In this document: piece after piece, positions 1-64,000 of the stretch | How the letters are laid out: each line of letters starts with the position of its first letter | How positions within the stretch are numbered: position 1 is the first letter of the stretch | Assembly: GCA_016212855.1 (NCBI GenBank) | Contig: JACRDP010000004.1 | Span: 1 to 64,000, forward strand | Length of the DNA: 64,000 nt | Direction: 5' to 3' | Origin: Elusimicrobiota bacterium | Lineage (GTDB): Bacteria > Elusimicrobiota > Elusimicrobia > UBA1565 > UBA9628 | Translations under genes and position numbers: made by a program | Notes under the pieces: model-generated | Told to the model about the DNA's origin: nothing | The model's input: the letters and a program-made list of their open reading frames with translations, nothing else | Databases searched by the model: none

Positions 1-10
1 ACAAAGGGAG

Positions 11-38
11 AATCGGAAAATCGACCGGCCTGACACCA
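11..38 (+). repeat. Copy of dispersed CCTGACACCA repeat
   Basis: These 28 bases match the right-hand copy at 19418-19445 with one mismatch (GACCGG for GGCCGG). The copy ends 7 bases before the -10 box of the first gene, so it sits in that gene's promoter region. Confidence 0.7.
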
Positions 39-45
39 TCTCTAC

Positions 46-51
46 TATAAT
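46..51 (+). promoter_or_regulatory. Leaderless-type -10 box (TATAAT)
   Basis: Perfect TATAAT with a 6-nt spacer to the ATG at 58, so transcription should begin at or beside the start codon. No Shine-Dalgarno is present and no clear -35 box is visible. Confidence 0.75.
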
Positions 52-57
52 GGGCGC

Positions 58-1845
58 ATGAAGCGCCCGCTTCTTATCTTCGACGGCGACTGCGGCTTTT
101 GCCGCGTCTGGATCGAGCGCTGGCGGATCGCGACCGAAGGCAAGGTCGAGTACGAGCCGTATCAAACCGCGGCCGCCCGGCATAAAGAAGTACCGCGCGA
201 GGATTACGCCGAGGCGGTCCACCTGCTCGAGCGCGGCCGCGTCAGTCGGGGCGCGGAGGCCGTGTTCCGGTCGTTGTCCTACGCCCCGGGCTTCGCCTGG
301 CTGCCGCGCGTGTACGCCGTTCCCGGAATCTCCCGCGTCACGGAACTCGCGTACCGCTTCGTCGCCGCGCGGCGGCCTCAGTTCTCGCGCCTCTCTCGCC
401 TGCTCTACGGCGCGACGCCCGCGCCCGCGCCGATCGCGCGCACGACGCGTCTCGCCCTCGCCGGGATCGGCCTGTGTTACCTGCTGGCCTTCACTTCGCT
501 CGGCTTCCAGCTGCGCGGCCTCATCGGCTCAAACGGCGTCATGCCCGCCGCCGCCTGGCTCGACGCGGCCCGCGCCCAGCTCGGGGCCTCGCGCTACTGG
601 CTGATTCCGACCGTGGCTTGGTTCTCCGCCTCCGACGCGGCGCTCGCGGCGTACGCGTGGCTCGGCGCTCTCGCCTCGCTCGGCCTGATCTTCGGCGTCG
701 CGACGGGACCATGCGCATTCGTCTGCTGGGCGTTGTATCTCTCTCTGTCCGCGATCGGCGCCGATTTCATGAGCTTTCAGTGGGACGTGCTTCTACTGGA
801 GGCCGGGCTCATCGCCTGCGTCCTCGGCTCGTGGAGCCTCTCGGCGCGTAAAATCTCTCCCTCGCGCGGCGCGCTCTGGCTTCTACGTCTGCTTCTGATC
901 AAGCTCATGCTCCAATCGGGGCTGGTCAAGCTGTACTCCGGCGACGCTTGCTGGACGGACCTCACCGCGCTGACTTACCATTATTGGACCCAGCCTCTGC
1001 CCACGCCGCTCGCCTGGTACGCGAATCTCCTGCCGCTTTGGGCGCAGAAGGCGTCGTGCGCCTTGATGTTCGCCGTCGAACTCGGCGCGCCGCTTCTTCT
1101 TCTCCTGCCGCGCCGCCCCCGCGCGGCGGGCGCGCTCGCGATCGCCTTCCTGATGCTCGTTATCGCCGCGACCGGCAACTACGGCTTCTTCAACCTGATC
1201 ACGATCGTTCTGTGCCTCGCCTGCCTCGACGACCGCTTCCTCAACGCGCCTGAAGCCCCCCCCGGCGCACTTCCGTCCCGGATGAGAACGCGCATGCTCG
1301 GGTTGCTCGCTTTGGCTTCTCTGACGATCAGTTTTTTTGAGACCGCGTCGATCGTCGGCAAAATGCCGCCGGCTCCCGTGCGCGGGCTCATCGCCGCCGT
1401 CTCGCCCCTGCGCTCCTTCAACCGCTACGGCCTGTTCGCCGTGATGACGCGAACGCGCGACGAGATCGCCGTCGAGGTGTCCGCGGACGGTCACGAGTGG
1501 CGCGAGTGGCCCTTCCCTTATAAGCCCGGCGACGCGCGCCGCGCCCCGCCGTGGGTCGCGCCGCACATGCCGCGGCTCGACTGGCAGATGTGGTTCGCCG
1601 CGCTCGGGGAGCCCGGGGACAGCCCCTGGTTCAACAACCTGCTCGTGCGCCTTCTCCAGAACGACAAGGACGTCCAGGGGCTGCTCGGACCGCATCCGCT
1701 CGGAGGCGCGCGCCCGGTTTACGCGCGCGCGTGGCGCTACGAGACGGCGTTCTCCACGCCCGAACAGAAGAAGGCCGACGGCTCCTGGTGGACGCGCAAG
1801 CGCAAGGGGCTGTTCTATCCCGTCATCACCCTGAAGACGAACTAA
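58..1845 (+). CDS. DUF393 (DCC) - lipase maturation factor fusion, membrane protein
   Basis: 595 residues. Residues 1 to about 115 are a DUF393 (DCC family) thiol-oxidoreductase-like domain with the signature DGDCGFC at 9-15, whose two cysteines form a CxxC pair. From about residue 135 to the end is a polytopic membrane region like the lipase maturation factor family, with many hydrophobic helices and a soluble C-terminal part rich in Trp and Pro. The family helps fold secreted lipases in vertebrates; the bacterial role is unproven. A redox CxxC domain fused to a folding-type membrane protein suggests assistance of disulfide-containing envelope proteins (inference). The start is set by the TATAAT six bases upstream. 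No lipase gene is adjacent. Confidence 0.85.
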   Translation: MKRPLLIFDGDCGFCRVWIERWRIATEGKVEYEPYQTAAARHKEVPREDYAEAVHLLERGRVSRGAEAVFRSLSYAPGFAWLPRVYAVPGISRVTELAYRFVAARRPQFSRLSRLLYGATPAPAPIARTTRLALAGIGLCYLLAFTSLGFQLRGLIGSNGVMPAAAWLDAARAQLGASRYWLIPTVAWFSASDAALAAYAWLGALASLGLIFGVATGPCAFVCWALYLSLSAIGADFMSFQWDVLLLEAGLIACVLGSWSLSARKISPSRGALWLLRLLLIKLMLQSGLVKLYSGDACWTDLTALTYHYWTQPLPTPLAWYANLLPLWAQKASCALMFAVELGAPLLLLLPRRPRAAGALAIAFLMLVIAATGNYGFFNLITIVLCLACLDDRFLNAPEAPPGALPSRMRTRMLGLLALASLTISFFETASIVGKMPPAPVRGLIAAVSPLRSFNRYGLFAVMTRTRDEIAVEVSADGHEWREWPFPYKPGDARRAPPWVAPHMPRLDWQMWFAALGEPGDSPWFNNLLVRLLQNDKDVQGLLGPHPLGGARPVYARAWRYETAFSTPEQKKADGSWWTRKRKGLFYPVITLKTN

Positions 1846-1854
1846 GCCGGGCGC

Positions 1855-3822
1855 TCAGTTTTTGATCGTCTCGATCTGAACGGTGAGGTGCCGGATCCCG
1901 TGCTTCTCGGTCAGGACGGCTTTCGCCGCGGCGAGCGCTTGGTCGTGGTCGGTTCCGGGCTTGATGAAGAGCGTCGCGGTGAGCGTCGTCATCGTCGAGT
2001 TCAGCGCCCAGACGTGCAGGTCGTGCACGCCGGCCGCGCCCGGAATGGCGAGCAGGTCGGCCTCGATCTTATCGAGGTCGATCCCCGCGGGCACGGCGTC
2101 GATGAGGATGTTCCAGGCGGGCCTGCCCAGCTCCCACGCCGTCTTGGCGATCATCGCCACGATCAGGACGACCGCGACGGGCTCCACCCAGGTCCAGCCG
2201 AGACGGATCGCCGCCGCGGCGGAGAGGATCACGCCGATGGAGCCGATCGCGTCGGTGGCCGCGTGCAGGAAGGCGCCCTTCATGCTCAGGCTTTCGCCGT
2301 GGTGGCGCCACAACAGCGCGGCCGAGATCGCGTTCGCGGCCAGGCTCGCGAGCGCGAACAGCGCCACGCTCCACGTCGCCGCCGCGCCCGGCGTGAAGAA
2401 GCGGTGCCAGGCCTCCATCCCCATCTCGAAGCCCATGAAGGCGATCATCGCCGAGCCGGCCAGGCCGACGACGGACTCGACCTTCAGATAGCCGTAGGAT
2501 TTGCGCGAGTTCGGCGGGCGGCGCGACATCCAGATCGAGAACAGCGCGGCCAGGCCGATGAGCTGATCGGACGCGAGGTGGATCGCGTCGGCCTTGAGCG
2601 CGACGTTGCCTGTGACGAATCCGCCGATGAGCTCGACCACCGCGAACAGCGACGCGACAACGAGCGCGCGCTTGAGTGCGACCTCGTGCAGGGGGCCGCG
2701 GGTGTCGGCGAGCTCGTCGGGCGGCTGGCGGTAGGCCTGGAGGCCGGGACCGGTCTGACGGCGGCGCGCCTCGACGAGCGCCAGCTCGAGGGCGGAGCGC
2801 ATGTGCGGACGCTCCTCGCGCGAACGCATCCACTCCAGCGCGGCGTGCGCCTTCGGGCTGCGGGCCGTGGAGAGCGCCTGGATCGCGGCGAGGCGGGCGT
2901 CTTCGGACGGATCGAGCGCTCCGGCGTCGGAGAGGGCCTCGACCGCGGCGGGGGCGTCGTCGTGACGCACGAGCCAGGCGAGGGTCGTCGCGGCGGCTTC
3001 GCGAGGGCCGGAGCGGGGATTTTTGGAGAGCGTGCGGATGAGTTTGGGCTCGGCGGCGCGGGCGAGGCGGATCAAGGCGGCGAGGGCGGCGCGGCGGACG
3101 CGCGGGGACGGGTCGTTTTCGTGGGCCCAGCCGAGCGCCGGGATGGTCTCGACACGGCCGAGGGAGGAGAGCATGCGCGCGGCGACGGCGCGGCGGGCGG
3201 GCGGGAGCGAGGTGTCGTTTAAGCGGGAGGCGTAGCGCTGGACGAGGACGCCGTCGCGGTAGATCGAGTAGAGGGCGACGGCGCCGGACCAGCGGGCGAG
3301 GCGGCTCGTGAAGCGCTGCGGCAGGTCGCGGGGTTGACGCGGGGTGAAGGCGGGTTTGGGGTCGTTTTCGGGTTCGTCGCCGGCCGAAGCGGCGGAACGG
3401 ATTATCGCGCCGTCGAAAAATACCGAGGACTGGGCCGGGGCCATGCCGGGCGCCGCCAGCGGCGGCGACGGCTTCGCCGTGTTCGGGTGAGCGACGGGAA
3501 CGGCGAACGCAACGGCATTGGGAATTAATGCGGCGAGCGGCTGCGCCGCCGCCGGGATCGCGACGGCGACGGCGGGGATGGGCGAAGGCGTGGGCACGAC
3601 TGACGGCGTTAACGACGACGACAGCAACGGATTTTGAACGGCAACGGATGGGTCGCTCATCGGGAGCACGGCGTTCAAATCGGGTAATGACGACGGCACG
3701 GCGAGGGAAGGTGTTAACGCCGAAATTCGGGGAATTCCCCTAACGGCTTGGGCGGCCGCGGTGGTAGGGACGGCCGAGGCCGCCAGACATATTGAAACGG
3801 ATAACGAGAATCCACGTCGCAT
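1855..3822 (-). CDS. Exported HEAT-repeat / cation diffusion facilitator (Zn-type) fusion
   Basis: 655 residues from ATG 3822. Order: signal peptide (1 to about 25, ending near AAAQA), Pro/Ala/Val/Leu-rich stretch (26-134), FFDG (135-138), Arg-rich HEAT-like helical repeats (about 165-355), then a complete cation diffusion facilitator from about 378. The two intramembrane metal motifs are HxxxD at 415-419 and HxxxD at 520-524, as in Zn/Cd/Co exporters of the CzcD/ZitB type; the C-terminal cytoplasmic domain has HDLHVWAL near 600. Ordinary CDF proteins are about 300 residues without a signal peptide or HEAT domain. The exported N-terminus would put the HEAT part outside the cytoplasmic membrane (inference). 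It shares the leader architecture of four other proteins here. Confidence 0.85.
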   Translation of the reverse strand: MRRGFSLSVSICLAASAVPTTAAAQAVRGIPRISALTPSLAVPSSLPDLNAVLPMSDPSVAVQNPLLSSSLTPSVVPTPSPIPAVAVAIPAAAQPLAALIPNAVAFAVPVAHPNTAKPSPPLAAPGMAPAQSSVFFDGAIIRSAASAGDEPENDPKPAFTPRQPRDLPQRFTSRLARWSGAVALYSIYRDGVLVQRYASRLNDTSLPPARRAVAARMLSSLGRVETIPALGWAHENDPSPRVRRAALAALIRLARAAEPKLIRTLSKNPRSGPREAAATTLAWLVRHDDAPAAVEALSDAGALDPSEDARLAAIQALSTARSPKAHAALEWMRSREERPHMRSALELALVEARRRQTGPGLQAYRQPPDELADTRGPLHEVALKRALVVASLFAVVELIGGFVTGNVALKADAIHLASDQLIGLAALFSIWMSRRPPNSRKSYGYLKVESVVGLAGSAMIAFMGFEMGMEAWHRFFTPGAAATWSVALFALASLAANAISAALLWRHHGESLSMKGAFLHAATDAIGSIGVILSAAAAIRLGWTWVEPVAVVLIVAMIAKTAWELGRPAWNILIDAVPAGIDLDKIEADLLAIPGAAGVHDLHVWALNSTMTTLTATLFIKPGTDHDQALAAAKAVLTEKHGIRHLTVQIETIKN

Positions 3823-3828
3823 AGGCGT

Positions 3829-3834
3829 ATTATA
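3829..3834 (-). promoter_or_regulatory. Leaderless-type -10 box (TATAAT) of HEAT-CDF gene
   Basis: Read on the reverse strand, TATAAT is followed by 6 nt and the ATG at 3822. This decides the start, because an upstream in-frame ATG at 3858 would lie before the promoter. Confidence 0.75.
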
Positions 3835-3897
3835 GGAACAGCGTCGGGATGCGTACATGAGACCAACGGTCCCTTTTTATGGGTCCATACGGCCTGA

Positions 3898-3903
3898 TAC
3901 AAT
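3898..3903 (+). promoter_or_regulatory. Leaderless-type -10 box (TACAAT) of cytochrome gene
   Basis: TACAAT followed by 5 nt and the ATG at 3909. Selects ATG 3909 over the in-frame ATG at 3879. Confidence 0.6.
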
Positions 3904-3908
3904 GCCTC

Positions 3909-4706
3909 ATGATCTGGATTCTTCCTCTACTTCTTCTCGCGCCTTCGGCGCGCGCTCTTGATTCCCGTGCCTTGACCTTCACCTCCGGTGATAAAACGGT
4001 GCTGCGTTTAACTGCCGCCGATCTCGCCAAACGGCCCGCCGCGCGTACGATCACGATTGCGGATCCGATCTACAAAAAAACCAAAACATATCGCGCCGTG
4101 CCGTTGAAGGATCTCCTGACGGCCGCATATGGCGGGACGTGGGGCGAGAACGCTCTCGGCGAGGTGTTCTTCGACGCCTTAGACGGATACCGGTCGCACG
4201 CCAAGGTGTCCGTGCTGATGAACGACGGCGGCATGGTGGTTTTCTCCGATGTGGATGTTCCCGATTGGGAGACGATCCCGGGTAAGGGCAAGAAGCCCGC
4301 GCCGTTCTATCTCGTGTGGACCGGACCGGCTCAGGGGCTCAAGGATTTTCCCTGGCCCTGGCAGCTCGTCGGCGTCAAGATGACCATTTTGGAGGACGAG
4401 TACCCGAAAGCGCTGCCGAAGAACGCCGCCCCCGACTCCGCCGCCGTGCGCGGCTGGACGATCTTCAGGCGCTCCTGCATCTCCTGCCACGCGATGAGCG
4501 GAGACGGCGGCACGGTCGGCCCCGATCTCAACGAGCCCCGCGGCATCACCCGCTACCACGGCAAGGCGCACTTGAAGTCGTACATCAAGAAGGCCTCCTC
4601 CTTCCGCCACACCAAGATGCCCGACTTCGACGAGTTGGAGAACTCCGAGCTCAACGACCTCATGGCCTACTTCGACCATATGACCGCCCTCGCCGGAACT
4701 AAATAG
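3909..4706 (+). CDS. Exported c-type cytochrome with molybdopterin-oxidoreductase-like N-terminal domain
   Basis: 265 residues. A signal peptide (1 to about 16) precedes a domain of about 140 residues resembling the sulfite-oxidase-type Oxidored_molyb fold, with the pattern LTAADLAKRP...VPLKDLL; it probably does not bind cofactor. The C-terminal third is a monoheme cytochrome c with the heme motif CISCH at 190-194 and a likely axial Met in KMPDF. It should carry electrons in the periplasm. It lies 22 bases upstream of the xanthine dehydrogenase operon, so it may accept electrons derived from purine oxidation (inference), although the dehydrogenase subunits have no export signals. Confidence 0.8.
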   Translation: MIWILPLLLLAPSARALDSRALTFTSGDKTVLRLTAADLAKRPAARTITIADPIYKKTKTYRAVPLKDLLTAAYGGTWGENALGEVFFDALDGYRSHAKVSVLMNDGGMVVFSDVDVPDWETIPGKGKKPAPFYLVWTGPAQGLKDFPWPWQLVGVKMTILEDEYPKALPKNAAPDSAAVRGWTIFRRSCISCHAMSGDGGTVGPDLNEPRGITRYHGKAHLKSYIKKASSFRHTKMPDFDELENSELNDLMAYFDHMTALAGTK

Positions 4707-4715
4707 TCTTTTTGG

Positions 4716-4721
4716 TAAGAT
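4716..4721 (+). promoter_or_regulatory. Leaderless-type -10 box (TAAGAT) of xanthine dehydrogenase operon
   Basis: TAAGAT followed by 7 nt and the ATG at 4729, located just after the cytochrome stop codon. Confidence 0.55.
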
Positions 4722-4728
4722 TGCGGCC

Positions 4729-6906
4729 ATGAGCGTCGGAAAGAACGAGCCGCGGCGGGACGGGCCGGCGAAGCTGACCGGCCGGGCCAAGTATCTCGAC
4801 GACCTCGACATCCCCGGCTGCTGGCATGGCGTGACGGTGCGCGCCACGGTGCCGCACGGAAAGATCAAGTCCGTCTCCTACGATCCCTCGTTCCCGTGGC
4901 AGGAGTGCGTGATCGCGACCGCCGAGGATATTCCGGGAAAAAACCTCGTGGCCCTGATCGAGGCCGACCAGCCCCTGCTCGCGGACGGGATCGTGCGCCA
5001 TCGCGAGGAGGCGGTCATCCTCATCGCGCACCCCGATCGCGCGACGGCGTACGAGGCGGCCAAGCGCGTCAAGATCGAGTACGAGCCTTTGCCCCCCGTC
5101 TTCGACATGGAGAAGTCGGAGAAGGTCTTCAAATCGTTCAAGATCGAGCGCGGCGACGTGGACGCGGGCTTCGCCGCGGCCGACGTCATCGTGGAAGGCG
5201 AGTACCGCACTCCGTCGCAGGAGCAGGCCTACATCGAGAACAACGCGATCGCGGCCTATGAAGAGAACGGGATATTGATCGTGACCGGCTCGATCCAGTG
5301 CCCGTACTACGTGCTCAAGGCCATGAAGCAGGCCTTCGACCGGGACGAAACCAAGATTCGCGTCATACAGACCGTGACCGGCGGCGGCTTCGGCGGCAAG
5401 GAGGAGTACCCCTCCATGTTGGCCGGGCACGCCGCGCTCCTCGCGCTCAAGGCCGGCCGCCCGGTCAAGATCGTCTACGACCGCCACGAGGACATGACCG
5501 CGACGACCAAGCGCCACCCCGCGATCGTGCGCCATAAGACGGGCCTTATGAAAGATGGGAAGCTCGTGGCCCAAGATATCGAGGTCGTCATGGACGGCGG
5601 CGCCTACGCGACCTTGTCGGCCGTCGTGCTCTCGCGCGGGACATTGCACGCCGCGGGCGTGTACGAGTGCCCGAACACGCGCGTGCGCTCGAAGGTCGTG
5701 ATGACGCACACCCCTCCCAACGGCGCGTTCCGGGGATTCGGCGCTCCGCAAACCCTGTTCGCCGTCGAGCTCCACTGGGAAAAAATCGCCGACGTGCTGA
5801 AAATCGATTCGTTGGTTCTTCGCCAAAAGAATATCTTCAAACTCGGCTCGACCACGGCCACGGGTCAGAAGCTGCTCGAATCCGTCGGCGCGGAAGAGTG
5901 TCTCCAAAAGACGGTCAAGGGTTCCAAGTACGTCGCCAAGCGCAAAGAGTACGATCGCTGGAACAAGAGCTCCAAAAATAAAACCTGGAAGGGCATCGGC
6001 CTGGCCGTGTGTCACCACGGCGCGGGCTTCACCGGATCTGGAGAAGTGTATCTCGCTTCGCGCGCCGGCGTCGCGCTCACCCGGAGCGGCGAATTGATCG
6101 TGCTCGCGGCTTCGACAGAGATCGGCCAGGGCACGAACACGATGTTCGCGCAGGTCGCCTCCGACGCCCTCGGCGTGCCCGCGTCCTGGTTCTCGGTCGA
6201 GACGCCCGACACGCACAAGGTTCCCGACTCGGGCCCGACGGTGGCCTCGCGCACCTGCATGGTCGTCGGCGGGCTCGTGAGCCGAGCGACGCGTGAGCTC
6301 AAACGCGCCTTCGAAGCCGAATACGGCAAGGTGCCGAAAACGCCCGCCGATCTTAAAAAAGCCGCCGCCGTGCTGTGCGCCGGCAAGGCCGCGCGCCGCT
6401 TCGAGGTGCAGTACGAGAAGCCCCCCGAGGTCACCTGGGACGACGCGACCTACCGCGGCGACGCGTACGGCGTCTATTCTTACGCGGCCATCGCGGTGGA
6501 CCTCGAGATCGACAAGCTCACCTACGAGGTGCGCGTCAACAAGGTCACGACCGCGCAGGACATCGGCAAGGCGATCAACCCCCTTCTCGCCGAGGGCCAG
6601 ATCATCGGCGGCTCGACCCAGGGACTCGGCTGGGCGCTTTTGGAAGAGCCCATTTTCAAAGACGGGATCATGATCAACGGCCAGTTCACCAACTACATCA
6701 TCCCGACCTCGCTCGACACGCCTCCGTTTCAGGTTTCCCTCGTCGAGAAACCCTACTCGCGGGGACCGTTCGGCGCGAAGGGCGTCGGCGAGCTGCCCAT
6801 GGACATCCCGGGCCCCGCCGTCGCCGCCGCCGTCAAGCACGCGACGGGGCGGCTGATCCCGACCTTGCCGCACACGCCGGAGCGCATAGCCAAGGCCCTG
6901 TCATGA
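4729..6906 (+). CDS. pucD: Xanthine dehydrogenase, molybdenum-binding subunit
   Basis: 725 residues, the usual length for the separate Mo subunit. Oxidises hypoxanthine/xanthine to urate using molybdopterin. Visible signatures: an N-terminal small domain (DGPAKLTGRAKYLDDL), GGGFGGKEE near 220, FRGFGAPQ near 330, EIGQGT near 465, and the C-terminal GVGELP near 690 whose Glu is the catalytic base in this family. No signal peptide. It begins a four-gene run in which each stop overlaps the next start (ATGA): Mo, 2Fe-2S and FAD subunits, then the DUF6986 gene. Other molybdenum hydroxylases of the family are possible, but the surrounding ureide genes make purine oxidation by far the most likely. 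Confidence 0.92.
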   Translation: MSVGKNEPRRDGPAKLTGRAKYLDDLDIPGCWHGVTVRATVPHGKIKSVSYDPSFPWQECVIATAEDIPGKNLVALIEADQPLLADGIVRHREEAVILIAHPDRATAYEAAKRVKIEYEPLPPVFDMEKSEKVFKSFKIERGDVDAGFAAADVIVEGEYRTPSQEQAYIENNAIAAYEENGILIVTGSIQCPYYVLKAMKQAFDRDETKIRVIQTVTGGGFGGKEEYPSMLAGHAALLALKAGRPVKIVYDRHEDMTATTKRHPAIVRHKTGLMKDGKLVAQDIEVVMDGGAYATLSAVVLSRGTLHAAGVYECPNTRVRSKVVMTHTPPNGAFRGFGAPQTLFAVELHWEKIADVLKIDSLVLRQKNIFKLGSTTATGQKLLESVGAEECLQKTVKGSKYVAKRKEYDRWNKSSKNKTWKGIGLAVCHHGAGFTGSGEVYLASRAGVALTRSGELIVLAASTEIGQGTNTMFAQVASDALGVPASWFSVETPDTHKVPDSGPTVASRTCMVVGGLVSRATRELKRAFEAEYGKVPKTPADLKKAAAVLCAGKAARRFEVQYEKPPEVTWDDATYRGDAYGVYSYAAIAVDLEIDKLTYEVRVNKVTTAQDIGKAINPLLAEGQIIGGSTQGLGWALLEEPIFKDGIMINGQFTNYIIPTSLDTPPFQVSLVEKPYSRGPFGAKGVGELPMDIPGPAVAAAVKHATGRLIPTLPHTPERIAKALS

Positions 6907-7358
6907 TCAAGCTCACCGTCAACGGCAAGAAGAAATCGTTCGGCGGCGCCCCGTTCAAGCGCCTGATCGACACCCTGCGCGAGGACTTCGCGCTGACCGG
7001 CACGAAGGAAGGCTGCGGCGAGGGCGAGTGCGGCGCCTGCACCGTGCTCCTCGACGGAGAGCCGGTGAACTCCTGCCTGATTCCCGTCTGCCAGGCCGAG
7101 GGGTGCAAGGTGGAGACGGTCGAGTCCCTGGGAACCCCGGAGAAACTCTCCAAGCTTCAGGCCGGCTTTCTCGCCTGCGGCGGCGCGCAATGCGGGATCT
7201 GCACGCCCGGGATGCTCATGACGGCGCAGGCGCACATCCGCACGAAGGGAAAGTGCGACGACAAATCGATCCGGACGGCGCTGTCGGGGAATTTGTGCCG
7301 CTGCACCGGCTACCAGGACATCGTGAAGTCCGTCCTCAAGGCGGCGAAAGGCCGATGA
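6903..7358 (+). CDS. pucE: Xanthine dehydrogenase, 2Fe-2S subunit
   Basis: 151 residues. The N-terminal plant-type ferredoxin cluster is held by GCGEGECGACTVLLDG plus a later Cys (NSCL), and the C-terminal four-helix cluster by CGGAQCGICTPGM and CRCTGYQ. It passes electrons from the molybdenum centre to the FAD subunit. Start ATG 6903 overlaps the stop of the Mo subunit gene by four bases, indicating translational coupling. Confidence 0.95.
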   Translation: MIKLTVNGKKKSFGGAPFKRLIDTLREDFALTGTKEGCGEGECGACTVLLDGEPVNSCLIPVCQAEGCKVETVESLGTPEKLSKLQAGFLACGGAQCGICTPGMLMTAQAHIRTKGKCDDKSIRTALSGNLCRCTGYQDIVKSVLKAAKGR

Positions 7359-8221
7359 GAGGCGACGCGAAGTCGATGACCGTGCTCCGGCCCCGCTCGG
7401 CCGCCGAGGCCGTGAAGTCCTACGCGAAGGTTCCCACCGCCATGCCGCTCGCGGGCGGGACCGACCTCATGGTCGGCTGGAATCTGGGGGTATTAAATGG
7501 GAGGTCGATTCTCGACCTCTCACGCGTCGCGGAGTGGAAGAAGATCAACGTGGTGTCGGACGGGATCGATATCGGGAGTCTCGTCACGCACTCCGAGATA
7601 CAGAAGCATCCGGTGATCCGCAAGCGGTTCCCCCTGCTCGTCGCGGCGTGCGGGACCGTCGGGGCGGCGCAGATCCAGAACCGGGGGACGATCGGCGGGA
7701 ATATCGCCAACGCGTCGCCGGCCGGAGACACCTTCCCGGCGCTGGCCGTCTACGAGGCCACGGTACGCGTGCTTGGACAATCGGGACGCCGCGGCGTCCC
7801 GATTTCTGAGATATTCGCCGGCGTGAAGAAGACGACGCTCAAGCCGGGAGAGCTCATCGAGGCCGTGTTCCTGCCTTTTACGGATACGGCGCCGACGCGC
7901 GGCGTTTTCAGGAAGGTCGGGACACGCGCCGCGCAGGCGATTTCAAAGACCATGTTCGCCGGCCTCCTTTTCAACGGCAAAGGCGGAGTACTCGCGGAAG
8001 CACGGCTCGCGTTCGGGAGCCTGGCGCCGACGGTCAGACGTCTGTATGCCGCCGAATCTTTCTTGAAAGGCCGAAAGCTCGATGACAAGACAATAAATGC
8101 CGCCGCCGAATTGATGACGACGGACGTTTCACCGATCGACGACATCCGCTCGACGCGCGAATACCGGCTGGTTGTTTCCAGAAATTTATTGATCGCTTTT
8201 TTAAAGGGAGAAGTGAAATGA
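7355..8221 (+). CDS. pucC: Xanthine dehydrogenase, FAD-binding subunit
   Basis: 288 residues, normal for the medium subunit. FAD-binding motifs are PLAGGTDLMVGW near 31 and TIGGNIANASPAGDT near 110; the C-terminal CO-dehydrogenase-flavoprotein domain follows. It takes electrons from the 2Fe-2S clusters; the final acceptor (NAD+, quinone or the nearby cytochrome) cannot be read from the sequence. Coupled by ATGA overlaps on both sides. Confidence 0.92.
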   Translation: MRGDAKSMTVLRPRSAAEAVKSYAKVPTAMPLAGGTDLMVGWNLGVLNGRSILDLSRVAEWKKINVVSDGIDIGSLVTHSEIQKHPVIRKRFPLLVAACGTVGAAQIQNRGTIGGNIANASPAGDTFPALAVYEATVRVLGQSGRRGVPISEIFAGVKKTTLKPGELIEAVFLPFTDTAPTRGVFRKVGTRAAQAISKTMFAGLLFNGKGGVLAEARLAFGSLAPTVRRLYAAESFLKGRKLDDKTINAAAELMTTDVSPIDDIRSTREYRLVVSRNLLIAFLKGEVK

Positions 8222-9567
8222 AGGCCCAAGCGACTCTAGATGCTAAAGCTCTCAAGGCCGCATTCGCGGCCTTGAATCGCCAGAATCTTCTCCACGGCAA
8301 ACGATTTCCGGGCGATTCGTTCTCGCGCCAGCCCGTCCACACCGTGTATGGCGGAGCCCATCTATTTAAATCCGATTCCGCCAAGAAGCTCGGCGAGCTC
8401 GCTTTGCGCTCTTTGTCCCGCTACGCGCCCGACGCGATCACTTTTTCCCGCGCGGTCGGCATGGATGAGATTGTTGCCTTAAAGGTTTACGATCGCGTCG
8501 TCGAAAAGCTCAAGCGCGAGGCCGTCGAGGATTTCCGCATCGACTTCGAGGACGGCTACGGCAATCGCCCGGACGCGGAAGAGGACGGCCACGCCGCCTC
8601 CGCCGCCGAGGAGGTCGCCAAGGGACTGGCCGAGGGGACCTTGCCCCCCTTCATCGGCATCCGCATCAAGACGTTCTCGAACGAGCTTGCGGTCCGGTCG
8701 GCCCGCACGATGGATATCTTCCTGACGACGCTCATCCGCGCGACCAAGGGCGAGCTTCCCGAGCCGTTCTACGTGACCTTGCCCAAGATCGTGCACCCGG
8801 GCCAGGCGGCGGCGCTGCACAAGCTCCTGAACGCGTTCGAGAAGAAGAAAAAGCTCAAGCCGAACACGATCAAGGTCGAGCTCATGGTCGAGACCCCGCA
8901 GTCGATCATCGGCTTCGACGGGGCCGCGCCGCTGCGCGCGATGGCGGACGCTCTGCCCGGCCGCTGCACGAGCGCGCACTTCGGCACCTACGACTACACC
9001 GCCTCCTGCAACATCACCGCCGCGCACCAGCGCATGGATCATCAGTCCTGCGATTTCGCCAAGCACGTGATGCAGGTGACCTTGGCCGGCACCGGGATCA
9101 ACATGTCCGACGGCGCGACGAACGTGATGCCCGTCGGCCCTCACCGGGCCACGCCCGGTGAATATCTGTCCGCCGAACAGGACCGCGAGAACGTCGAGGC
9201 CGTGCGCCGCGCGTGGAAGCTGCACTACGACCACGCGACGCACTCGCTCGTGAACGGTTTCTATCAGGGCTGGGATCTGCACCCCGCCCAGCTGCCCACG
9301 CGCTACGGCGCGGTGTACGCCTTCTTCCTCGGCGGCCTGCCCGCCGCGACCGCACGCCTGAAGAACTTCATCGAGAAGGCGGCGCAGGCGACGCTCGTCG
9401 GCGACGTGTTCGACGACGCGGCGACCGGCCAGGGCCTGCTCAATTACTTCCTGCGCGCGCGCAACTGCGGCGCGATCACCGCGGCCGAGGCCGCGGCGAC
9501 GGGGCTCACGCCCGCGGAATTCGAGTCGCGCTCGTTCCTCAAAATACTCGAAGGACGCCGCGGCTAG
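8218..9567 (+). CDS. DUF6986 / HpcH-HpaI aldolase (CitE-like) family protein
   Basis: 449 residues of the pyruvate/phosphoenolpyruvate-binding TIM-barrel superfamily, close to proteins carrying DUF6986. Acidic metal-binding candidates are in DFRIDFEDGYG near 103-113 and KVELMVETPQ near 220; SAHFGTYDYTASCN follows. CitE-like enzymes make or split C-C bonds, often with glyoxylate or acetyl-CoA. Since ureide breakdown yields glyoxylate and this gene is coupled to the xanthine dehydrogenase genes, a glyoxylate-consuming lyase or malate-synthase-like role is attractive, but this is inference. Confidence 0.8.
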   Translation: MKAQATLDAKALKAAFAALNRQNLLHGKRFPGDSFSRQPVHTVYGGAHLFKSDSAKKLGELALRSLSRYAPDAITFSRAVGMDEIVALKVYDRVVEKLKREAVEDFRIDFEDGYGNRPDAEEDGHAASAAEEVAKGLAEGTLPPFIGIRIKTFSNELAVRSARTMDIFLTTLIRATKGELPEPFYVTLPKIVHPGQAAALHKLLNAFEKKKKLKPNTIKVELMVETPQSIIGFDGAAPLRAMADALPGRCTSAHFGTYDYTASCNITAAHQRMDHQSCDFAKHVMQVTLAGTGINMSDGATNVMPVGPHRATPGEYLSAEQDRENVEAVRRAWKLHYDHATHSLVNGFYQGWDLHPAQLPTRYGAVYAFFLGGLPAATARLKNFIEKAAQATLVGDVFDDAATGQGLLNYFLRARNCGAITAAEAAATGLTPAEFESRSFLKILEGRRG

Positions 9568-9568
9568 C

Positions 9569-10258
9569 ATGCTCCGCGCCGCGGCGTTCGCGCTCGCGCT
9601 CTCGGCCTTCGCGCAATCGCACTCGGGGACCTGGGACCCCGCGCTCGGCAAGGGCGCCACCGGGCTCTTAGGCGGGGCTCTCGCGCACATGCAGACGCTC
9701 GGCCACGTCGAGTCCTGCCTGTCCGGAATGATGGCGACGGTCAATATTTACCACCCCGCCGACAGACAGGACCCGCGGTCGCGAGCCGGCGCGATCAACA
9801 GCTTCGACTACTACTTTTTTTCTCCGGCCAAGCCGCACCGGACCGTCCTCTCCATCAACGAGCCGATCGACGGCGGCCCCCTGCCGCAGAACTCCCGCTA
9901 CCACGAATACGATCCTCAGTATATCGGCGACAGCGCCGAGAGAGGCGGCGTCGGGTTCAGCCACATCGACGTGCGCGAAACCTGCATCTCGGAGCTTCGC
10001 GTCGATTCCTCCCAGGCTCTCGCCGTCGCGGCGAAGAACGGCCTGCCTCTGGGGACGATGACCGCCTACCGGCTGCATTTGTTACGGGCTTCGGCCGAGA
10101 CGGAGTCCGACTGGAAGGACCGCGCCCTGCGTCAGAAGACTTTTTGGGTCGTCTATCTCTCGGACCGGGACGTCAAAACAGTCCGTCAATTCCTGATCGA
10201 CGCGGTGACCGGGAAATTTCTCAAGTCGCGGGTCGTCCGCAACCCCCTGTTGTTTTGA
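9569..10258 (+). CDS. Exported protein of unknown function
   Basis: 229 residues starting one base after the preceding TAG. A signal peptide (1 to about 16) is followed by a mature region containing HPADRQDPR, two isolated Cys (SCLSG, ETCIS) and a C-terminal strand-rich part (FWVVYLSDRD, FLIDAVTGKFLKS) that vaguely resembles PepSY-like folds. I recognise no family. Its position directly after the xanthine dehydrogenase operon suggests co-transcription. Confidence 0.65.
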   Translation: MLRAAAFALALSAFAQSHSGTWDPALGKGATGLLGGALAHMQTLGHVESCLSGMMATVNIYHPADRQDPRSRAGAINSFDYYFFSPAKPHRTVLSINEPIDGGPLPQNSRYHEYDPQYIGDSAERGGVGFSHIDVRETCISELRVDSSQALAVAAKNGLPLGTMTAYRLHLLRASAETESDWKDRALRQKTFWVVYLSDRDVKTVRQFLIDAVTGKFLKSRVVRNPLLF

Positions 10259-10272
10259 AAGATGAGAGGCCT

Positions 10273-10863
10273 ATGAAAAGTCTTCCGCTGATCGCCGTTC
10301 TGACGTGCCTCCTCGCCGCGCCCGCCGGGGCGGCCATGCGCGTGGCGGCGACGACCGGCGTCCTGAGCGCCGGAGGCAAGACGCTGAAGCCCGGCGACGT
10401 CGTACCCGACGCCGAAGTGAGCCTGTCGAGCGGCGCGGCGGTCCTGACCGTCGACGGCGGACGCTTTCTTGTGACCGGCCCCGCGCGCTTCACGCCCGGG
10501 AAAAAGCAGGTCCGCCTCGGCCTCGGTTCGTGGCTGAGCGTCTTGACGCGCAAAGCCGGCAGGACTTTCTCGGTGAAGACGCCTGCGGCCGTCGCGGCGG
10601 TGCGCGGCACCGACTTCTACGTCGGCGTCGGCCCCGCGGGCGAGACCGACGTGTGCATCTGCGACGGCAAGCTCGAGGTGACGGGCGACGGCATGGCTGC
10701 GATCCCGCTGGCGGCCAAGCATCATCTCAACTACCGCTTCATCTCGTCCGCGGGTAAAACGTCCGGCGCGAAGGCCGCGATGATCGGCCATACCGACGCC
10801 GAGCTCAAAGACCTTCACGCGCGACTCGCCGCACCCCAGGCCTCCCGGGACCTTTCGAAGTAG
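10273..10863 (+). CDS. Exported FecR-domain protein
   Basis: 196 residues. Signal peptide 1 to about 20 (LLAAPAGAA), then a FecR-like beta domain: GGKTLKPGDVV, a stretch with VLTVDGGRFLV, FSVKTPAAVAAVRGTDFYV (the typical core) and CDGKLEVTGDG. FecR domains are usually periplasmic sensors or ligand-binding modules. The start is 14 bases after the previous gene and follows GAGAGG. No sigma factor gene is adjacent. Confidence 0.8.
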   Translation: MKSLPLIAVLTCLLAAPAGAAMRVAATTGVLSAGGKTLKPGDVVPDAEVSLSSGAAVLTVDGGRFLVTGPARFTPGKKQVRLGLGSWLSVLTRKAGRTFSVKTPAAVAAVRGTDFYVGVGPAGETDVCICDGKLEVTGDGMAAIPLAAKHHLNYRFISSAGKTSGAKAAMIGHTDAELKDLHARLAAPQASRDLSK

Positions 10864-10892
10864 GACCATTGCCGACGCCTTTGAGGGTCCTA
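10861..10892. repeat. Intergenic GGACC hairpin
   Basis: TAGGACC pairs perfectly with GGTCCTA across an 18-nt loop; the left arm includes the FecR-gene stop codon. Similar GGACC/GGTCC-bearing hairpins occur at 28881, 50770 and 58070. It could be a terminator without a T-run or a mobile repeat. Confidence 0.5.
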
Positions 10893-10922
10893 CGTTCCTA
10901 TCTCCGGCCGTAGGCTCGTCGC

Positions 10923-10928
10923 TATGAT
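10923..10928 (+). promoter_or_regulatory. Leaderless-type -10 box (TATGAT)
   Basis: TATGAT, 6-nt spacer, ATG at 10935. Confidence 0.7.
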
Positions 10929-10934
10929 ACGCGC

Positions 10935-12215
10935 ATGAACAAACTCCCGCTTTTCGCCGTGCTGACGTGCCTCCTCGCCGCGAACGCCTCCGCCCAGACC
11001 TCGGTCTCCGTGAACGCGGTCCGGACCACGAAGGTGGTCGTTCCTGTGCTGCCGTTCGGCACGGCGCTCGGCGGACCGGGCCTCGTTTCTCCGCTCGCGA
11101 CGCTCGGCATGACGCCGACGCTGTCCGCGCCGTCTCTGTCTCCCGCGATTTCCGCTCCGGCGGCCGCCGCCTCGGCGCTCGCCGTGCCCGCGCTCGCCGC
11201 TCAGGCCTCGGCCAAGGCCGCCGTCGCCGTTCCCGTCACGGCCGTCACGGCCGTCGCGGCCGCGCCGGCCGCCGCGAAAGCCTCCGCGCTCTCCGTCCTC
11301 TCCGTGTCCGCCGCGAGCGTCTCCGATGAGAAGGCCGGGCCCGCGAAGCTCGATGAGACGTTCGACGGCACGGCCGCCCGCAAGAGCGCGGACGACTCGG
11401 TCTCGGCGCCCGCTCCGAAGGCCCGCCGCTCCCTGCTCGGCCGCGCCGCGCTCGCCGCCGGCGCGCTCGTAGCACTTCCCTCGGCGGCGCTCGCCCAAAC
11501 GGCGATCTCCGCCGCTCCCGTCGTCGAGCCGGGCGCGATGGCGCTCGTCTTGAACTACGGCCCGCTCGCCACCGCGATCGCGGCCATCCTCGGCGCCCTG
11601 TTCGGTCTGTGGAGCGCGCGCGGCAAGGACGGCTCGCCCGCGAACGCCGGACAGGCTCTGGCCTCGTCCATCAGCTTCGGCGCGATCGCCGGCGCGGCCG
11701 CGTTCACCTTGCTCGACCTGACCAAGGTCGCCTTCCTCGGCACCGCCGTCGCGGCCATCACGCCGCTGACCGCCGCCGTGGCGACGGCCGCGCTGGCGCA
11801 GGCCGCGTTCTCCGCCAAGTTCACCGACCCCGCGACGACGCCCGCCGACCGCATCATCGGCGCGTTCCCCGCCGTGGCGATGTCCTTCGGCCTCGGCATC
11901 GGCGTGCTGGCCTTCGCCGCGCCCATCGGCCTGATGGCCCTCGCGACGGCCGCGGTCATGGCGACCGGCGCCGCGACGGCGCTGTACACCGCTCTCTACC
12001 GCCCGGAGAAGTCCGCCGCCGCCGGCCCCGCCGCGATGGGACGCGGCGTCGTCCTGCAGACCCTGATGACCGGCATGGCGTTCGCGATCGGGCCCACGCC
12101 CTACGCGCTGTTCTTCCTGGCGCTCGGCGCCTGGGGCTTCATCACGGTGATGCGCACGACCGCCCAGGAAGCCTGGAGCGCGTCCGAAGGCCTGCGCGCC
12201 CGCTTCAAGAAGTAA
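10935..12215 (+). CDS. Exported Ala/Pro/Val-rich leader with polytopic membrane domain, unknown
   Basis: 426 residues. Signal peptide ending near ANASAQ (20-21), a long low-complexity Ala/Val/Pro/Ser segment (22-135), the short motif ETFDGTAARK (141-150), then a second hydrophobic segment resembling an internal signal (about 163-185) and roughly six further membrane helices (about 195-410). The membrane part has no family I can name. The leader architecture matches the HEAT-CDF, zinc protease, MFS and nuclease-like proteins in this window. It sits between the FecR gene and the convergent HIU hydrolase. Confidence 0.75.
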   Translation: MNKLPLFAVLTCLLAANASAQTSVSVNAVRTTKVVVPVLPFGTALGGPGLVSPLATLGMTPTLSAPSLSPAISAPAAAASALAVPALAAQASAKAAVAVPVTAVTAVAAAPAAAKASALSVLSVSAASVSDEKAGPAKLDETFDGTAARKSADDSVSAPAPKARRSLLGRAALAAGALVALPSAALAQTAISAAPVVEPGAMALVLNYGPLATAIAAILGALFGLWSARGKDGSPANAGQALASSISFGAIAGAAAFTLLDLTKVAFLGTAVAAITPLTAAVATAALAQAAFSAKFTDPATTPADRIIGAFPAVAMSFGLGIGVLAFAAPIGLMALATAAVMATGAATALYTALYRPEKSAAAGPAAMGRGVVLQTLMTGMAFAIGPTPYALFFLALGAWGFITVMRTTAQEAWSASEGLRARFKK

Positions 12216-12216
12216 A

Positions 12217-12240
12217 CGATTTTATCTCAAGATAAAATCG
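12217..12240. repeat. 24-bp palindrome in convergent intergenic space
   Basis: Perfect inverted repeat with 11-base arms around a CA centre; core TTTTATCTCAAGATAAAA. It begins one base after the stop of the gene ending at 12215. The same 18-base core recurs at 18649-18666, after the deaminase gene at the other edge of the ureide genes. It may be a bidirectional terminator or an operator. Confidence 0.7.
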
Positions 12241-12291
12241 GTCCGCCGACCTGCCAAAGTGTCAGGTAAAAAATGAGCGGTTCGAGGTCAG

Positions 12292-12642
12292 TCAACTGCC
12301 GCGGTAAGTGGAGTATCCCCAAGGCGACAGCAGCAGGGGCACGTGGTGGTGGCGCGAGTCCCGCGCCGAGAAAACCACCGAGACGGACGGGTAGAACGCC
12401 GTCTGGCCCGAGCGCTTGAAGTAGGAGGCGACCCCGAAGGTCAGACGGTAGGTGCCTTTTTTTAACGCCTTCCCGTTCTTCCCCTTCATATTCATAAGGG
12501 TCTTGCAGCGCCCGTCGAGATCGGTGATGCCGCGGCCGACGGTGTGCCAGCCGCCGCCGCCGCCTTTTTCGAGGATCACGGTCACGCCGGACGCCGGACG
12601 GCCGAGCGACGTGTCGAGAACATGGGTGGTGATCGGGCTCAT
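12292..12642 (-). CDS. uraH: 5-hydroxyisourate hydrolase (transthyretin-related)
   Basis: 116 residues. Hydrolyses 5-hydroxyisourate to OHCU in urate breakdown. Family marks: N-terminal TTHVLDTSLGRPA with the active-site His, GRGITDLDGRC in the middle, FYPSVSVVF, HHHVPLLLSPWGYSTYRGS at the extreme C-terminus (YRGS is the family signature). Last gene of the reverse ureide operon; its start overlaps the uraD stop by four bases. Confidence 0.96.
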   Translation of the reverse strand: MSPITTHVLDTSLGRPASGVTVILEKGGGGGWHTVGRGITDLDGRCKTLMNMKGKNGKALKKGTYRLTFGVASYFKRSGQTAFYPSVSVVFSARDSRHHHVPLLLSPWGYSTYRGS

Positions 12643-13145
12643 GGGATCAGTTTCTCCAGTCGGATCTTGGTGATCTTGCCTTGCTCGCGCGCGGCGAGAC
12701 CTTGCTCGGTCTTCGCGTCGTTCGGCAGACGTGATTTCAGCAAATCCAGCATCTCGGCGGCGGATTTTCCGGTCGCGCACACGATGAAGATGTGGCCGAA
12801 CTTGGCCTCATACTCCTCGTTGCCCTTCGCGAGAGCGTCGAGCACGGCCTCGCTCGCGGCGGCCGCTCCGGACTGCTCGCCCTGAGCCCACTCCTTCGTC
12901 GCCGCGAACTTGGCCCGCAGGGCGTCTTTGCCGCCGATGCGCGGATGATGAGCGAACGCCTCGAGACGCTCGGACGAGGAAGCCTTCTCCCAAGCCGAGT
13001 CCGCGGCGGCGAACAAAGCGTTCCTGTCGCGGTAGGGGCGCGCGGCGAGCACGTTCTCAGCCCACTTCGCGCAGCCGCAGCAGCGGAGCAATTCCTCGCG
13101 CGCCTTCTCGGCGGGCCAGGAGTTCAGCTCCGCGAGCGTCGCCAT
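12639..13145 (-). CDS. uraD: OHCU decarboxylase
   Basis: 168 residues. Converts 2-oxo-4-hydroxy-4-carboxy-5-ureidoimidazoline to S-allantoin. Signatures are CGCAKWAENVLAARPY near 23-38, FAHHPRIGG near 64-72 with the catalytic His, and FGHIFIVCATGKSA near 118-131. Unlike Bacillus PucL it is not fused to urate oxidase. Its start lies one base after the stop of the exported unknown gene upstream. Confidence 0.95.
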   Translation of the reverse strand: MATLAELNSWPAEKAREELLRCCGCAKWAENVLAARPYRDRNALFAAADSAWEKASSSERLEAFAHHPRIGGKDALRAKFAATKEWAQGEQSGAAAASEAVLDALAKGNEEYEAKFGHIFIVCATGKSAAEMLDLLKSRLPNDAKTEQGLAAREQGKITKIRLEKLIP

Positions 13146-13146
13146 C

Positions 13147-13638
13147 TTACGGGATCACCGGCGGCGTAGTCGCCGAGGAGGTCGAGGGAACGACGGGCTC
13201 GACGGGAAGGGGCGGCGTCGGCGGCTCGGTCGTGACGGCGACCGGCGGGACCGCGACGGCGGGGCAATCTTTCGCGGCGGAGAGCGCCTCGGGATTCTTG
13301 GCCAGGAACTTGTGCAGTTCCACGACCATCTTCTCCTGCCACTTATCACCCTTATAGCCGAACTTGTAGCCGCCGAGCCGCTTGCCGCACGGCGACAGCA
13401 CGGCCTGCTTCATGTACGCGCGCATGAGCCAGCCCACGCCGAAAGTCTCCGTTTCGGTGACGACGTCGCAGTCCGCGAAGGGGCCCTTGCCCTCGACGCG
13501 CGCGAGCGACTTGAACAGCCCCGCGCCGGCGGCCTGCGCCTCGGGGATGTCCTTGCTCCACTTCACGCAGGCCCGGACCGGCAGCTCGGCCGCTCCGGCG
13601 GCGGAGGTCAGGAACAGCAGGGCGACGAGAGTTCTCAT
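13147..13638 (-). CDS. Exported protein of unknown function inside ureide operon
   Basis: 163 residues. Signal peptide (1-16, SAAGAAE), four Cys in the mature part (RACVKW, ADCDV, SPCGKR, KDCPA) that could make two disulfides, and a Pro/Thr/Ser/Val-rich C-terminal tail from about residue 128. No family recognised. It is embedded between allantoicase and uraD with a four-base overlap upstream and a one-base gap downstream, so it is surely co-transcribed with cytosolic ureide enzymes although it is exported. Confidence 0.7.
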   Translation of the reverse strand: MRTLVALLFLTSAAGAAELPVRACVKWSKDIPEAQAAGAGLFKSLARVEGKGPFADCDVVTETETFGVGWLMRAYMKQAVLSPCGKRLGGYKFGYKGDKWQEKMVVELHKFLAKNPEALSAAKDCPAVAVPPVAVTTEPPTPPLPVEPVVPSTSSATTPPVIP

Positions 13639-14591
13639 GAGCGGACTCCAATGAGACGCAGGCGAGAGACGCCTCCGTCCGGGTAGATGTTCAGGCGCAC
13701 GTGAGTGATCGGACCGTGAGCGGCGAGTTCCTTCTGGAAAAACTGCCGGGCATGAGCTCGCAGCTTCGTCTGCGGCAGCACCGGAACCCAGGACGTGAAC
13801 TCGTCGGCGAGTTCGGCCCCCGTCGCGCCGGGCTTGTGCACGCCCTCGAGCATGCAGGAGTCGGGGTAGTTGCCCTTGAAGAAATTCGTGTCGATTTCCA
13901 CCTTACGGATCACGCCTGGAGATCCGAGCTTTAGGATCGCCCAGTCGTGGCCGGGGCCGCGGCGGCGCTTGGTCTCCCAGCCGTCGCCCATGTTCTTGGA
14001 GCGGCCCGGCATGATCAGGTTCTGGGGATGAGAGTAGTGCACATCGCTGGCGAGCAGGGGCAGGCCGCCGTTCTCGACGGCGATCAGGTCGACCGGGGAC
14101 TTCTTCGGAATCCGCGCCCAGTCCGGGGCGACCTCGCCGTACACGCGCAGGCGGGCGACGCCGCCGTCGGGGAAGATGTTCAGCCGCACCTGATCCCAGG
14201 CCTTGTCGGATTTCACCGGGAGAAGGTTGTCGCCGTTGCCCTGGAGCGCCGATTTGGGAAGAATCTCGACCCACTGGCCCTTGCCGTCCTTCGCGTCGAG
14301 GCTGGCGTGCGACGGATAGTTCCCGGTGAAGAAGGTGGTCTGCACGTTGACGCCCTTGATCACGCCGCGCAGGCCGAGCCCCAGCTCGCACCAGTCGTAG
14401 CCCGGGGTGCGGCGCCGGCGCGATTCCCAGCCGTCCATCCACTTTCCGCGGACCGTATATTTGTCGGCGATCCACACCGGGGACTCGGGCTTGACGAGGT
14501 TCGCCATCGGCGCGAAAAAGTCGTCGTTGGTCTTGAGCGCCTTGCCGCCGACGCGCGACGAGGCCAGATCGATCAGCTGCGTGAAGTCCAT
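13635..14591 (-). CDS. alc: Allantoicase
   Basis: 318 residues. Hydrolyses allantoate to ureidoglycolate and urea. Two homologous jelly-roll repeats are visible: DGWESRRRRTPGYDWCELGL...TTFFTGNYP (about 57-100) and GDGWETKRRRGPGHDWAILKL...TNFFKGNYP (about 205-250), typical of the family. Start ATG 14591 lies inside the end of the allantoinase gene (19-base overlap). Confidence 0.96.
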   Translation of the reverse strand: MDFTQLIDLASSRVGGKALKTNDDFFAPMANLVKPESPVWIADKYTVRGKWMDGWESRRRRTPGYDWCELGLGLRGVIKGVNVQTTFFTGNYPSHASLDAKDGKGQWVEILPKSALQGNGDNLLPVKSDKAWDQVRLNIFPDGGVARLRVYGEVAPDWARIPKKSPVDLIAVENGGLPLLASDVHYSHPQNLIMPGRSKNMGDGWETKRRRGPGHDWAILKLGSPGVIRKVEIDTNFFKGNYPDSCMLEGVHKPGATGAELADEFTSWVPVLPQTKLRAHARQFFQKELAAHGPITHVRLNIYPDGGVSRLRLIGVRS

Positions 14592-15910
14592 GACTCGCTC
14601 CTTTTCAGCATCGGCCGGCCGCGCCGGCCCTCTCCCGCCTCCGCGCCGCGCAGGTACAGCGCGTCCACGGTCCCGCGCAGGCGCAGGCCCTCGTAAGCCG
14701 TCAATTTGTGCCGCTGGCGCACGCCCGCCCGCTCGACGTCGAACAGCGCCGCGTCGTCGAAGAGGACGAGGTCGGCGTCGCGCCCTTTCTCGATGCGGCC
14801 CTTGCGCTCGAGGCCGACGAAATCCGCCGTGTTCGCGGCGGTCCAGCGCACGACGTCCTCGAGCTGGAAGCCGCGGCGCTTGGCTCCGGACCAAACCGCC
14901 GGCAAGGTGAACTGCAGGCCCGCGATCCCGCCCCAGGCCCCGAGGAAATCCCCCGCCTCGAACTTCTTCATTTCGGGAACGCACGGAGAGTGGTCGGAGA
15001 CGACGAAGTCGAGCACGCCGCGGCCGAGCGCGCGCCACAGCTCCTCGCGGTTCTCGGCCGAGCGGATCGGCGGCGCGCACTTGAACTGGGTCGCGCCGTC
15101 GGGAATCTCCTCGGCCGCGAAGGTCAGGTAGTGCGGGCACGTCTCCGCCGTGAACGGCAGGCCTTCGTCCTTGGCGCGCTCGACGAGCGGCAAGGCCTCG
15201 GCGGCGGAGAGGTGCACGACGTGAGTGCGGCATTTGTGCCTTCGGCACAAATCGATTAATAACTCGATCGCGCGCACCTCCATCGAAGGCGGACGCGACG
15301 CGAGATAGGACGAGAACGCGCGTGGATCGGCGCCCGCGGCCGAAGCCGGGTCCAGCTCCGCATGGACGATCAGCGGCAGGCCGAGGCGCGCGAGCACGGG
15401 CATCGCCGCCTCGAGGTCTGCCTTCGTCGCGTTGGGGAATTCGTCGAGGCCGCTGTGCGTCAGGAAGGCCTTGAAGCCGACGACGCCGTCCTCGGCCAGC
15501 GGCTCGAGCTCGGCGAGGTTGCCCGGAACGATCCCGCCCCAGAACGCGGCGTCCACGGCGAGTTTGCCCTTCACCGCGTCGAGCTTGGCCTTGAGCGCGC
15601 GCCGCGTCGTCGTCACCGGCGAGCAGTTCAGCGGCATGTCCACGATCGTGCCCACGCCGCCCGCGGCCGCGGCGGCCGTCGCGGTGAGATAGCCCTCCCA
15701 CTCGGTGCGACCGGGCTCGTTGACGTGGACGTGGCAATCGACCAACGCGGGCATCACGGCCAGGTCGCCGGCCTCTTTAACGGTCACGCCCGCGGGAACC
15801 TCATCCAGCCCGACCACTCCGGCGATGACGCCGTTCTCGATCAGGACGGCTCCCTCGCGCGGTCCCTCCGGCGCGTAGATCCGTGTTCCCTTGATCGCGA
15901 GCTCGATCAC
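14573..15910 (-). CDS. allB: Allantoinase
   Basis: 445 residues from GTG 15910. Cyclic amidohydrolase that opens allantoin to allantoate with a binuclear metal site: HVH at 60-62 in DCHVHVNEPGRTEWEG, the likely carboxylated Lys in GFKAFL near 148, and the C-terminal Asp in VVSDHSPC. GTG was chosen because it overlaps the stop of the MocA-like gene (GTGA) and gives the usual beta-strand N-terminus; an upstream in-frame ATG at 16282 would run far into that gene. Confidence 0.95.
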   Translation of the reverse strand: MIELAIKGTRIYAPEGPREGAVLIENGVIAGVVGLDEVPAGVTVKEAGDLAVMPALVDCHVHVNEPGRTEWEGYLTATAAAAAGGVGTIVDMPLNCSPVTTTRRALKAKLDAVKGKLAVDAAFWGGIVPGNLAELEPLAEDGVVGFKAFLTHSGLDEFPNATKADLEAAMPVLARLGLPLIVHAELDPASAAGADPRAFSSYLASRPPSMEVRAIELLIDLCRRHKCRTHVVHLSAAEALPLVERAKDEGLPFTAETCPHYLTFAAEEIPDGATQFKCAPPIRSAENREELWRALGRGVLDFVVSDHSPCVPEMKKFEAGDFLGAWGGIAGLQFTLPAVWSGAKRRGFQLEDVVRWTAANTADFVGLERKGRIEKGRDADLVLFDDAALFDVERAGVRQRHKLTAYEGLRLRGTVDALYLRGAEAGEGRRGRPMLKRSESWTSRS

Positions 15911-16446
15911 GCCTCCACTCCGTTCAAATTGGTCAGGATCAGTTCGCAGTCGACGGGCACGGCCTCGATGCCGCGGCGGCCGAGGAACTCGTCGAGACGG
16001 TCCGTCTCGGGATTGAGCCGCTGCACGTCGAGCAAGGTGATCGTCGTCAGCAGGACGGGATGTCCGCGCTTCTCCTTGAAGGACGGGACGGCGTCGCCTT
16101 TCGCCGCGGCGAGCTTGGCGAAGACGTCCGGATCGAACACGGGCATGTCCACGTGCAGGATGTAGCTTTTCTCCACGCGCGAGGCGCGGATCAAGGCCTG
16201 CAAAGAGGCCAGCGGGGACGCGTCGGGGTTCACCGGAACCCAGAGGACCTTCGAGGACAGCTCCCGGCAGTAATCGAGCCATTCCGCCTGGATCGCGACG
16301 GCGATTTTCTCGGGCAAGGTCACCGTCATCAGAAAATCGAGCTGGGCCTCGACCAAAGGCTTGCCGTCGCGCGGCATCCAGGCTTTCGGGCCGCCCGCGC
16401 GGCGCCCGTGGCCGGCGGCGAGCAGCAGCACGCGCGGGAAATTCAT
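15907..16446 (-). CDS. pucB: MocA/PucB-like molybdopterin nucleotidyltransferase
   Basis: 179 residues. The NTP-transferase start VLLLAAGHGRRAGGPKAW (6-23) is the nucleotide-binding loop; LHVDMPVFDPD near 98 and GHPVLLT near 133 are family marks. MocA-like enzymes add cytosine to molybdopterin; in xanthine dehydrogenase clusters a homologue (PucB in Bacillus) aids cofactor maturation. The ATGA overlap with xdhC fits this role. The loop has GGPKAW instead of the commoner MGxxK. Confidence 0.85.
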   Translation of the reverse strand: MNFPRVLLLAAGHGRRAGGPKAWMPRDGKPLVEAQLDFLMTVTLPEKIAVAIQAEWLDYCRELSSKVLWVPVNPDASPLASLQALIRASRVEKSYILHVDMPVFDPDVFAKLAAAKGDAVPSFKEKRGHPVLLTTITLLDVQRLNPETDRLDEFLGRRGIEAVPVDCELILTNLNGVEA

Positions 16447-17231
16447 TTGAGGGCGGCGGCCTTCGGCGCCGCGACGCGGTACGCCCACTTCTCCAGCAAT
16501 TCGGCCGCCATCGACACGGCGATCGCCTTCGGGTTCTTCGACGGGATTTTCCGGCCGATCGGGCAGCGCACAGACGCGTCCCACAGGACGCGTCTATTGA
16601 TAGGGAGCCTCGCGCGAAACACGCGCGACTTATGCAACGACCCGATCACGCCGAGATAGCCCAGCGGCTTGTCGAGCAAGGCGTCGACGAGGGCGAGGTC
16701 GAGATCATGGTCGTAGGTCATCACCAGCGCCGCGTCGAGCGGGCCGTAGCCCGCGGCCTTCGCCAGCGGCAGCGGCTCGGTATGAAGAAGACGGGTCATT
16801 TTGGGAAATGCGTCAAAATCGGCCCACTCGGCGCGCGCGTCGTAGACGGCGACCTCGAGGTCGAGCCCGTCGAGCACCGCGGCGAGCGCGCGCGACACGT
16901 GCCCGGCGCCGAAAATGTGGACGGCCTTGCGGCGCGCCAGCGGCTCGAAGAACACGGTGACCTTGCCGCCGCAGCACTGCCCCATCTCGCGGCACAGCGT
17001 GTATTCGCGCAGCGACGCCTCCGGCCGGGCCGAGGCCAGCATCAGACGCGCGTGGGCCAGGACTTCGGCCTCGAACTTGCCGCCGCCGACCGTTCCTTGA
17101 AATCCGCCCGCCCAGACGTGCATCTTGGCGCCGGGCGCCTGCGGGGCCGAGCCGATCACCTTGGCCACCGTGCACAGCACGCCCGGGCGCGGCAGCTCCC
17201 CGGACAGCTCCGAGAGGCGGATGGGCTCCAT
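16443..17231 (-). CDS. xdhC: XdhC-family molybdenum cofactor chaperone
   Basis: 262 residues. An N-terminal XdhC/CoxI domain (APGAKMHVW, GTVGGGKFEAEVL) and a C-terminal Rossmann-like domain (HIFGAGHVSRALA; VMTYDHDLDLALVDALL; YLGVIGSLHKSRV; CPIG). XdhC proteins sulfurate and insert the molybdenum cofactor into xanthine dehydrogenase. First gene of the seven-gene reverse operon xdhC-pucB-allB-alc-unknown-uraD-uraH. The start is fixed by TAGAAT seven bases upstream. Confidence 0.93.
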   Translation of the reverse strand: MEPIRLSELSGELPRPGVLCTVAKVIGSAPQAPGAKMHVWAGGFQGTVGGGKFEAEVLAHARLMLASARPEASLREYTLCREMGQCCGGKVTVFFEPLARRKAVHIFGAGHVSRALAAVLDGLDLEVAVYDARAEWADFDAFPKMTRLLHTEPLPLAKAAGYGPLDAALVMTYDHDLDLALVDALLDKPLGYLGVIGSLHKSRVFRARLPINRRVLWDASVRCPIGRKIPSKNPKAIAVSMAAELLEKWAYRVAAPKAAALK

Positions 17232-17238
17232 GACCCGA

Positions 17239-17244
17239 ATTCTA
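17239..17244 (-). promoter_or_regulatory. Leaderless-type -10 box (TAGAAT) of ureide operon
   Basis: Reverse strand TAGAAT, 7-nt spacer, ATG at 17231. Faces the TAGACT box of the divergent deaminase gene only 9 bases away. Confidence 0.65.
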
Positions 17245-17253
17245 CTTAATTGC

Positions 17254-17259
17254 TAGACT
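17254..17259 (+). promoter_or_regulatory. Leaderless-type -10 box (TAGACT) of deaminase gene
   Basis: TAGACT, 6-nt spacer, GTG at 17266. The two divergent start codons are separated by 34 bases only. Confidence 0.65.
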
Positions 17260-17265
17260 CCCGTC

Positions 17266-18642
17266 GTGCGACCCCCGCTTCTGATCAAGAACGCCCTGCG
17301 CGTGGCGACCATGGACGACGCCGGCACGGAATTGGCCGGCGCCGACGTCCTGCTCAAGGGCCGGGTCATCCTCGCCGTCGGCAAAAACCTCGAAGCCCCG
17401 GACGACGCCAAGGTGCTCGACGCGACGGGCTGCGTCGTCCTCCCGGGCATGATCAACACTCACCATCATCTGTGCCAAACGCTCACGCGCGCCACGCCCG
17501 GCGCCCAGAACGCCAAGCTTTTCGACTGGCTGGTCTATCACTACGGCGTCTGGCGCCACCTGACCCCGGAGTACGCCGCGCTCGGAGCCCAAGTGGGCTT
17601 GGGAGAACTGCTCCTCACCGGCTGCACGACTTCGTCGGACCACACGTATCTGTACCCCAAGGGGCAAACCGGCCTCGTGGACGCGCAGATCGAGGCGGCC
17701 CGCTCGCTCGGCATCCGCTTCCACGCCACCCGCGGCTCGATGTCGGTCGGCAGCTCGAAAGGCGGCCTTCCGCCCGACGATTGCACGCAGGCCGAAGAAG
17801 AGATTCTCAAGGACGGCGAACGCCTCGTCAAAGAGCACCACGACAAAGGGCCGTACGCGATGATCCAGATCGGCCTCGCGCCGTGCGCGCCGTTCTCGGT
17901 CTCCGTCGAATTGATGAAGGAAACCGCGGCGCAGGCTAAAAAGTGGGGCGTACGCATGCACACCCATCTGTGCGAAACGCTCGACGAAGAGGCGTATTGT
18001 CTCGAGAAGTACCAGCTCCGCCCGATCGATTTCGTCGAGTCCTTGGGCTGGCTCGACTCGAACGTCTGGCTCGCGCACATGGTCCACGTCAACGACGGCG
18101 AGATCAAACGTCTGGCCAAGGCGAAGGTCGGCATCGCGCATTGTCCCTCCTCCAATTTCCGGCTCGGCTCGGGCGTCCCGCCGGTCCGCAAATATCTCGA
18201 CGACGGCGTGAACGTCGGCCTCGCGGTGGACGGCTCCGCCTCCAACGACACGTCCGACATGCTGGGCGAGGCGCGCCAGGCCTTGCTCTCGCATCGCGTG
18301 AAGTCCGGAGTCGGCTCGATGCCCGCGCGCGACGTCCTGCGCATGGCCACGCGCGGCGGCGCCGCGGTCCTCGGCCGCGACGACCTCGGCCAGATCGCCC
18401 CGGGCAAGGCCGCCGACCTCGCGATCTTCGACGTCAACCGCCTCGACTACGCCGGCGCCGCCGGCGACCCCGTCGCCTCGCTCCTGTTCTGCGGCGCCGG
18501 CCACCGCACGAAGTGGACCATCGTCAACGGCCACGTCGTCGTCGAGAACGGCGTGCTCACGAACCTCGACGAAGGCGCGACGACCGCCAAGGCGAACGCC
18601 GCCTGCCTCGACCTGCTCAAGAAAGCGGGCGCGATCGCGTGA
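17266..18642 (+). CDS. 8-oxoguanine deaminase / guanine-type amidohydrolase
   Basis: 458 residues from GTG. Amidohydrolase superfamily: HxH at 66-68 in GMINTHHHLCQT, HTHLCET near 227, a His in LAHMVH near 267 and an Asp in AVDGSASNDTSDM near 322. Together these match the 8-oxoguanine / isoxanthopterin / hydroxydechloroatrazine deaminase branch. It would turn 8-oxoguanine into urate or guanine into xanthine, feeding the pathway. Exact substrate cannot be read from sequence. Divergent from the ureide operon. Confidence 0.85.
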   Translation: MRPPLLIKNALRVATMDDAGTELAGADVLLKGRVILAVGKNLEAPDDAKVLDATGCVVLPGMINTHHHLCQTLTRATPGAQNAKLFDWLVYHYGVWRHLTPEYAALGAQVGLGELLLTGCTTSSDHTYLYPKGQTGLVDAQIEAARSLGIRFHATRGSMSVGSSKGGLPPDDCTQAEEEILKDGERLVKEHHDKGPYAMIQIGLAPCAPFSVSVELMKETAAQAKKWGVRMHTHLCETLDEEAYCLEKYQLRPIDFVESLGWLDSNVWLAHMVHVNDGEIKRLAKAKVGIAHCPSSNFRLGSGVPPVRKYLDDGVNVGLAVDGSASNDTSDMLGEARQALLSHRVKSGVGSMPARDVLRMATRGGAAVLGRDDLGQIAPGKAADLAIFDVNRLDYAGAAGDPVASLLFCGAGHRTKWTIVNGHVVVENGVLTNLDEGATTAKANAACLDLLKKAGAIA

Positions 18643-18648
18643 CGACAG

Positions 18649-18666
18649 TTTTATCTCAAGATAAAA
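18649..18666. repeat. Second copy of TTTTATCTCAAGATAAAA palindrome
   Basis: Identical 18-base core to 12221-12238, six bases after the deaminase stop. The right arm also supplies TAAAAT (18662-18667), a possible -10 box for the zincin gene at 18677 (9-nt spacer). Confidence 0.65.
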
Positions 18667-18676
18667 TCGTCTCCAC

Positions 18677-19075
18677 ATGAAAGAAGTCCGCGTGACGCCG
18701 GCGAAGTTCCGCCTGATGGCCGAAGCCGAGCTCGGCCGCATCCCCGCCGAACTGCGCTCCTTGCTCATCAACGTCACGATCGAGACCAAGGAAGAACCCG
18801 GCGAGGAAGCCGAGGATCTCGAGGACGGCGACGAGAACGACGCGACCGATCTCCTCGGCCTTTACTGCGGCCCCGAACGCGAGGACTTCGCCGGCGCCGC
18901 CGCTCACGGCCAGCTCCCCGCCAAGGTCTACCTCTATCAGTGGAACCTGGAGGACTCGGTCGGCAGCATCGAAGAGCTCCAGAAGGAAATACGCCTCACC
19001 TTACGCCACGAGCTAGCGCACCACTTCGGCTTCGACGACGAGGAGCTCGAGAAAGTCTGGCCCGAGGGCGCTTGA
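18677..19075 (+). CDS. Minimal zincin (Zincin_1 / DUF1025) metallopeptidase-family protein
   Basis: 132 residues. The motif RHELAHHFGFDDEEL at 112-126 carries the HExxH zinc site with extra His and a following acidic helix, as in the bacterial minimal zincin family. An acidic insert (KEEPGEEAEDLEDGDEND) precedes the core. Substrate unknown. The stop codon abuts the left inverted repeat at 19076. Confidence 0.85.
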   Translation: MKEVRVTPAKFRLMAEAELGRIPAELRSLLINVTIETKEEPGEEAEDLEDGDENDATDLLGLYCGPEREDFAGAAAHGQLPAKVYLYQWNLEDSVGSIEELQKEIRLTLRHELAHHFGFDDEELEKVWPEGA

Positions 19076-19348
19076 TGGTGTCAGGCCGGCCGATTTTCCG
19101 ATTCGTCTGACGCCCTCGTCGGGCATCGGCAGATCGGACGGGGCATAATCCAGCAGGCCCTCGAGTTCCTCATCACGGTCGCCGTCCACCGCCACCTCGG
19201 GAAACACCGGATCGATGAAGGCCGGACCTTCGAGCGGCGCGTTGAGCGCCGGGGCGTCGTCGAACGCCACCGAGGTCACGACGCCGTCGTCCGCCATTGA
19301 GAAAGAAGCCGTCGCGAGGAACGCCGAAGCAAGGAGTAGGTTTCTCAT
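19013..19348 (-). CDS. Small exported acidic protein, C-terminus rewritten by repeat
   Basis: 111 residues as read. A signal peptide (1-18, FSMAD) and an acidic region up to about residue 80 look like a real gene, supported by TATCCT six bases before ATG 19348. From about residue 81 (RRIGKSAGLTPSSAL) the frame runs through the left inverted repeat and then antisense into the last 63 bases of the zincin gene. The tail is therefore probably not original: the gene may have been truncated when the repeat arrived. Function unknown. Confidence 0.5.
   Translation of the reverse strand: MRNLLLASAFLATASFSMADDGVVTSVAFDDAPALNAPLEGPAFIDPVFPEVAVDGDRDEELEGLLDYAPSDLPMPDEGVRRIGKSAGLTPSSALGPDFLELLVVEAEVVR
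19076..19105. repeat. Left 30-bp terminal inverted repeat
   Basis: Begins TGGTGTCAGGCCGGCC; its exact reverse complement is at 19416-19445. It starts at the base after the zincin stop codon and supplies codons to the small reverse gene. Confidence 0.85.
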
Positions 19349-19354
19349 GTTCCG

Positions 19355-19360
19355 AGGATA
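19355..19360 (-). promoter_or_regulatory. Leaderless-type -10 box (TATCCT)
   Basis: Reverse strand TATCCT, 6-nt spacer, ATG at 19348. Confidence 0.55.
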
Positions 19361-19415
19361 GCCGTAACCGATGACGGCTCCGTTTCAAGGAAGATAAGGT
19401 CCGGTAAAAATCGAT

Positions 19416-19445
19416 CGAATCGGAAAATCGGCCGGCCTGACACCA
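19416..19445. repeat. Right 30-bp terminal inverted repeat
   Basis: Exact reverse complement of 19076-19105; the copy at 11-38 is in the same orientation as this one. Confidence 0.85.
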
Positions 19446-19463
19446 CCTTAATGCCAGACACCC

Positions 19464-19492
19464 GTTGACGCCCCGACGACGAAGAGTTATTC
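19464..19492 (+). promoter_or_regulatory. Conventional promoter of citrate synthase gene
   Basis: TTGACG, 17-base spacer, TATTCT. A leader of about 30 nt follows with GGAGG nine bases before ATG 19529. It contrasts with the leaderless genes around it and fits a highly expressed gene. Confidence 0.65.
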
Positions 19493-19528
19493 TTGTCGTC
19501 GAAGGATATATTCTCGGAGGATTTGAAC

Positions 19529-20689
19529 ATGGCCGCCCCCACCCCCGCCGCTCCCAACAATTCGGTCGTCAAGGCCGGGCTTGAGGGAGTCGTCGCGACC
19601 GAAACCAAGCTGTCGATGGTGGACGGCCAGAACGGCGTACTGATCATCGGCGGCTATTCGATCGAGGAGATCGCCAACAAGGTTTCCATCGAAGAACTCG
19701 CGATGCTGCTGTGGACCGGTCATCTCCCGTCGAAGGAGGAAGCTCCCGGGATCCAGAAGGAACTCGCCGGCTACCGGGCGCTTCGCCCCGAGACTCTCGA
19801 GATCATCAAGACGGCCCGCAACGCGCCGCCCATCGACGCCCTGCGCATGGCCTGCGCCACCTTGTCGCTCGACGTGTCCAACCCGAACGACATCTCCCCC
19901 GCCGGCGACTTAGCGCTCGCCAAGCGCCTGCTCGCCCGCTTCCCCACCGTCATCGCCGCGCACTCGCGCCTGCGCGCGGGCCACGAGCCGATCGCCCCGC
20001 GCTCCGACCTCTCGCTCGCCGCGAACTTCCTGTACATGACCTTCGGCGCCGAGCCCGATCCCATGGCGGCCAAGGCCCTCGAGACGTACTGGGTCACGGT
20101 CTCCGACCACGGCATGAACGCCTCGACCTTCACGGCGCGCGTGATCGCCTCGACTCGCTCGGACATGGTCAGCGCGGTCACCGGCGCGGTCGGCGCGCTC
20201 AAGGGCCCCCTGCACGGCGGCGCGCCCGGCCCCGTCCTCGACATGCTCGTGGACATCAAGACCGCGGCGAAGGCCGAGCCTTGGCTGCGCAAGGAGATCA
20301 AGGAAGGCCGCCGCATCATGGGCTTCGGCCACCGCGTGTATAAAGTGCGCGATCCCCGCGCGGAAGTTCTCGCGAAGACCGCCTCCGAGATGTCCGGGGC
20401 TCACCTGCAGAACAAGAAGCTCTACGACCTGGCGCGCACCGTCGAGAAGACGGCGATCAAGGTGCTCGAGGAGCTCAAGCCCGGCCGCAACCTGAAGACG
20501 AACGTCGAGTTTTACACGGCTCTCGTCCTCCAATCAATCGGCCTGCAGCCCGACCAGTTCGTCTCCATGTTCGCCTGCGGCCGCGCGGCCGGTTGGTGCG
20601 CGCACGTGATGGAGCAGCATGCGCAGGACCGGCTGATCCGCCCGCAGTCGCTGTACGTCGGCCCGAAAGACCTGAAAGTAGGACGTTAA
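19529..20689 (+). CDS. gltA: Citrate synthase
   Basis: 386 residues. Condenses acetyl-CoA and oxaloacetate. Active-site regions are ALKGPLHGGAP (with the catalytic His) near 230, GFGHRVYK near 268 and NVEFYTALV near 327 (catalytic Asp replaced in context by Glu-Phe as in type II/short enzymes). A 2-methylcitrate synthase cannot be excluded. Start chosen at ATG 19529 behind GGAGG; an upstream in-frame ATG at 19493 lies before this Shine-Dalgarno. Stands alone as a transcription unit. Confidence 0.92.
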   Translation: MAAPTPAAPNNSVVKAGLEGVVATETKLSMVDGQNGVLIIGGYSIEEIANKVSIEELAMLLWTGHLPSKEEAPGIQKELAGYRALRPETLEIIKTARNAPPIDALRMACATLSLDVSNPNDISPAGDLALAKRLLARFPTVIAAHSRLRAGHEPIAPRSDLSLAANFLYMTFGAEPDPMAAKALETYWVTVSDHGMNASTFTARVIASTRSDMVSAVTGAVGALKGPLHGGAPGPVLDMLVDIKTAAKAEPWLRKEIKEGRRIMGFGHRVYKVRDPRAEVLAKTASEMSGAHLQNKKLYDLARTVEKTAIKVLEELKPGRNLKTNVEFYTALVLQSIGLQPDQFVSMFACGRAAGWCAHVMEQHAQDRLIRPQSLYVGPKDLKVGR

Positions 20690-20787
20690 CTAGCGCTTCG
20701 GGGCGGCGCCGTCGTCTTGGGCCGAAAGTCCCGACGGAGCGGGGCCGATAGGACCGCCCGGCCTTTCCTCGATCGGCCAGGATAAGT

Positions 20788-20793
20788 TAGACT
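20788..20793 (+). promoter_or_regulatory. Leaderless-type -10 box (TAGACT)
   Basis: TAGACT, 6-nt spacer, ATG at 20800. The 110-base gap upstream also holds a GGCCGAT/ATCGGCC hairpin. Confidence 0.65.
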
Positions 20794-20799
20794 CAAAAC

Positions 20800-21675
20800 A
20801 TGCGGGACCTGCCCGTCTCTCTTGTCATTCCGGCTTACAACGAAAGCGAGGCCATCGCGGAAGTCGTCGCGCAGCATCACGAGGCCTTGTCCCGCCTCGT
20901 CCGCGAATTCGAGATCATCGTGGTCGACGACGGCTCCACGGACGACACGGCGAAGGCGGTGCTTCCCGCGCACGCGCGCGTGATTCGGCATCCGATCAAC
21001 CGGGGCTACGGCCAATCGCTTCAGACGGGCATCGGGGCGGCGCGCCACGATTGGATTCTGATGACCGACGCCGACGGCACCTATCCGGTGTCCGAGGCGA
21101 TGCGGCTTTTCGAGCACGCGCCGGAGTTCGACCTCATCATCGGCGCCCGGCAGGGCTCCCACTTCTGGGGCAATCCCCTGCAGACCATCCTCCGCATGAT
21201 CTATCTGTTCTGCGCGAGCTTCGTCGTGGGCGAGAAGCTGCCGGACGCGAACTCCGGCCTGCGCCTGGCCCGGCGCGAGCTGGTCAACCGGTTCGGTTTG
21301 GTGCAGTGCCTCGGCTACTCTTTCTCGACGACGATGACGCTCTCTTTGATCAAGGAGGGCCGCTTCGTGAAGTTCCTGCCGATCGAGTTCCGCGCGCGCG
21401 CGGGCGGCAAGTCCAAGGTCAAGCCGGTGCGCGACATCCTGCGCACGCTTCAGCTCATGACGGAAGTGATCCTGATCTACAACCCGATGAAGCTGTTCGT
21501 CACGCTCGCGGCGGCGCAACTCGCCGCCTGCGCCGTCTTCGCCGGTCTCTACGCCTGCGCCGGCGGCCTGGGATGGCTGGCCGCGGCCATGGCGGCGGCG
21601 ATCGGCGCCATCCTCTCATTCCTGTTCGGCTGCGTGCACGATTCCATCCGCATGCACGGCCGGTTAAAGGCCTGA
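20800..21675 (+). CDS. Family 2 glycosyltransferase, polyprenyl-phosphate type
   Basis: 291 residues. GT-A fold with IPAYNES (10-16), VVDDGSTDD (41-49), MTDADGTYP near 90 and NSGLRLARREL near 150, as in dolichyl-phosphate mannose/glucosyltransferases. Two C-terminal membrane helices (about 230-280) anchor it. It likely transfers a sugar from a nucleotide donor to undecaprenyl phosphate. Head of a three-gene set with the oxidoreductase and epimerase. Confidence 0.88.
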   Translation: MRDLPVSLVIPAYNESEAIAEVVAQHHEALSRLVREFEIIVVDDGSTDDTAKAVLPAHARVIRHPINRGYGQSLQTGIGAARHDWILMTDADGTYPVSEAMRLFEHAPEFDLIIGARQGSHFWGNPLQTILRMIYLFCASFVVGEKLPDANSGLRLARRELVNRFGLVQCLGYSFSTTMTLSLIKEGRFVKFLPIEFRARAGGKSKVKPVRDILRTLQLMTEVILIYNPMKLFVTLAAAQLAACAVFAGLYACAGGLGWLAAAMAAAIGAILSFLFGCVHDSIRMHGRLKA

Positions 21676-23213
21676 ACCTCGTCGTCGGCTCCGGCCCTAC
21701 CGGAGTCATGGCCGCGAAAGCCCTGCTCGACCGCGGTCAGGCCGTGACCATGCTCGACGGCGGCCTGGAGCTGGACGCCGAGCGCCGCCAAGTCGTGAGC
21801 GCGCTGGCCAAACAGGAGCCTGACGCCTGGGACCCGGCGCTCACGGCGCGTCTGCGCGGTCCCCTGGACCGGCCCGAGCTCAAGCCCAGCTTCGGCTCCG
21901 ACTTTCCGTATGTTCGCGGCCTCGACGCCGGGCTCGACGAGCGCGGCACGCGCTGCCTCGCCTCTTTGGCCAAAGGGGGCCTGAGCAACGTCTGGGGCGC
22001 GGCCGTCCTGCCCACGCCGCGAGAGGACTTCGACGCCTGGCCGCTGACCGCGGACGAACTGGCGCCCCATTACAAGGCGGCCGGGGAAACTTTGCGCATC
22101 GCGGCGGTTCGCGACGGGCTGGAGAAGCTTTTTCCCTTCTACTCCGAGCCGCGCCCGCCCGCGCGCCCCACGCTCCAGGCGCAGGCCTTGCTGCGCCATC
22201 TCGACGCGCGCGCGCAAAACCTGACCGCGAGCGGCGTCAGCTACGGACGCGCGCGCCTGGCCGTCGACGCCGAAGGCTGCCGCGACGCCGGGCTGTGCCT
22301 CTCCGGCTGCCCGTACGGCTCGATCTGGAACTCGGCTCAGGAAGTCGAGACGCTGAGGAAGCGGCCCGGCTTTCAGTACAAGGGCGGCCTGCGCGTCCGG
22401 CGCGTGCAGAGCACGCCGGGCGGAGTCCGCGTGTCGGCGCGCGCGCTCGCCGGCGGGGCGCCCGCCGACTTCGAGGGCGCCCGCGCCTTCCTGGCCTGCG
22501 GACCGCTGGCGACGGCGCGGCTGGCGCTCGTTTCCATGGGACTGTTCGGGCGCGAGCTGACGTTGCGCTTCCAGCCTTATTTTCTGCTGCCCGCGGCCAT
22601 GCGGTCCAACGTGCCCGGCGCGGCGGCCGAGCGCGCGATGACCTTGGCTCAAATCTTCCTCGAACTGCGCGATCCCGCCGTCTCGAGCCGGCTCGTCCAT
22701 CTCCAAATCTACACGCGAAACGAGTACATCGCCGACCGGCTCTCTCGCGCCGCGCGCTGGGCGGGGCCCTTGGCTCCGCTCGTCGAGCGCGCCTTCTCAG
22801 GACGCCTTCTCGCGATCCAAGGCTATCTGCATTCGGACGAAGCGCAGGGAGCGAGCCTGCGCGCCCAAGCCGACGGCGACGACGGACGCCTGATCCTCGA
22901 GGCCCGACCGGACGCGGAGCTCCGGCGCCGCGTGCGCGCGGTCGCCTCGGCGCTGGCGCGGCGCTCCTCGGACCTCGGCTTTAGGCCGTTGACGCCGCTG
23001 CTGCGCGTCGGCGCGCCCGGCGAGGGAAACCATGTCGGCGGCATTTTCCCGATGCGCCGCTCGCCGGGCGAGCTCGAGACGGACGCGTTGGGAACGCTGC
23101 CGGGCTTGCCGCGCGTGCACCTGGTCGACTCCTCGGTGCTGCCGAGCCTGTCGTCCGCCACTTTCACTTATACCGCCATGGCCAACGCGCATCGCATCGG
23201 GTCGCGCGCATGA
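21672..23213 (+). CDS. FAD-dependent GMC-like oxidoreductase
   Basis: 513 residues if started at CTG 21672, which overlaps the previous TGA (CTGA). The nucleotide-binding strand LNLVVGSGPTGVMAAKALLD follows at once, so the start must be here; no ATG/GTG/TTG is close in frame. A Cys cluster CRDAGLCLSGCPYGSIW near 203-219 resembles the ferredoxin-like Cys insert of some GMC enzymes. GGIFPMRR and LVDSSVLPSLSSATFTYTAMANAHRI at the C-terminus match the GMC C-terminal fold (active-site His region). Substrate unknown; context suggests a lipid or sugar alcohol. Confidence 0.8.
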   Translation: MNLVVGSGPTGVMAAKALLDRGQAVTMLDGGLELDAERRQVVSALAKQEPDAWDPALTARLRGPLDRPELKPSFGSDFPYVRGLDAGLDERGTRCLASLAKGGLSNVWGAAVLPTPREDFDAWPLTADELAPHYKAAGETLRIAAVRDGLEKLFPFYSEPRPPARPTLQAQALLRHLDARAQNLTASGVSYGRARLAVDAEGCRDAGLCLSGCPYGSIWNSAQEVETLRKRPGFQYKGGLRVRRVQSTPGGVRVSARALAGGAPADFEGARAFLACGPLATARLALVSMGLFGRELTLRFQPYFLLPAAMRSNVPGAAAERAMTLAQIFLELRDPAVSSRLVHLQIYTRNEYIADRLSRAARWAGPLAPLVERAFSGRLLAIQGYLHSDEAQGASLRAQADGDDGRLILEARPDAELRRRVRAVASALARRSSDLGFRPLTPLLRVGAPGEGNHVGGIFPMRRSPGELETDALGTLPGLPRVHLVDSSVLPSLSSATFTYTAMANAHRIGSRA

Positions 23214-24067
23214 GCCGCCTCGTCGCCGTCACCGGCGCCGCGGGCTGGCTGGGGTCGGAGTGCGCCGCCGCGCTCCGGGCCGCGGGCGCGCGCGTGCGAC
23301 GGCTCACCCGAGTTCCCCAAGACCGGGAAGACGTCGCTTTCAGGCTGGGCGAACCGGTCGATCCCGCCGCGCTGAGCGGCGTCGACGCCCTGATCCACGC
23401 GGCCCACGATTTCAGCGTGCGCGGCTGGCCGGAGATGCGCCGCGTCAACGTCGAGGGCTCCGAAGCGCTGCTGCGCGCGGCCGAGGCCGCCGGCGTGCGC
23501 CGCGTCGTCTTCGTCTCCAGCATCTCGGCTTACGAGGGCTGTCTCTCGCTCTACGGCCGGGCCAAGCTCGAGATCGAGGTCTCAACCGCCGCTCGCGGCG
23601 GGATCTCCGTCCGCCCGGGCCTGCTCTACGACCGCTCGGGCCGCGGGATGTTCGGAGCGCTGACGCGCTTGAGCCGTCGGACCTTCCTGCCGCTGATCGA
23701 CGGCGGACGCCAGCCGCTGTACCTGGCCCACGTCGGGGACGTGCGGGCCGCTATCGTGTCGGCCCTCGATTGGGACGCCGCGGCGCAAAAAGTTCCAGTG
23801 ACCTTGGCGCATCCGGAGCCGGTGACGTTGGAAAAGATCCTGCGCGAACAGGCGCGCGCCCAGGGACGGAGCTTTATCGCCGTGCCCGTGCCGGGCGGGC
23901 TCGCTCTGGCGGGCCTGCGCGCGCTCGAGGCCGCGGGCCTGCGGCCGCGCACGGGCAGCGACAGCTTGATCGCCCTGCAAAATCCAAATCCGCGTCCGGA
24001 TTTCTCCGCGCAGACCCGGCTGGGCCTTTCCTTCCGCCGCTTCCTCGATCAGAGCCCGACGGCGTAG
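23210..24067 (+). CDS. NAD-dependent epimerase/dehydratase (extended SDR)
   Basis: 285 residues. VTGAAGWLG at 7-15 is the Rossmann glycine motif; HAAHDFS near 62, VSSISAYEG near 103 and YGRAK (catalytic YxxxK) near 117 complete the SDR signature. ATGA overlap with the oxidoreductase gene. Likely acts on the same substrate pathway as the two upstream genes (inference). Its 3' end overlaps the reverse membrane protein gene by 19 bases. Confidence 0.87.
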   Translation: MSRLVAVTGAAGWLGSECAAALRAAGARVRRLTRVPQDREDVAFRLGEPVDPAALSGVDALIHAAHDFSVRGWPEMRRVNVEGSEALLRAAEAAGVRRVVFVSSISAYEGCLSLYGRAKLEIEVSTAARGGISVRPGLLYDRSGRGMFGALTRLSRRTFLPLIDGGRQPLYLAHVGDVRAAIVSALDWDAAAQKVPVTLAHPEPVTLEKILREQARAQGRSFIAVPVPGGLALAGLRALEAAGLRPRTGSDSLIALQNPNPRPDFSAQTRLGLSFRRFLDQSPTA

Positions 24068-25986
24068 AGCCGCAGCGGACCCTCTTCATCGATCAGCTTG
24101 ACCGGCCAGCGGCGCACGACGTCCTGAAGCGCCTTCGGCGCCAAAGTCGTGTTGACCAGCACGTAGCGGATGGGCATCTCCCTCAAGCGCCGCCCGACGT
24201 AGGGGCCATCGCGCAGCAAAGCGTCGGGCACGGCTCCGCTTTGCGCGCCGAGGATGGCCTGCAGGAACGGATCGTTCTTCATTTTTTCGTAGACGTGCCG
24301 CGGCACTCGGCCGATCTGGCCGCCGACGAAAGGCTTGTGATGCGCCAGCTGATGGTGAGGCGCCATGAAAAGCGTTCCCAGAAAGCCGTTGGGGCCGAGC
24401 CCGTCGAAGCAGGCGCCCCAAGGCACCGGGAGAACGGCGCCGTCGGGCCTTTCCCCCAAACGCTGGAAAATGGGCGGCACCGCGGCGTCATACAGCGGGA
24501 TGCGGGCCGACGTGAACTCCACGAGCAAAACGCCGAAGGCCAGCGCGGCCGGCCACGGCGCCCGGCGCGCGGGAACCCGCCGCGCGGCTTCGCGCAGGAA
24601 CACGGCGAAGAGCAGCGCCAGAAACATCATGCCGAACGGCTCCAGGCGGAACCCCGTCTGGATGTTGTTGTAGAAGGGCAGCAGGTGCATGAAGTAAAAC
24701 GGCAGCGGCAGGTAGGTGTGGAAGCCGAAGATCTTGAGCCAGGGCCCCAACGTCAGCACGAAGCCGAACGCGGCGCCGGCGAACCACAGCTTGACCCAGC
24801 GATCCTGAGGTTTTTGCCGCCAAAGCCAGAGCGCGCCCGCCAGCGGCAGAAGACCGACGCCGCCCGCCGAAGCGTACGGCATGCCCAGCCATTTTTGCAG
24901 GCCGCTTCCCCAGATCGCGCTGTTGAGGTTGGGGAGGAGCAGCCAGCCCACATCCGTCGGGTTTCCGCCGCCGCGCCACGGCGAAGGCGTCGACCCATAA
25001 TCGCCCGCCCGGATGATCAGGATCGTGGAGATGATCATCGGCAGGTTCAAGATCGCCCAGAAGCCCGACGCGGCCGCGTAGGGGCGAAGACTCTTCCAAG
25101 TCAGGCCCCCGGAGTTGAGGGTCGGTTTGAGGCGCCAAGACAGCGCCAGCCGCAGTCCGCCCACTCCCCAGAACACGACATAGGGCGCGACGTAGGCGAT
25201 CAAGGTGCGCGCCGAGCCCGCGCCGTGGAACTCCCGCTGTCCGGCGCGCAAGGACCACGCCAGCCAGAAGAACGCCGCGGCCAGCGCGGCTTCCAGCGCC
25301 CGCGAGGCCGCCCGCAGGGACGCCGTGGGCGGCCGGGGCACGAGCGCCCAACTCACGGGCTTTTCCCAAATCAGGTAGAAGAACGGGATCATCAGGGCGC
25401 AGAGGAGAAAGAAATAAAAGTTGCAGCCCCAGACGACGCACAGCGCCAAGGCCGCCAGCAGGGAGTCTCCCAATCGCCGCGTCCGCATGGCGCGCGACAA
25501 CGCCCACACGAACAGAGGAATGACCTGGCGGCTGAGGTGGTCGAAGCCGATCCCGGCGTTGATCAGCACGGCGACGTCCGGCGCGAACGCGTACAGCGCC
25601 CCGGCGACGAAGGAGGCGGCCCAGCCGGCGCCCCACTCGTCGGCGATCAAAAAGACGAAATAACCGGAGAGCACCATCGTCTGCAGCATGACGGCGTTGT
25701 AGGTGGCGGCCAGCCCCAGCAGCGGCAGCAGTCCGTAGCACGCCACGGCGTAGAAAAGCCCGTGAAACATCATCAGGTTCACGCCGTGCGGCCAGTAGAT
25801 CATGTCCGTCCAGAAGGGATTGGCGCCCGCCCGGACGGCGTCGCGAAAATGCCCGATATACCACATCCAAATGGAGGAGTCGCTCTCGAAGCCGATGGTG
25901 TGGGTGGTCAGGTGCCGGGCCAGCGGGTAGGTGTAGGCCAGGGCGAGCGCGGTGAAGCCGGCCAGCGCCGCCAAATGTCGGCGCAT
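24049..25986 (-). CDS. Large polytopic membrane protein, GT-C-like
   Basis: 645 residues with about 12 hydrophobic helices. FESDSSIWMWYIGHF near 33-47 places acidic residues in the first external loop, as in GT-C glycosyltransferases, and RYVLVN near the C-terminus ends a small soluble domain. No named family is certain; YfhO/DUF6044-like proteins look similar. It overlaps the upstream radical SAM gene by one base and is co-transcribed with it, so a role in envelope glycan or lipid modification is plausible. Confidence 0.7.
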   Translation of the reverse strand: MRRHLAALAGFTALALAYTYPLARHLTTHTIGFESDSSIWMWYIGHFRDAVRAGANPFWTDMIYWPHGVNLMMFHGLFYAVACYGLLPLLGLAATYNAVMLQTMVLSGYFVFLIADEWGAGWAASFVAGALYAFAPDVAVLINAGIGFDHLSRQVIPLFVWALSRAMRTRRLGDSLLAALALCVVWGCNFYFFLLCALMIPFFYLIWEKPVSWALVPRPPTASLRAASRALEAALAAAFFWLAWSLRAGQREFHGAGSARTLIAYVAPYVVFWGVGGLRLALSWRLKPTLNSGGLTWKSLRPYAAASGFWAILNLPMIISTILIIRAGDYGSTPSPWRGGGNPTDVGWLLLPNLNSAIWGSGLQKWLGMPYASAGGVGLLPLAGALWLWRQKPQDRWVKLWFAGAAFGFVLTLGPWLKIFGFHTYLPLPFYFMHLLPFYNNIQTGFRLEPFGMMFLALLFAVFLREAARRVPARRAPWPAALAFGVLLVEFTSARIPLYDAAVPPIFQRLGERPDGAVLPVPWGACFDGLGPNGFLGTLFMAPHHQLAHHKPFVGGQIGRVPRHVYEKMKNDPFLQAILGAQSGAVPDALLRDGPYVGRRLREMPIRYVLVNTTLAPKALQDVVRRWPVKLIDEEGPLRLYAVGL

Positions 25987-27503
25987 CAGAACTGCTTGAC
26001 CGCCGGCGCCAGGTGGAGACGGCTGAGCAAAGCGCTCAACGCCATCTCCCCCCGTGATTCATGGCGCCGGGTCATCAGATTGCGGACGGTGCGCACGAAG
26101 CGCTGAGGCCGGAAGAGGTAATTACTGGCGTAAAAGAAGAAAAAAGCGGCCCAATTGTAGAAGCGCAGCGCGTCCGAGGAGATGTGGTCCGTGAAGGAAA
26201 CGGTCTCGGTGATGTCGACGTAGGCCAGCTTGCCGAAATACTCATCGGAGTTGGTGATTTTCTTCTCCGCGACCAGCCGTTCGTACAGCTCCGAGCCCGG
26301 ATAAGGGGCGAAGACGCCCACCGAGACGTCGTGGGCTCCATACCAGCTGAGCTTGACGAGAAAAGCGATCGTCTGAAGCACGTCCCAGTGAGTTTCGTCC
26401 GGCAGGCCGATAATAATATTGATCTTGACGTTGAGATTGTTCTTCACCGCTCCGCGCAGCGAATCGCACAGCCGGTCGAGCTTGACCTTCTTCTTGATGT
26501 TCTCGAGCGTGCGCTCCGAGCCGCTTTCCGGCGCGTAATTCATGTTGCGGCAGCCCGACTTGTAGAGCCAGTGGGAGACCTCGGCGTCGATGGCTTCCGA
26601 GCGCGTGCCGCTGGGCAGCTGCCAGGTGATGTCGAGCTTGCGCGCGTGGAGCCCTTTGCAGAACGCCAGGATCCAGTCGCGCTTGACGATGGCGGTCAGG
26701 TCGTAAAAATCGACGTTGGTGATGTCGTACTTGCGCACGTAGCCCTCGATCTCGTCGATGAGCTGGCCCGGATCGCGCGCCACCCAGCGCGTGGTCCACA
26801 TCAGCGGGCTCGAGCAGAACGTGCACTCGTAGGGGCAGCCGCGCGAGGCCAGCATCGGCATGCTGCGCCCGCGGTTGACCCCGTAGCCCAGCGCGCGGCT
26901 CAGATAATTCTCGAGCGGCACCAGGTCCCACGCCGGCGCGTGAATCGCGTCGACTTCGCGCAGGCGCGGGCGCGTCGCGGTTTTGACGAACGCGCCGCCG
27001 TCCCGGCGCAGCGCCAGCCCCGGCACGGTTTCGAGATTCGCCCCGCGCGACAGCGCGTCGGCCAGCTCGACGATGGTCTCCTCGCCTTCGCCCACGACGC
27101 AAATCTTGAGCCGGGGGCATTGCCTCATGCTGAGCTCGGACGCCGCCGTGAAATGCTCGCCTCCGGCGACCAGCGGGGTCTTCGGGAAGGCCGCGGAGAT
27201 GCGGTTGACGAGCTCGCGGATCTGCGTCCATTCGGACGAGAACATGCCGGAAATGCCGATCATATCCGCGTCCGGGCGGATGCGCGCGACGATCTGGTCG
27301 AAGGTCAGCCCGCGCGCGACCAAGTTGCCGGCGAGCGGGGTCGATTGATCCGGATTCTCGCCGATCCCGTCGACGATTTCGACCTCATGGCCCGCGTGGC
27401 GCAGGGCCGCGGCGATGTAAGCCAGGCCGATCGGAGGCGTCAGGGAGCCGATGTAGGCCAGCGGATTGATGATGGAAGGAGGGCGGACGAGACAGACCTT
27501 CAT
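25986..27503 (-). CDS. B12-binding-domain radical SAM protein
   Basis: 505 residues. N-terminal cobalamin-binding-like Rossmann domain (about 1-160, with VCLVRPP, GLAYIAAALRHAGHEV, GISGMFSS, VAGGEH), then a radical SAM barrel with CPYECTFC at 223-230 (C223, C227, C230). A C-terminal region with aromatic residues and helices follows. Such enzymes methylate or rearrange unreactive carbons, e.g. in hopanoids or lipids; the substrate is unknown. Start ATG 27503 is fixed by a TATACT box. Confidence 0.88.
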   Translation of the reverse strand: MKVCLVRPPSIINPLAYIGSLTPPIGLAYIAAALRHAGHEVEIVDGIGENPDQSTPLAGNLVARGLTFDQIVARIRPDADMIGISGMFSSEWTQIRELVNRISAAFPKTPLVAGGEHFTAASELSMRQCPRLKICVVGEGEETIVELADALSRGANLETVPGLALRRDGGAFVKTATRPRLREVDAIHAPAWDLVPLENYLSRALGYGVNRGRSMPMLASRGCPYECTFCSSPLMWTTRWVARDPGQLIDEIEGYVRKYDITNVDFYDLTAIVKRDWILAFCKGLHARKLDITWQLPSGTRSEAIDAEVSHWLYKSGCRNMNYAPESGSERTLENIKKKVKLDRLCDSLRGAVKNNLNVKINIIIGLPDETHWDVLQTIAFLVKLSWYGAHDVSVGVFAPYPGSELYERLVAEKKITNSDEYFGKLAYVDITETVSFTDHISSDALRFYNWAAFFFFYASNYLFRPQRFVRTVRNLMTRRHESRGEMALSALLSRLHLAPAVKQF

Positions 27504-27510
27504 CGTCGTA

Positions 27511-27516
27511 AGTATA
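27511..27516 (-). promoter_or_regulatory. Leaderless-type -10 box (TATACT)
   Basis: Reverse strand TATACT, 7-nt spacer, ATG at 27503. Confidence 0.65.
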
Positions 27517-27534
27517 GCGGAATGGTCATCGAAG

Positions 27535-28857
27535 TCAAGCAGCTCGGTCGAGGAGGTCGGCGACGCTCAGCCGTCCGATCTCGCGCCGCCGCGCGCGCGC
27601 CAGCCCGTCAATGAGCTCCTGGATCTTCCTGCGGGCGTGCCAGTTGCCGTCGGGCCGCGCGATCACCGACTCCTCGACCGCGGCCAGCACGTCCTCGACC
27701 TTCAATTGATCGAGCGGTTTGCCGGGCACGTATCCGTCCCCGGCCCGGACCAGAATATGCCGGTCGAGCAGGGCGCTGATGAGGCTCTTCCACAGATATC
27801 CGGGAAGCCCGAGTGCCAGTTCGAGTTCAAGCCCGGTGGCGGGCGCGCGGCCCTCGCGCAGAAAGGCGCCCGCATGCACGACGAGTTCGAGGGCCGCCCA
27901 GCCGGGCTCGATGAACGGCGCGCCGCGGCGGCGGCGCTCGTGAGCCGCGAGCCGCGCCCGGTTCTGCCACGCGTAGGACGCCTCGGCCCCGGCGAGCATG
28001 ATCGCCCAGCCGAACCAGATCCACATGACGAAGATCGGCAGCAGGCCGAGAATCCCGTACAGGTCGCCGTAGCCGACGGCCGTCAGCAGATAGCAGCTGA
28101 ACGCGCGCTTGGCGATATGCCAGGCGGCGGCCGCGACCGCGGCGCCGAGCAAAGCCGCGCGGCGCTCGACGTGCGCGGCAGGCACGAACTGGTACATGCA
28201 GTAGAAGGCGATGAACGGCAGGACGGCTGCGAGCGGCTCGTCGAGCGCGGACGCGCCGGGCAGCAGGCGCGCGGCGTAGAGGATCAAGGCGACGAACAGC
28301 GGCAGGACGGTGACCAGGCTCCAGTACAGCCCGAGCCGCCTCAGCCAGCCTCCCGGCGGGCCGACCGAGCTCCAAATTGCGTTCATGCTGTACTCGATCT
28401 CGAGCGCCATGAACACCGCCGCGATGACGATGCCGAGAAAGGACACGAGCCCGGTCCCGCTGTCGCGCAGAACTCCGTCCACCTCGGTCACGATCTCCTC
28501 GAGTTTGTCGCTGAGCTTGAGTTTCTGGGGCTTGCCGCTCTTGATCGGGATGGTCAGCACGATCTCGTCCACGTTCATCTGGTGAAGGATGTAGCGCGTC
28601 ACGTCCGCGCCCAAAGTCTCCGAGGCCCCGAGCGAGCGCAGGAGGAACAGGGACAGCACCAGCGCCGGCACCAAAGACAGTATCGTCTGGAACGCGAGCG
28701 AGGAGGCCTTCTCTTGGCAACGGTTGCGCGAGAAGTCCCGGAAGACGAGATAGACGAAGCGCAGGGCCTCGCGCAGCGGAGCCGGGAGCTTCGCGTCCAG
28801 GCCGCGCGCGCCGAAGACGCCGTCCCAGAAGCCGCGGGCGCGCTCCTCGAAATTCAT
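27535..28857 (-). CDS. YihY/UPF0761 family membrane protein
   Basis: 440 residues from ATG 28857. The YihY (formerly ribonuclease BN-like) region spans about 30-315: CQEKASSLAFQTILSLVPAL is the family signature, followed by a large loop and helices with GYGDLYGILGLLPIFVMWIW. The C-terminal part (about 320-440) is soluble, with a winged-helix-like LWKSLISALLDRHILV. Function of the family is not settled. The TATGAT box selects 28857 rather than the ATG at 28869, which lies in the box. Confidence 0.85.
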   Translation of the reverse strand: MNFEERARGFWDGVFGARGLDAKLPAPLREALRFVYLVFRDFSRNRCQEKASSLAFQTILSLVPALVLSLFLLRSLGASETLGADVTRYILHQMNVDEIVLTIPIKSGKPQKLKLSDKLEEIVTEVDGVLRDSGTGLVSFLGIVIAAVFMALEIEYSMNAIWSSVGPPGGWLRRLGLYWSLVTVLPLFVALILYAARLLPGASALDEPLAAVLPFIAFYCMYQFVPAAHVERRAALLGAAVAAAAWHIAKRAFSCYLLTAVGYGDLYGILGLLPIFVMWIWFGWAIMLAGAEASYAWQNRARLAAHERRRRGAPFIEPGWAALELVVHAGAFLREGRAPATGLELELALGLPGYLWKSLISALLDRHILVRAGDGYVPGKPLDQLKVEDVLAAVEESVIARPDGNWHARRKIQELIDGLARARRREIGRLSVADLLDRAA

Positions 28858-28864
28858 CGTCCGA

Positions 28865-28870
28865 ATCATA
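28865..28870 (-). promoter_or_regulatory. Leaderless-type -10 box (TATGAT)
   Basis: Reverse strand TATGAT, 7-nt spacer, ATG at 28857. Confidence 0.6.
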
Positions 28871-28880
28871 CAAATTCATA

Positions 28881-28908
28881 GGTCCAACGGCCCCGGGGGC
28901 GTTGGGCC
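28881..28908. repeat. 28-base hairpin between divergent genes
   Basis: GGTCCAACG pairs with CGTTGGGCC and the inner CCCC with GGGG, leaving almost no loop. It lies between divergent start codons, so it is more likely an operator or mobile repeat than a terminator. Confidence 0.5.
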
Positions 28909-28940
28909 GATCGAACCTGTCCCGGCGCGGTTTCCCTATA

Positions 28941-28946
28941 TATACT
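28941..28946 (+). promoter_or_regulatory. Leaderless-type -10 box (TATACT)
   Basis: TATACT, 6-nt spacer, ATG at 28953; preceded by a run TATA. Confidence 0.7.
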
Positions 28947-28952
28947 GACTCC

Positions 28953-30071
28953 ATGATCCGCACGGCCTTCCTCGCGGGACTTCTGTGCTTCGGCGCCGCC
29001 GTCGCGGCGCGCGCCGGCGGCGATCCCGCCTCCGTCGCCGCCGTGGAGCAGTTCCTGCGCGACGACGAAAAGGCGATGCTGGCCGCGGTCCTCGTCGACA
29101 AGTCCGCCGCCGCCGAGTTCAACGCCGACGTGAAGTTCGCCGGAGGCGACGCGAAGGTCATGAAGCTGGTCCTCGACAAGTGGCGCGGCCGGATCGTCGC
29201 CTACGCCGAGACGGACTCGAAGATCGCCACCCCCAACGTCGAGGGCACCTACGCGAACTACGGCGCCATGATGTCGCCGCAGACCAAGGCCTACCTCGTG
29301 CGCCGGCTCAAGTCGATGAACGATTCCGACCGCAACACTTTGATCGACTACCTCAACGCCGTCAATACCGCGCTCTCCGAAAACGACGGCAAGCTCACCT
29401 GGTACACGAAAAAGGTCGTCGCCGGCGTCTTCGATAAGTATCGCGAGGACCTCTCCACCTATCTCCCCGAGCCGCTCGCCAAATCCGGCAAGGCCGCCGC
29501 GTCCGCCGCCGCCTCGGCCCTGGCCGATCTCAGAAAGGCCGCCGAAGCGCCCGCCGTCGTCGAGGCCCCCAAGCCTCCCCGCAAGGATCCGGTCATCACG
29601 CCTCCCGTCCGTTCCACGACCTCCGCCCCCGGCGGCTCCACCGTGGTCGTCTCGACCGGCACGAACGACGCCCTCGAGCAGGCCCGCCGCGCGGCCGAGG
29701 CCGCCGAGCGCGCCGGCGGCGAGTTCGACGGCGGCGTTCCCGGCACCCCCGGGGACGGCGGCGCGGTCGCCGGACGCGACGGCTCCGGCGCGCCCCGGCT
29801 GCCTCCGTCCACCGCGGGCGGCGAAAAGCCCAATCTCACCGCCGACGTCCCCTCGCCCGGCGGGGACGAGGACGACGAGTTCATGAACAATATCGGCAAG
29901 CTGAAGACCGGCTCGGGCCGAATCCAGCCCCGCCAGTACCTGCCCGGCGGCATCGGCGCCGTGCTCGGCGGCATACTCGGCTTCTTCATCGGCGGCCCGA
30001 TCGGCGCGCTCATCGGCGCCGGCCTCGGCGTGATCCTCGGCGACGTCGTCGGCGGCATGCTCTTCAAGTAA
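28953..30071 (+). CDS. Exported protein with C-terminal glycine-zipper membrane segment
   Basis: 372 residues. Signal peptide (1 to about 22, ARAGG), a helical charged domain (about 25-180), a Pro/Gly/Ala-rich disordered middle (about 185-310), and a Gly-zipper hydrophobic end (about 330-372: GGILGFFIGGPIGALIGAGL) like glycine-zipper pore or OmpA-linker segments. No family identified. Seventeen bases separate it from moaA, which has its own promoter. Confidence 0.7.
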   Translation: MIRTAFLAGLLCFGAAVAARAGGDPASVAAVEQFLRDDEKAMLAAVLVDKSAAAEFNADVKFAGGDAKVMKLVLDKWRGRIVAYAETDSKIATPNVEGTYANYGAMMSPQTKAYLVRRLKSMNDSDRNTLIDYLNAVNTALSENDGKLTWYTKKVVAGVFDKYREDLSTYLPEPLAKSGKAAASAAASALADLRKAAEAPAVVEAPKPPRKDPVITPPVRSTTSAPGGSTVVVSTGTNDALEQARRAAEAAERAGGEFDGGVPGTPGDGGAVAGRDGSGAPRLPPSTAGGEKPNLTADVPSPGGDEDDEFMNNIGKLKTGSGRIQPRQYLPGGIGAVLGGILGFFIGGPIGALIGAGLGVILGDVVGGMLFK

Positions 30072-30075
30072 CGGC

Positions 30076-30081
30076 TATAAT
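30076..30081 (+). promoter_or_regulatory. Leaderless-type -10 box (TATAAT) of moaA operon
   Basis: TATAAT, 6-nt spacer, GTG at 30088. Drives a tight six-gene run to 35862. Confidence 0.75.
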
Positions 30082-30087
30082 TCCCCT

Positions 30088-31062
30088 GTGACGCTCGTCG
30101 ACGGCTTCGGCCGCTCCTTCCACTACCTCAGGCTCTCCGTCGAGGACGCCTGCAACCTGCGCTGCGCGTACTGCCTGCCCCACGGCTACCACAAAACCGA
30201 GAGCGACTCCGCCCTCTCCGTCGCCGAGATCGGCCGCCTGACGCGCGCCTTCGCGCAGTTGGGCTTCTGGAAGATCCGCCTGACCGGCGGCGAGCCGACC
30301 GTCCGCCAGGACATCGTCGACATCGCCGCGGCCGTCTCCCTCACGCCGGGCGTGCGCAAGGTCGCGCTCTCGACGAACGGTTACCGGCTCGGCTCGCTTG
30401 CCGCCGATTTAAAGGCCGCCGGTATTTCCGCGGTCAACGTCAGCGTCGACAGCCTCGACCGGGCTCGCTTCGCGGAACTCACCGGCAAGGACTGCCTGGA
30501 CGACGTGCTCGCGGGAATCGATCGCAGCCTCGACCTCGGCCTGGAAACCAAAATCAACGCCGTGCTGATGAAAGGCCTTAACGACAATGAATTTTCACGC
30601 TTCGTCGAGCTCGCGCGCGACCGGCCGCTCGGCGTGCGCTTCATCGAGCTCATGCCCGTCGCAGACAACATGGATTTTTTCGCCGAGCGCCACCTGAAGG
30701 CCGAGGCCCTGATCTCCTGGCTGAGCGAGAACGGCTGGACCGAACGGGCGCGCCGCGATGGCGACGGCCCCGCCCGGGCGTTCCATAAAGACGGCTACCG
30801 CGGCGCGGTCGGCGTGATCGCCCCTTACGCGAAGGACTTCTGCGCCTCCTGCAACCGCCTGCGCGTCACCAGCCGCGGGCGCCTGCGGCTGTGCCTGTTC
30901 TCCGAGGGCGATCACGACCTGCGCAAGTTCCTCTCTGATGACACGTCCTCACTGGCCCTCCAGGAGCGCGTCAAGGATCTGCTCGGGCTCAAGGAGGTCT
31001 CCCATCACCTCCCCGAGGGCATCCTCGGCAACACGAAGCACTTCGCCATGATGGGCGGCTGA
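30088..31062 (+). CDS. moaA: GTP 3',8-cyclase (molybdenum cofactor step 1)
   Basis: 324 residues from GTG. Radical SAM enzyme making 3',8-cH2GTP. N-terminal cluster CNLRCAYC with Cys 22, 26, 29; RLTGGEPTVR and SVDSLDRARF are family motifs; the C-terminal cluster lies in CASCNRLRVTSRGRLRLC. The canonical C-terminal GG tail is represented by MMGG at the very end. First gene of an operon with moeA; supplies cofactor to the xanthine dehydrogenase. Confidence 0.95.
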   Translation: MTLVDGFGRSFHYLRLSVEDACNLRCAYCLPHGYHKTESDSALSVAEIGRLTRAFAQLGFWKIRLTGGEPTVRQDIVDIAAAVSLTPGVRKVALSTNGYRLGSLAADLKAAGISAVNVSVDSLDRARFAELTGKDCLDDVLAGIDRSLDLGLETKINAVLMKGLNDNEFSRFVELARDRPLGVRFIELMPVADNMDFFAERHLKAEALISWLSENGWTERARRDGDGPARAFHKDGYRGAVGVIAPYAKDFCASCNRLRVTSRGRLRLCLFSEGDHDLRKFLSDDTSSLALQERVKDLLGLKEVSHHLPEGILGNTKHFAMMGG

Positions 31063-31063
31063 C

Positions 31064-32269
31064 GTGATCAGCTACGCCGAAGCTCTCGATTTCGTCCGCG
31101 ACGCCGCCCGCTCCGCCCCACCGCTTTCCACCGAACCCCTCACGCTCGGCCTCGCCCTCGGCCGGGTCAGCGCCGAGTCCGTCCACGGCACCGAGCCGAT
31201 CCCGCCCTTCGACAACTCCTCCATGGACGGCTACGCCCTCGCCTCCGCCCGCGCCGCCGGCGCCTCCTCCGCCCCGCTCACCTTGCCCGTCCTGGGCGTG
31301 ATCATGGCCGGCGACGCGCCGCGCTGTCAGGCCGAGTCCGGCGTCTGGAAGATCATGACCGGCGCCCCGGTCCCCGCCGGCTGCGACGCGATCATTCCGG
31401 TCGAACAGACCAAGGAGCTCGACGGGGGCCGGGCCGTCGAAATCCGCGCGACTCCGCACGAAGGGGATTTCATCCGGGAGAAGGGTCACGACTTTCTCGC
31501 CGGGGCCGAAGTTCTGCCCGCCGGAACGACGTTGACCACGCGTCATCTCATGGCCTTAGCCGCCGCCGGGGTCACGACATTAAATGTACGGCGCAAGCCG
31601 CGCATCGCGTTGATCTCGACGGGAAGGGAGTTGGCCCCTCCCGGGAAGCCGTTGGCGCCCGGAATGATCCGGGATGCGTCCTCCACCTATCTCGCCGCGG
31701 AATGCGGTCGTTTAGGCTTTGATTTTCGTTTTTACGGCGTCGTGCATGATGATGAAAGTGAATTTCGGGCTAAGCTAGAGCACGCGTTGTCCGACAATCA
31801 CGACGTGATCTTAACGACGGGCGCCGTCTCCATGGGCGACGCGGATTTCATCCCGAGCGTTTTGAAGGACATGGGCGCGCGCACGCTATTTCACAAGGTG
31901 GCGATCAAGCCGGGGCGTCCGATATTATTCGCCGAAATGCCGAACAAGACCTTCGTCTTCGGTTTGCCCGGCAATCCGGTCTCGAGCGTAGTCGGTTTCC
32001 GTTTCTTTGTCCTGCCATGCCTACGCGAGTTGCTGGGGCAGTCCGAAGAGTCCCCAATTCGTTGCCGTTTAAAAAATAAAACCGATAAGCCTGAAAAACT
32101 CCGCTGCTTCTTCAAAGCCAGGCGTCTCGAGGACGGCAAGATCGAAATTCTGCCCGGCCAAGCGTCGTTCCAAATTCACAGCCTGCTCGCCGCCGACTGC
32201 TGGGCCGTCCTCCCGGAAGAGGGAGTCTCGATCCCGGCCGACCGGCTCGTCGACGTCTTCGACCTGTGA
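31064..32269 (+). CDS. moeA: Molybdopterin molybdenumtransferase
   Basis: 401 residues from GTG, one base after moaA. Inserts molybdate into adenylylated molybdopterin. Motifs: PPFDNSSMDGYAL near 47-59, GDAPRC and IMTGAPVPAGCDAIIPVE near 105-122, GREL near 190, TTGAVSMGDADFI near 247 and FGLPGNPVSS near 305. Its stop overlaps the GTG of the next gene. Confidence 0.95.
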   Translation: MISYAEALDFVRDAARSAPPLSTEPLTLGLALGRVSAESVHGTEPIPPFDNSSMDGYALASARAAGASSAPLTLPVLGVIMAGDAPRCQAESGVWKIMTGAPVPAGCDAIIPVEQTKELDGGRAVEIRATPHEGDFIREKGHDFLAGAEVLPAGTTLTTRHLMALAAAGVTTLNVRRKPRIALISTGRELAPPGKPLAPGMIRDASSTYLAAECGRLGFDFRFYGVVHDDESEFRAKLEHALSDNHDVILTTGAVSMGDADFIPSVLKDMGARTLFHKVAIKPGRPILFAEMPNKTFVFGLPGNPVSSVVGFRFFVLPCLRELLGQSEESPIRCRLKNKTDKPEKLRCFFKARRLEDGKIEILPGQASFQIHSLLAADCWAVLPEEGVSIPADRLVDVFDL

Positions 32270-32991
32270 ATAACTACGCGAAAATCCGTCTCGCCGTCTT
32301 TCTCGCGGTGCTCGTCTCCTGCGCCCTCGCCGAGCGCCTCTTCCCCCGCCGCAAGCCCGTCGCGCCCGCCGGCCGCCGCTGGCTGCTCAACCTCGGCCTC
32401 GGCGGCCTCGGCTCGATCGCCGTCTCGCTGCTACCTCTCGCCCCCCTGCAAACCTCCTTCCACGCCGAGCAGGCCGGCTTCGGCCTGCTGAATCTCTGGC
32501 CGGGCCGCTTCGTGCTGAGATTTATTCTCTCCATTATTCTCCTCGACCTGCTCATCTACTGGCAGCACCGCCTCTTTCACGGCCCGGCGGTGCTTTGGCG
32601 CCTCCACTCGCTGCACCACGGCGACGCAGACCTCGACTCGAGCTCCGGCCTGCGCTTCCATCCCGGCGAGCTGCTGATCTCCTCCGCGATCAAGTGCGCC
32701 GGCGTCGCGCTGCTCGGCGCTCACTTTTTGGCCGTGGCCGCGTTCGAGATTCTCCTGAACGCCGCCTCGATCTTCAACCACGCGAACATCGCCTTGCCGG
32801 GCTTCCTGGATCAAGCGATACGGCTGGTGCTGGTGACGCCGGACATGCATCGAGTGCATCACAGCGCTTCCTCCGACGAGACGAACTCGAACTTCGGCTT
32901 CGCCTCGCCCTGGTGGGACCGCCTGTTCGGCACCTACCGCGCCCAGCCGCGCGAGCCGCACGAGACCATGACCTTAGGACTTCCGTCGTGA
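32266..32991 (+). CDS. Sterol desaturase / fatty acid hydroxylase family membrane protein
   Basis: 241 residues from GTG 32266. Di-iron His motifs are WQHRLFH near 101-107, LHSLHHGD near 116-123 and HRVHHS near 202-207, between about four membrane helices. These integral hydroxylases act on lipids, carotenoids or sterol-like substrates. Which lipid is used here is not evident. GTGA overlaps on both sides place it in the moaA operon without an obvious pathway link. Confidence 0.88.
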   Translation: MNNYAKIRLAVFLAVLVSCALAERLFPRRKPVAPAGRRWLLNLGLGGLGSIAVSLLPLAPLQTSFHAEQAGFGLLNLWPGRFVLRFILSIILLDLLIYWQHRLFHGPAVLWRLHSLHHGDADLDSSSGLRFHPGELLISSAIKCAGVALLGAHFLAVAAFEILLNAASIFNHANIALPGFLDQAIRLVLVTPDMHRVHHSASSDETNSNFGFASPWWDRLFGTYRAQPREPHETMTLGLPS

Positions 32992-33512
32992 AGATCCGCG
33001 CCGAGTTGACGATCAACGGCGAGACGCGCAAGCCCTATCTCGTCTCCGGCCCCAGCGAGCCCGACGACCATCTCGCGCACCGCATCGCGGCCTTCATCTT
33101 ATTTTGGAACGACGAGCCCACGCTGGACGCGACGACTAAAACGCCGGCATTGGCCAACTTCGAGTTTTTGCCCGATCTGCTGGCCGTGAACGCCGCCGGC
33201 GAGGCCACGGTCTGGATCGAGTGCGGCACGGTCACGATGAACAAGCTCACCAAGGTGACCCGACGCATGCCGCAGGCGCGCATCGTCATCATGAAAGAGA
33301 ACGAGCGCTCGGCCGCACAACTCAGAAAGGATCTTCAGGACCAATTCGATCGCCCCGAACGCGTCGAAATCCTCGCCTGGCCCGAGAACACGTATAAAGA
33401 TTGGGCGCAGACGGTCGGTGATACAATAGAAGCCTTCGGCGAAGCCGACGGCCGCTCGATCAACGCCGTGGTGAACGAAAAAATGGTCGTCATAGACTTC
33501 AAGCCTTACTAA
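32988..33512 (+). CDS. YaeQ family protein
   Basis: 174 residues from GTG 32988. Matches YaeQ across its length: DDHLAHRIAAFILFWNDEP near 26, a D/E-rich core with PDLLAVNAAGEATVWIECG, and VVIDFKPY at the end. YaeQ has a PD-(D/E)XK-like fold of unsettled function. Overlaps the hydroxylase stop (GTGA). Confidence 0.85.
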   Translation: MKIRAELTINGETRKPYLVSGPSEPDDHLAHRIAAFILFWNDEPTLDATTKTPALANFEFLPDLLAVNAAGEATVWIECGTVTMNKLTKVTRRMPQARIVIMKENERSAAQLRKDLQDQFDRPERVEILAWPENTYKDWAQTVGDTIEAFGEADGRSINAVVNEKMVVIDFKPY

Positions 33513-33514
33513 CC

Positions 33515-34480
33515 ATGAAATCTCTATTCGTTGCCGTGCTGTTTTGCGTTCCCGCCGAAGGCGGCGTCGTTGCCGTGCCCGGTTCTGTTCCCCTCTATTC
33601 CGTTCCCGCCCTCGTTCCTTCCGCCCTTCCGATCCTTCCCGCCGCTCTCTCGCCCGTCATCCCCGCCGCCTCCCTCAATCTGTTCTGGGACGGCGTCCCG
33701 GTCCCCGTCTCCTACGTCGAGCCCGCGGCCGCCGTCGCGGCGCAGCCTCTCGCCTGGCTGCCTGATGCACCCGCCCAAGCCGAACGCTCCGCCCCCTGGC
33801 TCGCCCTCGACGACCCCAAGGCCGCCGCCGCCCTCGACCGCGCCGTGGACCTGGCGAGGACGACCCGCGCCGGCCGCAAAGCGCTCGATGAGGCCGAGAA
33901 AATACTGGCCGAACAGGGACGCGACTTGCCCGTGCTCGTCGAAGCGTTGGGCCGGAACTTCGGCGAGTACGATTATGTCGAGAAGAACATGCGCCTGCAC
34001 AAAGACCTGTTCAAGCCCGGCCGCGAAGCCGACCTCGCCGGCACCATCGTCCACGAGCTCACCCATGTCGTTCAACACTCCCAAGGCATTCCCTCCAATT
34101 CGTTGGAAATGGAGGTCGAGGCTCATCTCCAAGACCTGCAGATGCTCGAGGAGCTCGGCCTCGAGCCCCCGCCGCACACCTTCGCCCGCCAGGCCTACGA
34201 CGCCTTGCGCGAAAGCCCGAAGGCCTTCATCGCCCTGATCCAGGCCGCCGTCCCCGGCACGGTGTTCCTCGGCGATCAGGACTTCGACGATATCGAAGAG
34301 CAGCTCGAGCAGGACCTCGAGGCGCAGTCCCGCAAGAAGAGCCGGGCCGCGCGCGGCCTCGCCCGCGCGATCGAGGCGGACATGGACCTGCTCCGAACCC
34401 CCGAGGGCCAGGCCTCTTACAAGGCTTTCTCGAAGCGCGTCCTGGCCCTGCTCAAGCGCCGGGCCGCCGAAGCGAATTGA
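33515..34480 (+). CDS. Exported zinc metalloprotease-like protein with Pro-rich leader
   Basis: 321 residues. A signal-like hydrophobic start (1 to about 20), a Pro/Ala/Val/Leu stretch (21-55), FWDG (57-60), then a helical domain with a gluzincin-type site TIVHELTHVVQH (HELTH at 180-184) and downstream acidic helices (SLEMEVEAHLQDL gives a candidate third ligand Glu). Resembles DUF4157/M48-like putative peptidases. Its leader follows the same plan as four other exported proteins here. Two bases after the YaeQ stop, so part of the moaA operon. Confidence 0.75.
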   Translation: MKSLFVAVLFCVPAEGGVVAVPGSVPLYSVPALVPSALPILPAALSPVIPAASLNLFWDGVPVPVSYVEPAAAVAAQPLAWLPDAPAQAERSAPWLALDDPKAAAALDRAVDLARTTRAGRKALDEAEKILAEQGRDLPVLVEALGRNFGEYDYVEKNMRLHKDLFKPGREADLAGTIVHELTHVVQHSQGIPSNSLEMEVEAHLQDLQMLEELGLEPPPHTFARQAYDALRESPKAFIALIQAAVPGTVFLGDQDFDDIEEQLEQDLEAQSRKKSRAARGLARAIEADMDLLRTPEGQASYKAFSKRVLALLKRRAAEAN

Positions 34481-35862
34481 AGGCCGCGGCCCTCGTCGCC
34501 CGCGGCACGGCGCATTTCAACGCGGGCCGGGCGAAGCAAGCCCTCGCCGATTTCCGCGCCGCGGCCCGCCTCGGCAAGCCCGGCGCGGAGGTCCGCTACT
34601 TCACCGCGCACGCGCATCTGTCCTTGGGCGAAATTCCGGAAGCGCTCGAGTCCTTCGCCGCGCTCCTACGCGCCTATCCCTCTTATATTTCCGCCTACCT
34701 CGACCTGGCGAACCTCCTGCATCAGCAAGGGCGGCTGCTCGACGCGACTCAAACCTTGCGCGCCGCCCTCAAGCGCGCGCCCGGCAGCGCGCCCGCGCTC
34801 CGGCGCCTGGCCGAGCTCGAGTCGGCCCAGGCCGAAGAGAAGCGCGCGGCCGCGGCGCCCACGCGCGCGCGCCGCCCCGCGTCGAAACGGGCCGGCGCCT
34901 TGATCGCCGGCCGCGCGGTGAATAGACCCGCCGCGTTGTCGTCCGCGTCCGAGCGCGTGTTCCGCCTGCCCGACGGGCCGCTGCGCGTGAAGCGGCTCGG
35001 CAATCTCCCGATCGAACTGCTCGCGCTTCTCGCCGGGGTGAAGCCCGTGATCCATCTCACCGTCCGCGACGGCGACCGTCCCGAGCTCGAGGCCTTGGCG
35101 AAGCGCCTCGGCCTGCGCCTTCACGCCTTCCCCCTCGGCGTCATGCTCGGCCGCGACGCCGCCGCCCTGCGCGACGCCGCCGCGCTGTGGGACCGGGAGA
35201 ACGTCAATCCGGGAGTGAGCCTCGGCTATCCGGCCTGCTGCGCGTCCTGGTACTACGAACACGCGGACGAGCCGGGGCGCGATCTGGTGAACGCCATTTA
35301 CTCGAACACGAAGAAGAAAAGCCGCTTATCGTTCATGCTCAACGACATCTTCTACTTCTTCTCGCGCGTCCGCTCCGTTCAAGAAGGCGCCCGCCGCCAG
35401 AAGCTCGCGGCCATGAATCCCGGGCTCGACCTCGACGTCCTCAACCTCGTCCCGTGGCATCCCTGCTCCTACGATTGCGCGCCGAGCCGCGCCAAGGCCG
35501 CGAAGATCTGGGCGACCGCGCGCAAGGTCGCGCCGGAGCTCGCGGACGCGCTGAAAAAAACCCTCGCGCGCCCGGTCGTGTTCTGGGATTGGAGCCGGTT
35601 CGCGGTTCTCGAGAAGAAGGGTAAAAACTACTCGGTCGCGGCGCCCTATTCGTTGCTCGAGAAGTCTTTAATCGCCAGGCTCGAAGCCGCCGACACGATC
35701 CGTTCCACGCCGAAAGGCTTAGAATTGTTGAACGGCGAGAAAATGATCGGTCATCTCGGCGGCAAGCCCGCGCCGATCCTGCTCGACTTCAGCGCCGCGC
35801 GACCCAGAACGCGGCCCCCGCGACGAGGGCCGTCGCGAATGTCCCCCACGCGACATCCATGA
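34477..35862 (+). CDS. TPR protein with DUF483-like Cys-containing domain
   Basis: 461 residues from TTG 34477, overlapping the previous stop (TTGA). Residues 1 to about 120 form three TPR helix pairs; about 130-160 is a basic Ala-rich linker; the rest holds LGYPACCASWYYEH near 248 and LVPWHPCSYDCAPSRAKA near 325, cysteine motifs that recall DUF483. The Cys/His residues could bind metal. No function is known to me. Its last 74 bases overlap the 3' end of the reverse DUF2177 gene. Confidence 0.7.
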   Translation: MKAAALVARGTAHFNAGRAKQALADFRAAARLGKPGAEVRYFTAHAHLSLGEIPEALESFAALLRAYPSYISAYLDLANLLHQQGRLLDATQTLRAALKRAPGSAPALRRLAELESAQAEEKRAAAAPTRARRPASKRAGALIAGRAVNRPAALSSASERVFRLPDGPLRVKRLGNLPIELLALLAGVKPVIHLTVRDGDRPELEALAKRLGLRLHAFPLGVMLGRDAAALRDAAALWDRENVNPGVSLGYPACCASWYYEHADEPGRDLVNAIYSNTKKKSRLSFMLNDIFYFFSRVRSVQEGARRQKLAAMNPGLDLDVLNLVPWHPCSYDCAPSRAKAAKIWATARKVAPELADALKKTLARPVVFWDWSRFAVLEKKGKNYSVAAPYSLLEKSLIARLEAADTIRSTPKGLELLNGEKMIGHLGGKPAPILLDFSAARPRTRPPRRGPSRMSPTRHP

Positions 35863-36181
35863 CCGAAACGCCCACCGGCCAGCCGCGCAGAATCGCGAGA
35901 TTCGTCAGATCGTAAACCGCATACACGAGCAGCCCCAACAACGCCCCGTCTCGAAGCGCCTCACTGAGCGAATTCGAAGGCGCCACCGCGAAACGAAGTA
36001 TACCGGCGGCGTAGATGCAGTAGAACAACAGCGCCGCGCCCCAACGAACTTTTTCGGCCATGAGATGACCGCAGCCGCGCGCGTAGATATCCTTCGCGAT
36101 CACTCCCAGCCACGCGATATCCAATATGGCCATGAGGATGGCCGCGACCACGAATGACAAGGGTGTAATTCGAGTGCTCAT
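35789..36181 (-). CDS. DUF2177 family membrane protein
   Basis: 130 residues, four membrane helices. DIAWLGVIAKDIY near 18-30 and YAVYDLTNLAILRGWP with VMDVAWGTF near the end are typical of DUF2177. Function unknown. Start ATG 36181 overlaps the methyltransferase stop by four bases. Last gene of the reverse operon beginning at 38615. Confidence 0.85.
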   Translation of the reverse strand: MSTRITPLSFVVAAILMAILDIAWLGVIAKDIYARGCGHLMAEKVRWGAALLFYCIYAAGILRFAVAPSNSLSEALRDGALLGLLVYAVYDLTNLAILRGWPVGVSVMDVAWGTFATALVAGAAFWVARR

Positions 36182-36936
36182 TCCGTTTTCCTCTTTAATA
36201 CGAGCCATAGTGCCGTTTCCGGTCCATGAAGCGCCGCCGGCTTGCCGTCGTAACCGTACACGGCCTCGATCTTGAGCGGCGAACGGCCGATTAATTCCTG
36301 CAATTCATCGGCGCTATAACTGCGCAGATCGTACGACGACTCAAGCACCGCTCCCTTCGAGGTCACGAAGTTGATGATCCGTTCCCGGCGCGTGTCGGTC
36401 TCCGGCGGCAGGCTCATCACCACATGCTTGGCCCGCCGCCCGCCCTGCCGGCACTCCCACACCTCTTCGTCCGGCTGATCCTCCCCGTACTTCGAGAGAT
36501 CCAGCCCCAACACGAAGATCCCGTCCGGCTCGAGCGCCCCCGCCATCAGCTTCAGGTGCGCGAGCGCCTCTTTGTCCGTCATCAGATGCCGGAACGTCGA
36601 TAAGAGATTGAAAATCAGACCGAAGCGCGCCCGCGGCCGGTACTTGGTCATCTCCCCGCGCACGATCCGCGCGCGCTTGCCCCAGCCCGCGAGCCGCTTG
36701 CGCGCGAAGTCGAGCATGCCCGACGCCGCGTCGTAGCCTTCCACCTGATAGCCGCGGCGCAGCAGCGCCGCCAAATAGCGCCCGGTGCCGCACGCGGGCT
36801 CGAGCGCGGTCTTGATCCCGCAGCCGTGATCGTGCGCGAGCAGGTCGAGCAGCCAGGCCTCGTCGTCGGTGCCCTCGGCATGGACGAGATCGTAGAGACC
36901 CGGATCCGCGTAGATCGAGGGCAGCCGCCCGCTCAC
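36178..36936 (-). CDS. Class I SAM-dependent methyltransferase
   Basis: 252 residues from GTG 36936. LEPACGTGRYLAALLRRGYQVEGYDAA near 45 carries motif I and the acidic residue of motif II; FNLLSTFRHL is motif IV-like. Substrate unknown. The GTGA overlap with the MscS gene couples the two. Confidence 0.85.
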   Translation of the reverse strand: MSGRLPSIYADPGLYDLVHAEGTDDEAWLLDLLAHDHGCGIKTALEPACGTGRYLAALLRRGYQVEGYDAASGMLDFARKRLAGWGKRARIVRGEMTKYRPRARFGLIFNLLSTFRHLMTDKEALAHLKLMAGALEPDGIFVLGLDLSKYGEDQPDEEVWECRQGGRRAKHVVMSLPPETDTRRERIINFVTSKGAVLESSYDLRSYSADELQELIGRSPLKIEAVYGYDGKPAALHGPETALWLVLKRKTE

Positions 36937-38000
36937 GCGGACGGCGCCGGCGTGTGCGCCGTCACGCGGCGCGCGGGCCCGGTCAGGACCACGCCCTCGA
37001 CGCGCAGGTTCTCGAGCAGATCGAGCAGCACCGTCTCCTGCGCGTCCATGTACGCGTTGTAGTCCGTCCCGCGCACGTAGAACACCAGCTCGAACTCGAG
37101 GCCGCCGTCGCGCACGCCGACGAGATGCGCGCGCTCAAGCCTCGCGTCCTTCGCCTTCCCGACCGCCGCGCGCCCGTGCCCCGGGATCTTCTTCAGGATC
37201 GACGGATGCGTGTCGGCCGGCACGGAGAACGCGAGCAAGGACCGGCGCTCGGTCAGCTCCTTGAAATTCTGGATTCGAGAAGACGTCAGCGCCGAGTTCG
37301 GGAACACGAGCATCTCCCCGGAAATGGACCGCACGCGCGTCGTTTTGACGCCGATATGCTCGACCGTCCCCGCCACGTCGCCGACCTTGATCGTGTCGCC
37401 GACGACGAAGGGCTTGTCCAGGTAAATCGCCATCGCCGAGAACAGGTCGCCGAGCACCGCCTGCGCGGCCAAAGCGACCGCGATGCCGCCGATGCCCAGC
37501 CCGGCCACCATCGAGGTCACGTTGAACCCCAAATTGCTCAGCACGAACAGCGCGGCCCCGATGGCGATGATGCCCTGCGCCGCGACGGTCACGGTCTTGG
37601 CCGTGTCCTGGTGCGCGACGTCGGCGCCGTCCGCGAGGATGGTCCGCTTCACCAAATACGCCACCGCGGCCTGAATCATGGTCACGATCCGGTAGGCGAC
37701 CGCGATGACCACGACGACGTGCAGCGCCCGGTCCACCTTGAAATGCATGTCGAGCGGCCGCGTCGCGAAGTAGAACGCGACCAGGTAGCACTCGGGGGAG
37801 CGCACCTTCTCCAGAATCTCGACGGCGATATCGTCGAGGTCGGTCTCGGTCATCTGCGCCAGCGCCCGCAGCCGGCCGATCAGCACCTTCCGCCCGATCA
37901 GGAACAGCCCGAGCGAGACGACGAAGGTCGTCGCGGCCAAAATATAGGCCGACACCGCGTTGCCGAAATACACGTTCTGGAGAAATTCGAATTCAGGCAT
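36933..38000 (-). CDS. MscS-family small-conductance mechanosensitive channel
   Basis: 355 residues. Four N-terminal membrane helices, then the pore-lining region GLGIGGIAVALAAQAVLGDLFS (about 175-196) and the beta domain FVVGDTIKVGDVAGTVEHIG; FPNS and the C-terminal alpha-beta part follow. Opens on membrane tension to release solutes. Sits in an operon whose upstream promoter is of the ECF type, consistent with envelope or osmotic stress control (inference). Confidence 0.92.
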   Translation of the reverse strand: MPEFEFLQNVYFGNAVSAYILAATTFVVSLGLFLIGRKVLIGRLRALAQMTETDLDDIAVEILEKVRSPECYLVAFYFATRPLDMHFKVDRALHVVVVIAVAYRIVTMIQAAVAYLVKRTILADGADVAHQDTAKTVTVAAQGIIAIGAALFVLSNLGFNVTSMVAGLGIGGIAVALAAQAVLGDLFSAMAIYLDKPFVVGDTIKVGDVAGTVEHIGVKTTRVRSISGEMLVFPNSALTSSRIQNFKELTERRSLLAFSVPADTHPSILKKIPGHGRAAVGKAKDARLERAHLVGVRDGGLEFELVFYVRGTDYNAYMDAQETVLLDLLENLRVEGVVLTGPARRVTAHTPAPSA

Positions 38001-38350
38001 CAGGCGGCCACGCGGCGGCGCGAACTAGGGGGATTAGACTTGGTCCAATTAAGAATCGCCACCATCCGCCGTTCTCCGATGAGATTGCATCGCCGCTCCA
38101 GAGGCGCCAACTTTTCTCGCGCCTGCGTATCCAAGGACGAAATTTTCCTGTACGCGACCCAACGCTGTTCGTCGGTCAACGATTTATCATCGTAAAGCGC
38201 TTTCATGCTTCGCTCATAGCGAAGACTGATGCTCTCGCGTCTCTCCGCCAGTTTTCGCTCCGAAACGGTCTCAAGCATTTCAGGGCGAATCAATGAGGGG
38301 CGGTAGTGGCCGAAACACTTCTTCAACTCAGCGCGCGTCATCGTCAACAT
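38000..38350 (-). CDS. Small helical protein, unknown
   Basis: 116 residues, rich in Arg, Lys, Glu and Leu; no signal peptide or membrane helix. Two starts are possible (ATG 38350 or ATG 38341); the first overlaps the preceding gene by 23 bases. The stop overlaps the MscS start by one base. No family recognised. Confidence 0.55.
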   Translation of the reverse strand: MLTMTRAELKKCFGHYRPSLIRPEMLETVSERKLAERRESISLRYERSMKALYDDKSLTDEQRWVAYRKISSLDTQAREKLAPLERRCNLIGERRMVAILNWTKSNPPSSRRRVAA

Positions 38351-38615
38351 TTTTACCCCCCAAACTGATCAGCGTCGCCGCTTGGCGCTGAAGCTCTTTG
38401 CGCAGATCCCTGAAGCTCTGATCCGCGATTCCGCGCTCTCGACGAGCGGCCTCGACATCCTCGGCAAAATCGGTGACGCGTTGGTCGAGCTCGTCCAGCT
38501 TAGCCAGCTTCTTCGATCCTTCCTCGAGCCGAGCCAATCTTTCACCCTGCCGCAGCACTTCGCCGACCACGCGCCGGACAGTTCGCTCCAACGCCTCAAT
38601 CCGATCGTCGGACAT
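38328..38615 (-). CDS. Small coiled-coil protein
   Basis: 95 residues, almost entirely heptad-like: MSDDRIEALERTVRRVV, then RLEEGSKKLAKLDELDQRV. It resembles in style the coiled-coil gene at 45075, and both are preceded by the same ECF-type promoter. First gene of the operon with MscS. ATG 38615 follows GGGAG; a GTG at 38651 is an alternative start. Confidence 0.6.
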   Translation of the reverse strand: MSDDRIEALERTVRRVVGEVLRQGERLARLEEGSKKLAKLDELDQRVTDFAEDVEAARRERGIADQSFRDLRKELQRQAATLISLGGKNVDDDAR

Positions 38616-38654
38616 TGTACTCCCACCCCCGGGGCCCAACGCAAGACCCACCTA

Positions 38655-38683
38655 CCAGACGATCGAACCCCGCAAAAAGTTCC
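38655..38683 (-). promoter_or_regulatory. ECF-type promoter GGAACTT-N16-GTCTGG
   Basis: Reverse strand: GGAACTT at 38683-38677, 16 bases, GTCTGG at 38660-38655. Upstream of the coiled-coil/MscS operon. The downstream sequence TAGGTGGG also matches the copy at 44999. Confidence 0.6.
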
Positions 38684-38784
38684 ATCGGTCCCATATGGCC
38701 CCCGCGCCTTGGTCCCTTCGACCTATTGAGCGCGGATAGCAACCGCTCATGACCCGGCGCATAGTTCCTCCTCTATACTACGGA

Positions 38785-38790
38785 TACAAT
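38785..38790 (+). promoter_or_regulatory. Leaderless-type -10 box (TACAAT)
   Basis: TACAAT, 6-nt spacer, ATG at 38797; selects this start over 38749. Confidence 0.65.
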
Positions 38791-38796
38791 GACTAC

Positions 38797-39018
38797 ATGA
38801 TGACGATGTCCCCTCTCGATGCCTCGCGCCGCAAGCTGCTCGCCTCCATTATCCGGCAGGTCCTCTCTCCCGCCCAGCTCACCATGGTCCACGAGCTCCT
38901 CGCCGCCGAGCGCCCCGGCCGCCCCGCCCCCCAGGCCGAGGACATCATGTTCTGGATGCGCCTGAACATGCCCGTCGCCTCTGATCGCATCGACGAGCTG
39001 CTTCACCTCCCCGAATAA
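38797..39018 (+). CDS. Small protein, unknown
   Basis: 73 residues: MMTMSPLDASRRKLL followed by two predicted helices (SIIRQVLSPAQLTMVHELL, then WMRLNMPVASDRIDELL). Not exported. No family recognised. The next gene starts 19 bases later with its own -10 box. Confidence 0.6.
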   Translation: MMTMSPLDASRRKLLASIIRQVLSPAQLTMVHELLAAERPGRPAPQAEDIMFWMRLNMPVASDRIDELLHLPE

Positions 39019-39024
39019 GCTCGC

Positions 39025-39030
39025 TATAAT
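39025..39030 (+). promoter_or_regulatory. Leaderless-type -10 box (TATAAT)
   Basis: TATAAT, 6-nt spacer, GTG at 39037. Confidence 0.7.
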
Positions 39031-39036
39031 CAGGCC

Positions 39037-39387
39037 GTGAACGTCTTCCTCGGCCTGATCTGCGTCGCCGCCTACCTCGTCTACAAGCGCTCCACCGACA
39101 TCATCACCGTGAACCCTCTTTCCTCTCAGAGCAAGACCGGCGCTCCCGACTTCTCGGCCATCGTCAACACCATCTCGCAGGTCGCCCAGCAGGCCGCCTC
39201 GGAAGCCGCCCAAGGCTCCGGCGGCGCCCGCATTCGTCAGTCCTCGGGCGGGCAGGGCCGCGCGGCCATCCGTTCCATGGTCCAGAACAACCAATTCATC
39301 GAGGCGATCCAGCTGTACCGGCGCATGTATGGGGTGGATTTGGCCACCGCGAAGAAAGCCGTCGACGAGATCATGCTCAATCAGTGA
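39037..39387 (+). CDS. Membrane-anchored protein with L7/L12-like C-terminal helix pair
   Basis: 116 residues from GTG. An N-terminal hydrophobic helix (1-16) anchors it; a Gln/Ser/Ala-rich linker follows; the C-terminus QFIEAIQLYRRMYGVDLATA and AKKAVDEI resembles the ribosomal L7/L12 C-terminal motif found also in small non-ribosomal proteins. Function unknown. Confidence 0.65.
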   Translation: MNVFLGLICVAAYLVYKRSTDIITVNPLSSQSKTGAPDFSAIVNTISQVAQQAASEAAQGSGGARIRQSSGGQGRAAIRSMVQNNQFIEAIQLYRRMYGVDLATAKKAVDEIMLNQ

Positions 39388-39392
39388 TTTGC

Positions 39393-39427
39393 TATAATAT
39401 GTTCACACTTTGAACACAGGAGATCCG
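39393..39427 (+). promoter_or_regulatory. TATAAT promoter and Shine-Dalgarno leader of ahcY
   Basis: TATAAT at about 39393-39398 is followed by a leader of roughly 20-29 nt with AGGAGA four bases before ATG 39428. One of the few genes here with a classical leader. Too short for an SAH riboswitch. Confidence 0.65.
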
Positions 39428-40753
39428 ATGCCCACCGCTACCGCCATGAAAAACGATTACAAGGTCAAAGACATCACGCTCGCCGATTGGGGCCGCAAGG
39501 AAATCACCATCGCCGAGAACGAGATGCCGGGGCTCATGGCCCTGCGCGCCGAATATAAGGGCAAGTTCCCCCTCAAGGGCGCTCGCATCGCGGGCTGCCT
39601 GCACATGACGATCCAGACCGCGGTTTTGATCGAGACACTTCTGGATCTCGGCGCCGAGGTTCGCTGGTCCTCGTGCAACATCTTCTCGACGCAGGACCAC
39701 GCCGCCGCCGCCATCGCCAAGGCCGGCAAGTGCGCCGTCTTCGCGTGGAAGGGCCTCTCCGAGAAGGACTTCGACTGGTGCATCGAGCAGACCCTCAACT
39801 TCCCGTCGGGCGAGCCGCTCAACATGATCCTGGACGACGGCGGCGACCTGACGAACATGGTCTTCGACAAGTTCCCCAAGCTCGCCAAGGACATCGTCGG
39901 CCTCTCCGAAGAGACGACCACCGGCGTGCACCGCCTGTACGAGCGCCTGAAGAAGGGGACCCTCCTCACTCCCGCCATCAACATCAACGACTCGTGCACC
40001 AAGTCCAAGTTCGACAACTTGTACGGCTGCCGTGAGTCGCTGCTCGACGGCATCAAGCGCGCCACCGACGTCATGGTCGCGGGCAAGATCGCCGTCGTCG
40101 CCGGCTACGGCGACGTGGGCAAGGGCTGCGCGCAGTCGCTCCGCGGTCAGGGCGCGCGCGTGCTCATCACCGAAGTCGACCCGATCAACGCCCTTCAGGC
40201 CTGCATGGAAGGCTATCAGGTCGTCACGATGGACGAAGCCGCTCCTCTCGCCGACATCTTCGTCACGGCTACGGGCTGCAAGGATGTGATTCTCAGGAAG
40301 CATCTCGATGCGATGAAGAACCAGGCCATCGTCTGCAACATCGGGCACTTCGACCTCGAGATCGACATCGCCTCGATGACGTCCGACAAGAAGCTCAAGA
40401 AGACCGAGATCAAGCCGCAGGTGGACCAGTTCGTGTGGCCCTCCGGCAAGGTCGTCACCGTCTTGGCTGAAGGTCGTCTCGTCAACCTCGGCTGCGCGAC
40501 GGGGCACCCATCCTTCGTGATGTCGTGCTCGTTCACCAACCAGGTGATGGCGCAGCTCGAGCTGTGGAACAACAAGGCCACGGGCAAGTACAAGAAGCAG
40601 GTGTACTTGCTCCCGAAGGAGCTCGACGAGAAGGTCGCGATGCTCCACCTCGGCAAGCTCGGCGCGAAGCTGACCAAGCTCACCAAGGGGCAGGCCGAGT
40701 ACCTCGGCGTGTCTCCGGAAGGGCCGTTTAAGCCGGACAACTACCGCTACTAG
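39428..40753 (+). CDS. ahcY: Adenosylhomocysteinase
   Basis: 441 residues. Splits S-adenosylhomocysteine to adenosine and homocysteine, keeping the methylation cycle running. Signatures: [32 protein letters not shown] (about 80-95), [19 protein letters not shown] near 195-213 and the NAD-binding [12 protein letters not shown] near 230; C-terminal FKPDNYRY is typical. The short form lacks the about 40-residue insert of some bacterial enzymes only in part. Start is the ATG behind AGGAGA, not the upstream TTG at 39410. No metH or luxS nearby. Confidence 0.96.
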
Positions 40754-40765
40754 AACTTAGGCGGA

Positions 40766-40808
40766 CGAAAAAAGCCCCGACGGGGATTCCCGCCGGGGCT
40801 TTCTTTTT
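40766..40808 (+). terminator. Rho-independent terminator of ahcY
   Basis: An A-run, then GCCCCG-CGGG / CCCG-CGGGGC stem with a GATT loop, then TTTCTTTTT. The only textbook intrinsic terminator I found in the window. Confidence 0.9.
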
Positions 40809-40833
40809 CCTTTAGAAGCAGTCCGTGTTGCCT

Positions 40834-42630
40834 TCACTTTGATACTGGCGGAGGAGGGCGCGGAGCGACCCGCATCTTCTTTCTTGTTTGAATTCTCAAG
40901 AGCTCCTGGGCACGGCCTCGCCAAGTATTACCATCCTGAGCGGCGACATGCTCTAGCACCTTCACCACTCCGGGATCATCGGCACGGAAGCCGGCTTCGA
41001 CCTTATCAAACGCCCAATAGTCGACCATGCGGTTCGCGTTACCTGTGAATTTCTGAACATACGTCCAACGTTCGTTGGCCGGAACCTGCGGATATTCAAT
41101 CTCACGAGCTGTAACTGCCAATTCAGGCGCTTTCAGCCTGAGCGATAAAGCATCCAATGCGCGCACGTCCTTTTGTCCACCGACACGATTTATGATCTCG
41201 AGCGGCATTGACCGCTCATAATCTGAATCGGTCTCTTCCATAAATTCAAAGGCGTATTTCGTCCCTGAACCGTCGCCAATCGTCGCAAGCGCCAGTCCGG
41301 CCGAGAGACGAACACCAGGCTTCGGTGACGATAAATATCCACGAAGCACGGGCCGCGCCCGGCCGGGTAAGCGCCTCGCCAAGATGCGCATCCCCTGCTT
41401 AATTTCACTCGGCACAAAGGATCTGCCTACACCGGAAAATGTCGGCCGATTTTCGAAATCAGCGACAACGCTGGCAACGGCAGGCTCAAGCAGGGCAGGC
41501 TCCAATTTCCCCAACAGGGAGAACGCCCCATTATAGGTGCCCTCGTCGTGGCTCTTCCAGAGTTCATTGTCGCGCACGACAGCGCCCGCCTCACGGGCAT
41601 CCAGCCATTTAAGCAGCGTCAGAGCGGGGCCCAAACCTCGAGATTCCTTCGAACGAATTCGATCCAACAAGGCGGCGACAGCATCCTTTCTGGACTTGGA
41701 CAAGGCCAACACGGCCATAGCCAGATTGCCGTTACGCCCCGAAAGCGCGGAGACCGCATCCGGTACCGTCATCGGATTTAGAACCTGCGCCCGAGTAAGT
41801 TCCCCTGGAGTGAGCTTCGCAAGATACTCGCGTGTCTTCTCCAAGGTTGGGTCACGAAACTCGATCTTGAGCTTTTCGACTGCTTCCCGATCGAGGATCT
41901 TCTGCAGGTCGCGCTCAATCGTTGCCAAATAAATCGATGAGGACATGCTGTCGAGCATTGTTGCAGCCGCCGAACTGTTCTCCACGCCGCGCTGGAAGAC
42001 AATCATATCTGGATAATCTTCCATGGCGGCCCGACCCACTGAACGCAACGTCTCAATATCGGCTGGTGACAAAACCTCGGCATATGCCGGAACTTGCGGG
42101 CGGCCCTTTTGATATCCCTCCTCGACCATCGACTCGAGAAGCATCCATAAGGATGGCCGAGTGCCCTTCTGGAGGTCAAACCGAAAGTGACCGACTGCAG
42201 GACGATTTTCCCAAGCTGCAATTCGTTCTTCAGTGCGATAACTAAGAGTCCAAAGCATCCACTGCTCGTAATTGACAGACGAGCTAACTGTCGTCTCGTA
42301 AAGGCTACGCGCACGCTCCGGATGAGCCATTATCTCGCGTAAAACCTTTGCCCTTTCCCGTGCTTCGGCCAGCTTCGCATCGCGCCATTTCTCGACCGCA
42401 CGCGGAGACGAGTCAATGCCGATCTTCTGAAGCGAAGCCTTACTCGTGGCGATTTTATGGATTGGATCAATAAGACTAAGGGGTCCTCCGTACTGACTTC
42501 GGAGGCCCGGCACGTCGTTCTCGTAGATTTCGAATCCAGACACAACGGCAACAACTGGACCGCGCGCTGGATCCATAGCTAGTGCCGTTCCATTTGACAG
42601 GAGAGCGATAAGAACAGGAAGCATTCGCAT
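40834..42630 (-). CDS. Exported HEAT-like repeat protein of atypical composition
   Basis: 598 residues from ATG 42630. Signal peptide 1 to about 18 (GTALAM), then a long all-helical protein; HEAT-like units are visible in the second half (e.g. [16 protein letters not shown]) and a Pro-rich tail ends it. No enzyme motif. Codon use is visibly more A/T-rich than all neighbours, suggesting transfer. It sits directly against the remnant of an ABC transporter gene. An AATAAT box seven bases upstream fixes the start; ATG 42639 lies inside this box. Confidence 0.7.
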
Positions 42631-42637
42631 GACCTGC

Positions 42638-42643
42638 ATTATT
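42638..42643 (-). promoter_or_regulatory. Leaderless-type -10 box (AATAAT)
   Basis: Reverse strand AATAAT within TAATAAT, 7-nt spacer, ATG at 42630. Confidence 0.5.
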
Positions 42644-42742
42644 AGTCCAATCTACGGATGTGTCAAGCCAGGCCAAGCTCGCGTGTATTTCGTAAAATCA
42701 CCCCATGCCGCGCCCCTCCCCCCTCCGCCGCCTCCTCCAAGC

Positions 42743-42883
42743 CTCTCGACCATCGTGAAGGCCGACCGGATCTTCGTGCTGGAGGACGGCCGCGTCGTCG
42801 AGAGCGGAACGCACAAGGAACTGCTGGAGAAAGGAGGCGCATACGCCGCGCTGTGGCGGGTGCAGACGGGAGACGCGGCGTAA
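42743..42883 (+). pseudogene. 3' remnant of ABC transporter ATPase gene
   Basis: The frame encodes the last about 46 residues of an ABC exporter nucleotide-binding domain: [20 protein letters not shown], then [18 protein letters not shown]. The conserved H-loop would lie just before it, but Walker A, signature and Walker B are absent; the upstream part in this frame is only Pro-rich filler. Clearly a truncated gene, cut next to the compositionally odd HEAT-type gene. Confidence 0.85.
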
Positions 42884-42911
42884 GACGGACTGACATCCCG
42901 GCGCGCAGGAC

Positions 42912-42917
42912 GACACT
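42912..42917 (+). promoter_or_regulatory. Possible leaderless -10 box (GACACT)
   Basis: GACACT, 7-nt spacer, ATG at 42925. Weak match. Confidence 0.3.
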
Positions 42918-42924
42918 CATTTTC

Positions 42925-43632
42925 ATGATCACAGCTTTCCTCGCCTTCGCCGCGGTCGCCGCCTCCGCCGAGACAGTTGTTTATAAGGCCGGCCCCGCGC
43001 GCGTGAGCCTCGTCGAGCTGTACAGCTCCGAGGGGTGTTCGAGCTGCCCGCCGGCGGACGCGTGGGTCGCGTCGCTGCGCGGGGCGCCGGGTCTGTGGAC
43101 GGCGTTCGTGCCCGTCTCGTTTCACGTCGATTACTGGGACTACTTAGGATGGAAGGATCCGCTCGGCGCGGCGGAGAACACCGCGAGGCAGCGGAAGGTC
43201 GCGGCGCGCTGGGGCGACGGAGGCGTCTACACCCCTGGCGTCGTGCTCGACGGTGAGGAGTGGAAGCGCTGGGGCGAGACGGTGCCGGCCGGGGGCGAGG
43301 CGGGGCTGCTCGAGGCGCGCGTGAAGGCGGGGCGCGCGCGGGCGGTCTACCGGCAGGCTCCGGGCGAGACGCCGGCGATTATGGTCGTGGCGCGGCTGGC
43401 CCTCGGGCTCAGCACGGCGGTCACGCGCGGCGAGAATGAAGGACGGACTTTGCGCCACGAGTTCGTCGTCCGCGGCCTCGCGCGCGCGCCCTTGGTCAAG
43501 GCCGGGGACGCGTGGACGGCGGAGGCCGCCGTGCCCGCGGGACGCGAGCCGCGAGGTGAAGCCGCGGCGCTCGCCGTGTGGATAGAGGACGCGCAAGGGC
43601 GTCCTCTGCAGGCCGCGGGCGGACCGCTCTAG
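42925..43632 (+). CDS. DUF1223 exported thioredoxin-like protein
   Basis: 235 residues. Signal peptide 1 to about 17 (VAASAE), then VELYSSEGCSSCPPADAW (about 31-48) with the CxxC pair typical of DUF1223, and SFHVDYWDYLGWKDP, GGVYTPGVVLDG. Thioredoxin-like fold; the redox role is not established. Start ATG 42925 gives the signal peptide directly. Confidence 0.88.
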   Translation: MITAFLAFAAVAASAETVVYKAGPARVSLVELYSSEGCSSCPPADAWVASLRGAPGLWTAFVPVSFHVDYWDYLGWKDPLGAAENTARQRKVAARWGDGGVYTPGVVLDGEEWKRWGETVPAGGEAGLLEARVKAGRARAVYRQAPGETPAIMVVARLALGLSTAVTRGENEGRTLRHEFVVRGLARAPLVKAGDAWTAEAAVPAGREPRGEAAALAVWIEDAQGRPLQAAGGPL

Positions 43633-43644
43633 CGGGCGCGCCGG

Positions 43645-44979
43645 TTATGAGCGGAGCGCGGTCCAAAGCCGCGCGGAGCGGGCGCGCGGATTAAGCCGGA
43701 CTTCCTCGGCTGACGCCCTGCGAGGCGCCGCCAATGGGCCCCGCCAAACCCCCGCCTGCTCGCGCAGCGCCTTTTCCACGAGCCGCTCTTCTCCGGAATG
43801 GAAGGTCAGCAGCGCCAGTCTTCCCCCGGGCCTGAGCAGCTTGGGCAGGTCGGCCAAAAGCCGCGACAGCGACGCGCGCTCGTCGTTGACGGCGATGCGC
43901 AGCGCCTGGAAGACGCGAACGGAGGGGTGCTTGGTGAATGCGTCCTTCTTTTTGAGCTGATCGGGCGTCAGGCCCTTGGCGGCCGCCACGGCGAGCGAAA
44001 GCTCCCGCGTCGTCCGCGGGACTTTTTTCTTGAGAACGGCGGCGATCATGACGGCGTCCGGCTCGTCGCCGTAAAGAGTGAGGACCTCGACGATCTGAGC
44101 TTCGGTCGCGGCGGCGATCCACTCAGCCGCCGTTTTTCCCTTAGAGCGATCCATGCGCATGTCGAGCGGCCCGTCGGATTTAAAGGACATCCCCCGCTCC
44201 GGCCGGTCGAGCTGCATCGAGGACACCCCGAGGTCGGCCAGCAACGCGTCCACGCCCGTCAGCCCTTCTTTGTTGAGGACCGCCAGCGCGTGCGCATAGT
44301 CGCTTTGCCGCGCGATCAAAGGCAGTCCGAGGGCCGCAAGGCGTTCCGTCGTGCGCGCAAGCTCCTCGCCGTCCCGGTCGAGCCCGATCACCATCCCCGA
44401 AGGCCCTGCCGCCTGGGCCAAAGCGGCCGCGTGACCGCCGTAGCCCAAGGTGCAGTCCAAGATGCAGGCCCCCGACAGCGGAGACAGCGCCTGCAGTATT
44501 TCCGGCACCATGATGGAGAGATGCGCGCCCGCAGGAGTCGAGCCGCGCGCGGCGGCCTTGGCCATCGCCGCGGGATCGCCCGCGAGCTCTTTGTATTTCT
44601 CGCCGAAGGCCTTGGGATGAGTGCCCGTGTAGCGGTCGCGGCGACGGTGCGCGGCCACCAATTCGGCGAAAGGAAGGATCGCCGGCTCGAGCGGGCGCTC
44701 GAGAAGACGCCGGGACTCGACCCAGGAGGTCTCGAGCCCCGCCGGAGCGAGAACCCCGGCGAAGGACTTGATGAGGACGGCGACAGAGGAGCCCGAGCGC
44801 CCAAGCTCGACGCCCGGCGCCCCGGACACGCCCACGGCCGCATGAAGGATGCGCGAAGCCCCGGAAACGGGATCCTCCCCCGCGGCCAGAGCCCCGGACG
44901 GAAAGGACCAGAGCGCGGAGCCGGGAGCCCGCACGAGCAAGGCGGTCCCGGAGCGCACGACGACGGCGACGCAGATCAT
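43645..44979 (-). CDS. rsmH: RsmH with N-terminal degenerate Nudix domain
   Basis: 444 residues, about 130 more than usual. Residues about 155-444 are the 16S rRNA (cytosine1402-N4)-methyltransferase: LDCTLGYGGHAAALAQ (174-189), GLDRDGEELA, LADLGVSSMQLD, SDGPLDMRMD, ALRIAVNDE, LTFHSGEERLVEK. Residues 1 to about 115 look like a Nudix domain, but its box (29-50) keeps G29, E35, R43 and G50 while three catalytic Glu are replaced by I44, A47 and A48, so hydrolase activity is unlikely. The gene stands alone, away from the cell-division cluster where rsmH normally lies. Confidence 0.88.
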   Translation of the reverse strand: MICVAVVVRSGTALLVRAPGSALWSFPSGALAAGEDPVSGASRILHAAVGVSGAPGVELGRSGSSVAVLIKSFAGVLAPAGLETSWVESRRLLERPLEPAILPFAELVAAHRRRDRYTGTHPKAFGEKYKELAGDPAAMAKAAARGSTPAGAHLSIMVPEILQALSPLSGACILDCTLGYGGHAAALAQAAGPSGMVIGLDRDGEELARTTERLAALGLPLIARQSDYAHALAVLNKEGLTGVDALLADLGVSSMQLDRPERGMSFKSDGPLDMRMDRSKGKTAAEWIAAATEAQIVEVLTLYGDEPDAVMIAAVLKKKVPRTTRELSLAVAAAKGLTPDQLKKKDAFTKHPSVRVFQALRIAVNDERASLSRLLADLPKLLRPGGRLALLTFHSGEERLVEKALREQAGVWRGPLAAPRRASAEEVRLNPRARSARLWTALRS

Positions 44980-44985
44980 CGAGGA

Positions 44986-44991
44986 AGGATA
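44986..44991 (-). promoter_or_regulatory. Leaderless-type -10 box (TATCCT) of rsmH
   Basis: Reverse strand TATCCT, 6-nt spacer, ATG at 44979. Abuts the ECF-type promoter of the divergent gene; the same paired layout recurs at 46506-46546. Confidence 0.55.
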
Positions 44992-44998
44992 TCACAAT

Positions 44999-45027
44999 GG
45001 AACTTTTTCGCGCCCTCAATCGTCTGG
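44999..45027 (+). promoter_or_regulatory. ECF-type promoter GGAACTT-N16-GTCTGG
   Basis: GGAACTT at 44999-45005, 16 bases, GTCTGG at 45022-45027, then TAGGTAGG. Nearly identical to the copy in front of the MscS operon. Confidence 0.6.
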
Positions 45028-45074
45028 TAGGTAGGACTTCGGGCCCTTGTGGCTCGACGACGCGGGGGGTTATA

Positions 45075-45524
45075 ATGAGCGACGAGATGCATCCGAGTGA
45101 TCAGCAGCCGGCGACGAAAGCGGACCTGGCGAGCTTAGCGGCGAGCTTAGCGACGAAGGCGGACTTGAACGCAACTAACGCGGGCCTGAGCGCGACGACC
45201 GCAGGCCTGAGCGCGCTGAAGACGGAGTTCCGCTCCTTCTCGGATGAGCTGCGGACCGATTTTCGAGCGTTCACCACGGAAATGCGCGAGCTTCTGCGAC
45301 CGATCCAGATCAACGTCGCTCGTCACGAGGGAGCGCTGAGCGGCATCCGCGAAGAACTCAAGGGCATGCGCGAAACCATGGTGACGCGCGACGAGTTCCA
45401 CTCGCGCATGGACGGGTTCGTCCGCCTCGTCGATGATCACAACTGGTCCGCCGCCAAGAACAGAGTTCGGCTAGACGACCACGAGAAGCGCATCAACGCC
45501 CTCGAAGAAAAGCGCCCGCAGTAA
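45075..45524 (+). CDS. Coiled-coil protein
   Basis: 149 residues from ATG 45075. Short repeats ATKADLASLAASLATKADLN and ATNAGLSATTAGLSALKTEF, then amphipathic helices to the end. No membrane segment. A TATAAT (45071-45076) overlaps this ATG, so the in-frame ATG at 45087 is an alternative start. Together with the gene at 38615 it appears to be controlled by an ECF-type promoter. Confidence 0.65.
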   Translation: MSDEMHPSDQQPATKADLASLAASLATKADLNATNAGLSATTAGLSALKTEFRSFSDELRTDFRAFTTEMRELLRPIQINVARHEGALSGIREELKGMRETMVTRDEFHSRMDGFVRLVDDHNWSAAKNRVRLDDHEKRINALEEKRPQ

Positions 45525-45526
45525 GG

Positions 45527-46498
45527 CTAGAACGAGTACGAGCCGTTGATCGAGGCGTAGTGGTGCGCGCCGCCCTGAGTCTTGAACTCGGTCGTGCGCC
45601 AGAGCTGGGACCAGGCGAGGCGCAAGCCCTTGAAGCTGACGGCGAGCCCCACCGCGCCGTCGGCCACGGTGGATTCGCGCGCGACGCGCGGAAAGCCCCC
45701 CGGACGCCCGCGGTCGAGGAAGGAGTCGTACACCGTCAGGCGCCCGTCCACGCGGGCGAAGAGGTAGGCGCCGAACTTGCCCGAGCTCGCCGCCGAGGCG
45801 CTGGGCGTCATGATGAAGTCCGCGCCGAAGTCCTCCGGAAGCCCGAACAGCCCGATGCGCACCGTGTTGCCCATGTTGAGGTAGTCCGAGACGTTGCCGA
45901 CGGCGGCGCCCGAGTGCGGGATGATGTCGAAGGGGATGCGGTCGAAGAGGTCCACCCGCTCCATGCGCCAGCGGCGCTGGAAGGCGAGGTTGGCGGACCA
46001 GCGCGTGCCGAGCTGGTTGGAGGCCCAGCCCTCGGGCTGGCGCACGTTGATGACGCGGTGGACGAAGCGCTGGGCCTGCTCGGCGCGGGAGTCGGGCCCG
46101 ACGACGCCGGCGTCGAGCTCGATGGTATCCAAGGTCGCCTGTTGGCGGCGCTGGAGGAGGAAGCCCAGGTACAGCCAGCCCGCGTAGGGGCGGTCGTCGG
46201 GGACGGGGGCGGCGATGTGAATGTCGCGGGGCGTGTACATGTTCTGGCCGAAGGCCAGGCCCCAGAAATACTCGGCGGCGCCGCGCGGCCGGAACCAGGA
46301 CGGCTCCAGGCGCTTGACTTTGCCCGCGTCGTCGCGGCGCAGGTAGAAGAGCTTTAGGCCCTGCGTGTAGAAGGAGTCCCCGCCGCCGAGGGCGAAGACG
46401 TCGTTTTCTTCGATGAAGCCGGCGGTGTGCTTGGCCCCGGGCTCGAAGGCGGAGGCGGGAAAAGCGAGCAGGAGGAGGAGCGGTATGCGCGATAGCAT
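45527..46498 (-). CDS. LpxR-type (DUF2219) outer-membrane lipid A deacylase family protein
   Basis: 323 residues. Signal peptide 1-17 (PASAFE); the barrel starts with GFIEENDVFALGGGDSFYTQG, matching the LpxR N-terminal pattern with its Asn/Asp calcium-site residues, followed by DDRPYAGWLYLGF. It ends in Phe (GSYSF), the usual beta-barrel C-terminus. LpxR removes 3'-acyloxyacyl chains from lipid A. Supports a diderm with lipid A. Confidence 0.85.
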   Translation of the reverse strand: MLSRIPLLLLLAFPASAFEPGAKHTAGFIEENDVFALGGGDSFYTQGLKLFYLRRDDAGKVKRLEPSWFRPRGAAEYFWGLAFGQNMYTPRDIHIAAPVPDDRPYAGWLYLGFLLQRRQQATLDTIELDAGVVGPDSRAEQAQRFVHRVINVRQPEGWASNQLGTRWSANLAFQRRWRMERVDLFDRIPFDIIPHSGAAVGNVSDYLNMGNTVRIGLFGLPEDFGADFIMTPSASAASSGKFGAYLFARVDGRLTVYDSFLDRGRPGGFPRVARESTVADGAVGLAVSFKGLRLAWSQLWRTTEFKTQGGAHHYASINGSYSF

Positions 46499-46505
46499 GT
46501 AGGGA

Positions 46506-46511
46506 AGGATA
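46506..46511 (-). promoter_or_regulatory. Leaderless-type -10 box (TATCCT)
   Basis: Reverse strand TATCCT, 7-nt spacer, ATG at 46498. Confidence 0.55.
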
Positions 46512-46517
46512 TCACAT

Positions 46518-46546
46518 GGAACTTTCCGGCGTCCCGCGTCGTATGT
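46518..46546 (+). promoter_or_regulatory. ECF-type promoter GGAACTT-N16-GTATGT
   Basis: GGAACTT at 46518-46524, exactly 16 bases, GTATGT at 46541-46546; the lipoprotein ATG is 15 bases further. Third copy of the motif. Confidence 0.5.
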
Positions 46547-46561
46547 TAAGCTCGTAACCCC

Positions 46562-47620
46562 ATGAAAAGATTCCGACTGCTCGCGGCCGCGATTTTTCTC
46601 CAGGCGTGCACGGGAGAAGTGCTCCCCGATCTGCCCAAGCACTCGACCGCCGTGACCGAGACCTACTTTCACAACCTGGGGTTCAAAGGCATGTTCGCCT
46701 CCGAGAGCACCCACACCGTCTCCACCCGCGCCGACATGAGGCGCCAGACGGACACTTTTAAGTTCAGCGGCTTCGTGATGAAGCACCTGGCCTCGGCCCA
46801 CGACGGCTCGACGATTTGGCGCATCGACAAGAACAAGGTCTGGCGCCTGGACCCGAAGGCCAAGACGTACCAGGAATGCCCGCTCGCCGGCTGCCCGCGT
46901 CCCGCGCGCCCGGAGCGTCCCCAGCATGCCGAACGCCCCGAACCGCAGCGCCAGAAGCCGGCCTGCGCGTTGTCGTTGGCCAAGAACAAGTTCAGCGTGG
47001 AGCCCACCGGCGAGACGAAGGAGATCAACGGCTTCAGCACGAAGCGCCACAAGGTGACCTGGGAAGTCGTCCTCCAGGACAAGAATAAGAAGAAGAACAC
47101 GAGCCTGGTGAGCATCGACGTCTGGACCACGCCCGAAAACAACCCCAAGCTCGAGGCCGTGAGGGCGGTCGAGAGGAATTTCGAGGCCCGCGTGCATGAG
47201 GCCGCGCCGAGAGGCGAGGGCATGGACAAGGCCATCCCGCCCGAGGCGATGAAGGTGATCGCGATGCAGTTTTTGGCGGATCTGACGCCCGACCAGCGCG
47301 CGTCGGTGACGGCGGCGAGCTCGGAATTATCGAAGATCAAAGGAAGACCCGTGCTCACCCACCTGGAATGGAACATGGGCGGCGAAGCCTGCTCGGACGC
47401 GGCGGCGGCCAAACCGCAGAAGGCGCAGAAGCAGGGCTTGGATTTCACCAGCGTCGGCGGCTTTCTCGGCAGCGCCGCCTCGCGCGGCGCGCAGAACAAG
47501 ATGGAGGCGATGTCCGACAAGCCGGTCTTCGCCTTCGACCAGGAGCTGAAGAAGATGGCGATCGAGGAAGCCACGGACGGTCTGTTCGTGGTGCCCCCGT
47601 CCTACAAGCTCGTCCCGTAG
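46562..47620 (+). CDS. Lipoprotein, DUF4412-like
   Basis: 352 residues. The lipobox FLQAC (Cys 16) ends the signal sequence. The mature region has strands typical of LolA/DUF4412-like proteins (TIWRIDKNKVWRLDPKAKTY), a Pro/Arg/Glu linker, and a central KEINGFSTKRHKVTWEV; four Cys besides the lipid Cys. The C-terminus holds a PPEAMKVIAMQFLADLTPDQ helix. Function unknown; it may bind lipids (inference). Confidence 0.7.
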   Translation: MKRFRLLAAAIFLQACTGEVLPDLPKHSTAVTETYFHNLGFKGMFASESTHTVSTRADMRRQTDTFKFSGFVMKHLASAHDGSTIWRIDKNKVWRLDPKAKTYQECPLAGCPRPARPERPQHAERPEPQRQKPACALSLAKNKFSVEPTGETKEINGFSTKRHKVTWEVVLQDKNKKKNTSLVSIDVWTTPENNPKLEAVRAVERNFEARVHEAAPRGEGMDKAIPPEAMKVIAMQFLADLTPDQRASVTAASSELSKIKGRPVLTHLEWNMGGEACSDAAAAKPQKAQKQGLDFTSVGGFLGSAASRGAQNKMEAMSDKPVFAFDQELKKMAIEEATDGLFVVPPSYKLVP

Positions 47621-47644
47621 TTCGGCTGTTTTTACTGAACTTTT
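47619..47644 (+). terminator. Weak hairpin after lipoprotein gene
   Basis: AGTTC and GAACT pair around the stop codon, followed by TTTT. Short stem, low confidence. Confidence 0.3.
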
Positions 47645-47678
47645 AGCCGCCTGAAATCACTTTTCGCACATGTCCTGG

Positions 47679-47684
47679 TAAACT
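47679..47684 (+). promoter_or_regulatory. Leaderless-type -10 box (TAAACT)
   Basis: TAAACT, 6-nt spacer, ATG at 47691. Confidence 0.6.
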
Positions 47685-47690
47685 GAGGAC

Positions 47691-49304
47691 ATGACCAAAC
47701 ACTCTCACGCCTCCCACGTCCCTCCCCCCGCTCGGGTGAAGACGGCCGGCAAGCCGCTGAACGTCACGCGGGAAGCCGTCGGAGCGGGACTCGCCGCGAC
47801 GGTGGGCCTGGTGTGGCTGCTGGCCCCGGGCTTCAAGACGGCGCCGGCCGAGTCGCCGGAAATGCCCGAGGCCCCGGCGAACGGCTTGCCGATGCCCGCG
47901 CCGGCCGCGAAGATGAAGGCCGTCGAGGCCGCCCCGGCCCGCGTCGAGGCTCCCGCTCGCGCCGAACAGCGCGTCGAGGTCGCCCGGGAAGAGGTTCCCG
48001 TCCAGATCCCGGCCTGGGTCGCCGGAGCGACGAGGCAGGAATGGGTGTGGCCGAAGCACATCCAGCGCCAGGGCGACGACGAGACGATCGACAAGAAACT
48101 CGTCGGCTGGTATCCCGCCAACGCCGCCGAGAAGCGCCTGCTGTACTCCGTGACGGTGGACCGCAAGGAAACCCGCCTGTACGAGGACGAGCTTCCCGCT
48201 TTCATCGCAAGGGAGAACGCCCGGATCGCGGCGAAGCGCGCGCAGGAGGAGTTCTCCGCGGAGCAGAAGCGGCTGACGCGCGGAAGCCGGGCCCCGACCG
48301 CCCGCGTCCAGAATACGATCGCGGCCGCCGCGCCCGCCGCGACTGTCGCCGGTGCCGCCGCCGCGCCCGCCCTGTTCGGACCTCGCGGAGCTCGCGGCGC
48401 GCGGGGCGCGAACGCCGCCCAGGTCGCCAACCCCGTTCAGTTCGCGAACGCCCCTCTCGCCGCGGCGATCGGGCGACAGGAGCTGACGCCGGCGGAGATC
48501 GCGGCGCAGCGCGCCGAGTTCCTGGAAATGCTGAAGGAGATCCGCACGATGGAACGCGCCCGGATGGTGAAGAATTCGAACGGGGCCATCCTCAACGCGC
48601 GCGACGTGACCCCCGGCGACGGCTTGGGCCAGGCGTTCGTGGAGATCACCTACGCCAACGGCAACAAGGAAGTCGTTCCCTATGATCCGCTCGTTTTCGA
48701 CCTGAAGGGAACGGGCATCAAGACCTCGGTGAAGAAGGTGCTCTTCGACCTGTTCGGCTTCGGCAAGAGCGACAAGACCCAGTGGATGAACGATTTGGAG
48801 GAGGGCACCGGCGTGCTCGTCTTCGACGCGAAGGGCACGGGAAAGGCCGGCAAGAACGGTTCCGAGGTGTTCGGCGACCGCACCAGCCTGGCCGGCGTCG
48901 GCAAGCCCGACGGCTACGCGGACGGCTTCGAGGCCCTGCGCGCCTTGGCCGAGAAGGCCGTGAAAGAAGGCGTGATCGGGCGGGAAGCGCTCGCCACCCG
49001 CGTCCTGGACGCCAAGGCGCTGAAGGCGATGGAAAAAGCCTACGGCCTGAAGATGAAGGTGGGCGGGATGAACCGCGAGCCGATCTCGCTCGAGGCGGCC
49101 GGGATCGAGGCGATCGCGCTGTCGCGCGAGGCCACCCAGCGCGCGATCGACTTCGACGGACAGAGCAACGACCTCGTCGTTCAGCCCGGCGCCGTGTTCC
49201 TGAGGAAGGACGGGACCACGGGCAGCTACATGAACGTGTGGCTCTCGGCCAAGATCGGCAGCCTCGGCCTGAAGACCGGCAAGCACATGAACGTCGATCT
49301 GTAG
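47691..49304 (+). CDS. Membrane-anchored protein with degenerate DxDGDG-type domain
   Basis: 537 residues. One membrane helix (30-45) near a short cytoplasmic start, an Ala/Pro/Glu-rich stalk, helical middle, and a C-terminal domain (about 315-537). The latter follows the order seen in RTX/hemolysin-type proteins: PLVFDLKGTGI (333-343), VLVFDAKGTGK (375-385), SEVFGD (391-396), GFEALRALA (412-420), then ISLEAAGIEAIALS. The Asp-rich calcium loops (DLDGDG, DxNGNG) are here DLKGTG and DAKGTG, so calcium binding is probably lost. Function unknown. Confidence 0.7.
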   Translation: MTKHSHASHVPPPARVKTAGKPLNVTREAVGAGLAATVGLVWLLAPGFKTAPAESPEMPEAPANGLPMPAPAAKMKAVEAAPARVEAPARAEQRVEVAREEVPVQIPAWVAGATRQEWVWPKHIQRQGDDETIDKKLVGWYPANAAEKRLLYSVTVDRKETRLYEDELPAFIARENARIAAKRAQEEFSAEQKRLTRGSRAPTARVQNTIAAAAPAATVAGAAAAPALFGPRGARGARGANAAQVANPVQFANAPLAAAIGRQELTPAEIAAQRAEFLEMLKEIRTMERARMVKNSNGAILNARDVTPGDGLGQAFVEITYANGNKEVVPYDPLVFDLKGTGIKTSVKKVLFDLFGFGKSDKTQWMNDLEEGTGVLVFDAKGTGKAGKNGSEVFGDRTSLAGVGKPDGYADGFEALRALAEKAVKEGVIGREALATRVLDAKALKAMEKAYGLKMKVGGMNREPISLEAAGIEAIALSREATQRAIDFDGQSNDLVVQPGAVFLRKDGTTGSYMNVWLSAKIGSLGLKTGKHMNVDL

Positions 49305-49332
49305 AGGACGGGCGCGTCGGCGGAAGGTCTGT

Positions 49333-49338
49333 TATACT
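49333..49338 (+). promoter_or_regulatory. Leaderless-type -10 box (TATACT)
   Basis: TATACT, 7-nt spacer, ATG at 49346; sets the start. Confidence 0.65.
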
Positions 49339-49345
49339 CGTCTCC

Positions 49346-50776
49346 ATGCTTCGCGCCCTCGCGCTGTGCCTGGCGTTGCTGCCCGCCCGCGCCGGAGACG
49401 GCGACCAGCTCCTGACCTTGCCCGAGTACCGCCGCGGCTTGAAGGAGCTGCGCGGTTATTTCGAAAAGCGCGGCGAGGACCCCCGCATCGCCGAGCGCTA
49501 CGTCGCCGATCTCGAGGCCGCGTTTCCGGTGAACCTGGGCGAGCGGGTCCCCGTGACGCGCGAGGTGTTCCAAGCGTTCTTGAAATATCAGGCCGCCTGG
49601 GCGCGCAAGACGCGCGACGGCAAGAACCCCCACGTCGCGCCGGGGCAGCACCGGCACGAGGTGGACCGCGCGGTGAACTTGAAGGCCGAGTTCAAGGCCA
49701 TGGCCGAAGCGAAATCCCCCCAATTTTACCGGGCGTTCCAGGCGGCGGTCCGCGACGTTCGCGGACTGCGGCTGCACGGCGGCAAGACGTACGCCGGCGC
49801 GTCGTCGGTTTTTTTCAGCGATCAGGTGGACGACAGCTACACGCATGTCGACGCGGGCAACGAGGCGCTTGAGAAAGGCGACGACGCGAAGGCGATCGAA
49901 GAGGCCAACCAGGCGCTGGCGCAGAATCCCGCGAACGCCGACGCGCTCGTCCTAAGGGCCGGGGCCCAGTACGACCGGGGAAACGCGTCCGAGGCCGTGG
50001 CCGACGCGCAGTCCGCGCTCGTGCTCGATCCCGGCAATCAGCAGGCCCAGGCGATTCTCGGTCTGCTCGCGTCGGCTCCCGCCTCGGCCCGGTCGGCGCT
50101 GGCCGGCGCGGCCGACGGCGGCCGCGGGCTCGCCGGCGAGGGCCGCGCGAAGAATCTGCCGCGCTTGGGAGATGCGATCGACGGCACGTTCGGCCAGGAC
50201 GCGGCGCGCGCCGTGGCGCCCTCGGCGACGCCCGCGGTCGGCAAGATTTTGTCGGAGGACCTCAGCGCGCTGGCCGTGGGCGAGGCGAAGACGGACCCCC
50301 GCGGCTCGATGAAGCGGCTCGACCAGGCCATGGCGCTCGATCCCCAGAACGACGGAGCGCGCGGCTGGTTCGCGACGATCGCCAACCGCGCCGGCGAGTA
50401 CGGCGCCGCGCGAACTTCGGCCGAGAGGGGCTTGGCGAAAGATCCGAACGACGCCCTGGCCTATTACAACAAAGCCTACGCCCTGGCCGGCGCCGGGGAC
50501 AAGCAAGGGATGGTGGACGCCCTGCAACAGGCGGCGCGCATCGATCCGAGCTATCGGCAGGCGTCGGCGCAGGCTCTAAACTTGTCCTCGAACGAGGCCA
50601 TGGAGATTCTCTTCGGAGCCGGCGAGCAGCAGCACCAGCCTCCCGTCCCGCGGCCCCATCACCGCCGCGACTTCACGTTGATGCTGATGCTCGGCGCCAT
50701 CGGCGGCTTTCTCGTCGTCGGAGGAGCGAGCCTTTTTTTCCGGAAAAACACCGGCCCGCGCGTCGTTCGCCTATAG
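49346..50776 (+). CDS. Exported TPR protein with C-terminal membrane anchor
   Basis: 476 residues. Signal peptide 1-16 (PARAGD), helical domain to about 165, TPR units at about 168-240 (GNEALEKGDDAKAIEEANQA) and 345-415, then a hydrophobic helix near 450 followed by a basic tail. Interrupted by an Ala/Gly-rich linker. Probably a scaffold facing the periplasm. No partner is evident; the gene follows the degenerate DxDGDG protein with its own promoter. Confidence 0.75.
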   Translation: MLRALALCLALLPARAGDGDQLLTLPEYRRGLKELRGYFEKRGEDPRIAERYVADLEAAFPVNLGERVPVTREVFQAFLKYQAAWARKTRDGKNPHVAPGQHRHEVDRAVNLKAEFKAMAEAKSPQFYRAFQAAVRDVRGLRLHGGKTYAGASSVFFSDQVDDSYTHVDAGNEALEKGDDAKAIEEANQALAQNPANADALVLRAGAQYDRGNASEAVADAQSALVLDPGNQQAQAILGLLASAPASARSALAGAADGGRGLAGEGRAKNLPRLGDAIDGTFGQDAARAVAPSATPAVGKILSEDLSALAVGEAKTDPRGSMKRLDQAMALDPQNDGARGWFATIANRAGEYGAARTSAERGLAKDPNDALAYYNKAYALAGAGDKQGMVDALQQAARIDPSYRQASAQALNLSSNEAMEILFGAGEQQHQPPVPRPHHRRDFTLMLMLGAIGGFLVVGGASLFFRKNTGPRVVRL

Positions 50777-50784
50777 GACCATTG

Positions 50785-50800
50785 CCCTTTTAAAAAAGGG
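50785..50800. repeat. CCCTTTT/AAAAGGG hairpin in GGACC repeat
   Basis: Nine bases after the TPR stop: CCCTTTT-AA-AAAAGGG, flanked by GGACC and by two CTATAGG copies (from 50771 and about 50812). Shares TAGGACCATTGCC with 10861. Possibly a terminator. Confidence 0.45.
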
Positions 50801-50834
50801 ACCTTCGACTCTATAGGCCGCCCGCGCCTATTCT

Positions 50835-50840
50835 TATGAT
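50835..50840 (+). promoter_or_regulatory. Leaderless-type -10 box (TATGAT)
   Basis: TATGAT, 6-nt spacer, GTG at 50847. Confidence 0.7.
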
Positions 50841-50846
50841 GGACGT

Positions 50847-52622
50847 GTGAAAGCCCTCGCGGCCCTCATCGCTATCGTCCTGGCGCTCGCCCCGGGAGCG
50901 CAGGCCGCCGTCGTGGAAGGGCGTATTTCCCTCACCGGCGAACTCGGCGGTGTTCGCGGCCTCGCACCGGCGATCACGCTGCAGATGCCGTCTCCTTCGC
51001 TCGCCGGAAGCGTCTCCCTCGCGCCGGCTTTGGCGCCCTCCTTCGCCGCTCCAGCGCCGGTTCTCGTTCCTGCCGCCGCCCCAGCGGCGGCCGTCTCCGC
51101 CGCTCCCACGACCGCCGTCCCGGCGATCCGGGCGGAGCATGTCGTCGACGTGCCGGTCGCCTGCGCGGAACGCTTCGCGGAGCTTCGCGCGGCCTTCGAT
51201 GAGAAGAGGCCGGAAGAAGTCCTCGCCGCGACCGGCGACTCCGGCGAAACTTCCCCCGGACTCGGCGCGAATACCGAAAACCGAAAGCCTGACACCGATG
51301 AGCCGCCGCGTCCGCCCGGCGGAAAGACCTTGTTCGGGTTCACGCGGCCGCTCGCGCTCTTTTTGGTCGCGGTGGTGCTGGCCCAGGTCGGGATCGAGTC
51401 GCAGAACGCGGCTTTGCCGTCGCTGATCGCGAAGATCTTCGGGAACATCTCGGTGGCGGCGGACATGGGCGTGGCCGCGTCGCTCGCCGACCTCGTGGGA
51501 ACGGTCCTCGCCCCGATCACGTCGAAGAGGCTCGGCCTCAAGCGCGGGTATCTGTGGAGCACCGGCCTGCGCGTCGCGACCGGCGGCCTGATCGCCGGGC
51601 TTTTGGCGGCGAACTGGCTGAGCCTGACGGGGCTGATGGCCCTGCTCGCGGCGGACTACACGCTGTACGGGATCTCCTACACTCTCGAGAAGAGCATCCC
51701 CGCGGTGATGGTCGGCCAGGACCAGGCGAAGCTCGAGAAGTACAAGGCCGCGCGCCAGACGGCGATCGAGGTCGTGGCCACGATCATCCCCATCGCGACG
51801 GGCGCCTTGATCGCGACGACGGGCTTCCTGCCCGCCTTGATCGCATTCCCCGTGGCGATGGTCGCCGCGATCGTCATGGTGTCCATGACGCTGAACATTC
51901 CGAAGAAAATCGCCGGCGTCGCGCACTTCGAACTTCCCGGGCCGCAGAAGGGCTCGTCGTTGACTTACTTCAAGCATCTGGGCAAAGGCGTGGCCTTGGT
52001 CTGGCGCACGCCGACCTTGCTGTACAGCCTGCTCGCTTACGCGCTCGTGTACACGCCGATGCAGATCGTTTACTGGTTCCTGGCGCCGGCCTTCGGCCTG
52101 CACCTGACGGCGAATCCGGCGACGGCGGCGGCGGTCGCGGGGACGATCACCGGGCTGTACAGCTTCGGCTCGATCATCGGCGCGCTGATCATGGTGCGCT
52201 CTCAGCGCAAAGAGCGCGACGCCCCGCAGATGCGCAAGTCCATGCTGCGCTGGACGGCCGCGACGGCGGTCGGGATGCTGCTGTTCGCAAGCCTAGCCCT
52301 ACCCGCGTGGACCTGGGCCACTTTGACTTTGCCCGCGCTCGCTTTGCTTTTCTTCGGCATTCCCGAGACCATCGCCCGGCTCAAGCTGGAGAGCTACTTC
52401 CAATCGCAGGCACCCAAGGGCGCGGTCGACGACTCGACGGCCGTGCTGGAGGGCTGCGCCAGCGTGATGATCGCGATCGGGCTGTGGTGGGCCGGGAAGG
52501 TACTGGCCGGGGCTCACATCGCCGGCTTCGGCTGGCTCATGCTCGCGGCGGCGCCGCTGGCGATTCCCCTGCTGATTCTGACCTGGGCTCTCGCCCGGGC
52601 TTCGCGCAAGCTCGTCCCATAA
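50847..52622 (+). CDS. Exported Pro-rich leader fused to MFS transporter
   Basis: 591 residues from GTG. Signal peptide (1 to about 20, GAQAAV), Pro/Ala/Ser/Leu-rich stretch (35-95), AAFDEKR (115-121, a divergent form of the FDG motif), a Pro/Thr linker (about 130-160), then about 12 membrane helices with MFS marks such as TSKRLGLKRGYLWSTGLR. MFS carriers normally have a cytoplasmic N-terminus and no cleavable signal, so this topology is unusual. Substrate unknown. Confidence 0.8.
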   Translation: MKALAALIAIVLALAPGAQAAVVEGRISLTGELGGVRGLAPAITLQMPSPSLAGSVSLAPALAPSFAAPAPVLVPAAAPAAAVSAAPTTAVPAIRAEHVVDVPVACAERFAELRAAFDEKRPEEVLAATGDSGETSPGLGANTENRKPDTDEPPRPPGGKTLFGFTRPLALFLVAVVLAQVGIESQNAALPSLIAKIFGNISVAADMGVAASLADLVGTVLAPITSKRLGLKRGYLWSTGLRVATGGLIAGLLAANWLSLTGLMALLAADYTLYGISYTLEKSIPAVMVGQDQAKLEKYKAARQTAIEVVATIIPIATGALIATTGFLPALIAFPVAMVAAIVMVSMTLNIPKKIAGVAHFELPGPQKGSSLTYFKHLGKGVALVWRTPTLLYSLLAYALVYTPMQIVYWFLAPAFGLHLTANPATAAAVAGTITGLYSFGSIIGALIMVRSQRKERDAPQMRKSMLRWTAATAVGMLLFASLALPAWTWATLTLPALALLFFGIPETIARLKLESYFQSQAPKGAVDDSTAVLEGCASVMIAIGLWWAGKVLAGAHIAGFGWLMLAAAPLAIPLLILTWALARASRKLVP

Positions 52623-52702
52623 GACCCAACGCGGGTCCGTGTCCAAAGACCTTTGGACAGCGCGACGCGCGATGAATTAATCTCTCCGTCCGCCGAGGAT
52701 AG

Positions 52703-52726
52703 CCGACCGGGCCGCACGCCGGTCGG
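52703..52726 (+). promoter_or_regulatory. 5' leader hairpin before lytic transglycosylase
   Basis: CCGACCGG pairs perfectly with CCGGTCGG across an 8-nt loop, four bases before GGAG (52730-52733) of the gene at 52740. A candidate promoter upstream is TGGACA-N18-TAATCT (about 52654-52683). Confidence 0.5.
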
Positions 52727-52739
52727 CGTGGAGAATCAT

Positions 52740-53516
52740 ATGCACCCCTCAGCGTATCTCGCCGCCGCGCTCGTCTTCGCCGTCCCCACGAGCGTTTTCT
52801 GCACCGACGTGAGAGCCGGGCGCTCCGAAGCGCTGTACGCGCTCAACACCGTGTCCTTCCTGGTCCCGGCCGGCTATGAGTTCGGCCGCTTCTTCGACGC
52901 GGCCGCGCGCCGCCCGATGGAGGCTCTGAGCATGCCGAAGGCGGGCATTCCCCGGGGGCGCCCCATCGCTCAGGAGCGGCTCTCGAAGCCTTTTCCCTTC
53001 GTGCTCGACATCCCGACGGTGCCGCCGATGCCCTTCGAGCGGACTTTCAACCGGCTCGTGCTCAAGCGCGAGACGACCGGCTACGACGGCCTCATCTCGC
53101 GCTACGCGGAGCAGGCGGGCCTGGACCCGCGCCTGGTGAAGTCGGTGATCGCGGCCGAATCGGAGTTCACGGCGAAGGCCGTGAGCCCGGCGGGAGCGCT
53201 GGGGCTCATGCAGGTGATGCCCGCGACGGCGAATTGGATGGGGATCGCGGGCTCCTCGCTGTTCGATCCCGAGGAGAACATCCGGGCAGGGACGAGCTAC
53301 CTGACCTATCTGTTCGGGCGCGCTTGGAAGCGCTACCACCTCGAGGGCGTGGCGTATCGCAACGCTCCCCGATGGGTCATCCAGCGCGTGATCGCGGCCT
53401 ACAACGCGGGGCCGAAGTTCCTCGCGCACCGGCGGCTTTACGCGCAGACGCGCGATTACGTCCGGAAGGTGATCCTGTTCTACCGCTCGAAGGTCACCGA
53501 GCTCGCCGCGCGCTGA
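52740..53516 (+). CDS. Exported lytic transglycosylase (SLT type)
   Basis: 258 residues. Signal peptide 1 to about 20 (an atypical Cys 21 follows). The SLT domain (about 112-245) has AAESEFTAKAVSPAGALGLM with catalytic Glu 140, then MQVMPATA and AYNAG near 220: the goose-lysozyme-like muramidase signature. Cleaves peptidoglycan to 1,6-anhydromuropeptides. FFDAAARR at 51-58 recalls the FDG motif of the leader family. Start ATG 52740 follows GGAG at six bases. Confidence 0.88.
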   Translation: MHPSAYLAAALVFAVPTSVFCTDVRAGRSEALYALNTVSFLVPAGYEFGRFFDAAARRPMEALSMPKAGIPRGRPIAQERLSKPFPFVLDIPTVPPMPFERTFNRLVLKRETTGYDGLISRYAEQAGLDPRLVKSVIAAESEFTAKAVSPAGALGLMQVMPATANWMGIAGSSLFDPEENIRAGTSYLTYLFGRAWKRYHLEGVAYRNAPRWVIQRVIAAYNAGPKFLAHRRLYAQTRDYVRKVILFYRSKVTELAAR

Positions 53517-53583
53517 CAACAACCGTCCCCGAGGACGGCTGAATCGCGTTTTCGATCATTCCTCCTGCACCGGCGCGAGTACG

Positions 53584-53979
53584 CTAAGCTCGCTTTGCGC
53601 GCGCAACGACGCACTTGATGCCGAGCGCCATCAGGGCGAGGCGCGTCGCGGGACCCGGTTCGGGCTTGAGCTTGGCCGCGACCTGCCCGAGGATCGCGTC
53701 GGCAGCGGCGAAGTCGTCCCGCCCTAAGGCCCGGCTCGCGGCGGTCAGCGCGACGCGCGCCGCCTCCGTCTCCCCCGCCGTCAGGCCCGCGACCTCGAGC
53801 CACGCCTCGGCGCCGTCGGCCAAAATGAGCTCGCAATCTTTTAGCGCTACCTCCGTAAAAAGGCGCATCATCAGGCGCGCGGCCTCGACCGCGTCGCCGA
53901 GAAGGGCTTTTTTCTGGGCGAGTACGAGGAGCTCGCCCCAGGCCTCGACCGAATCGAGGACCTTGGGCTCGTCCGGCAT
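53584..53979 (-). CDS. Small helical protein, unknown
   Basis: 131 residues, Ala-rich, wholly helical in appearance (AWGELLVLAQKKALLGDAVE), ending in a basic tail. Not exported. No family known. Three bases after the tautomerase gene stop on the same strand, so the two are co-transcribed. Confidence 0.6.
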   Translation of the reverse strand: MPDEPKVLDSVEAWGELLVLAQKKALLGDAVEAARLMMRLFTEVALKDCELILADGAEAWLEVAGLTAGETEAARVALTAASRALGRDDFAAADAILGQVAAKLKPEPGPATRLALMALGIKCVVARAKRA

Positions 53980-53982
53980 GGT

Positions 53983-54183
53983 CTAGGCCCCGCGCTTCTT
54001 GCGCGCGGCCACGGTCTCGCCGGCGATGCCCCAGGAATCGGGGGCGATCTCCTCGATGACGACGTGGGTCGTCGCGGGATTCTTGCCGAGGACCTCGGCG
54101 GCGAGCGCGGTGACGCGCTTAATAAAGTCGGCTTTCTGCTCGGCGGTGGGGCCGGGGGTCATCTTGACGTTGATGAAGGGCAT
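53983..54183 (-). CDS. 4-oxalocrotonate tautomerase family protein
   Basis: 66 residues. Mature N-terminal Pro (MPFINVKMTPG) is the catalytic base; THVVIEEIAPDSWGIAG is the family C-terminal half. Catalyses enol-keto shifts; the substrate is unknown. Confidence 0.88.
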   Translation of the reverse strand: MPFINVKMTPGPTAEQKADFIKRVTALAAEVLGKNPATTHVVIEEIAPDSWGIAGETVAARKKRGA

Positions 54184-54188
54184 GCCTC

Positions 54189-54194
54189 ATTTTA
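54189..54194 (-). promoter_or_regulatory. Leaderless-type -10 box (TAAAAT)
   Basis: Reverse strand TAAAAT, 5-nt spacer, ATG at 54183. Confidence 0.5.
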
Positions 54195-54228
54195 GCAAAC
54201 CGCCCCCCGGCCCGACCGAGCTGAGAAA

Positions 54229-54705
54229 CTAGCGGCCGCCGCCGCGAGGTCCGTCCGCGCGCCGCTGCATGCGTTCGCCGCGACGTTCCATCCGCTCGCC
54301 CCGGCGTTCCATGCGCTCGCCCCGGCGTTCCATGCGCTCGCCCCGGCGTTCCGCGCGCTCGCCGCGACGCTCCACGCGTTCGCCGCGACGCTCCAGACGC
54401 TCGCCGCGATTCTCCAGCTTTTCGCCGCGGTTCTCGACTCTCTCTCCCTTATTCTCCAGCTTCTCGCCGCGGTTCTCCATGGCGTTGCGGAAGCGCTCGC
54501 GGAAGTGCGGGTGCTCGGCCAGAAACTTTTTCTTGTCCTCGGCGCTCATATTCTGGAAGCGGTTGTAGATCTTCCGTAAGTTGGGCCCGTCCTGCCCGCC
54601 CTCCTCATTCTGAGCGGGAGCGGCGGCGTCTTCGGCTTGAACCCAAGCCGCTCCCAGGCACAGCATGCCGGTCGCGGCCAGAAACAACGACAGTAAGTGT
54701 CTCAT
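54229..54705 (-). CDS. Exported Arg/Glu heptad-repeat protein
   Basis: 158 residues. Signal peptide 1 to about 24 (WVQAED), a region like the PxxRRxLAEHP helical proteins (RFQNMSAEDKKKFLAEHP), then about ten heptads of the type ERRGERM running to the C-terminus. Very highly charged; likely a long single helix or disordered. Its promoter is conventional (TACAGT about 20 nt upstream, AGGAGA Shine-Dalgarno). Divergent from the ECF sigma gene. Confidence 0.75.
   Translation of the reverse strand: MRHLLSLFLAATGMLCLGAAWVQAEDAAAPAQNEEGGQDGPNLRKIYNRFQNMSAEDKKKFLAEHPHFRERFRNAMENRGEKLENKGERVENRGEKLENRGERLERRGERVERRGERAERRGERMERRGERMERRGERMERRGERMQRRADGPRGGGR
54267..54480. repeat. 21-bp tandem repeats encoding heptads
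   Basis: About ten head-to-tail 21-bp units, three nearly identical (around 54288-54350) and diverging toward 54480. Likely to vary in copy number. Confidence 0.85.
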
Positions 54706-54813
54706 TCGATTTCTCCTTTGCTACTGTACACCCATGACGCGCGGGCCTTCCGGCGGGTTTAGTCACTTTTTCGGCACTAAACCCCTTTGGCCCCCCCGGC
54801 GTCCTTAATAGGG

Positions 54814-55392
54814 ATGGAGGATCGGGACCGGCGGTTGATCAAGAACGTCGCCGCGGGCGACGAGGCCGCTCTCGAAGAACTCATGAAAGCCCATATGCCC
54901 TCGGTTCACGCGGTGGCGCGGCGCCTGCTCGGCGACGACGCCTTGGCCGACGACGCCGCCCAGGAGACCTTCCTGGCCGTGTGGCGCAGCGCGTCGACCT
55001 ACCGCGGGGACGCCCCGGTCAGGGCCTGGCTGCACCGCATCGCGCTGAACAAGGCGCGCTCCGCGGCGCGCTGGCGCTCGGTGCGGCGCTGGCTGAGCCT
55101 CGACGCGTTGGTCAACAACGAACCCGATTCAGCGACCTTGGCCGATTCGATTCCCGATAAGGCGGCTGAGGCCGACCCCGCCCGTGAAAATGAGCGTTCC
55201 GACCGCGCCGAGCGCCTGCGCGCGGCGGTCGAATCCCTGCCCCCGCGTCAGAAGGAAATGATCCTCCTGCGCCTCGAGGGCCTGGAGGTCGGCGAGATCG
55301 CCGTCGCCGTGGGCGCCGCCGAGGGCACGGTGAAGGCGACCTTGCACCAGGCCCGGGCGAACCTCGAACGCCTATTGAAGGAGGCGCCGTGA
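54814..55392 (+). CDS. ECF-type RNA polymerase sigma factor
   Basis: 192 residues. Region 2 is visible in LEELMKAHMPSVHAVARRLL and DDAAQETFLAVWR (about 20-65); region 4 near 140-190 in LPPRQKEMILLRLEGLEVGE and VGAAEGTVKATLHQARANLE. An acidic linker separates them. Candidate recogniser of the three GGAACTT-N16 promoters (inference). Start ATG 54814 removes a non-conserved upstream extension. The following gene overlaps it by four bases (GTGA). Confidence 0.92.
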   Translation: MEDRDRRLIKNVAAGDEAALEELMKAHMPSVHAVARRLLGDDALADDAAQETFLAVWRSASTYRGDAPVRAWLHRIALNKARSAARWRSVRRWLSLDALVNNEPDSATLADSIPDKAAEADPARENERSDRAERLRAAVESLPPRQKEMILLRLEGLEVGEIAVAVGAAEGTVKATLHQARANLERLLKEAP

Positions 55393-55703
55393 GCGATCCC
55401 TTCTGGGACGACTTGAACAAGGCGCTCCCCCGCGCGCGGCGCGGCGAGGCGGGCTGGGCGCATCAGCGCGCGCAGGTGCTGGCGCTCGTTCGCGGGGGCC
55501 GCGCGCCCCGCCGCGCCGCGGGCGTTCTGGCGGCCGGACTGGCGGCGGCCGCGCTCGTCCTCGTCTTCCGGCACAAGCCCGCCGCCCCGCCGGAAGCGCC
55601 GTCGGCCGCGATGCCGGCCGAAGATCTCGATTTCCTCGAATCGGCGCCCCTGCTCGAGCATCTCGACGAGTTGGAAGACGCCCCGGAGCTCGACCACGCA
55701 TGA
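55389..55703 (+). CDS. Single-pass membrane protein, putative anti-sigma factor
   Basis: 104 residues from GTG. A cytoplasmic start (about 1-42), one membrane helix (43-60), and a short acidic outer tail ending LLEHLDELEDAPELDHA. Size, topology and coupling to the sigma gene suit an anti-sigma factor, though no zinc-finger Cys/His motif is present. Confidence 0.6.
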   Translation: MSDPFWDDLNKALPRARRGEAGWAHQRAQVLALVRGGRAPRRAAGVLAAGLAAAALVLVFRHKPAAPPEAPSAAMPAEDLDFLESAPLLEHLDELEDAPELDHA

Positions 55704-55855
55704 ACGCCATCGAACTGATCGTGACGTCCGCTTTGCTCGGCGCGAGCCTCGTCGCCAAGCATGAGGCCCTCGCGCACCCGCCGGCGGAGCTTCTCGAGAA
55801 CATCGACTTCCTCGACGACCTGCCCCTGATCGAGGGCGGCTCGGAGGCCCCGTGA
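55700..55855 (+). CDS. 51-residue membrane microprotein
   Basis: ATG 55700 overlaps the previous stop (ATGA) and its own TGA overlaps the next GTG (GTGA), so it is very probably translated. A hydrophobic N-terminus (MNAIELIVTSALLGASLVA) is followed by ELLENIDFLDDLPLIEGG, an acidic tail similar to that of the preceding protein (DFLESAPLLEHLDEL). Confidence 0.6.
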   Translation: MNAIELIVTSALLGASLVAKHEALAHPPAELLENIDFLDDLPLIEGGSEAP

Positions 55856-56283
55856 GATTTTTACTGCTCGCCGTCCTGCTCGCCTGTCCCGCCGCCGCGC
55901 ACGCGCAGGACGACAAGCGCGCCCGCTGGGAGGCCATGACGCCGGCCGAGCGCGCGCGCGTCGTGGAGAATTTCCAGCGCTGGAAGGCCATGCCGCCGGA
56001 GCGCCGCGCGGAGCTGAAGGAAAGCCACCGGCGCTTCTCCGCTTTGCCCCCGGAAGAGAAGCAGGCCCTGCGCCAGCGCTGGAAGCGCTTTCAGAAGCTC
56101 GAGCCCGCGCAGCGCGAGCGCCTGCGCGAGCGCTTCCGCCGGCTTAAGGAGATGGCCCCCGAGAAGCGCGAGCGCTTCCTGCGCGAGCGCCGCGAAATGC
56201 GCGAACAAAGACGCGAGCAGCGCGGAGACCGCGGAGAACGCCGCGAGCGGCGCGAAGGCGGGCCGAAACGCCGCGGCCGTTAG
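55852..56283 (+). CDS. Exported DUF3106-like charged helical protein
   Basis: 143 residues from GTG. Signal peptide 1-19 (AHAQD), then repeats of the form RWEAMTPAERARVVENFQRW, RWKAMPPERR, RWKRFQKLEPAQR, typical of DUF3106, and an Arg/Glu-rich tail. Fourth gene of the sigma operon; probably an envelope target or sensor of this pathway. Confidence 0.75.
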   Translation: MRFLLLAVLLACPAAAHAQDDKRARWEAMTPAERARVVENFQRWKAMPPERRAELKESHRRFSALPPEEKQALRQRWKRFQKLEPAQRERLRERFRRLKEMAPEKRERFLRERREMREQRREQRGDRGERRERREGGPKRRGR

Positions 56284-56286
56284 ACC

Positions 56287-57993
56287 TTAGCGCCGGCCGT
56301 GCTTGCGGCCGCCGCCCTGATGCTTCTGCATCCGCGCCCACTCGTCCGCGTCCATGGGCTCCTGGTTATACAGGTCGGGGTTTTCGCCGGGGTGGCTGTT
56401 CACGAAGATGAAGGAGACGGGGAAGCCGAACTCTTTGCTGAGGGCCGGGCCGGCCGTCTTCAGATACTCCAGCAGTTCCCCCTGACGCGGGTCCTTCCAG
56501 ACGAGAATTCCCTTCTTGGCGGCGCGACGATCGGAGCCGCCCACGTCGACGGAGAAGATCACCTTCAGCGGGGCGCCGAGGCTTTTCTCGATGAGAGCGC
56601 GGTTCTCGCGGTAGATGCGCAGCTTGTAGAGGAAGGTCTCCTCCATCGTCTTCATAATCGGCATCCACACGCGCGTGGACTTGTCTTCCCAGAGCGTGAC
56701 CTCGCCGTCGCGGCCGACGGTAACGGCGTCGAACTCGGTCTTGTACTCCTCGATGATCCGGCCGTCGGGCATGACCTTCGGGCCGAAGAAGTCGCGACCG
56801 GCCTGGGTGATCTTGAGGCCCATCCCCAGACGGATCTTGTGCGAGTTGAGCTCGTGGCCGACGCCGACCGTGCGGCTGTAGGTCACGCCGTCCAGGATGC
56901 CCATGAGGCCGTCGGGCTGGTCGCGAAACTTCTCCACCATGCGGTTGTACTCGGCGCGCAGCACGGAGGACTCGAGCTTGGGCTCGGTGACGAAGTTGAA
57001 GATGAAACGGCCGCCCGTCTCGGCGCTGATTTTATCGGCCTTGACGCGCAGGGCGTCCTCGATCTGCTTATAGCCCTGAGTGACGAAGGTGAGTTCGACC
57101 TGCTTGAAACGGGTCTGGTATTCCGTCTCGGCCAGTCCGCCGGCGGCGAAGTCCTGCTTGGCCTGGTCGAGGTACTTGCTGGCGCGGCGGATGCCCTCGC
57201 CGATCTCGGAGTCTTCGTTGCCGCGGCCGGGGTGGAAGTACACGCGGTGCGTGTGCACCGCAATCGCCGAGCCGTCGGCGTCGGTGAGGATCGCGTCGAG
57301 CCAGTTGCGCGTTCCTTCGAGGTGGACGCTCGAGGCCTCGAGCTGGCGGCTGGTCGCGGCCTTCTCGGCGGCGACGAGCTTCACGCGCCCCTCGTCGTAG
57401 GCGTCGTCCATCACGTCCGTCACGTCGGCCACGTCGATGACCGGCGAGAGCTCGGCGACCATATTCTCGATCCACCGCGATTGCTCGGCGACGCGGCCGG
57501 CGACGTACACGCCGTCGGCGTTCTTGGTGAAGCTCTTGGGGCCCTGGCCGCGCTCGGACGCGGCGACCGGAGCGGCGGCGCGTTGGCGGCCGCCGTCGAA
57601 GAACTCGCGGCCGTTGCCGCGGTCGTCGCGATCGCGCTTGGACGCGGCGGAAAGATTGAGGGCTTCGAGCGCCGGAGCGACTTTTTCCGCGGGCGTGACG
57701 GGCTTGGCCGCGTCGGGAATCGCGGCCGTGGGCGCGACGGCGACCGCGAACGCGGACGGGACGGCGAGCGCCGGCGAGGGAAGGACCGCGAGCGACGGCG
57801 TCAGAGAGAGCATCGGCGACAGCGAGAGGCCGGGCGTGATGCCCGGAGCGCCCGGCATGGCGCCGGGGACGGCAAGTCCGCCGCCGAGCGACGGCGTCAA
57901 GGTGACGCGGGGAACCGAGACGTTCTGGGCGAAGGCGGGGAAGGACAGTCCGGCCAACAGCAAGGACAGGAGGACCCGAGGAGTTCGGTTCAT
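56287..57993 (-). CDS. Exported protein with Pro-rich leader and PD-(D/E)XK-like core
   Basis: 568 residues. Signal peptide (1-22, PAFAQ), Pro/Leu/Ser/Gly-rich stretch (28-105) with repeated LTPSL/LSPML units, FFDG (131-134), then a helical domain (about 160-350) and a C-terminal core with EFDAV (420-424) and LWEDKST (434-440). The spacing of E420/D422 and E436-x-K438 on adjacent strands is that of PD-(D/E)XK nucleases. An exported nuclease is thus possible; no family match is known to me. ATG 57993 follows TACCTT. Confidence 0.7.
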   Translation of the reverse strand: MNRTPRVLLSLLLAGLSFPAFAQNVSVPRVTLTPSLGGGLAVPGAMPGAPGITPGLSLSPMLSLTPSLAVLPSPALAVPSAFAVAVAPTAAIPDAAKPVTPAEKVAPALEALNLSAASKRDRDDRGNGREFFDGGRQRAAAPVAASERGQGPKSFTKNADGVYVAGRVAEQSRWIENMVAELSPVIDVADVTDVMDDAYDEGRVKLVAAEKAATSRQLEASSVHLEGTRNWLDAILTDADGSAIAVHTHRVYFHPGRGNEDSEIGEGIRRASKYLDQAKQDFAAGGLAETEYQTRFKQVELTFVTQGYKQIEDALRVKADKISAETGGRFIFNFVTEPKLESSVLRAEYNRMVEKFRDQPDGLMGILDGVTYSRTVGVGHELNSHKIRLGMGLKITQAGRDFFGPKVMPDGRIIEEYKTEFDAVTVGRDGEVTLWEDKSTRVWMPIMKTMEETFLYKLRIYRENRALIEKSLGAPLKVIFSVDVGGSDRRAAKKGILVWKDPRQGELLEYLKTAGPALSKEFGFPVSFIFVNSHPGENPDLYNQEPMDADEWARMQKHQGGGRKHGRR

Positions 57994-57999
57994 ATAGGA

Positions 58000-58005
58000 A
58001 AGGTA
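58000..58005 (-). promoter_or_regulatory. Leaderless-type -10 box (TACCTT)
   Basis: Reverse strand TACCTT, 6-nt spacer, ATG at 57993. Confidence 0.5.
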
Positions 58006-58069
58006 GCAGGACCGCGAGACTTTTCGTTGGGCCAAAAGGGCCGCGGGCCGACGACAAGAGGCCTACCTC

Positions 58070-58127
58070 GGACCTCTCTCTTTTTGGTTCTTTGCTTTAA
58101 AGCAAAGAACCAATAGAGCGAAGGTCC
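58070..58127. repeat. 58-base hairpin with perfect 30-base palindrome
   Basis: Outer GGACCT/AGGTCC stem; inside, 58084-58113 is a perfect palindrome centred on TTTAAA (arm TTGGTTCTTTGCTTT). It lies between the divergent genes starting at 57993 and 58169. Confidence 0.7.
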
Positions 58128-58156
58128 GGCGCCTTGACCAATCGACGGTCAGGGGA

Positions 58157-58162
58157 TACGCT
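58157..58162 (+). promoter_or_regulatory. Leaderless-type -10 box (TACGCT)
   Basis: TACGCT, 6-nt spacer, ATG at 58169. Confidence 0.5.
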
Positions 58163-58168
58163 AATGGC

Positions 58169-58618
58169 ATGAGAGCCCTTTTATTGGCGGCGATCGCGGC
58201 GGCGGGGGCGTGCGGCTACGTGAGCTTCGGCCGCAAGGTCGGCGACGACGAGCTGCGCCTGCGCTCGAGCGTGCGCGCCTACTACGACGAAGTCGTCCTG
58301 GCCTTCGCCGCGGGTAACGCCGACTCGCTGACTTTGCTGTTCGAAGCGTCGATCACCAAGCCGATGACCCACGACCAGATCCAGGCCTGGGGCGTGAAGT
58401 TCTTCAAGGAGAACGGCCCGGCGTCGTTCAAGATCGACCGCGTCGAGTACGAACGTCTCGGCTACGAGAACGCGGTCGTATTGCTCACGTACCACGTGGA
58501 GACGAAAAGCGGCAAGGGAAACTTCGGCGGGACCGAGCGCGACACGTTGACCAAGCGCGGGAAGCGCTGGGTCATCACCGAGTGGGAGAAGGCCGAGGCG
58601 CCGAAAGGCGCTCCTTGA
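58169..58618 (+). CDS. Exported small NTF2-like protein
   Basis: 149 residues. N-terminal signal region (1-16) with a possible lipobox AGAC. The rest (RSSVRAYYDEVVLAFAAGNA, then SKGKGNFGGTERDTLTKRG-like strands and WVITEWEKA) suggests the cone-shaped NTF2/SnoaL fold. Ligand unknown. Its last 44 bases overlap the 3' end of the reverse ATP-grasp gene. Confidence 0.65.
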   Translation: MRALLLAAIAAAGACGYVSFGRKVGDDELRLRSSVRAYYDEVVLAFAAGNADSLTLLFEASITKPMTHDQIQAWGVKFFKENGPASFKIDRVEYERLGYENAVVLLTYHVETKSGKGNFGGTERDTLTKRGKRWVITEWEKAEAPKGAP

Positions 58619-59465
58619 CCGCGAGCGCCAGGCGCCGCGCGGCGCCCGGGGCGTGGGCGAGGTACAGCGAAGGCTCGATGAGCTCGAGCTCGACGACGAG
58701 AAGCTCCCGGCCGCGCCGCACGCCGTCCACGCGCGCGTAAAGCCACGGACCCGGCCCGGCGATCGCCGCCTCGCGCGCCTGCGCGAGCAGTTCCGGAGGC
58801 GGCTCGCGGCGGACCGTGCCGCCTCCGTGCTCCTCCTGGACGCGGAAGTCGCCGGCGCGGGGCGTCTTGAGCACGGCGTGGGAGAACTCTCCGCCGAGAA
58901 AAATGAAGGACCACTCCCCTTCGGCGGCGATCTCGGGAAGATAGGGCTGGACCATGGCGCCGGAGTGGGCGAGTACCTCGTCGAGCGCGATTTGGCCGGC
59001 GGGGTCCCCGCGCCGGACGCGGCTGGTGCGGTAGGCTCCGGCGGAAACGACCGGCTTGACCACCGCCTCGTCCCAGCCGCGCGAGTCCAGCAGCGCGTCG
59101 AGATTCGCGGAAGAGCCCGCCGAAACCCAAAGCGTCGGCGCGACCGCCACGCCCGCGGCCTCGAGCGCTTTGAGATAAGACTTGTCGGCGTTGGCGCGCA
59201 GCACCGCCGCCGGATTCCAAAGAACGGCGCCCGAAATCTCCAGCCGCGTCAACCAGGACGCGAAGGCGGCCGGCTTCAAATGATAGTCCCAGGCCGAGCG
59301 GATCAGGACCAAATCGTAGCCGGACCAGGCTTTTGAGGGGTCATCCCAGACCGCCGGTTGAGCGTCGATTCCAAGGCCGGCGAGCTCGCCCAAAAGGGGC
59401 CGATCGTCGTCGGTAAGTTCTCTTATAGAGGCGCAAGTGACGAGCGCGACGCGCGGTGGGGCCAC
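58575..59465 (-). CDS. ATP-grasp family ligase-like protein
   Basis: 296 residues from GTG 59465. N-terminal pre-ATP-grasp domain (VALVTCASIRELTDDDRPLL; LVLIRSAWDYH), then NADKSYLKALEAAGVAVAPT, AVVKPVVSAGAY (ATP-binding Lys) near 160 and WLYARVDGV with VVELELIEPSLY (metal-binding Glu) near 245-270. Similar to the RimK/glutathione-synthetase-like group. Makes an amide or ester bond with ATP; substrates unknown. Confidence 0.82.
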   Translation of the reverse strand: MAPPRVALVTCASIRELTDDDRPLLGELAGLGIDAQPAVWDDPSKAWSGYDLVLIRSAWDYHLKPAAFASWLTRLEISGAVLWNPAAVLRANADKSYLKALEAAGVAVAPTLWVSAGSSANLDALLDSRGWDEAVVKPVVSAGAYRTSRVRRGDPAGQIALDEVLAHSGAMVQPYLPEIAAEGEWSFIFLGGEFSHAVLKTPRAGDFRVQEEHGGGTVRREPPPELLAQAREAAIAGPGPWLYARVDGVRRGRELLVVELELIEPSLYLAHAPGAARRLALAVKERLSAPRPSPTR

Positions 59466-59472
59466 GACTTCG

Positions 59473-59478
59473 ATCTTA
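59473..59478 (-). promoter_or_regulatory. Leaderless-type -10 box (TAAGAT)
   Basis: Reverse strand TAAGAT, 7-nt spacer, GTG at 59465; decides against an upstream ATG at 59612. Confidence 0.55.
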
Positions 59479-59510
59479 TAATAGGAAATGACGCCGTAAC
59501 ACCAATATTT

Positions 59511-59516
59511 TACATT
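59511..59516 (+). promoter_or_regulatory. Leaderless-type -10 box (TACATT)
   Basis: TACATT, 7-nt spacer, GTG at 59524 (or 4 nt to TTG 59521). Confidence 0.5.
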
Positions 59517-59523
59517 TCCGTTG

Positions 59524-61317
59524 GTGCGATTCTTTGCGCATGACGGCACGACCACGCACGGCCCCTTGGGGGTCGACGATCTATTGAAGCTTCCGGGCTT
59601 CGATGGGGACACCCTCGTCTGCCCGGTGGGCTCCGCGGACAGCGCGGACTGGAAACCGGCCCTCGCCTATCCGCCCTTTAAGAAGGCGCTTCTCGAAGCT
59701 CCGGCCGCGGTCTCCGCGCGCGCGCCCGAGCCCACAGGGCCTTCTTTGCCCTCCATGCCGCCGATGCCGTCTTTCCCCCCGGCCGCCACTTTGCCCGTGC
59801 CCTCCGCGTTTCCGCTGCCTTTGCCCGAAGCGCCCGCGCCGGCGGCAAGGACCATCGCCTGTCCCAGCTGCGCTCACGCGAACCTCGAAGAGGCCAAATT
59901 CTGCAACGCCTGCGGCGCGCGCATGGACGGCGCGCCCGCGCCGGCCGCGAAAATAGAACCGGTCCCGGCCCCCGCCGCGGTTCTGCCGCCCGCGACATTC
60001 TCGCCGCCCGCGGCGGCCGAGCCCGATCCGTTCGCCCATCTCGACCCGATGCTGTCCTATCCGGCCGAGCCGGCGCCCATGTCATTTTCCGAACCGCCGC
60101 GCCGTCCTCTGCAGCCCGGGAAAATGGGACAACTCGGCGCGCTCGAGGAGGAAGCTCCCGCGCCGGCTCCGGCGCCGGCTCTCGCTCCCGAGCCCGCAGC
60201 CGAGACAGCGCCCGCGTGGAAGCGCCCGGCCGTGCTCGCCGCCTTCGTGGGCGCGGCGGTGCTCGTCGGCGGCGCGGCGTACGTCGTGCTGCGCAAGCCG
60301 GCGCTCCCTCCGGATACCACGGTCGCCGAGCTGAATCCGTCGGCGACGCCGATGCCGACCGCCGAGCCCGCGCCCGCGCCGCCGCCGCCCGTGGTCTTCA
60401 ACACGGCGCCGCCGCCCGCGCCGCCGCCGATCCGCGCGCCGAAGTCGAAGAAGAAGGCCAAGACGAAGACTCCTCAGCTCGGAGCGCCGATGTCGTTCGA
60501 CGCTCCGGCCCTGAGCGCCAAGCCCAAGCGCGCGCGCAAGCCGCGCCCGGCCCGCGTCGCGCCCCCGCCCGAATCCGAGACGGCGCCGGGCGACGACACC
60601 ATGATCGAAAGCCGCGCCGAGGAGCCTAAATCCGCGCCGAGGAAGAAACGCGGAAAGAAAGCCGCGGCCGCCGGCGGCGAAGACCCCTTGCTCGAATCCT
60701 TGCTCGCCGACGCGACCCAGCCCTCGGGCAAACCCGCCGAGGAAGCCGCGTCGCAGCCCGGCCCCGAACCCGCCGCGGAACCCGAGCGCTCCGCTCCGAA
60801 GATCGGCCAGCGCCCGTCCGGGAACCCGGGCAAGTTCTCCTTACCCGGACTCGAGCGCCCGGTCAGCGCCAGCGACCGCGCGCCGCAGCCCGCGGCGGAG
60901 GAAGCGCCCGCCGCGCTCGCCGAGCCCGGCAAGCCCGCGCCTCCCCCCGGCATCGAGGACGAGCCCGCCAAGCCCGCCGGAAGCGACGACCTGGCTCTCG
61001 TGCAAGTTCACGAACAGTTCGATTTCTGCGCCCAGCTCCTGGCGCAGGGCGCCTACGGCGACCACTACGACACCTGCCTGTGCAAGGACGCCCGCGACGC
61101 CGCACCCTACCGCGGCCGCCGCGGCTTCTACGTGTCGGCCAAGAAGAAGGACTCGAGCGCGGGCAAGCTCGACACGTCGGCGAAGATCCTCTCCTCGAAG
61201 CTCGAGGGCGGCTCGGCGGTCGTGAAGGCGCGCTGGAAGAACGGCGGCGCCGACCGCGGCCACGACGTGTCGCAAACCTGGAAGCTCGAAGACGGCCTCT
61301 GGTGCCAGGCGCCCTGA
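59524..61317 (+). CDS. GYF_2-like / zinc-ribbon protein with one membrane helix
   Basis: 597 residues from GTG. Residues 1 to about 60 resemble the GYF_2 module (DGTTTHGPLGVDDLLKLPGF); a double-CxxC zinc ribbon follows (CPSCAHANLEEAKFCNACGA, about 112-131). A Pro/Ala-rich linker, one membrane helix (about 238-258), a basic Lys/Arg stretch, and a long Pro/Ala/Glu-rich region lead to a compact C-terminal domain (about 500-597) with three Cys (FDFCAQLL, DTCLCKD). Probably cytoplasmic sensing parts linked to an outer domain. Function unknown. Confidence 0.75.
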   Translation: MRFFAHDGTTTHGPLGVDDLLKLPGFDGDTLVCPVGSADSADWKPALAYPPFKKALLEAPAAVSARAPEPTGPSLPSMPPMPSFPPAATLPVPSAFPLPLPEAPAPAARTIACPSCAHANLEEAKFCNACGARMDGAPAPAAKIEPVPAPAAVLPPATFSPPAAAEPDPFAHLDPMLSYPAEPAPMSFSEPPRRPLQPGKMGQLGALEEEAPAPAPAPALAPEPAAETAPAWKRPAVLAAFVGAAVLVGGAAYVVLRKPALPPDTTVAELNPSATPMPTAEPAPAPPPPVVFNTAPPPAPPPIRAPKSKKKAKTKTPQLGAPMSFDAPALSAKPKRARKPRPARVAPPPESETAPGDDTMIESRAEEPKSAPRKKRGKKAAAAGGEDPLLESLLADATQPSGKPAEEAASQPGPEPAAEPERSAPKIGQRPSGNPGKFSLPGLERPVSASDRAPQPAAEEAPAALAEPGKPAPPPGIEDEPAKPAGSDDLALVQVHEQFDFCAQLLAQGAYGDHYDTCLCKDARDAAPYRGRRGFYVSAKKKDSSAGKLDTSAKILSSKLEGGSAVVKARWKNGGADRGHDVSQTWKLEDGLWCQAP

Positions 61318-61342
61318 GCGCCGGCGTTCCCCTGACATAGGC

Positions 61343-61466
61343 GGGGCCGGAGACACCAACCTCGTCGGGAACGCGCGGCATTGAGCCGCGCTCGGCGATT
61401 GGCCGCGCAGCAAGTGAACGGGGCGCGGCCAATCGACGTCCCGCCGAGGTTGGTGTCTCCGGCCCC
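61343..61466. repeat. Nested inverted-repeat element (three-way junction)
   Basis: Outer arms 61343-61370 and 61439-61466 pair over 28 bases with one mismatch (61365). Inside are two further hairpins: 61373-61379 with 61385-61391 (7 bp, ATTGA loop) and 61396-61408 with 61423-61435 (13 bp perfect, 14-nt loop). It fills the space between convergent genes. The outer arm contains TTGGTGTCTCCGG, similar in its TGGTGTC to the 30-bp repeats. No ORF inside. Confidence 0.8.
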
Positions 61467-61490
61467 CTTAAATCAGGTGATCGCCGCGAC

Positions 61491-64000
61491 TCAGTCTATC
61501 GGGTCAGGGCCGAGGGAGCCCCGCCGGGCTCTAGCCATATGAGTAGGGCCGGCGAGCGATGTTTTTAAGGCGGCGGCGTCGCCCACGACGACGGTGACCA
61601 TTTTAGCCGCGTCCAGGCGCGAGCGGACGGCGGCAAGCGCCGAGGCGGGAGTGGCCTCGGCCAGGCGCGGCTCGTACTGCGCGATGGTCTCGCGCGGATC
61701 GCGCCCGCTCTCGGCGACGGAGGCGATGTAGCCGGTCACGCGGTCGAGCGAGGACAGGCGCATCAGGAACAGCCCGCGCAGGTGCCGGCGCGAGTTGTCG
61801 AGAGCGGCCTGCGGAATCTCCTTCGCGCACAGCTCGCGGACCTCGGCGCGGATTTCCTCGAGCGCGGGGCGAGCGACCTCGGTGCGGCAGTCGGCCGAGG
61901 CCGACCAGACGAGTCCGCGCGAGTACAGCTCGATCGAGGAGTAGGAGCCGTAGGTATAGCCGCGCTTGGTGCGCAGGTTCTCGAACAGGCGCGAGTTCGC
62001 CGTGCCGCCGAGGACGTGATTGGCCAGGACCAAAGACATATAATCCGGATCCTTGGGTCCGGCCTCCGCGGTCGAGGCGAGGACGAGGCTCGCCTGCGCG
62101 GAGCCGGGGCGGTCGACGATCACCGTGCGCGCGGCGCCGGCCGGGGGAAGCCGCGGCGGCTCCGGCGCGGCGTCGCCGGCCTTCCAGCCCGAGAGCGAGC
62201 GTTCGAGCAGCTTCACCGCTTCGGCCGGGTCGATGTCGCCGGCGAGGACCAGGTGCCCGCCGCCCGGCCGCAGGCGGGCGGCGTGGAAGGCGCGCATGCG
62301 CGCCGAATCGACCGCGCCGATCTTCTTCTCGTCGGCCGCGCCCCGCCCGTACGGATGGCCCGGAAACAGTTCGGCTCTCAACCTCTCTTCCGACAGAAAG
62401 TGCGGCTGGGCGCGACGCGCGATCAGGTCCTCGAGCGCGTTCTCGCGCCACAGCTCGACCTCTTCTTCCGGATACGAAGCGGCCGTCAAGGTTTTCGCCA
62501 GCTGTCCGAAGAAGGGTTCCAAGTTGCGCGACAGGCCCGAGGCCGAGAGCTTGAGCCACTCCGATTCGCACGAGGCGCCGAGCGACCAGCCCAAAGAAGT
62601 GTAGGCGCGCGCCACGGCGGCGGCGTCCTCGCCCGCGCGGCCTTTGAGCAGAAGTTCCTCGGAGGCCTGCGCGAGTCCCTCCTGGCCGGCGGCTTCCTGA
62701 ATACGGCCGGCGCGAAGAGCCAGGCGCGCCTCGACGAGGGGCAGGCGCGCGTCGCGGGCAAGCCAGACGGTGAGGCCGTTGGACAGGATGTGCTTGGAAA
62801 TCTCCGGCGCGCGCGCGAAGCGGGCCGGGCCCGGAGGCGGCGGCGACAGCCCCGGTCCGCGCGGCGTCTCCGCCGGCGTCTGCGGAACGGCGGGCTCGGG
62901 CTGGGGCTCGACGGGCTTGCCCGGCTCGACTTGGAGCACGACGCGTCCGCTCGAGCGCATCCAGCGGCGCGCGGCGCGCACGCAGTCGCGGCGATTCACC
63001 TTCAGCAGCGCGTCCAGGTCCTTCCAGAAGCCGGAGGGATCGCCGACGAGGGCGACGTAAGAGCTCAAGGTCTGGGCGCGATCCCCCAATGATTGCTGGC
63101 CCTCGAGCCAGGACCGTTCGATTTGAGTCTTCGCGCGAGCCAACTCCTCGTCGGTGGGACCGGTCTTGTAAAAGCGCTCGAGAACCTTGTCGAGGCTCTT
63201 GGTCACGTCGGTCCGGGCCGAGCCCAGGCGGCCGGAGATGAAGAAGGCGAGCATGTCCGGCCCCCGCGCCGCGACGTGGCTCGACCAGTACGGGATGTGG
63301 CCGCCCGCGGAAACGGCGAGCCGGTCGTTCTTGACGAGCGCCTCGTGCAGCGGGCTGTCCTCGCCGCCGCCGAGCACGGTCATCAAAGCGGTCAGCGCCC
63401 ACCAGTCTTTGCTGCCGCGCGCGGGGGTGTGCCAACCGACGACGGTCAGCGGCGTCTTGGCGAGATGATCGGAGACGGTCTCGGCGCGCTCGCCCTTCAG
63501 CTTCGGCTCGTCGAGCCCGAGCGGGCGCGGACGCGCGCGGCGCGGAATCGGACCGAAAAACTTTTTGACGAGTTTACGCGCCTCGACGGGCGAGACGTCG
63601 CCGGCGATGGCGAGCACGGCGTTGTTCGGGGCGTAGTGACGATCGTAGAACGCGCGCACGTCGTCGAGGGAGGCCGCGCGGATGTCGTCGGCGTCGCCGA
63701 TCGTCGGGTGCGCCGTCTCCCATTTCGTGAACGCGAGCCCGCTCATCACCGCGTCGGTCGCGCGGCGGTAGGGCTGGTTCGTGTAGGTCTGGCGCAGTTC
63801 CTCAAGCACGACCTGCTTTTCGACGGCGAGCTCGCGCTCGGAGATCAAGAGGCCCCGCATGCGGTCGGCCTCGGCCCACAGCACCGACTCGAGCGCGTTG
63901 GCGGGCACGACCTCGTGATAGGTCGTGTTCGTCTTCATCGTATAGGCGTTGTCCACGCCGCCGTGCGACTCGACCAAACGCGAGACCTCGTTCGGCGCGA
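61491..64000 (-). CDS. M16 (pitrilysin-type) zinc peptidase, N-terminus beyond window
   Basis: At least 836 residues, open at the window edge. The visible part begins EVSRLVESHGGVDNAYTMKT, which in this family follows directly after the HxxEH zinc motif, so that motif lies just outside. The third ligand Glu is in EKQVVLEELRQTY. Two M16 halves are present: the first to about 380, then a Pro-rich hinge, then a second half beginning ILSNGLTVWLARDARLP, which lacks HxxEH and is presumably the inactive half. Ends RMSSLDRVTGY-like (LSSLDRVTGYIASVAESG) region and a basic tail. Likely a periplasmic or secreted peptidase. Confidence 0.9.
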   Translation of the reverse strand, partial: APNEVSRLVESHGGVDNAYTMKTNTTYHEVVPANALESVLWAEADRMRGLLISERELAVEKQVVLEELRQTYTNQPYRRATDAVMSGLAFTKWETAHPTIGDADDIRAASLDDVRAFYDRHYAPNNAVLAIAGDVSPVEARKLVKKFFGPIPRRARPRPLGLDEPKLKGERAETVSDHLAKTPLTVVGWHTPARGSKDWWALTALMTVLGGGEDSPLHEALVKNDRLAVSAGGHIPYWSSHVAARGPDMLAFFISGRLGSARTDVTKSLDKVLERFYKTGPTDEELARAKTQIERSWLEGQQSLGDRAQTLSSYVALVGDPSGFWKDLDALLKVNRRDCVRAARRWMRSSGRVVLQVEPGKPVEPQPEPAVPQTPAETPRGPGLSPPPPGPARFARAPEISKHILSNGLTVWLARDARLPLVEARLALRAGRIQEAAGQEGLAQASEELLLKGRAGEDAAAVARAYTSLGWSLGASCESEWLKLSASGLSRNLEPFFGQLAKTLTAASYPEEEVELWRENALEDLIARRAQPHFLSEERLRAELFPGHPYGRGAADEKKIGAVDSARMRAFHAARLRPGGGHLVLAGDIDPAEAVKLLERSLSGWKAGDAAPEPPRLPPAGAARTVIVDRPGSAQASLVLASTAEAGPKDPDYMSLVLANHVLGGTANSRLFENLRTKRGYTYGSYSSIELYSRGLVWSASADCRTEVARPALEEIRAEVRELCAKEIPQAALDNSRRHLRGLFLMRLSSLDRVTGYIASVAESGRDPRETIAQYEPRLAEATPASALAAVRSRLDAAKMVTVVVGDAAALKTSLAGPTHMARARRGSLGPDPID

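Follow-up and report, generated by a model that had tools for sequence, protein, structure and literature searches.

How did a short gene come to lie between two perfect inverted repeats immediately behind a metallopeptidase gene, and what are those repeats? The question is raised by a 370-bp unit (19076–19445) of the window, by which we mean the whole 64,000-nucleotide stretch of an Elusimicrobiota contig that was analyzed. Here a small minus-strand open reading frame (ORF) is enclosed by inverted arms. The initial annotation had described perfect 30-bp inverted ends and a unit beginning right after the zincin stop, and both points hold. An inverted-repeat search of the window returned arms at 19076–19105 (plus strand) and 19416–19445 (minus strand, the exact reverse complement of the first), each 30 nt long, 100% complementary, and spaced 310 nt apart. 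The left arm is a terminal repeat with family members elsewhere; its outer end, TGGTGTCAGGC, points toward the stop of a zincin-like metallopeptidase gene (18677–19075, plus strand; PF06262, 1.1e-19), which ends one base before the unit. On the other side lies gltA, the citrate synthase gene (19529–20689, plus strand), with its ATG placed at 19529 and its listed ORF running from a TTG at 19493. Immediately upstream of gltA, a degenerate end, GGTGTCTGGC, occupies 19453–19462 on the minus strand, and a sequence resembling it, TGCCAGACAC, is retained in the relative G011; a further exact GGTGTCAGGC lies at 51287–51296. Three sites in the window match the arm with up to three mismatches, and shuffled sequences give none (largest, 0). 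The third site (9–38, minus strand; 2 mismatches) is half of a hairpin truncated by the contig end. The contig thus begins, at 1–38, within a broken hairpin of the arm family, and the assembly may break at such palindromes. An Rfam scan of 18500–20000 found nothing at gathering scores.

The enclosed ORF (19013–19348, minus strand) encodes a putative exported protein of 111 aa. Its last 30 codons cross the repeat and continue antisense to the zincin gene, as had been proposed: the left arm supplies codons 82–91, after which the frame stays open for 20 codons on the strand opposite the end of the zincin gene. The GC contents by codon position of the 81 codons between the arms (19106–19348) are 0.74/0.43/0.78, similar to those of three neighboring genes, and the small ORF therefore looks coding. 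Reading of the letters suggests a possible leaderless promoter, with TATCCT (19355–19360, minus strand) as its candidate −10 box 6 nt upstream of the ATG, and a putative signal peptide. No Pfam family matched the ORF up to E = 1. Across 38 genomes, its own included, the ORF matched only itself and sequences at E > 0.03, several of them zincin antisense, and six peptide seeds found no relative in 84,980 species genomes, a search that may omit records near the source genome. For the zincin, eight of ten named records encoding relatives, the best matches included, are Elusimicrobiota metagenome-assembled genomes, and the other two are Deltaproteobacteria-type (32 and 35% identity). Because no orthologue of the small gene was found, the proposed replacement of its original 3′ end by the repeat, and so the loss of that end, is unproven.

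These arms are members of a dispersed repeat family of an Elusimicrobiota genus, in which TGGTGTCAGGC is followed by a variable stem, mostly in hairpins of ∼58–84 bp. Eight places in the source genome (2.5 Mb, 72.7% complete) match the full arm with up to three mismatches, and two of these places are the window unit. The six others, together with 34 exact occurrences of the 11-base end TGGTGTCWGGC against one for a reversed control pattern, are the further copies that the initial annotation had suggested looking for. The copies that we read are mostly short hairpins with a variable loop; their stems vary among copies, and the arms within a copy match. For one 79-nt hairpin copy the folding energy is −39.6 kcal/mol, whereas its shuffles average −9.0. 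Among the 38 genomes, TGGTGTCAGGC is present in 21, and eight members of the genus, one of them the source genome, have at least 13 copies each. A second palindrome family (ACTATTGATAATCACT...) sits inside or beside element loops (L009 1522, L025 1533, and L036 1539). The inner part of some arms in several genomes (e.g., L142 and L153) is an imperfect tandem of 8–9 bases, perhaps two putative binding sites.

Paired arms of this family almost always face inward. We surveyed 91 sources: 29 loci of the source genome with 1.5-kb flanks, 60 stretches of five relatives, the window, and one own-genome stretch. In six genomes, 109 distinct arm sites gave 74 close inward, 17 far inward, 0 outward, 1 direct, and 18 partnerless cases, and a backwards control pattern gave 0 matches. 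These counts leave out C30 (source genome), C57 (G003), many G001 sites, and the genomes G007, G009, and G015, and far partners of a hairpin are invisible in 13 of the 60 stretches (L145–L157), which are only 401–501 bases long. We considered and rejected random loss of one half from each of two flanking hairpins, which predicts all four orientations rather than this inward bias. The 17 far inward partners form 13 elements, five with a Y1 transposase gene, partly overlapping the arm-flanked Y1 loci described below, and eight without. The eight comprise the window unit and a DUF5678 gene in the source genome; a mazG-like gene, a PilZ gene, and a stretch with one arm inside an ORF that we take to be GMC-oxidoreductase-like in G003; a mazG-like gene and a separate two-gene unit, presumably hutU and yajQ, in G016; and, in G001, a 198-bp piece with no evident gene. 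The arm inside the G003 ORF (L178 3936–3965, reverse strand) lies in frame within its start.

In relatives, such arms also flank Y1 transposase genes. PF01797 matched in 30 of the 38 genomes, and after exclusion of three short stretches 27 of the 30 fetched loci were testable. TIR-like arms scoring at least 18, 0.8 to 2.1 kb apart, flank the Y1 gene at 17 of these 27 loci, and all 17 pairs bear a GTGTCAG, GTGCCAG, GGGTCAG, or GTGCCTG box. One of the remaining loci has a GC-rich 16-mer pair that was not counted, and nine have no arms. In controls, 1 of 135 shuffled flanks attained such a score, as did 17 of 324 pairings of left and right flanks from different Y1 loci, some of these pairings probably coming from species that share one arm type. 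In G016, the stem TCGCAAATTCGTTGAATTC is common to the Y1 unit, a hairpin, and a 2258-bp two-gene unit. The initial annotation had suggested looking for a Y1/REP-associated transposase in the genome: the source genome, 72.7% complete as assembled, has no PF01797 match at E up to 0.001, but its arm family is tied to Y1 genes in relatives. L093, L091, and L098 (G001, G009, and G007) share an arm–Y1–arm layout followed by one gene, presumably a short-chain dehydrogenase, and then another arm.

This anatomy recalls TIRtrons, the elements of TIR-associated tyrosine transposases or TIRYT (Di Nocera et al. 2013, PMC3733652), which are said to match, probably, subclass 2.1 of TnpA-Y1 in a later account (Quentin et al. 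2018, PMC6006769). The original account describes a Y1 gene flanked by long terminal inverted repeats that lack a GTAG tag, copies of these repeats elsewhere in the genome both singly and as inverted dimers, and an enzyme with a DnaA-like helix-turn-helix tail (PMC3733652). The relatives' long inverted repeats likewise flank Y1 genes (17 of 27 testable loci), and the dispersed repeats are often inverted dimers (74 of 109 close inward). One relative's protein, the G001 enzyme (Y1_Tnp, 4.8e-12), has a weak Bac_DnaA_C match (6.2e-4; 20.2 bits, below the 31.5 cut-off). A GGGGWSAS motif is given for some, not all, published TIRs (PMC3733652); the window arm reads GGTGTCAG, and GGGGTCAG is present in some relatives. 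The window unit differs in that it encloses a 111-aa ORF instead of Y1, and no transposase was found in its genome. REPINs offer a second comparison: they are inverted doublet hairpins thought to be mobilized by a Y1 enzyme encoded elsewhere, the RAYT (Bertels and Rainey 2011, PMC3116915). The arm family shares the inverted-doublet hairpin form. However, its arm starts with TGGTGTCAGGC and has no GTAG foot, the two single arms that were folded did no better than shuffles, and the window interior is a 310-bp gene segment.

In our reading of the 370-bp unit, two terminal repeats of TIRYT type (Y1, IS200-like), both facing inward, box in a small gene, and we put the probability of this reading at about two in three. 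The same junction in other species bears on how the box arose. Among ten relatives in which the 3′ side of the zincin gene was read, it adjoins gltA in two, G007 and G011, where the zincin stop lies 112 and 168 bp from the gltA ATG, compared with 453 bp in the window. The small gene is absent from both junctions; G007 has a single arm there and G011 a hairpin, each with a different stem. The empty site sought in relatives was therefore found as a gene-less junction, but each junction retains an arm or hairpin and hence is not clean. Because two relatives carry a gene-less arm or hairpin at this place, the small gene probably came to lie inside a pre-existing element. Insertion of an already boxed gene, gain of the gene within the element, and its loss from the other genomes are all candidates, and movement of the 370 bp as one unit is unproven.

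The other boxed genes provide a record of orientation. The boxed mazG-like, DUF5678, and PilZ genes are native and have kept their place in the genome, in many cases with inverted orientation. Comparing species with one another, we scored the 35 of 54 loci at which both neighbor genes are present (mazG-like, 12 of 24; DUF5678, 14 of 15; PilZ, 9 of 15). In-place inversion of the gene is seen at 6 of the 9 loci with a bracket and at 2 of the 26 without one (Fisher p = 0.0012, in which the independence of related species is overstated). Among the 26 are two mazG-like loci (G001 and G015) that have one arm, a DUF5678 locus (G003) with a one-sided hairpin, and a mazG-like locus (G011) with an inverted neighbor. 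Both inverted unbracketed loci are the two that retain one arm, and when one-arm loci are counted as armed, the contrast becomes 8 of 11 versus 0 of 24 (p = 7e-6, kinship ignored). On the protein tree, the minimum numbers of orientation changes are 2, 1, and 2 for the mazG-like, DUF5678, and PilZ genes, at least five in total.

The individual loci are as follows. Arm-free mazG-like genes with both neighbors share one orientation (G002, G004, G006, G008, and G010), and the gene lies the opposite way in G003, G016, and G009, with both arms, and in G001 and G015, with a single remaining arm. In G007 both arms accompany the old orientation; in G011 an adjacent gene is inverted and arm-like sequence is present on a single side only. 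The DUF5678 gene is inverted solely in the source genome, where it is arm-bracketed, and has the opposite orientation in all 13 relatives with both neighbors. The PilZ gene is inverted and bracketed in G009 and G011, and bracketed but not inverted in G003 and G015. In G000, outside the 35-locus count, it is inverted relative to its one retained neighbor and unbracketed, with the nearest arm ∼3.8 kb away. By eye, the boxed yajQ of the G016 two-gene unit is in its usual orientation. Some states look intermediate, such as the one whole hairpin beside DUF5678 in G003 and the two whole hairpins that flank PilZ in G015. In G003, two nested arm pairs with different stems surround one mazG-like gene (L198).

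The two arms of a unit resemble each other more than they resemble the arms of the same locus elsewhere. In eleven arm pairs picked and typed by hand, arms within a unit differ at a mean of 3.0 of 30 positions, the corresponding values for comparisons between species at one locus being 10.9 and 12.5, and 0 of 20,000 re-pairings were as close as the true pairs. This closeness fits exchange between the arms, or their joint replacement. A broader proposal, which we advance tentatively and consider somewhat less likely to be right than wrong, is that Y1-family terminal repeats form a system that boxes and flips genes. Such repeats would bracket single native genes and invert them repeatedly in place, while the two arms would remain alike and be renewed as whichever repeat type is current in the lineage; the unit in the window would be a newly boxed orphan gene. 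Since the small gene has no detected orthologue, inversion or movement of the window unit itself cannot be demonstrated. Several points count against the boxing reading: the missing Y1 match in the source genome, the unbracketed inversion in G000, the inverted neighbor gene in G011, the uninverted yajQ in G016, the mismatched Y1 flanks that reach the same score, and the right flank in the window, which is the gltA promoter and not a gene 3′ end, unlike the flanks at the mazG-like, DUF5678, and PilZ loci.

We give about the same weight as this broader proposal to a gene-carrying transposon, a non-autonomous element that arrived whole at 370 bp and whose arms were cut in trans by a Y1 enzyme. 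Its anatomy resembles that of the Y1-bearing units, its arms are identical at 30 of 30 positions, and its gene is missing from the G007 and G011 junctions and went undetected in the search of the 37 genomes besides its own. However, only a single copy of the interior was found, and the boxed genes at the three other loci are native, their address unchanged. Rather improbable is the arrival by chance of two independent arms, one on each side of the small gene. Single arms do exist, since 18 of 109 sites are partnerless within the stretch examined and G007 has one arm at the zincin/gltA junction, but chance settlement sits poorly with 0 outward and 1 direct against 17 far inward partners, or with window arms that are identical to each other yet 2–3 bases off the other six copies in their genome. 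An ordinary transcription terminator or pair of regulatory hairpins, of no mobile origin, is disfavored by the Y1 association, and we regard it as very unlikely: the 79-nt short form does fold very strongly and several copies are located at the 3′ ends of genes, but the window arms are 310 nt apart, such arms flank transposase genes in relatives, and their presence at the same place differs among species. An assembly artifact at a palindrome is scarcely credible, for although the contig itself begins inside a family hairpin, so that assembly can break there, the interior is unique and looks coding, and other assemblies, including the single-contig G011, show this architecture as well.

Returning to the boxed-gene reading, inversion of the enclosed DNA would take place at the arms, through recombination or template switching between the two or through the action of a transposase. 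Exchange at the arms would also keep the two alike. The arms may act as the ends of inversions and perhaps also of transposition. Boxing could start by gain of an arm on each side, by collapse of two flanking hairpins, or by insertion into a hairpin loop. Inside-out inversion of the Tn10 kind is another candidate for a hairpin and its neighbor gene; on paper it gives direct arms rather than inward ones, and we rejected it. In invertible DNA segments, inverted repeats flank a segment that is flipped by dedicated recombinases. The inverted repeats around the boxed segments are alike in form, but none of the three neighboring genes scanned with Pfam is a recombinase. In insertion sequences, TIR–TIR recombination flips the intervening DNA (Ling and Cordaux 2010, PMC3004938); there the whole insertion sequence flips, whereas here host genes lie between the repeats.

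The available parts of the TIRtron accounts (PMC3733652 and PMC6006769) make no mention of in-place inversion of boxed genes, and in the open-access literature we found no published description of host genes boxed by arms and flipping in place. Should boxed genes indeed flip at the arms, single-gene inversions would have a source in a repeat family that has been little studied, and Y1 transposases would be linked to local gene order and strand choice. TIRtrons would then broaden from carriers of transposases to carriers of ordinary genes.

What the first reader, a model, noticed from the sequence alone, without database searches (positions are those of the whole stretch)
61343..61466. Large nested inverted-repeat element folding as a three-way junction
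A 28-bp outer stem (one mismatch) encloses two separate hairpins of 7 and 13 bp. This is far more structure than a terminator needs. The TGGTGTC in the outer arm is shared with the 30-bp repeats elsewhere, suggesting a REP/MITE family, or it may be a structured RNA at the convergence of two genes.
Basis: seen in the sequence. Interest (0 to 1): 0.6.

Follow-up and report, generated by a model that had tools for sequence, protein, structure and literature searches.

The report
Dispersed three-way-junction palindrome doublets in Elusimicrobiota
The long palindrome is one copy of a previously undescribed family of roughly 110-base, three-armed fold-back DNA elements scattered between genes of groundwater Elusimicrobiota bacteria, usually as mirror-image pairs; it behaves like a small mobile DNA element of the REPIN kind rather than an RNA or a terminator, and which enzyme moves it is unknown.

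Summary
In detail: arms 61343-61370/61439-61466 (28 bp, one mismatch) enclose hairpins of 7 and 13 bp, folding 12 s.d. better than shuffles. It is not unique. A covariance model finds about 190 copies in 15 of 19 congeneric Elusimicrobiota genomes (0-39 each) and a few in other genera of the order; none credible in other-phylum controls. All stems change in sequence while pairing is kept (covariation 0.483 versus 0.135 shuffled), around a conserved core (GGG-MC-hairpin with RTTGA loop). All 58 close pairs are inverted (+ then -), lie between genes of any orientation, and disperse as one unit of about 400 bp. At the window's site five syntenic congeners carry no element, so it inserts or is lost. 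G.U pairs are almost absent (0.5% versus about 15% in RNase P of the same genomes) and A.C is commoner than G.U: the palindrome is maintained at DNA level, not as RNA. Best reading: a singlet copy of a non-autonomous, REPIN-like mobile palindrome of a new three-way-junction type; its mobilising enzyme was not found. The TGGTGTC link to the 30-bp repeats is coincidence: those are ends of IS200-like (Y1) elements. The terminator and structured-RNA readings are disfavoured.

The parts
61343..61370 (+). left arm of outer stem (28 bp with 61439-61466, one mismatch)
   Evidence: (I19)
61439..61466 (+). right arm of outer stem
   Evidence: (I19)
61371..61372 (+). conserved junction dinucleotide AC (AC or CC in most of the family)
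61373..61391 (+). hairpin 1, 7 bp, loop ATTGA; the most conserved part of the family
61396..61435 (+). hairpin 2, 13 bp, variable in sequence
61467..61560 (+). possible decayed remnant of the inverted partner element (weak: 4 of 200 shuffles align as well)
59521..61317 (+). flanking gene: 598 aa, zinc-ribbon-like stretch (below Pfam cut-off); stop 25 bp before the element
61491..63998 (-). flanking gene: M16 peptidase (continues outside the window); its C-terminus is altered relative to congeners that lack the element

Best explanation
The feature is a single ('singlet') copy of a dispersed Elusimicrobiota family of three-way-junction palindromes. The dispersing unit is usually an inverted doublet: element(+), a spacer (22-170 bp between model ends), element(-), about 260-420 bp in all, with no gene of its own. 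It works like a REPIN: the two palindromes fold as hairpins in single-stranded or cruciform DNA, and the conserved core (junction plus hairpin 1 with its RTTGA loop) would be recognised by a transposase acting in trans, probably of an ssDNA (HUH) type, which inserts new copies between genes. Perfect pairing is kept by DNA-level processes (template-switch correction between arms, selection for the folded DNA, or both), and cores are exchanged between copies by ectopic conversion. Shown: the family, its structure, covariation, doublet architecture, dispersal as a unit, presence/absence at the window site, scarcity of wobble pairs. Inferred: that it moves, that folded DNA is the recognised form, that cores are exchanged by conversion, and that an HUH enzyme moves it (I give that last step about 35%).
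For: About 190 copies in 15 of 19 congeners; 58 of 58 close pairs are '+-'. Paralogous doublets in one genome align over the doublet with ends at or near its edges (G007 C22/C12, G016 C2/C8, G013 C425/C298). Window site empty in G007, G001, G008, G015, G018; occupied in G000, G003, G016 and, as a doublet, G011. Flanking gene orientation of doublets: 15 tandem, 5 divergent, 5 convergent, 3 undetermined. Covariation 0.483 vs 0.135 shuffled and at most 0.10 slid; 28 of 35 pairs with changes on both sides. In-element pairing 0.91 vs 0.57 between elements. G.U 3, A.C 17, Watson-Crick 604 in the outer stem, vs 79, 9, 424 at variable RNase P pairs of the same genomes. Orthologous copies with the same outer stem but different cores (C4a, C15a).
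Against: No mobilising enzyme or autonomous copy was found: no gap of 0.4-8 kb between elements stands out as a transposon, none of 10 Y1_Tnp loci has an element nearby, and the genome with most copies (G013) has no Y1_Tnp match. No target duplication or recent insertion was captured. Many copies sit at sites shared by several species, so current mobility is unproven. The window copy itself is a singlet. Outer stems of the two halves of a doublet are mostly different in sequence, unlike classical terminal inverted repeats.
Confidence: 0.63

Rival explanations
1. A structured non-coding RNA (on either strand), for example a 3'-UTR or regulatory RNA, selected as a folded RNA.
For: Strong, compensated three-arm structure and conserved loop and junction; the covariance model is directional (reverse-strand scores far lower); the window copy and G000:C29:64306 each lie sense, about 25-30 bp after a stop codon.
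Against: G.U pairs 0.5% of outer-stem cells vs about 15% of variable RNase P pairs in the same genomes, and A.C exceeds G.U. If the opposite strand were the functional one, it would have 26 G.U to 8 A.C, about 2%, still far below RNase P. Obligate inverted doublets make little sense for one transcript. No Rfam match reaches its gathering score.
Confidence: 0.12
2. A bidirectional transcription terminator or 3'-end protector between convergent genes.
For: The window copy lies between convergent genes with stops 25 and 24 bp away and is very stable on both strands.
Against: Doublets occur between divergent (5) and tandem (15) genes as well as convergent ones (5). There is no clear U-tract. Five congeners have the same gene pair or its M16 end without the element.
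Confidence: 0.08
3. A BIME-like chromosomal DNA site kept for the host's benefit (binding of a nucleoid, gyrase or repair protein), not currently mobile.
For: Copies and structure persist at orthologous sites over roughly 7-20% nucleotide divergence of the flanks; extragenic; DNA-level pairing.
Against: Copy number varies from 0 to 39 among congeners and four genomes that are at least 91% complete have none; empty sites at the window locus.
Confidence: 0.15

Closest known systems
REPINs (REP doublets forming hairpins; PMC3116915) and BIMEs
   Same: Extragenic, dispersed, inverted doublets with a variable spacer as the apparent replicating unit, singlets beside them, compatible with folding in ssDNA; conserved stem mismatches in part of the family recall the E. 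coli REP bulge (PMC8266576).
   Different: Each unit is a 105-135 nt three-way junction, not a 20-50 nt hairpin; no GTAG-type tetranucleotide; at most 39 copies per genome; outer stems are not conserved in sequence; no TnpAREP-like gene next to them.
MITEs
   Same: Short, gene-less, dispersed, palindromic, present/absent at orthologous sites.
   Different: No fixed terminal inverted repeats between the two halves, no target duplication seen, no parent transposon found.
IS200-like (Y1_Tnp) elements of the same genus and their derivatives, including the window's 30-bp repeats
   Same: Coexist in the same genomes; one three-way-junction copy is nested in such an element (G001:C210).
   Different: Ends are GTGTCAGGC-type inverted repeats and do not fold as three-way junctions.
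Template-switch-maintained hairpins (PMC8794818)
   Same: Long stems kept perfect through coordinated double changes with few wobble intermediates.
   Different: That work describes a mutational mechanism, not a dispersed element family.

Membership tests
REP / REPIN | extragenic, dispersed, multi-copy palindrome | tested here: met
   about 190 copies in 15 congeners; inspected copies intergenic
REP / REPIN | inverted doublet with spacer as dispersing unit | tested here: met
   58 of 58 close pairs '+-'; paralogous doublets align as units
REP / REPIN | simple 20-50 nt hairpin preceded by GTAG-type tetranucleotide | tested here: not met
   three-way junction of 105-135 nt; hairpin 1 is preceded by GGGRMC
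REP / REPIN | cognate TnpAREP/RAYT gene flanked by the element | tested here: not met
   none of 10 Y1_Tnp loci has an element; G013 has most copies and no Y1_Tnp match
MITE | short, no ORF of its own, dispersed, presence/absence at orthologous sites | tested here: met
MITE | matching terminal inverted repeats and target-site duplication | tested here: inconclusive
   outer stems of the two halves differ; flanks too diverged to see duplications
MITE | parent transposon sharing the ends | tested here: not met
   none recognised among element pairs 0.4-8 kb apart; fragmented assemblies could hide one
Structured RNA family | covariation supporting a common structure | tested here: met
Structured RNA family | wobble pairs tolerated, G.U much commoner than A.C | tested here: not met
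Structured RNA family | transcribed | not testable with these tools
   no RNA-seq available
Known Rfam family | score above the gathering threshold | tested here: not met
   only sub-threshold hits, mostly miRNA models
Intrinsic terminator | located at gene 3' ends, U-tract after the stem | tested here: not met
   doublets also between divergent and tandem genes; no clear U-tract

The most novel reading that the evidence does not exclude
A distinct class of mobile DNA whose recognised form is a cloverleaf-like three-way junction of single-stranded or cruciform DNA, with sequence-free outer stems maintained by arm-to-arm templating, exchangeable tips, and a mobilising or binding protein that reads shape plus a small core, not any described TnpAREP/REP pair.
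Probability: 0.3. Interest if true: 0.68.

Novelty: new variant of a known kind. Interest (0 to 1): 0.46.

Why it matters
It adds a structurally new member, with a three-way junction instead of a single hairpin, to the small set of bacterial dispersed palindrome families. It offers a natural data set of about 190 copies with orthologues for asking how long perfect palindromes persist in genomes: the near absence of wobble intermediates separates DNA-level maintenance from RNA selection. It also warns that strong covariation alone does not prove a functional RNA.

Tried and rejected
Link to the 30-bp repeats through TGGTGTC: rejected; 1 of 60 elements has it, and 7 of 10 Y1_Tnp genes in the genus have a clear flanking inverted repeat, six of GTGTCAG/GTGCCAG type. 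Sense 3'-end element in convergent genes: tempting from the window and from '+-' pairs, rejected by gene orientation. Y1_Tnp as mobiliser: no association found. Autonomous copy with a gene between two elements: none; the window's own '+ M16 gene -' arrangement is not one, because the two sites vary independently in congeners. Viral and plasmid origin: no match to a core pattern in IMG/VR or to the element in plasmids. Literature on Elusimicrobiota palindromes: nothing relevant in the held library. Early assignment of G007:C15 as the M16 orthologue was wrong; the best match in G007 is C125.

Full report
Observation. Arms 61343-61370 and 61439-61466 are complementary over 28 bp with one mismatch. 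Inside are hairpin 1 (61373-61391, 7 bp, loop ATTGA) and hairpin 2 (61396-61435, 13 bp). Folded as RNA the region gives -115.5 kcal/mol against -64.2 +/- 4.3 for shuffles (z -12.0); the reverse strand is equally strong. It fills the gap between two convergent genes: a 598-aa protein with a weak zinc-ribbon signal, and an M16 peptidase.

It is a family. BLAST with the element already finds partial copies in the own genome and in many congeners. Extracting these by fold shows the same architecture each time: long outer stem, a two-base junction (AC/CC), hairpin 1 with a conserved RTTGA-type loop, a variable hairpin 2, then a short A-rich-start junction and CCC. A covariance model (R1) finds 0-39 copies per genome in 19 congeners, about 190 in 15 genomes. 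Fewer copies (1-3 per genome) occur in other genera of the family and order. R1 gives no credible match in 44 loci from other phyla.

Structure under constraint. In an alignment of 40 elements 87.4% of cells pair. The covariation score is 0.483 against 0.135 +/- 0.009 for shuffles and at most 0.10 for slid registers, and 28 of 35 pairs show changes on both sides. The left arm of an element pairs with its own right arm at 91% of positions but with other elements' right arms at 57%, while left arms are only 49% identical to each other. Parts of the family carry conserved internal mismatches: two positions of the outer stem near the junction, and a TC/TC internal loop in hairpin 1.

DNA, not RNA. 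In the variable outer stem there are 604 Watson-Crick, 3 G.U and 17 A.C cells. At variable positions of RNase P RNA from 14 of the same genomes the numbers are 424, 79 and 9. An RNA kept by selection should tolerate G.U far more than A.C; here wobble is nearly absent and A.C is commoner. If only the opposite strand mattered the wobble share would still be about 2%. Compensation without wobble intermediates is what coordinated, arm-to-arm templated change would give; template switching has been reported to create and maintain RNA hairpins this way (PMC8794818, abstract). This does not separate templating from selection for folded DNA.

Doublet architecture. Of 133 clusters, 58 are doublets and all 58 have the order + then -, with hairpin 1 towards the outside; gaps between model ends are 22-170 bases. 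Singlets number 75, of which 13 lie within 600 bases of a contig start. Within single genomes, doublets at unrelated places align over the whole doublet including the spacer, with similarity stopping at or near its edges. Doublets sit between tandem (15), divergent (5) and convergent (5) genes, 3 undetermined. Inverted doublets as the apparent replicating unit, randomly placed in extragenic space, are the properties reported for REPINs (PMC3116915).

Presence and absence. At the window's site the gap after the M16 stop is a few to about 30 bases, with no element, in G007, G001, G008, G015 and G018. The element is present in G000, G003 and G016, and as a doublet in G011. In G000 the M16 C-terminus reads on past the stop position of its congeners into the extra DNA. 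The extra DNA downstream of the window element may include a decayed partner, but the alignment is weak (4 of 200 shuffles as good). At several shared sites the outer stem is the same between species but the core differs, for example G016/G003 at C4, which points to ectopic conversion between copies.

What it is not. The 30-bp repeats at 10-40, 19076-19105 and 19416-19445 resemble the inverted repeats that flank Y1_Tnp (IS200-like) genes in this genus (7 of 10 loci with a clear flanking repeat, six of the GTGTCAG/GTGCCAG type). The three-way-junction elements do not flank those genes, and TGGTGTC occurs in the outer arm of the window copy alone. Rfam has no match at its thresholds.

Mechanism and limits. 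I read the family as non-autonomous mobile DNA working like a REPIN: folded single-stranded or cruciform DNA, recognised through the junction and hairpin 1 by an enzyme supplied in trans. By the defining features of REPs (short hairpin, GTAG-type motif, neighbouring TnpAREP; PMC8266576) it is not a REP. I found neither enzyme nor autonomous copy, and no insertion caught in the act; many copies are old and shared between species. A host-beneficial DNA site remains the main rival. Gene calls used for flanking orientation come from a simple codon-position GC caller and may err at individual loci. All genus genomes but one (G011) are fragmented assemblies, and palindromes break assemblies, so copy numbers are lower bounds.

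Noticed in passing
window 19076-19445 and 10-40: Two 30-bp perfect inverted repeats (TGGTGTCAGGCCGGCC...) flank 310 bp, with a third, near-identical copy at the window start; they resemble ends of IS200-like Y1_Tnp elements of the genus, so 19076-19445 looks like a derivative of such an element without the transposase.
   Followed up: partly
L267 and L268 (G003, G016), between the M16 stop and the neighbouring gene: A second, unrelated long palindrome (cggaaatcatccgcc ... ggcggatgatttcc) sits beside the three-way-junction element; G015 has only a short stretch of it.
   Followed up: no
L239 and L242 (G053, same class): Two similar distant relatives of the element with extended outer repeats (CTTTTGCA...TGCAAAAG type), in a genome of a different family.
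   Followed up: no
G001:C210:1662-1892 (L136): A three-way-junction element nested inside the inverted repeats (GGTGTCAGGCC...) of a Y1-type element.
   Followed up: no
window 54237-54469: Run of degenerate 21-bp direct repeats (8 overlapping copies), possibly coding for a heptad-like repeat.
   Followed up: no
window 61491-61560: M16 peptidase C-terminus extended by about 18 residues relative to congeners, read from DNA that is absent in species without the element.
   Followed up: partly
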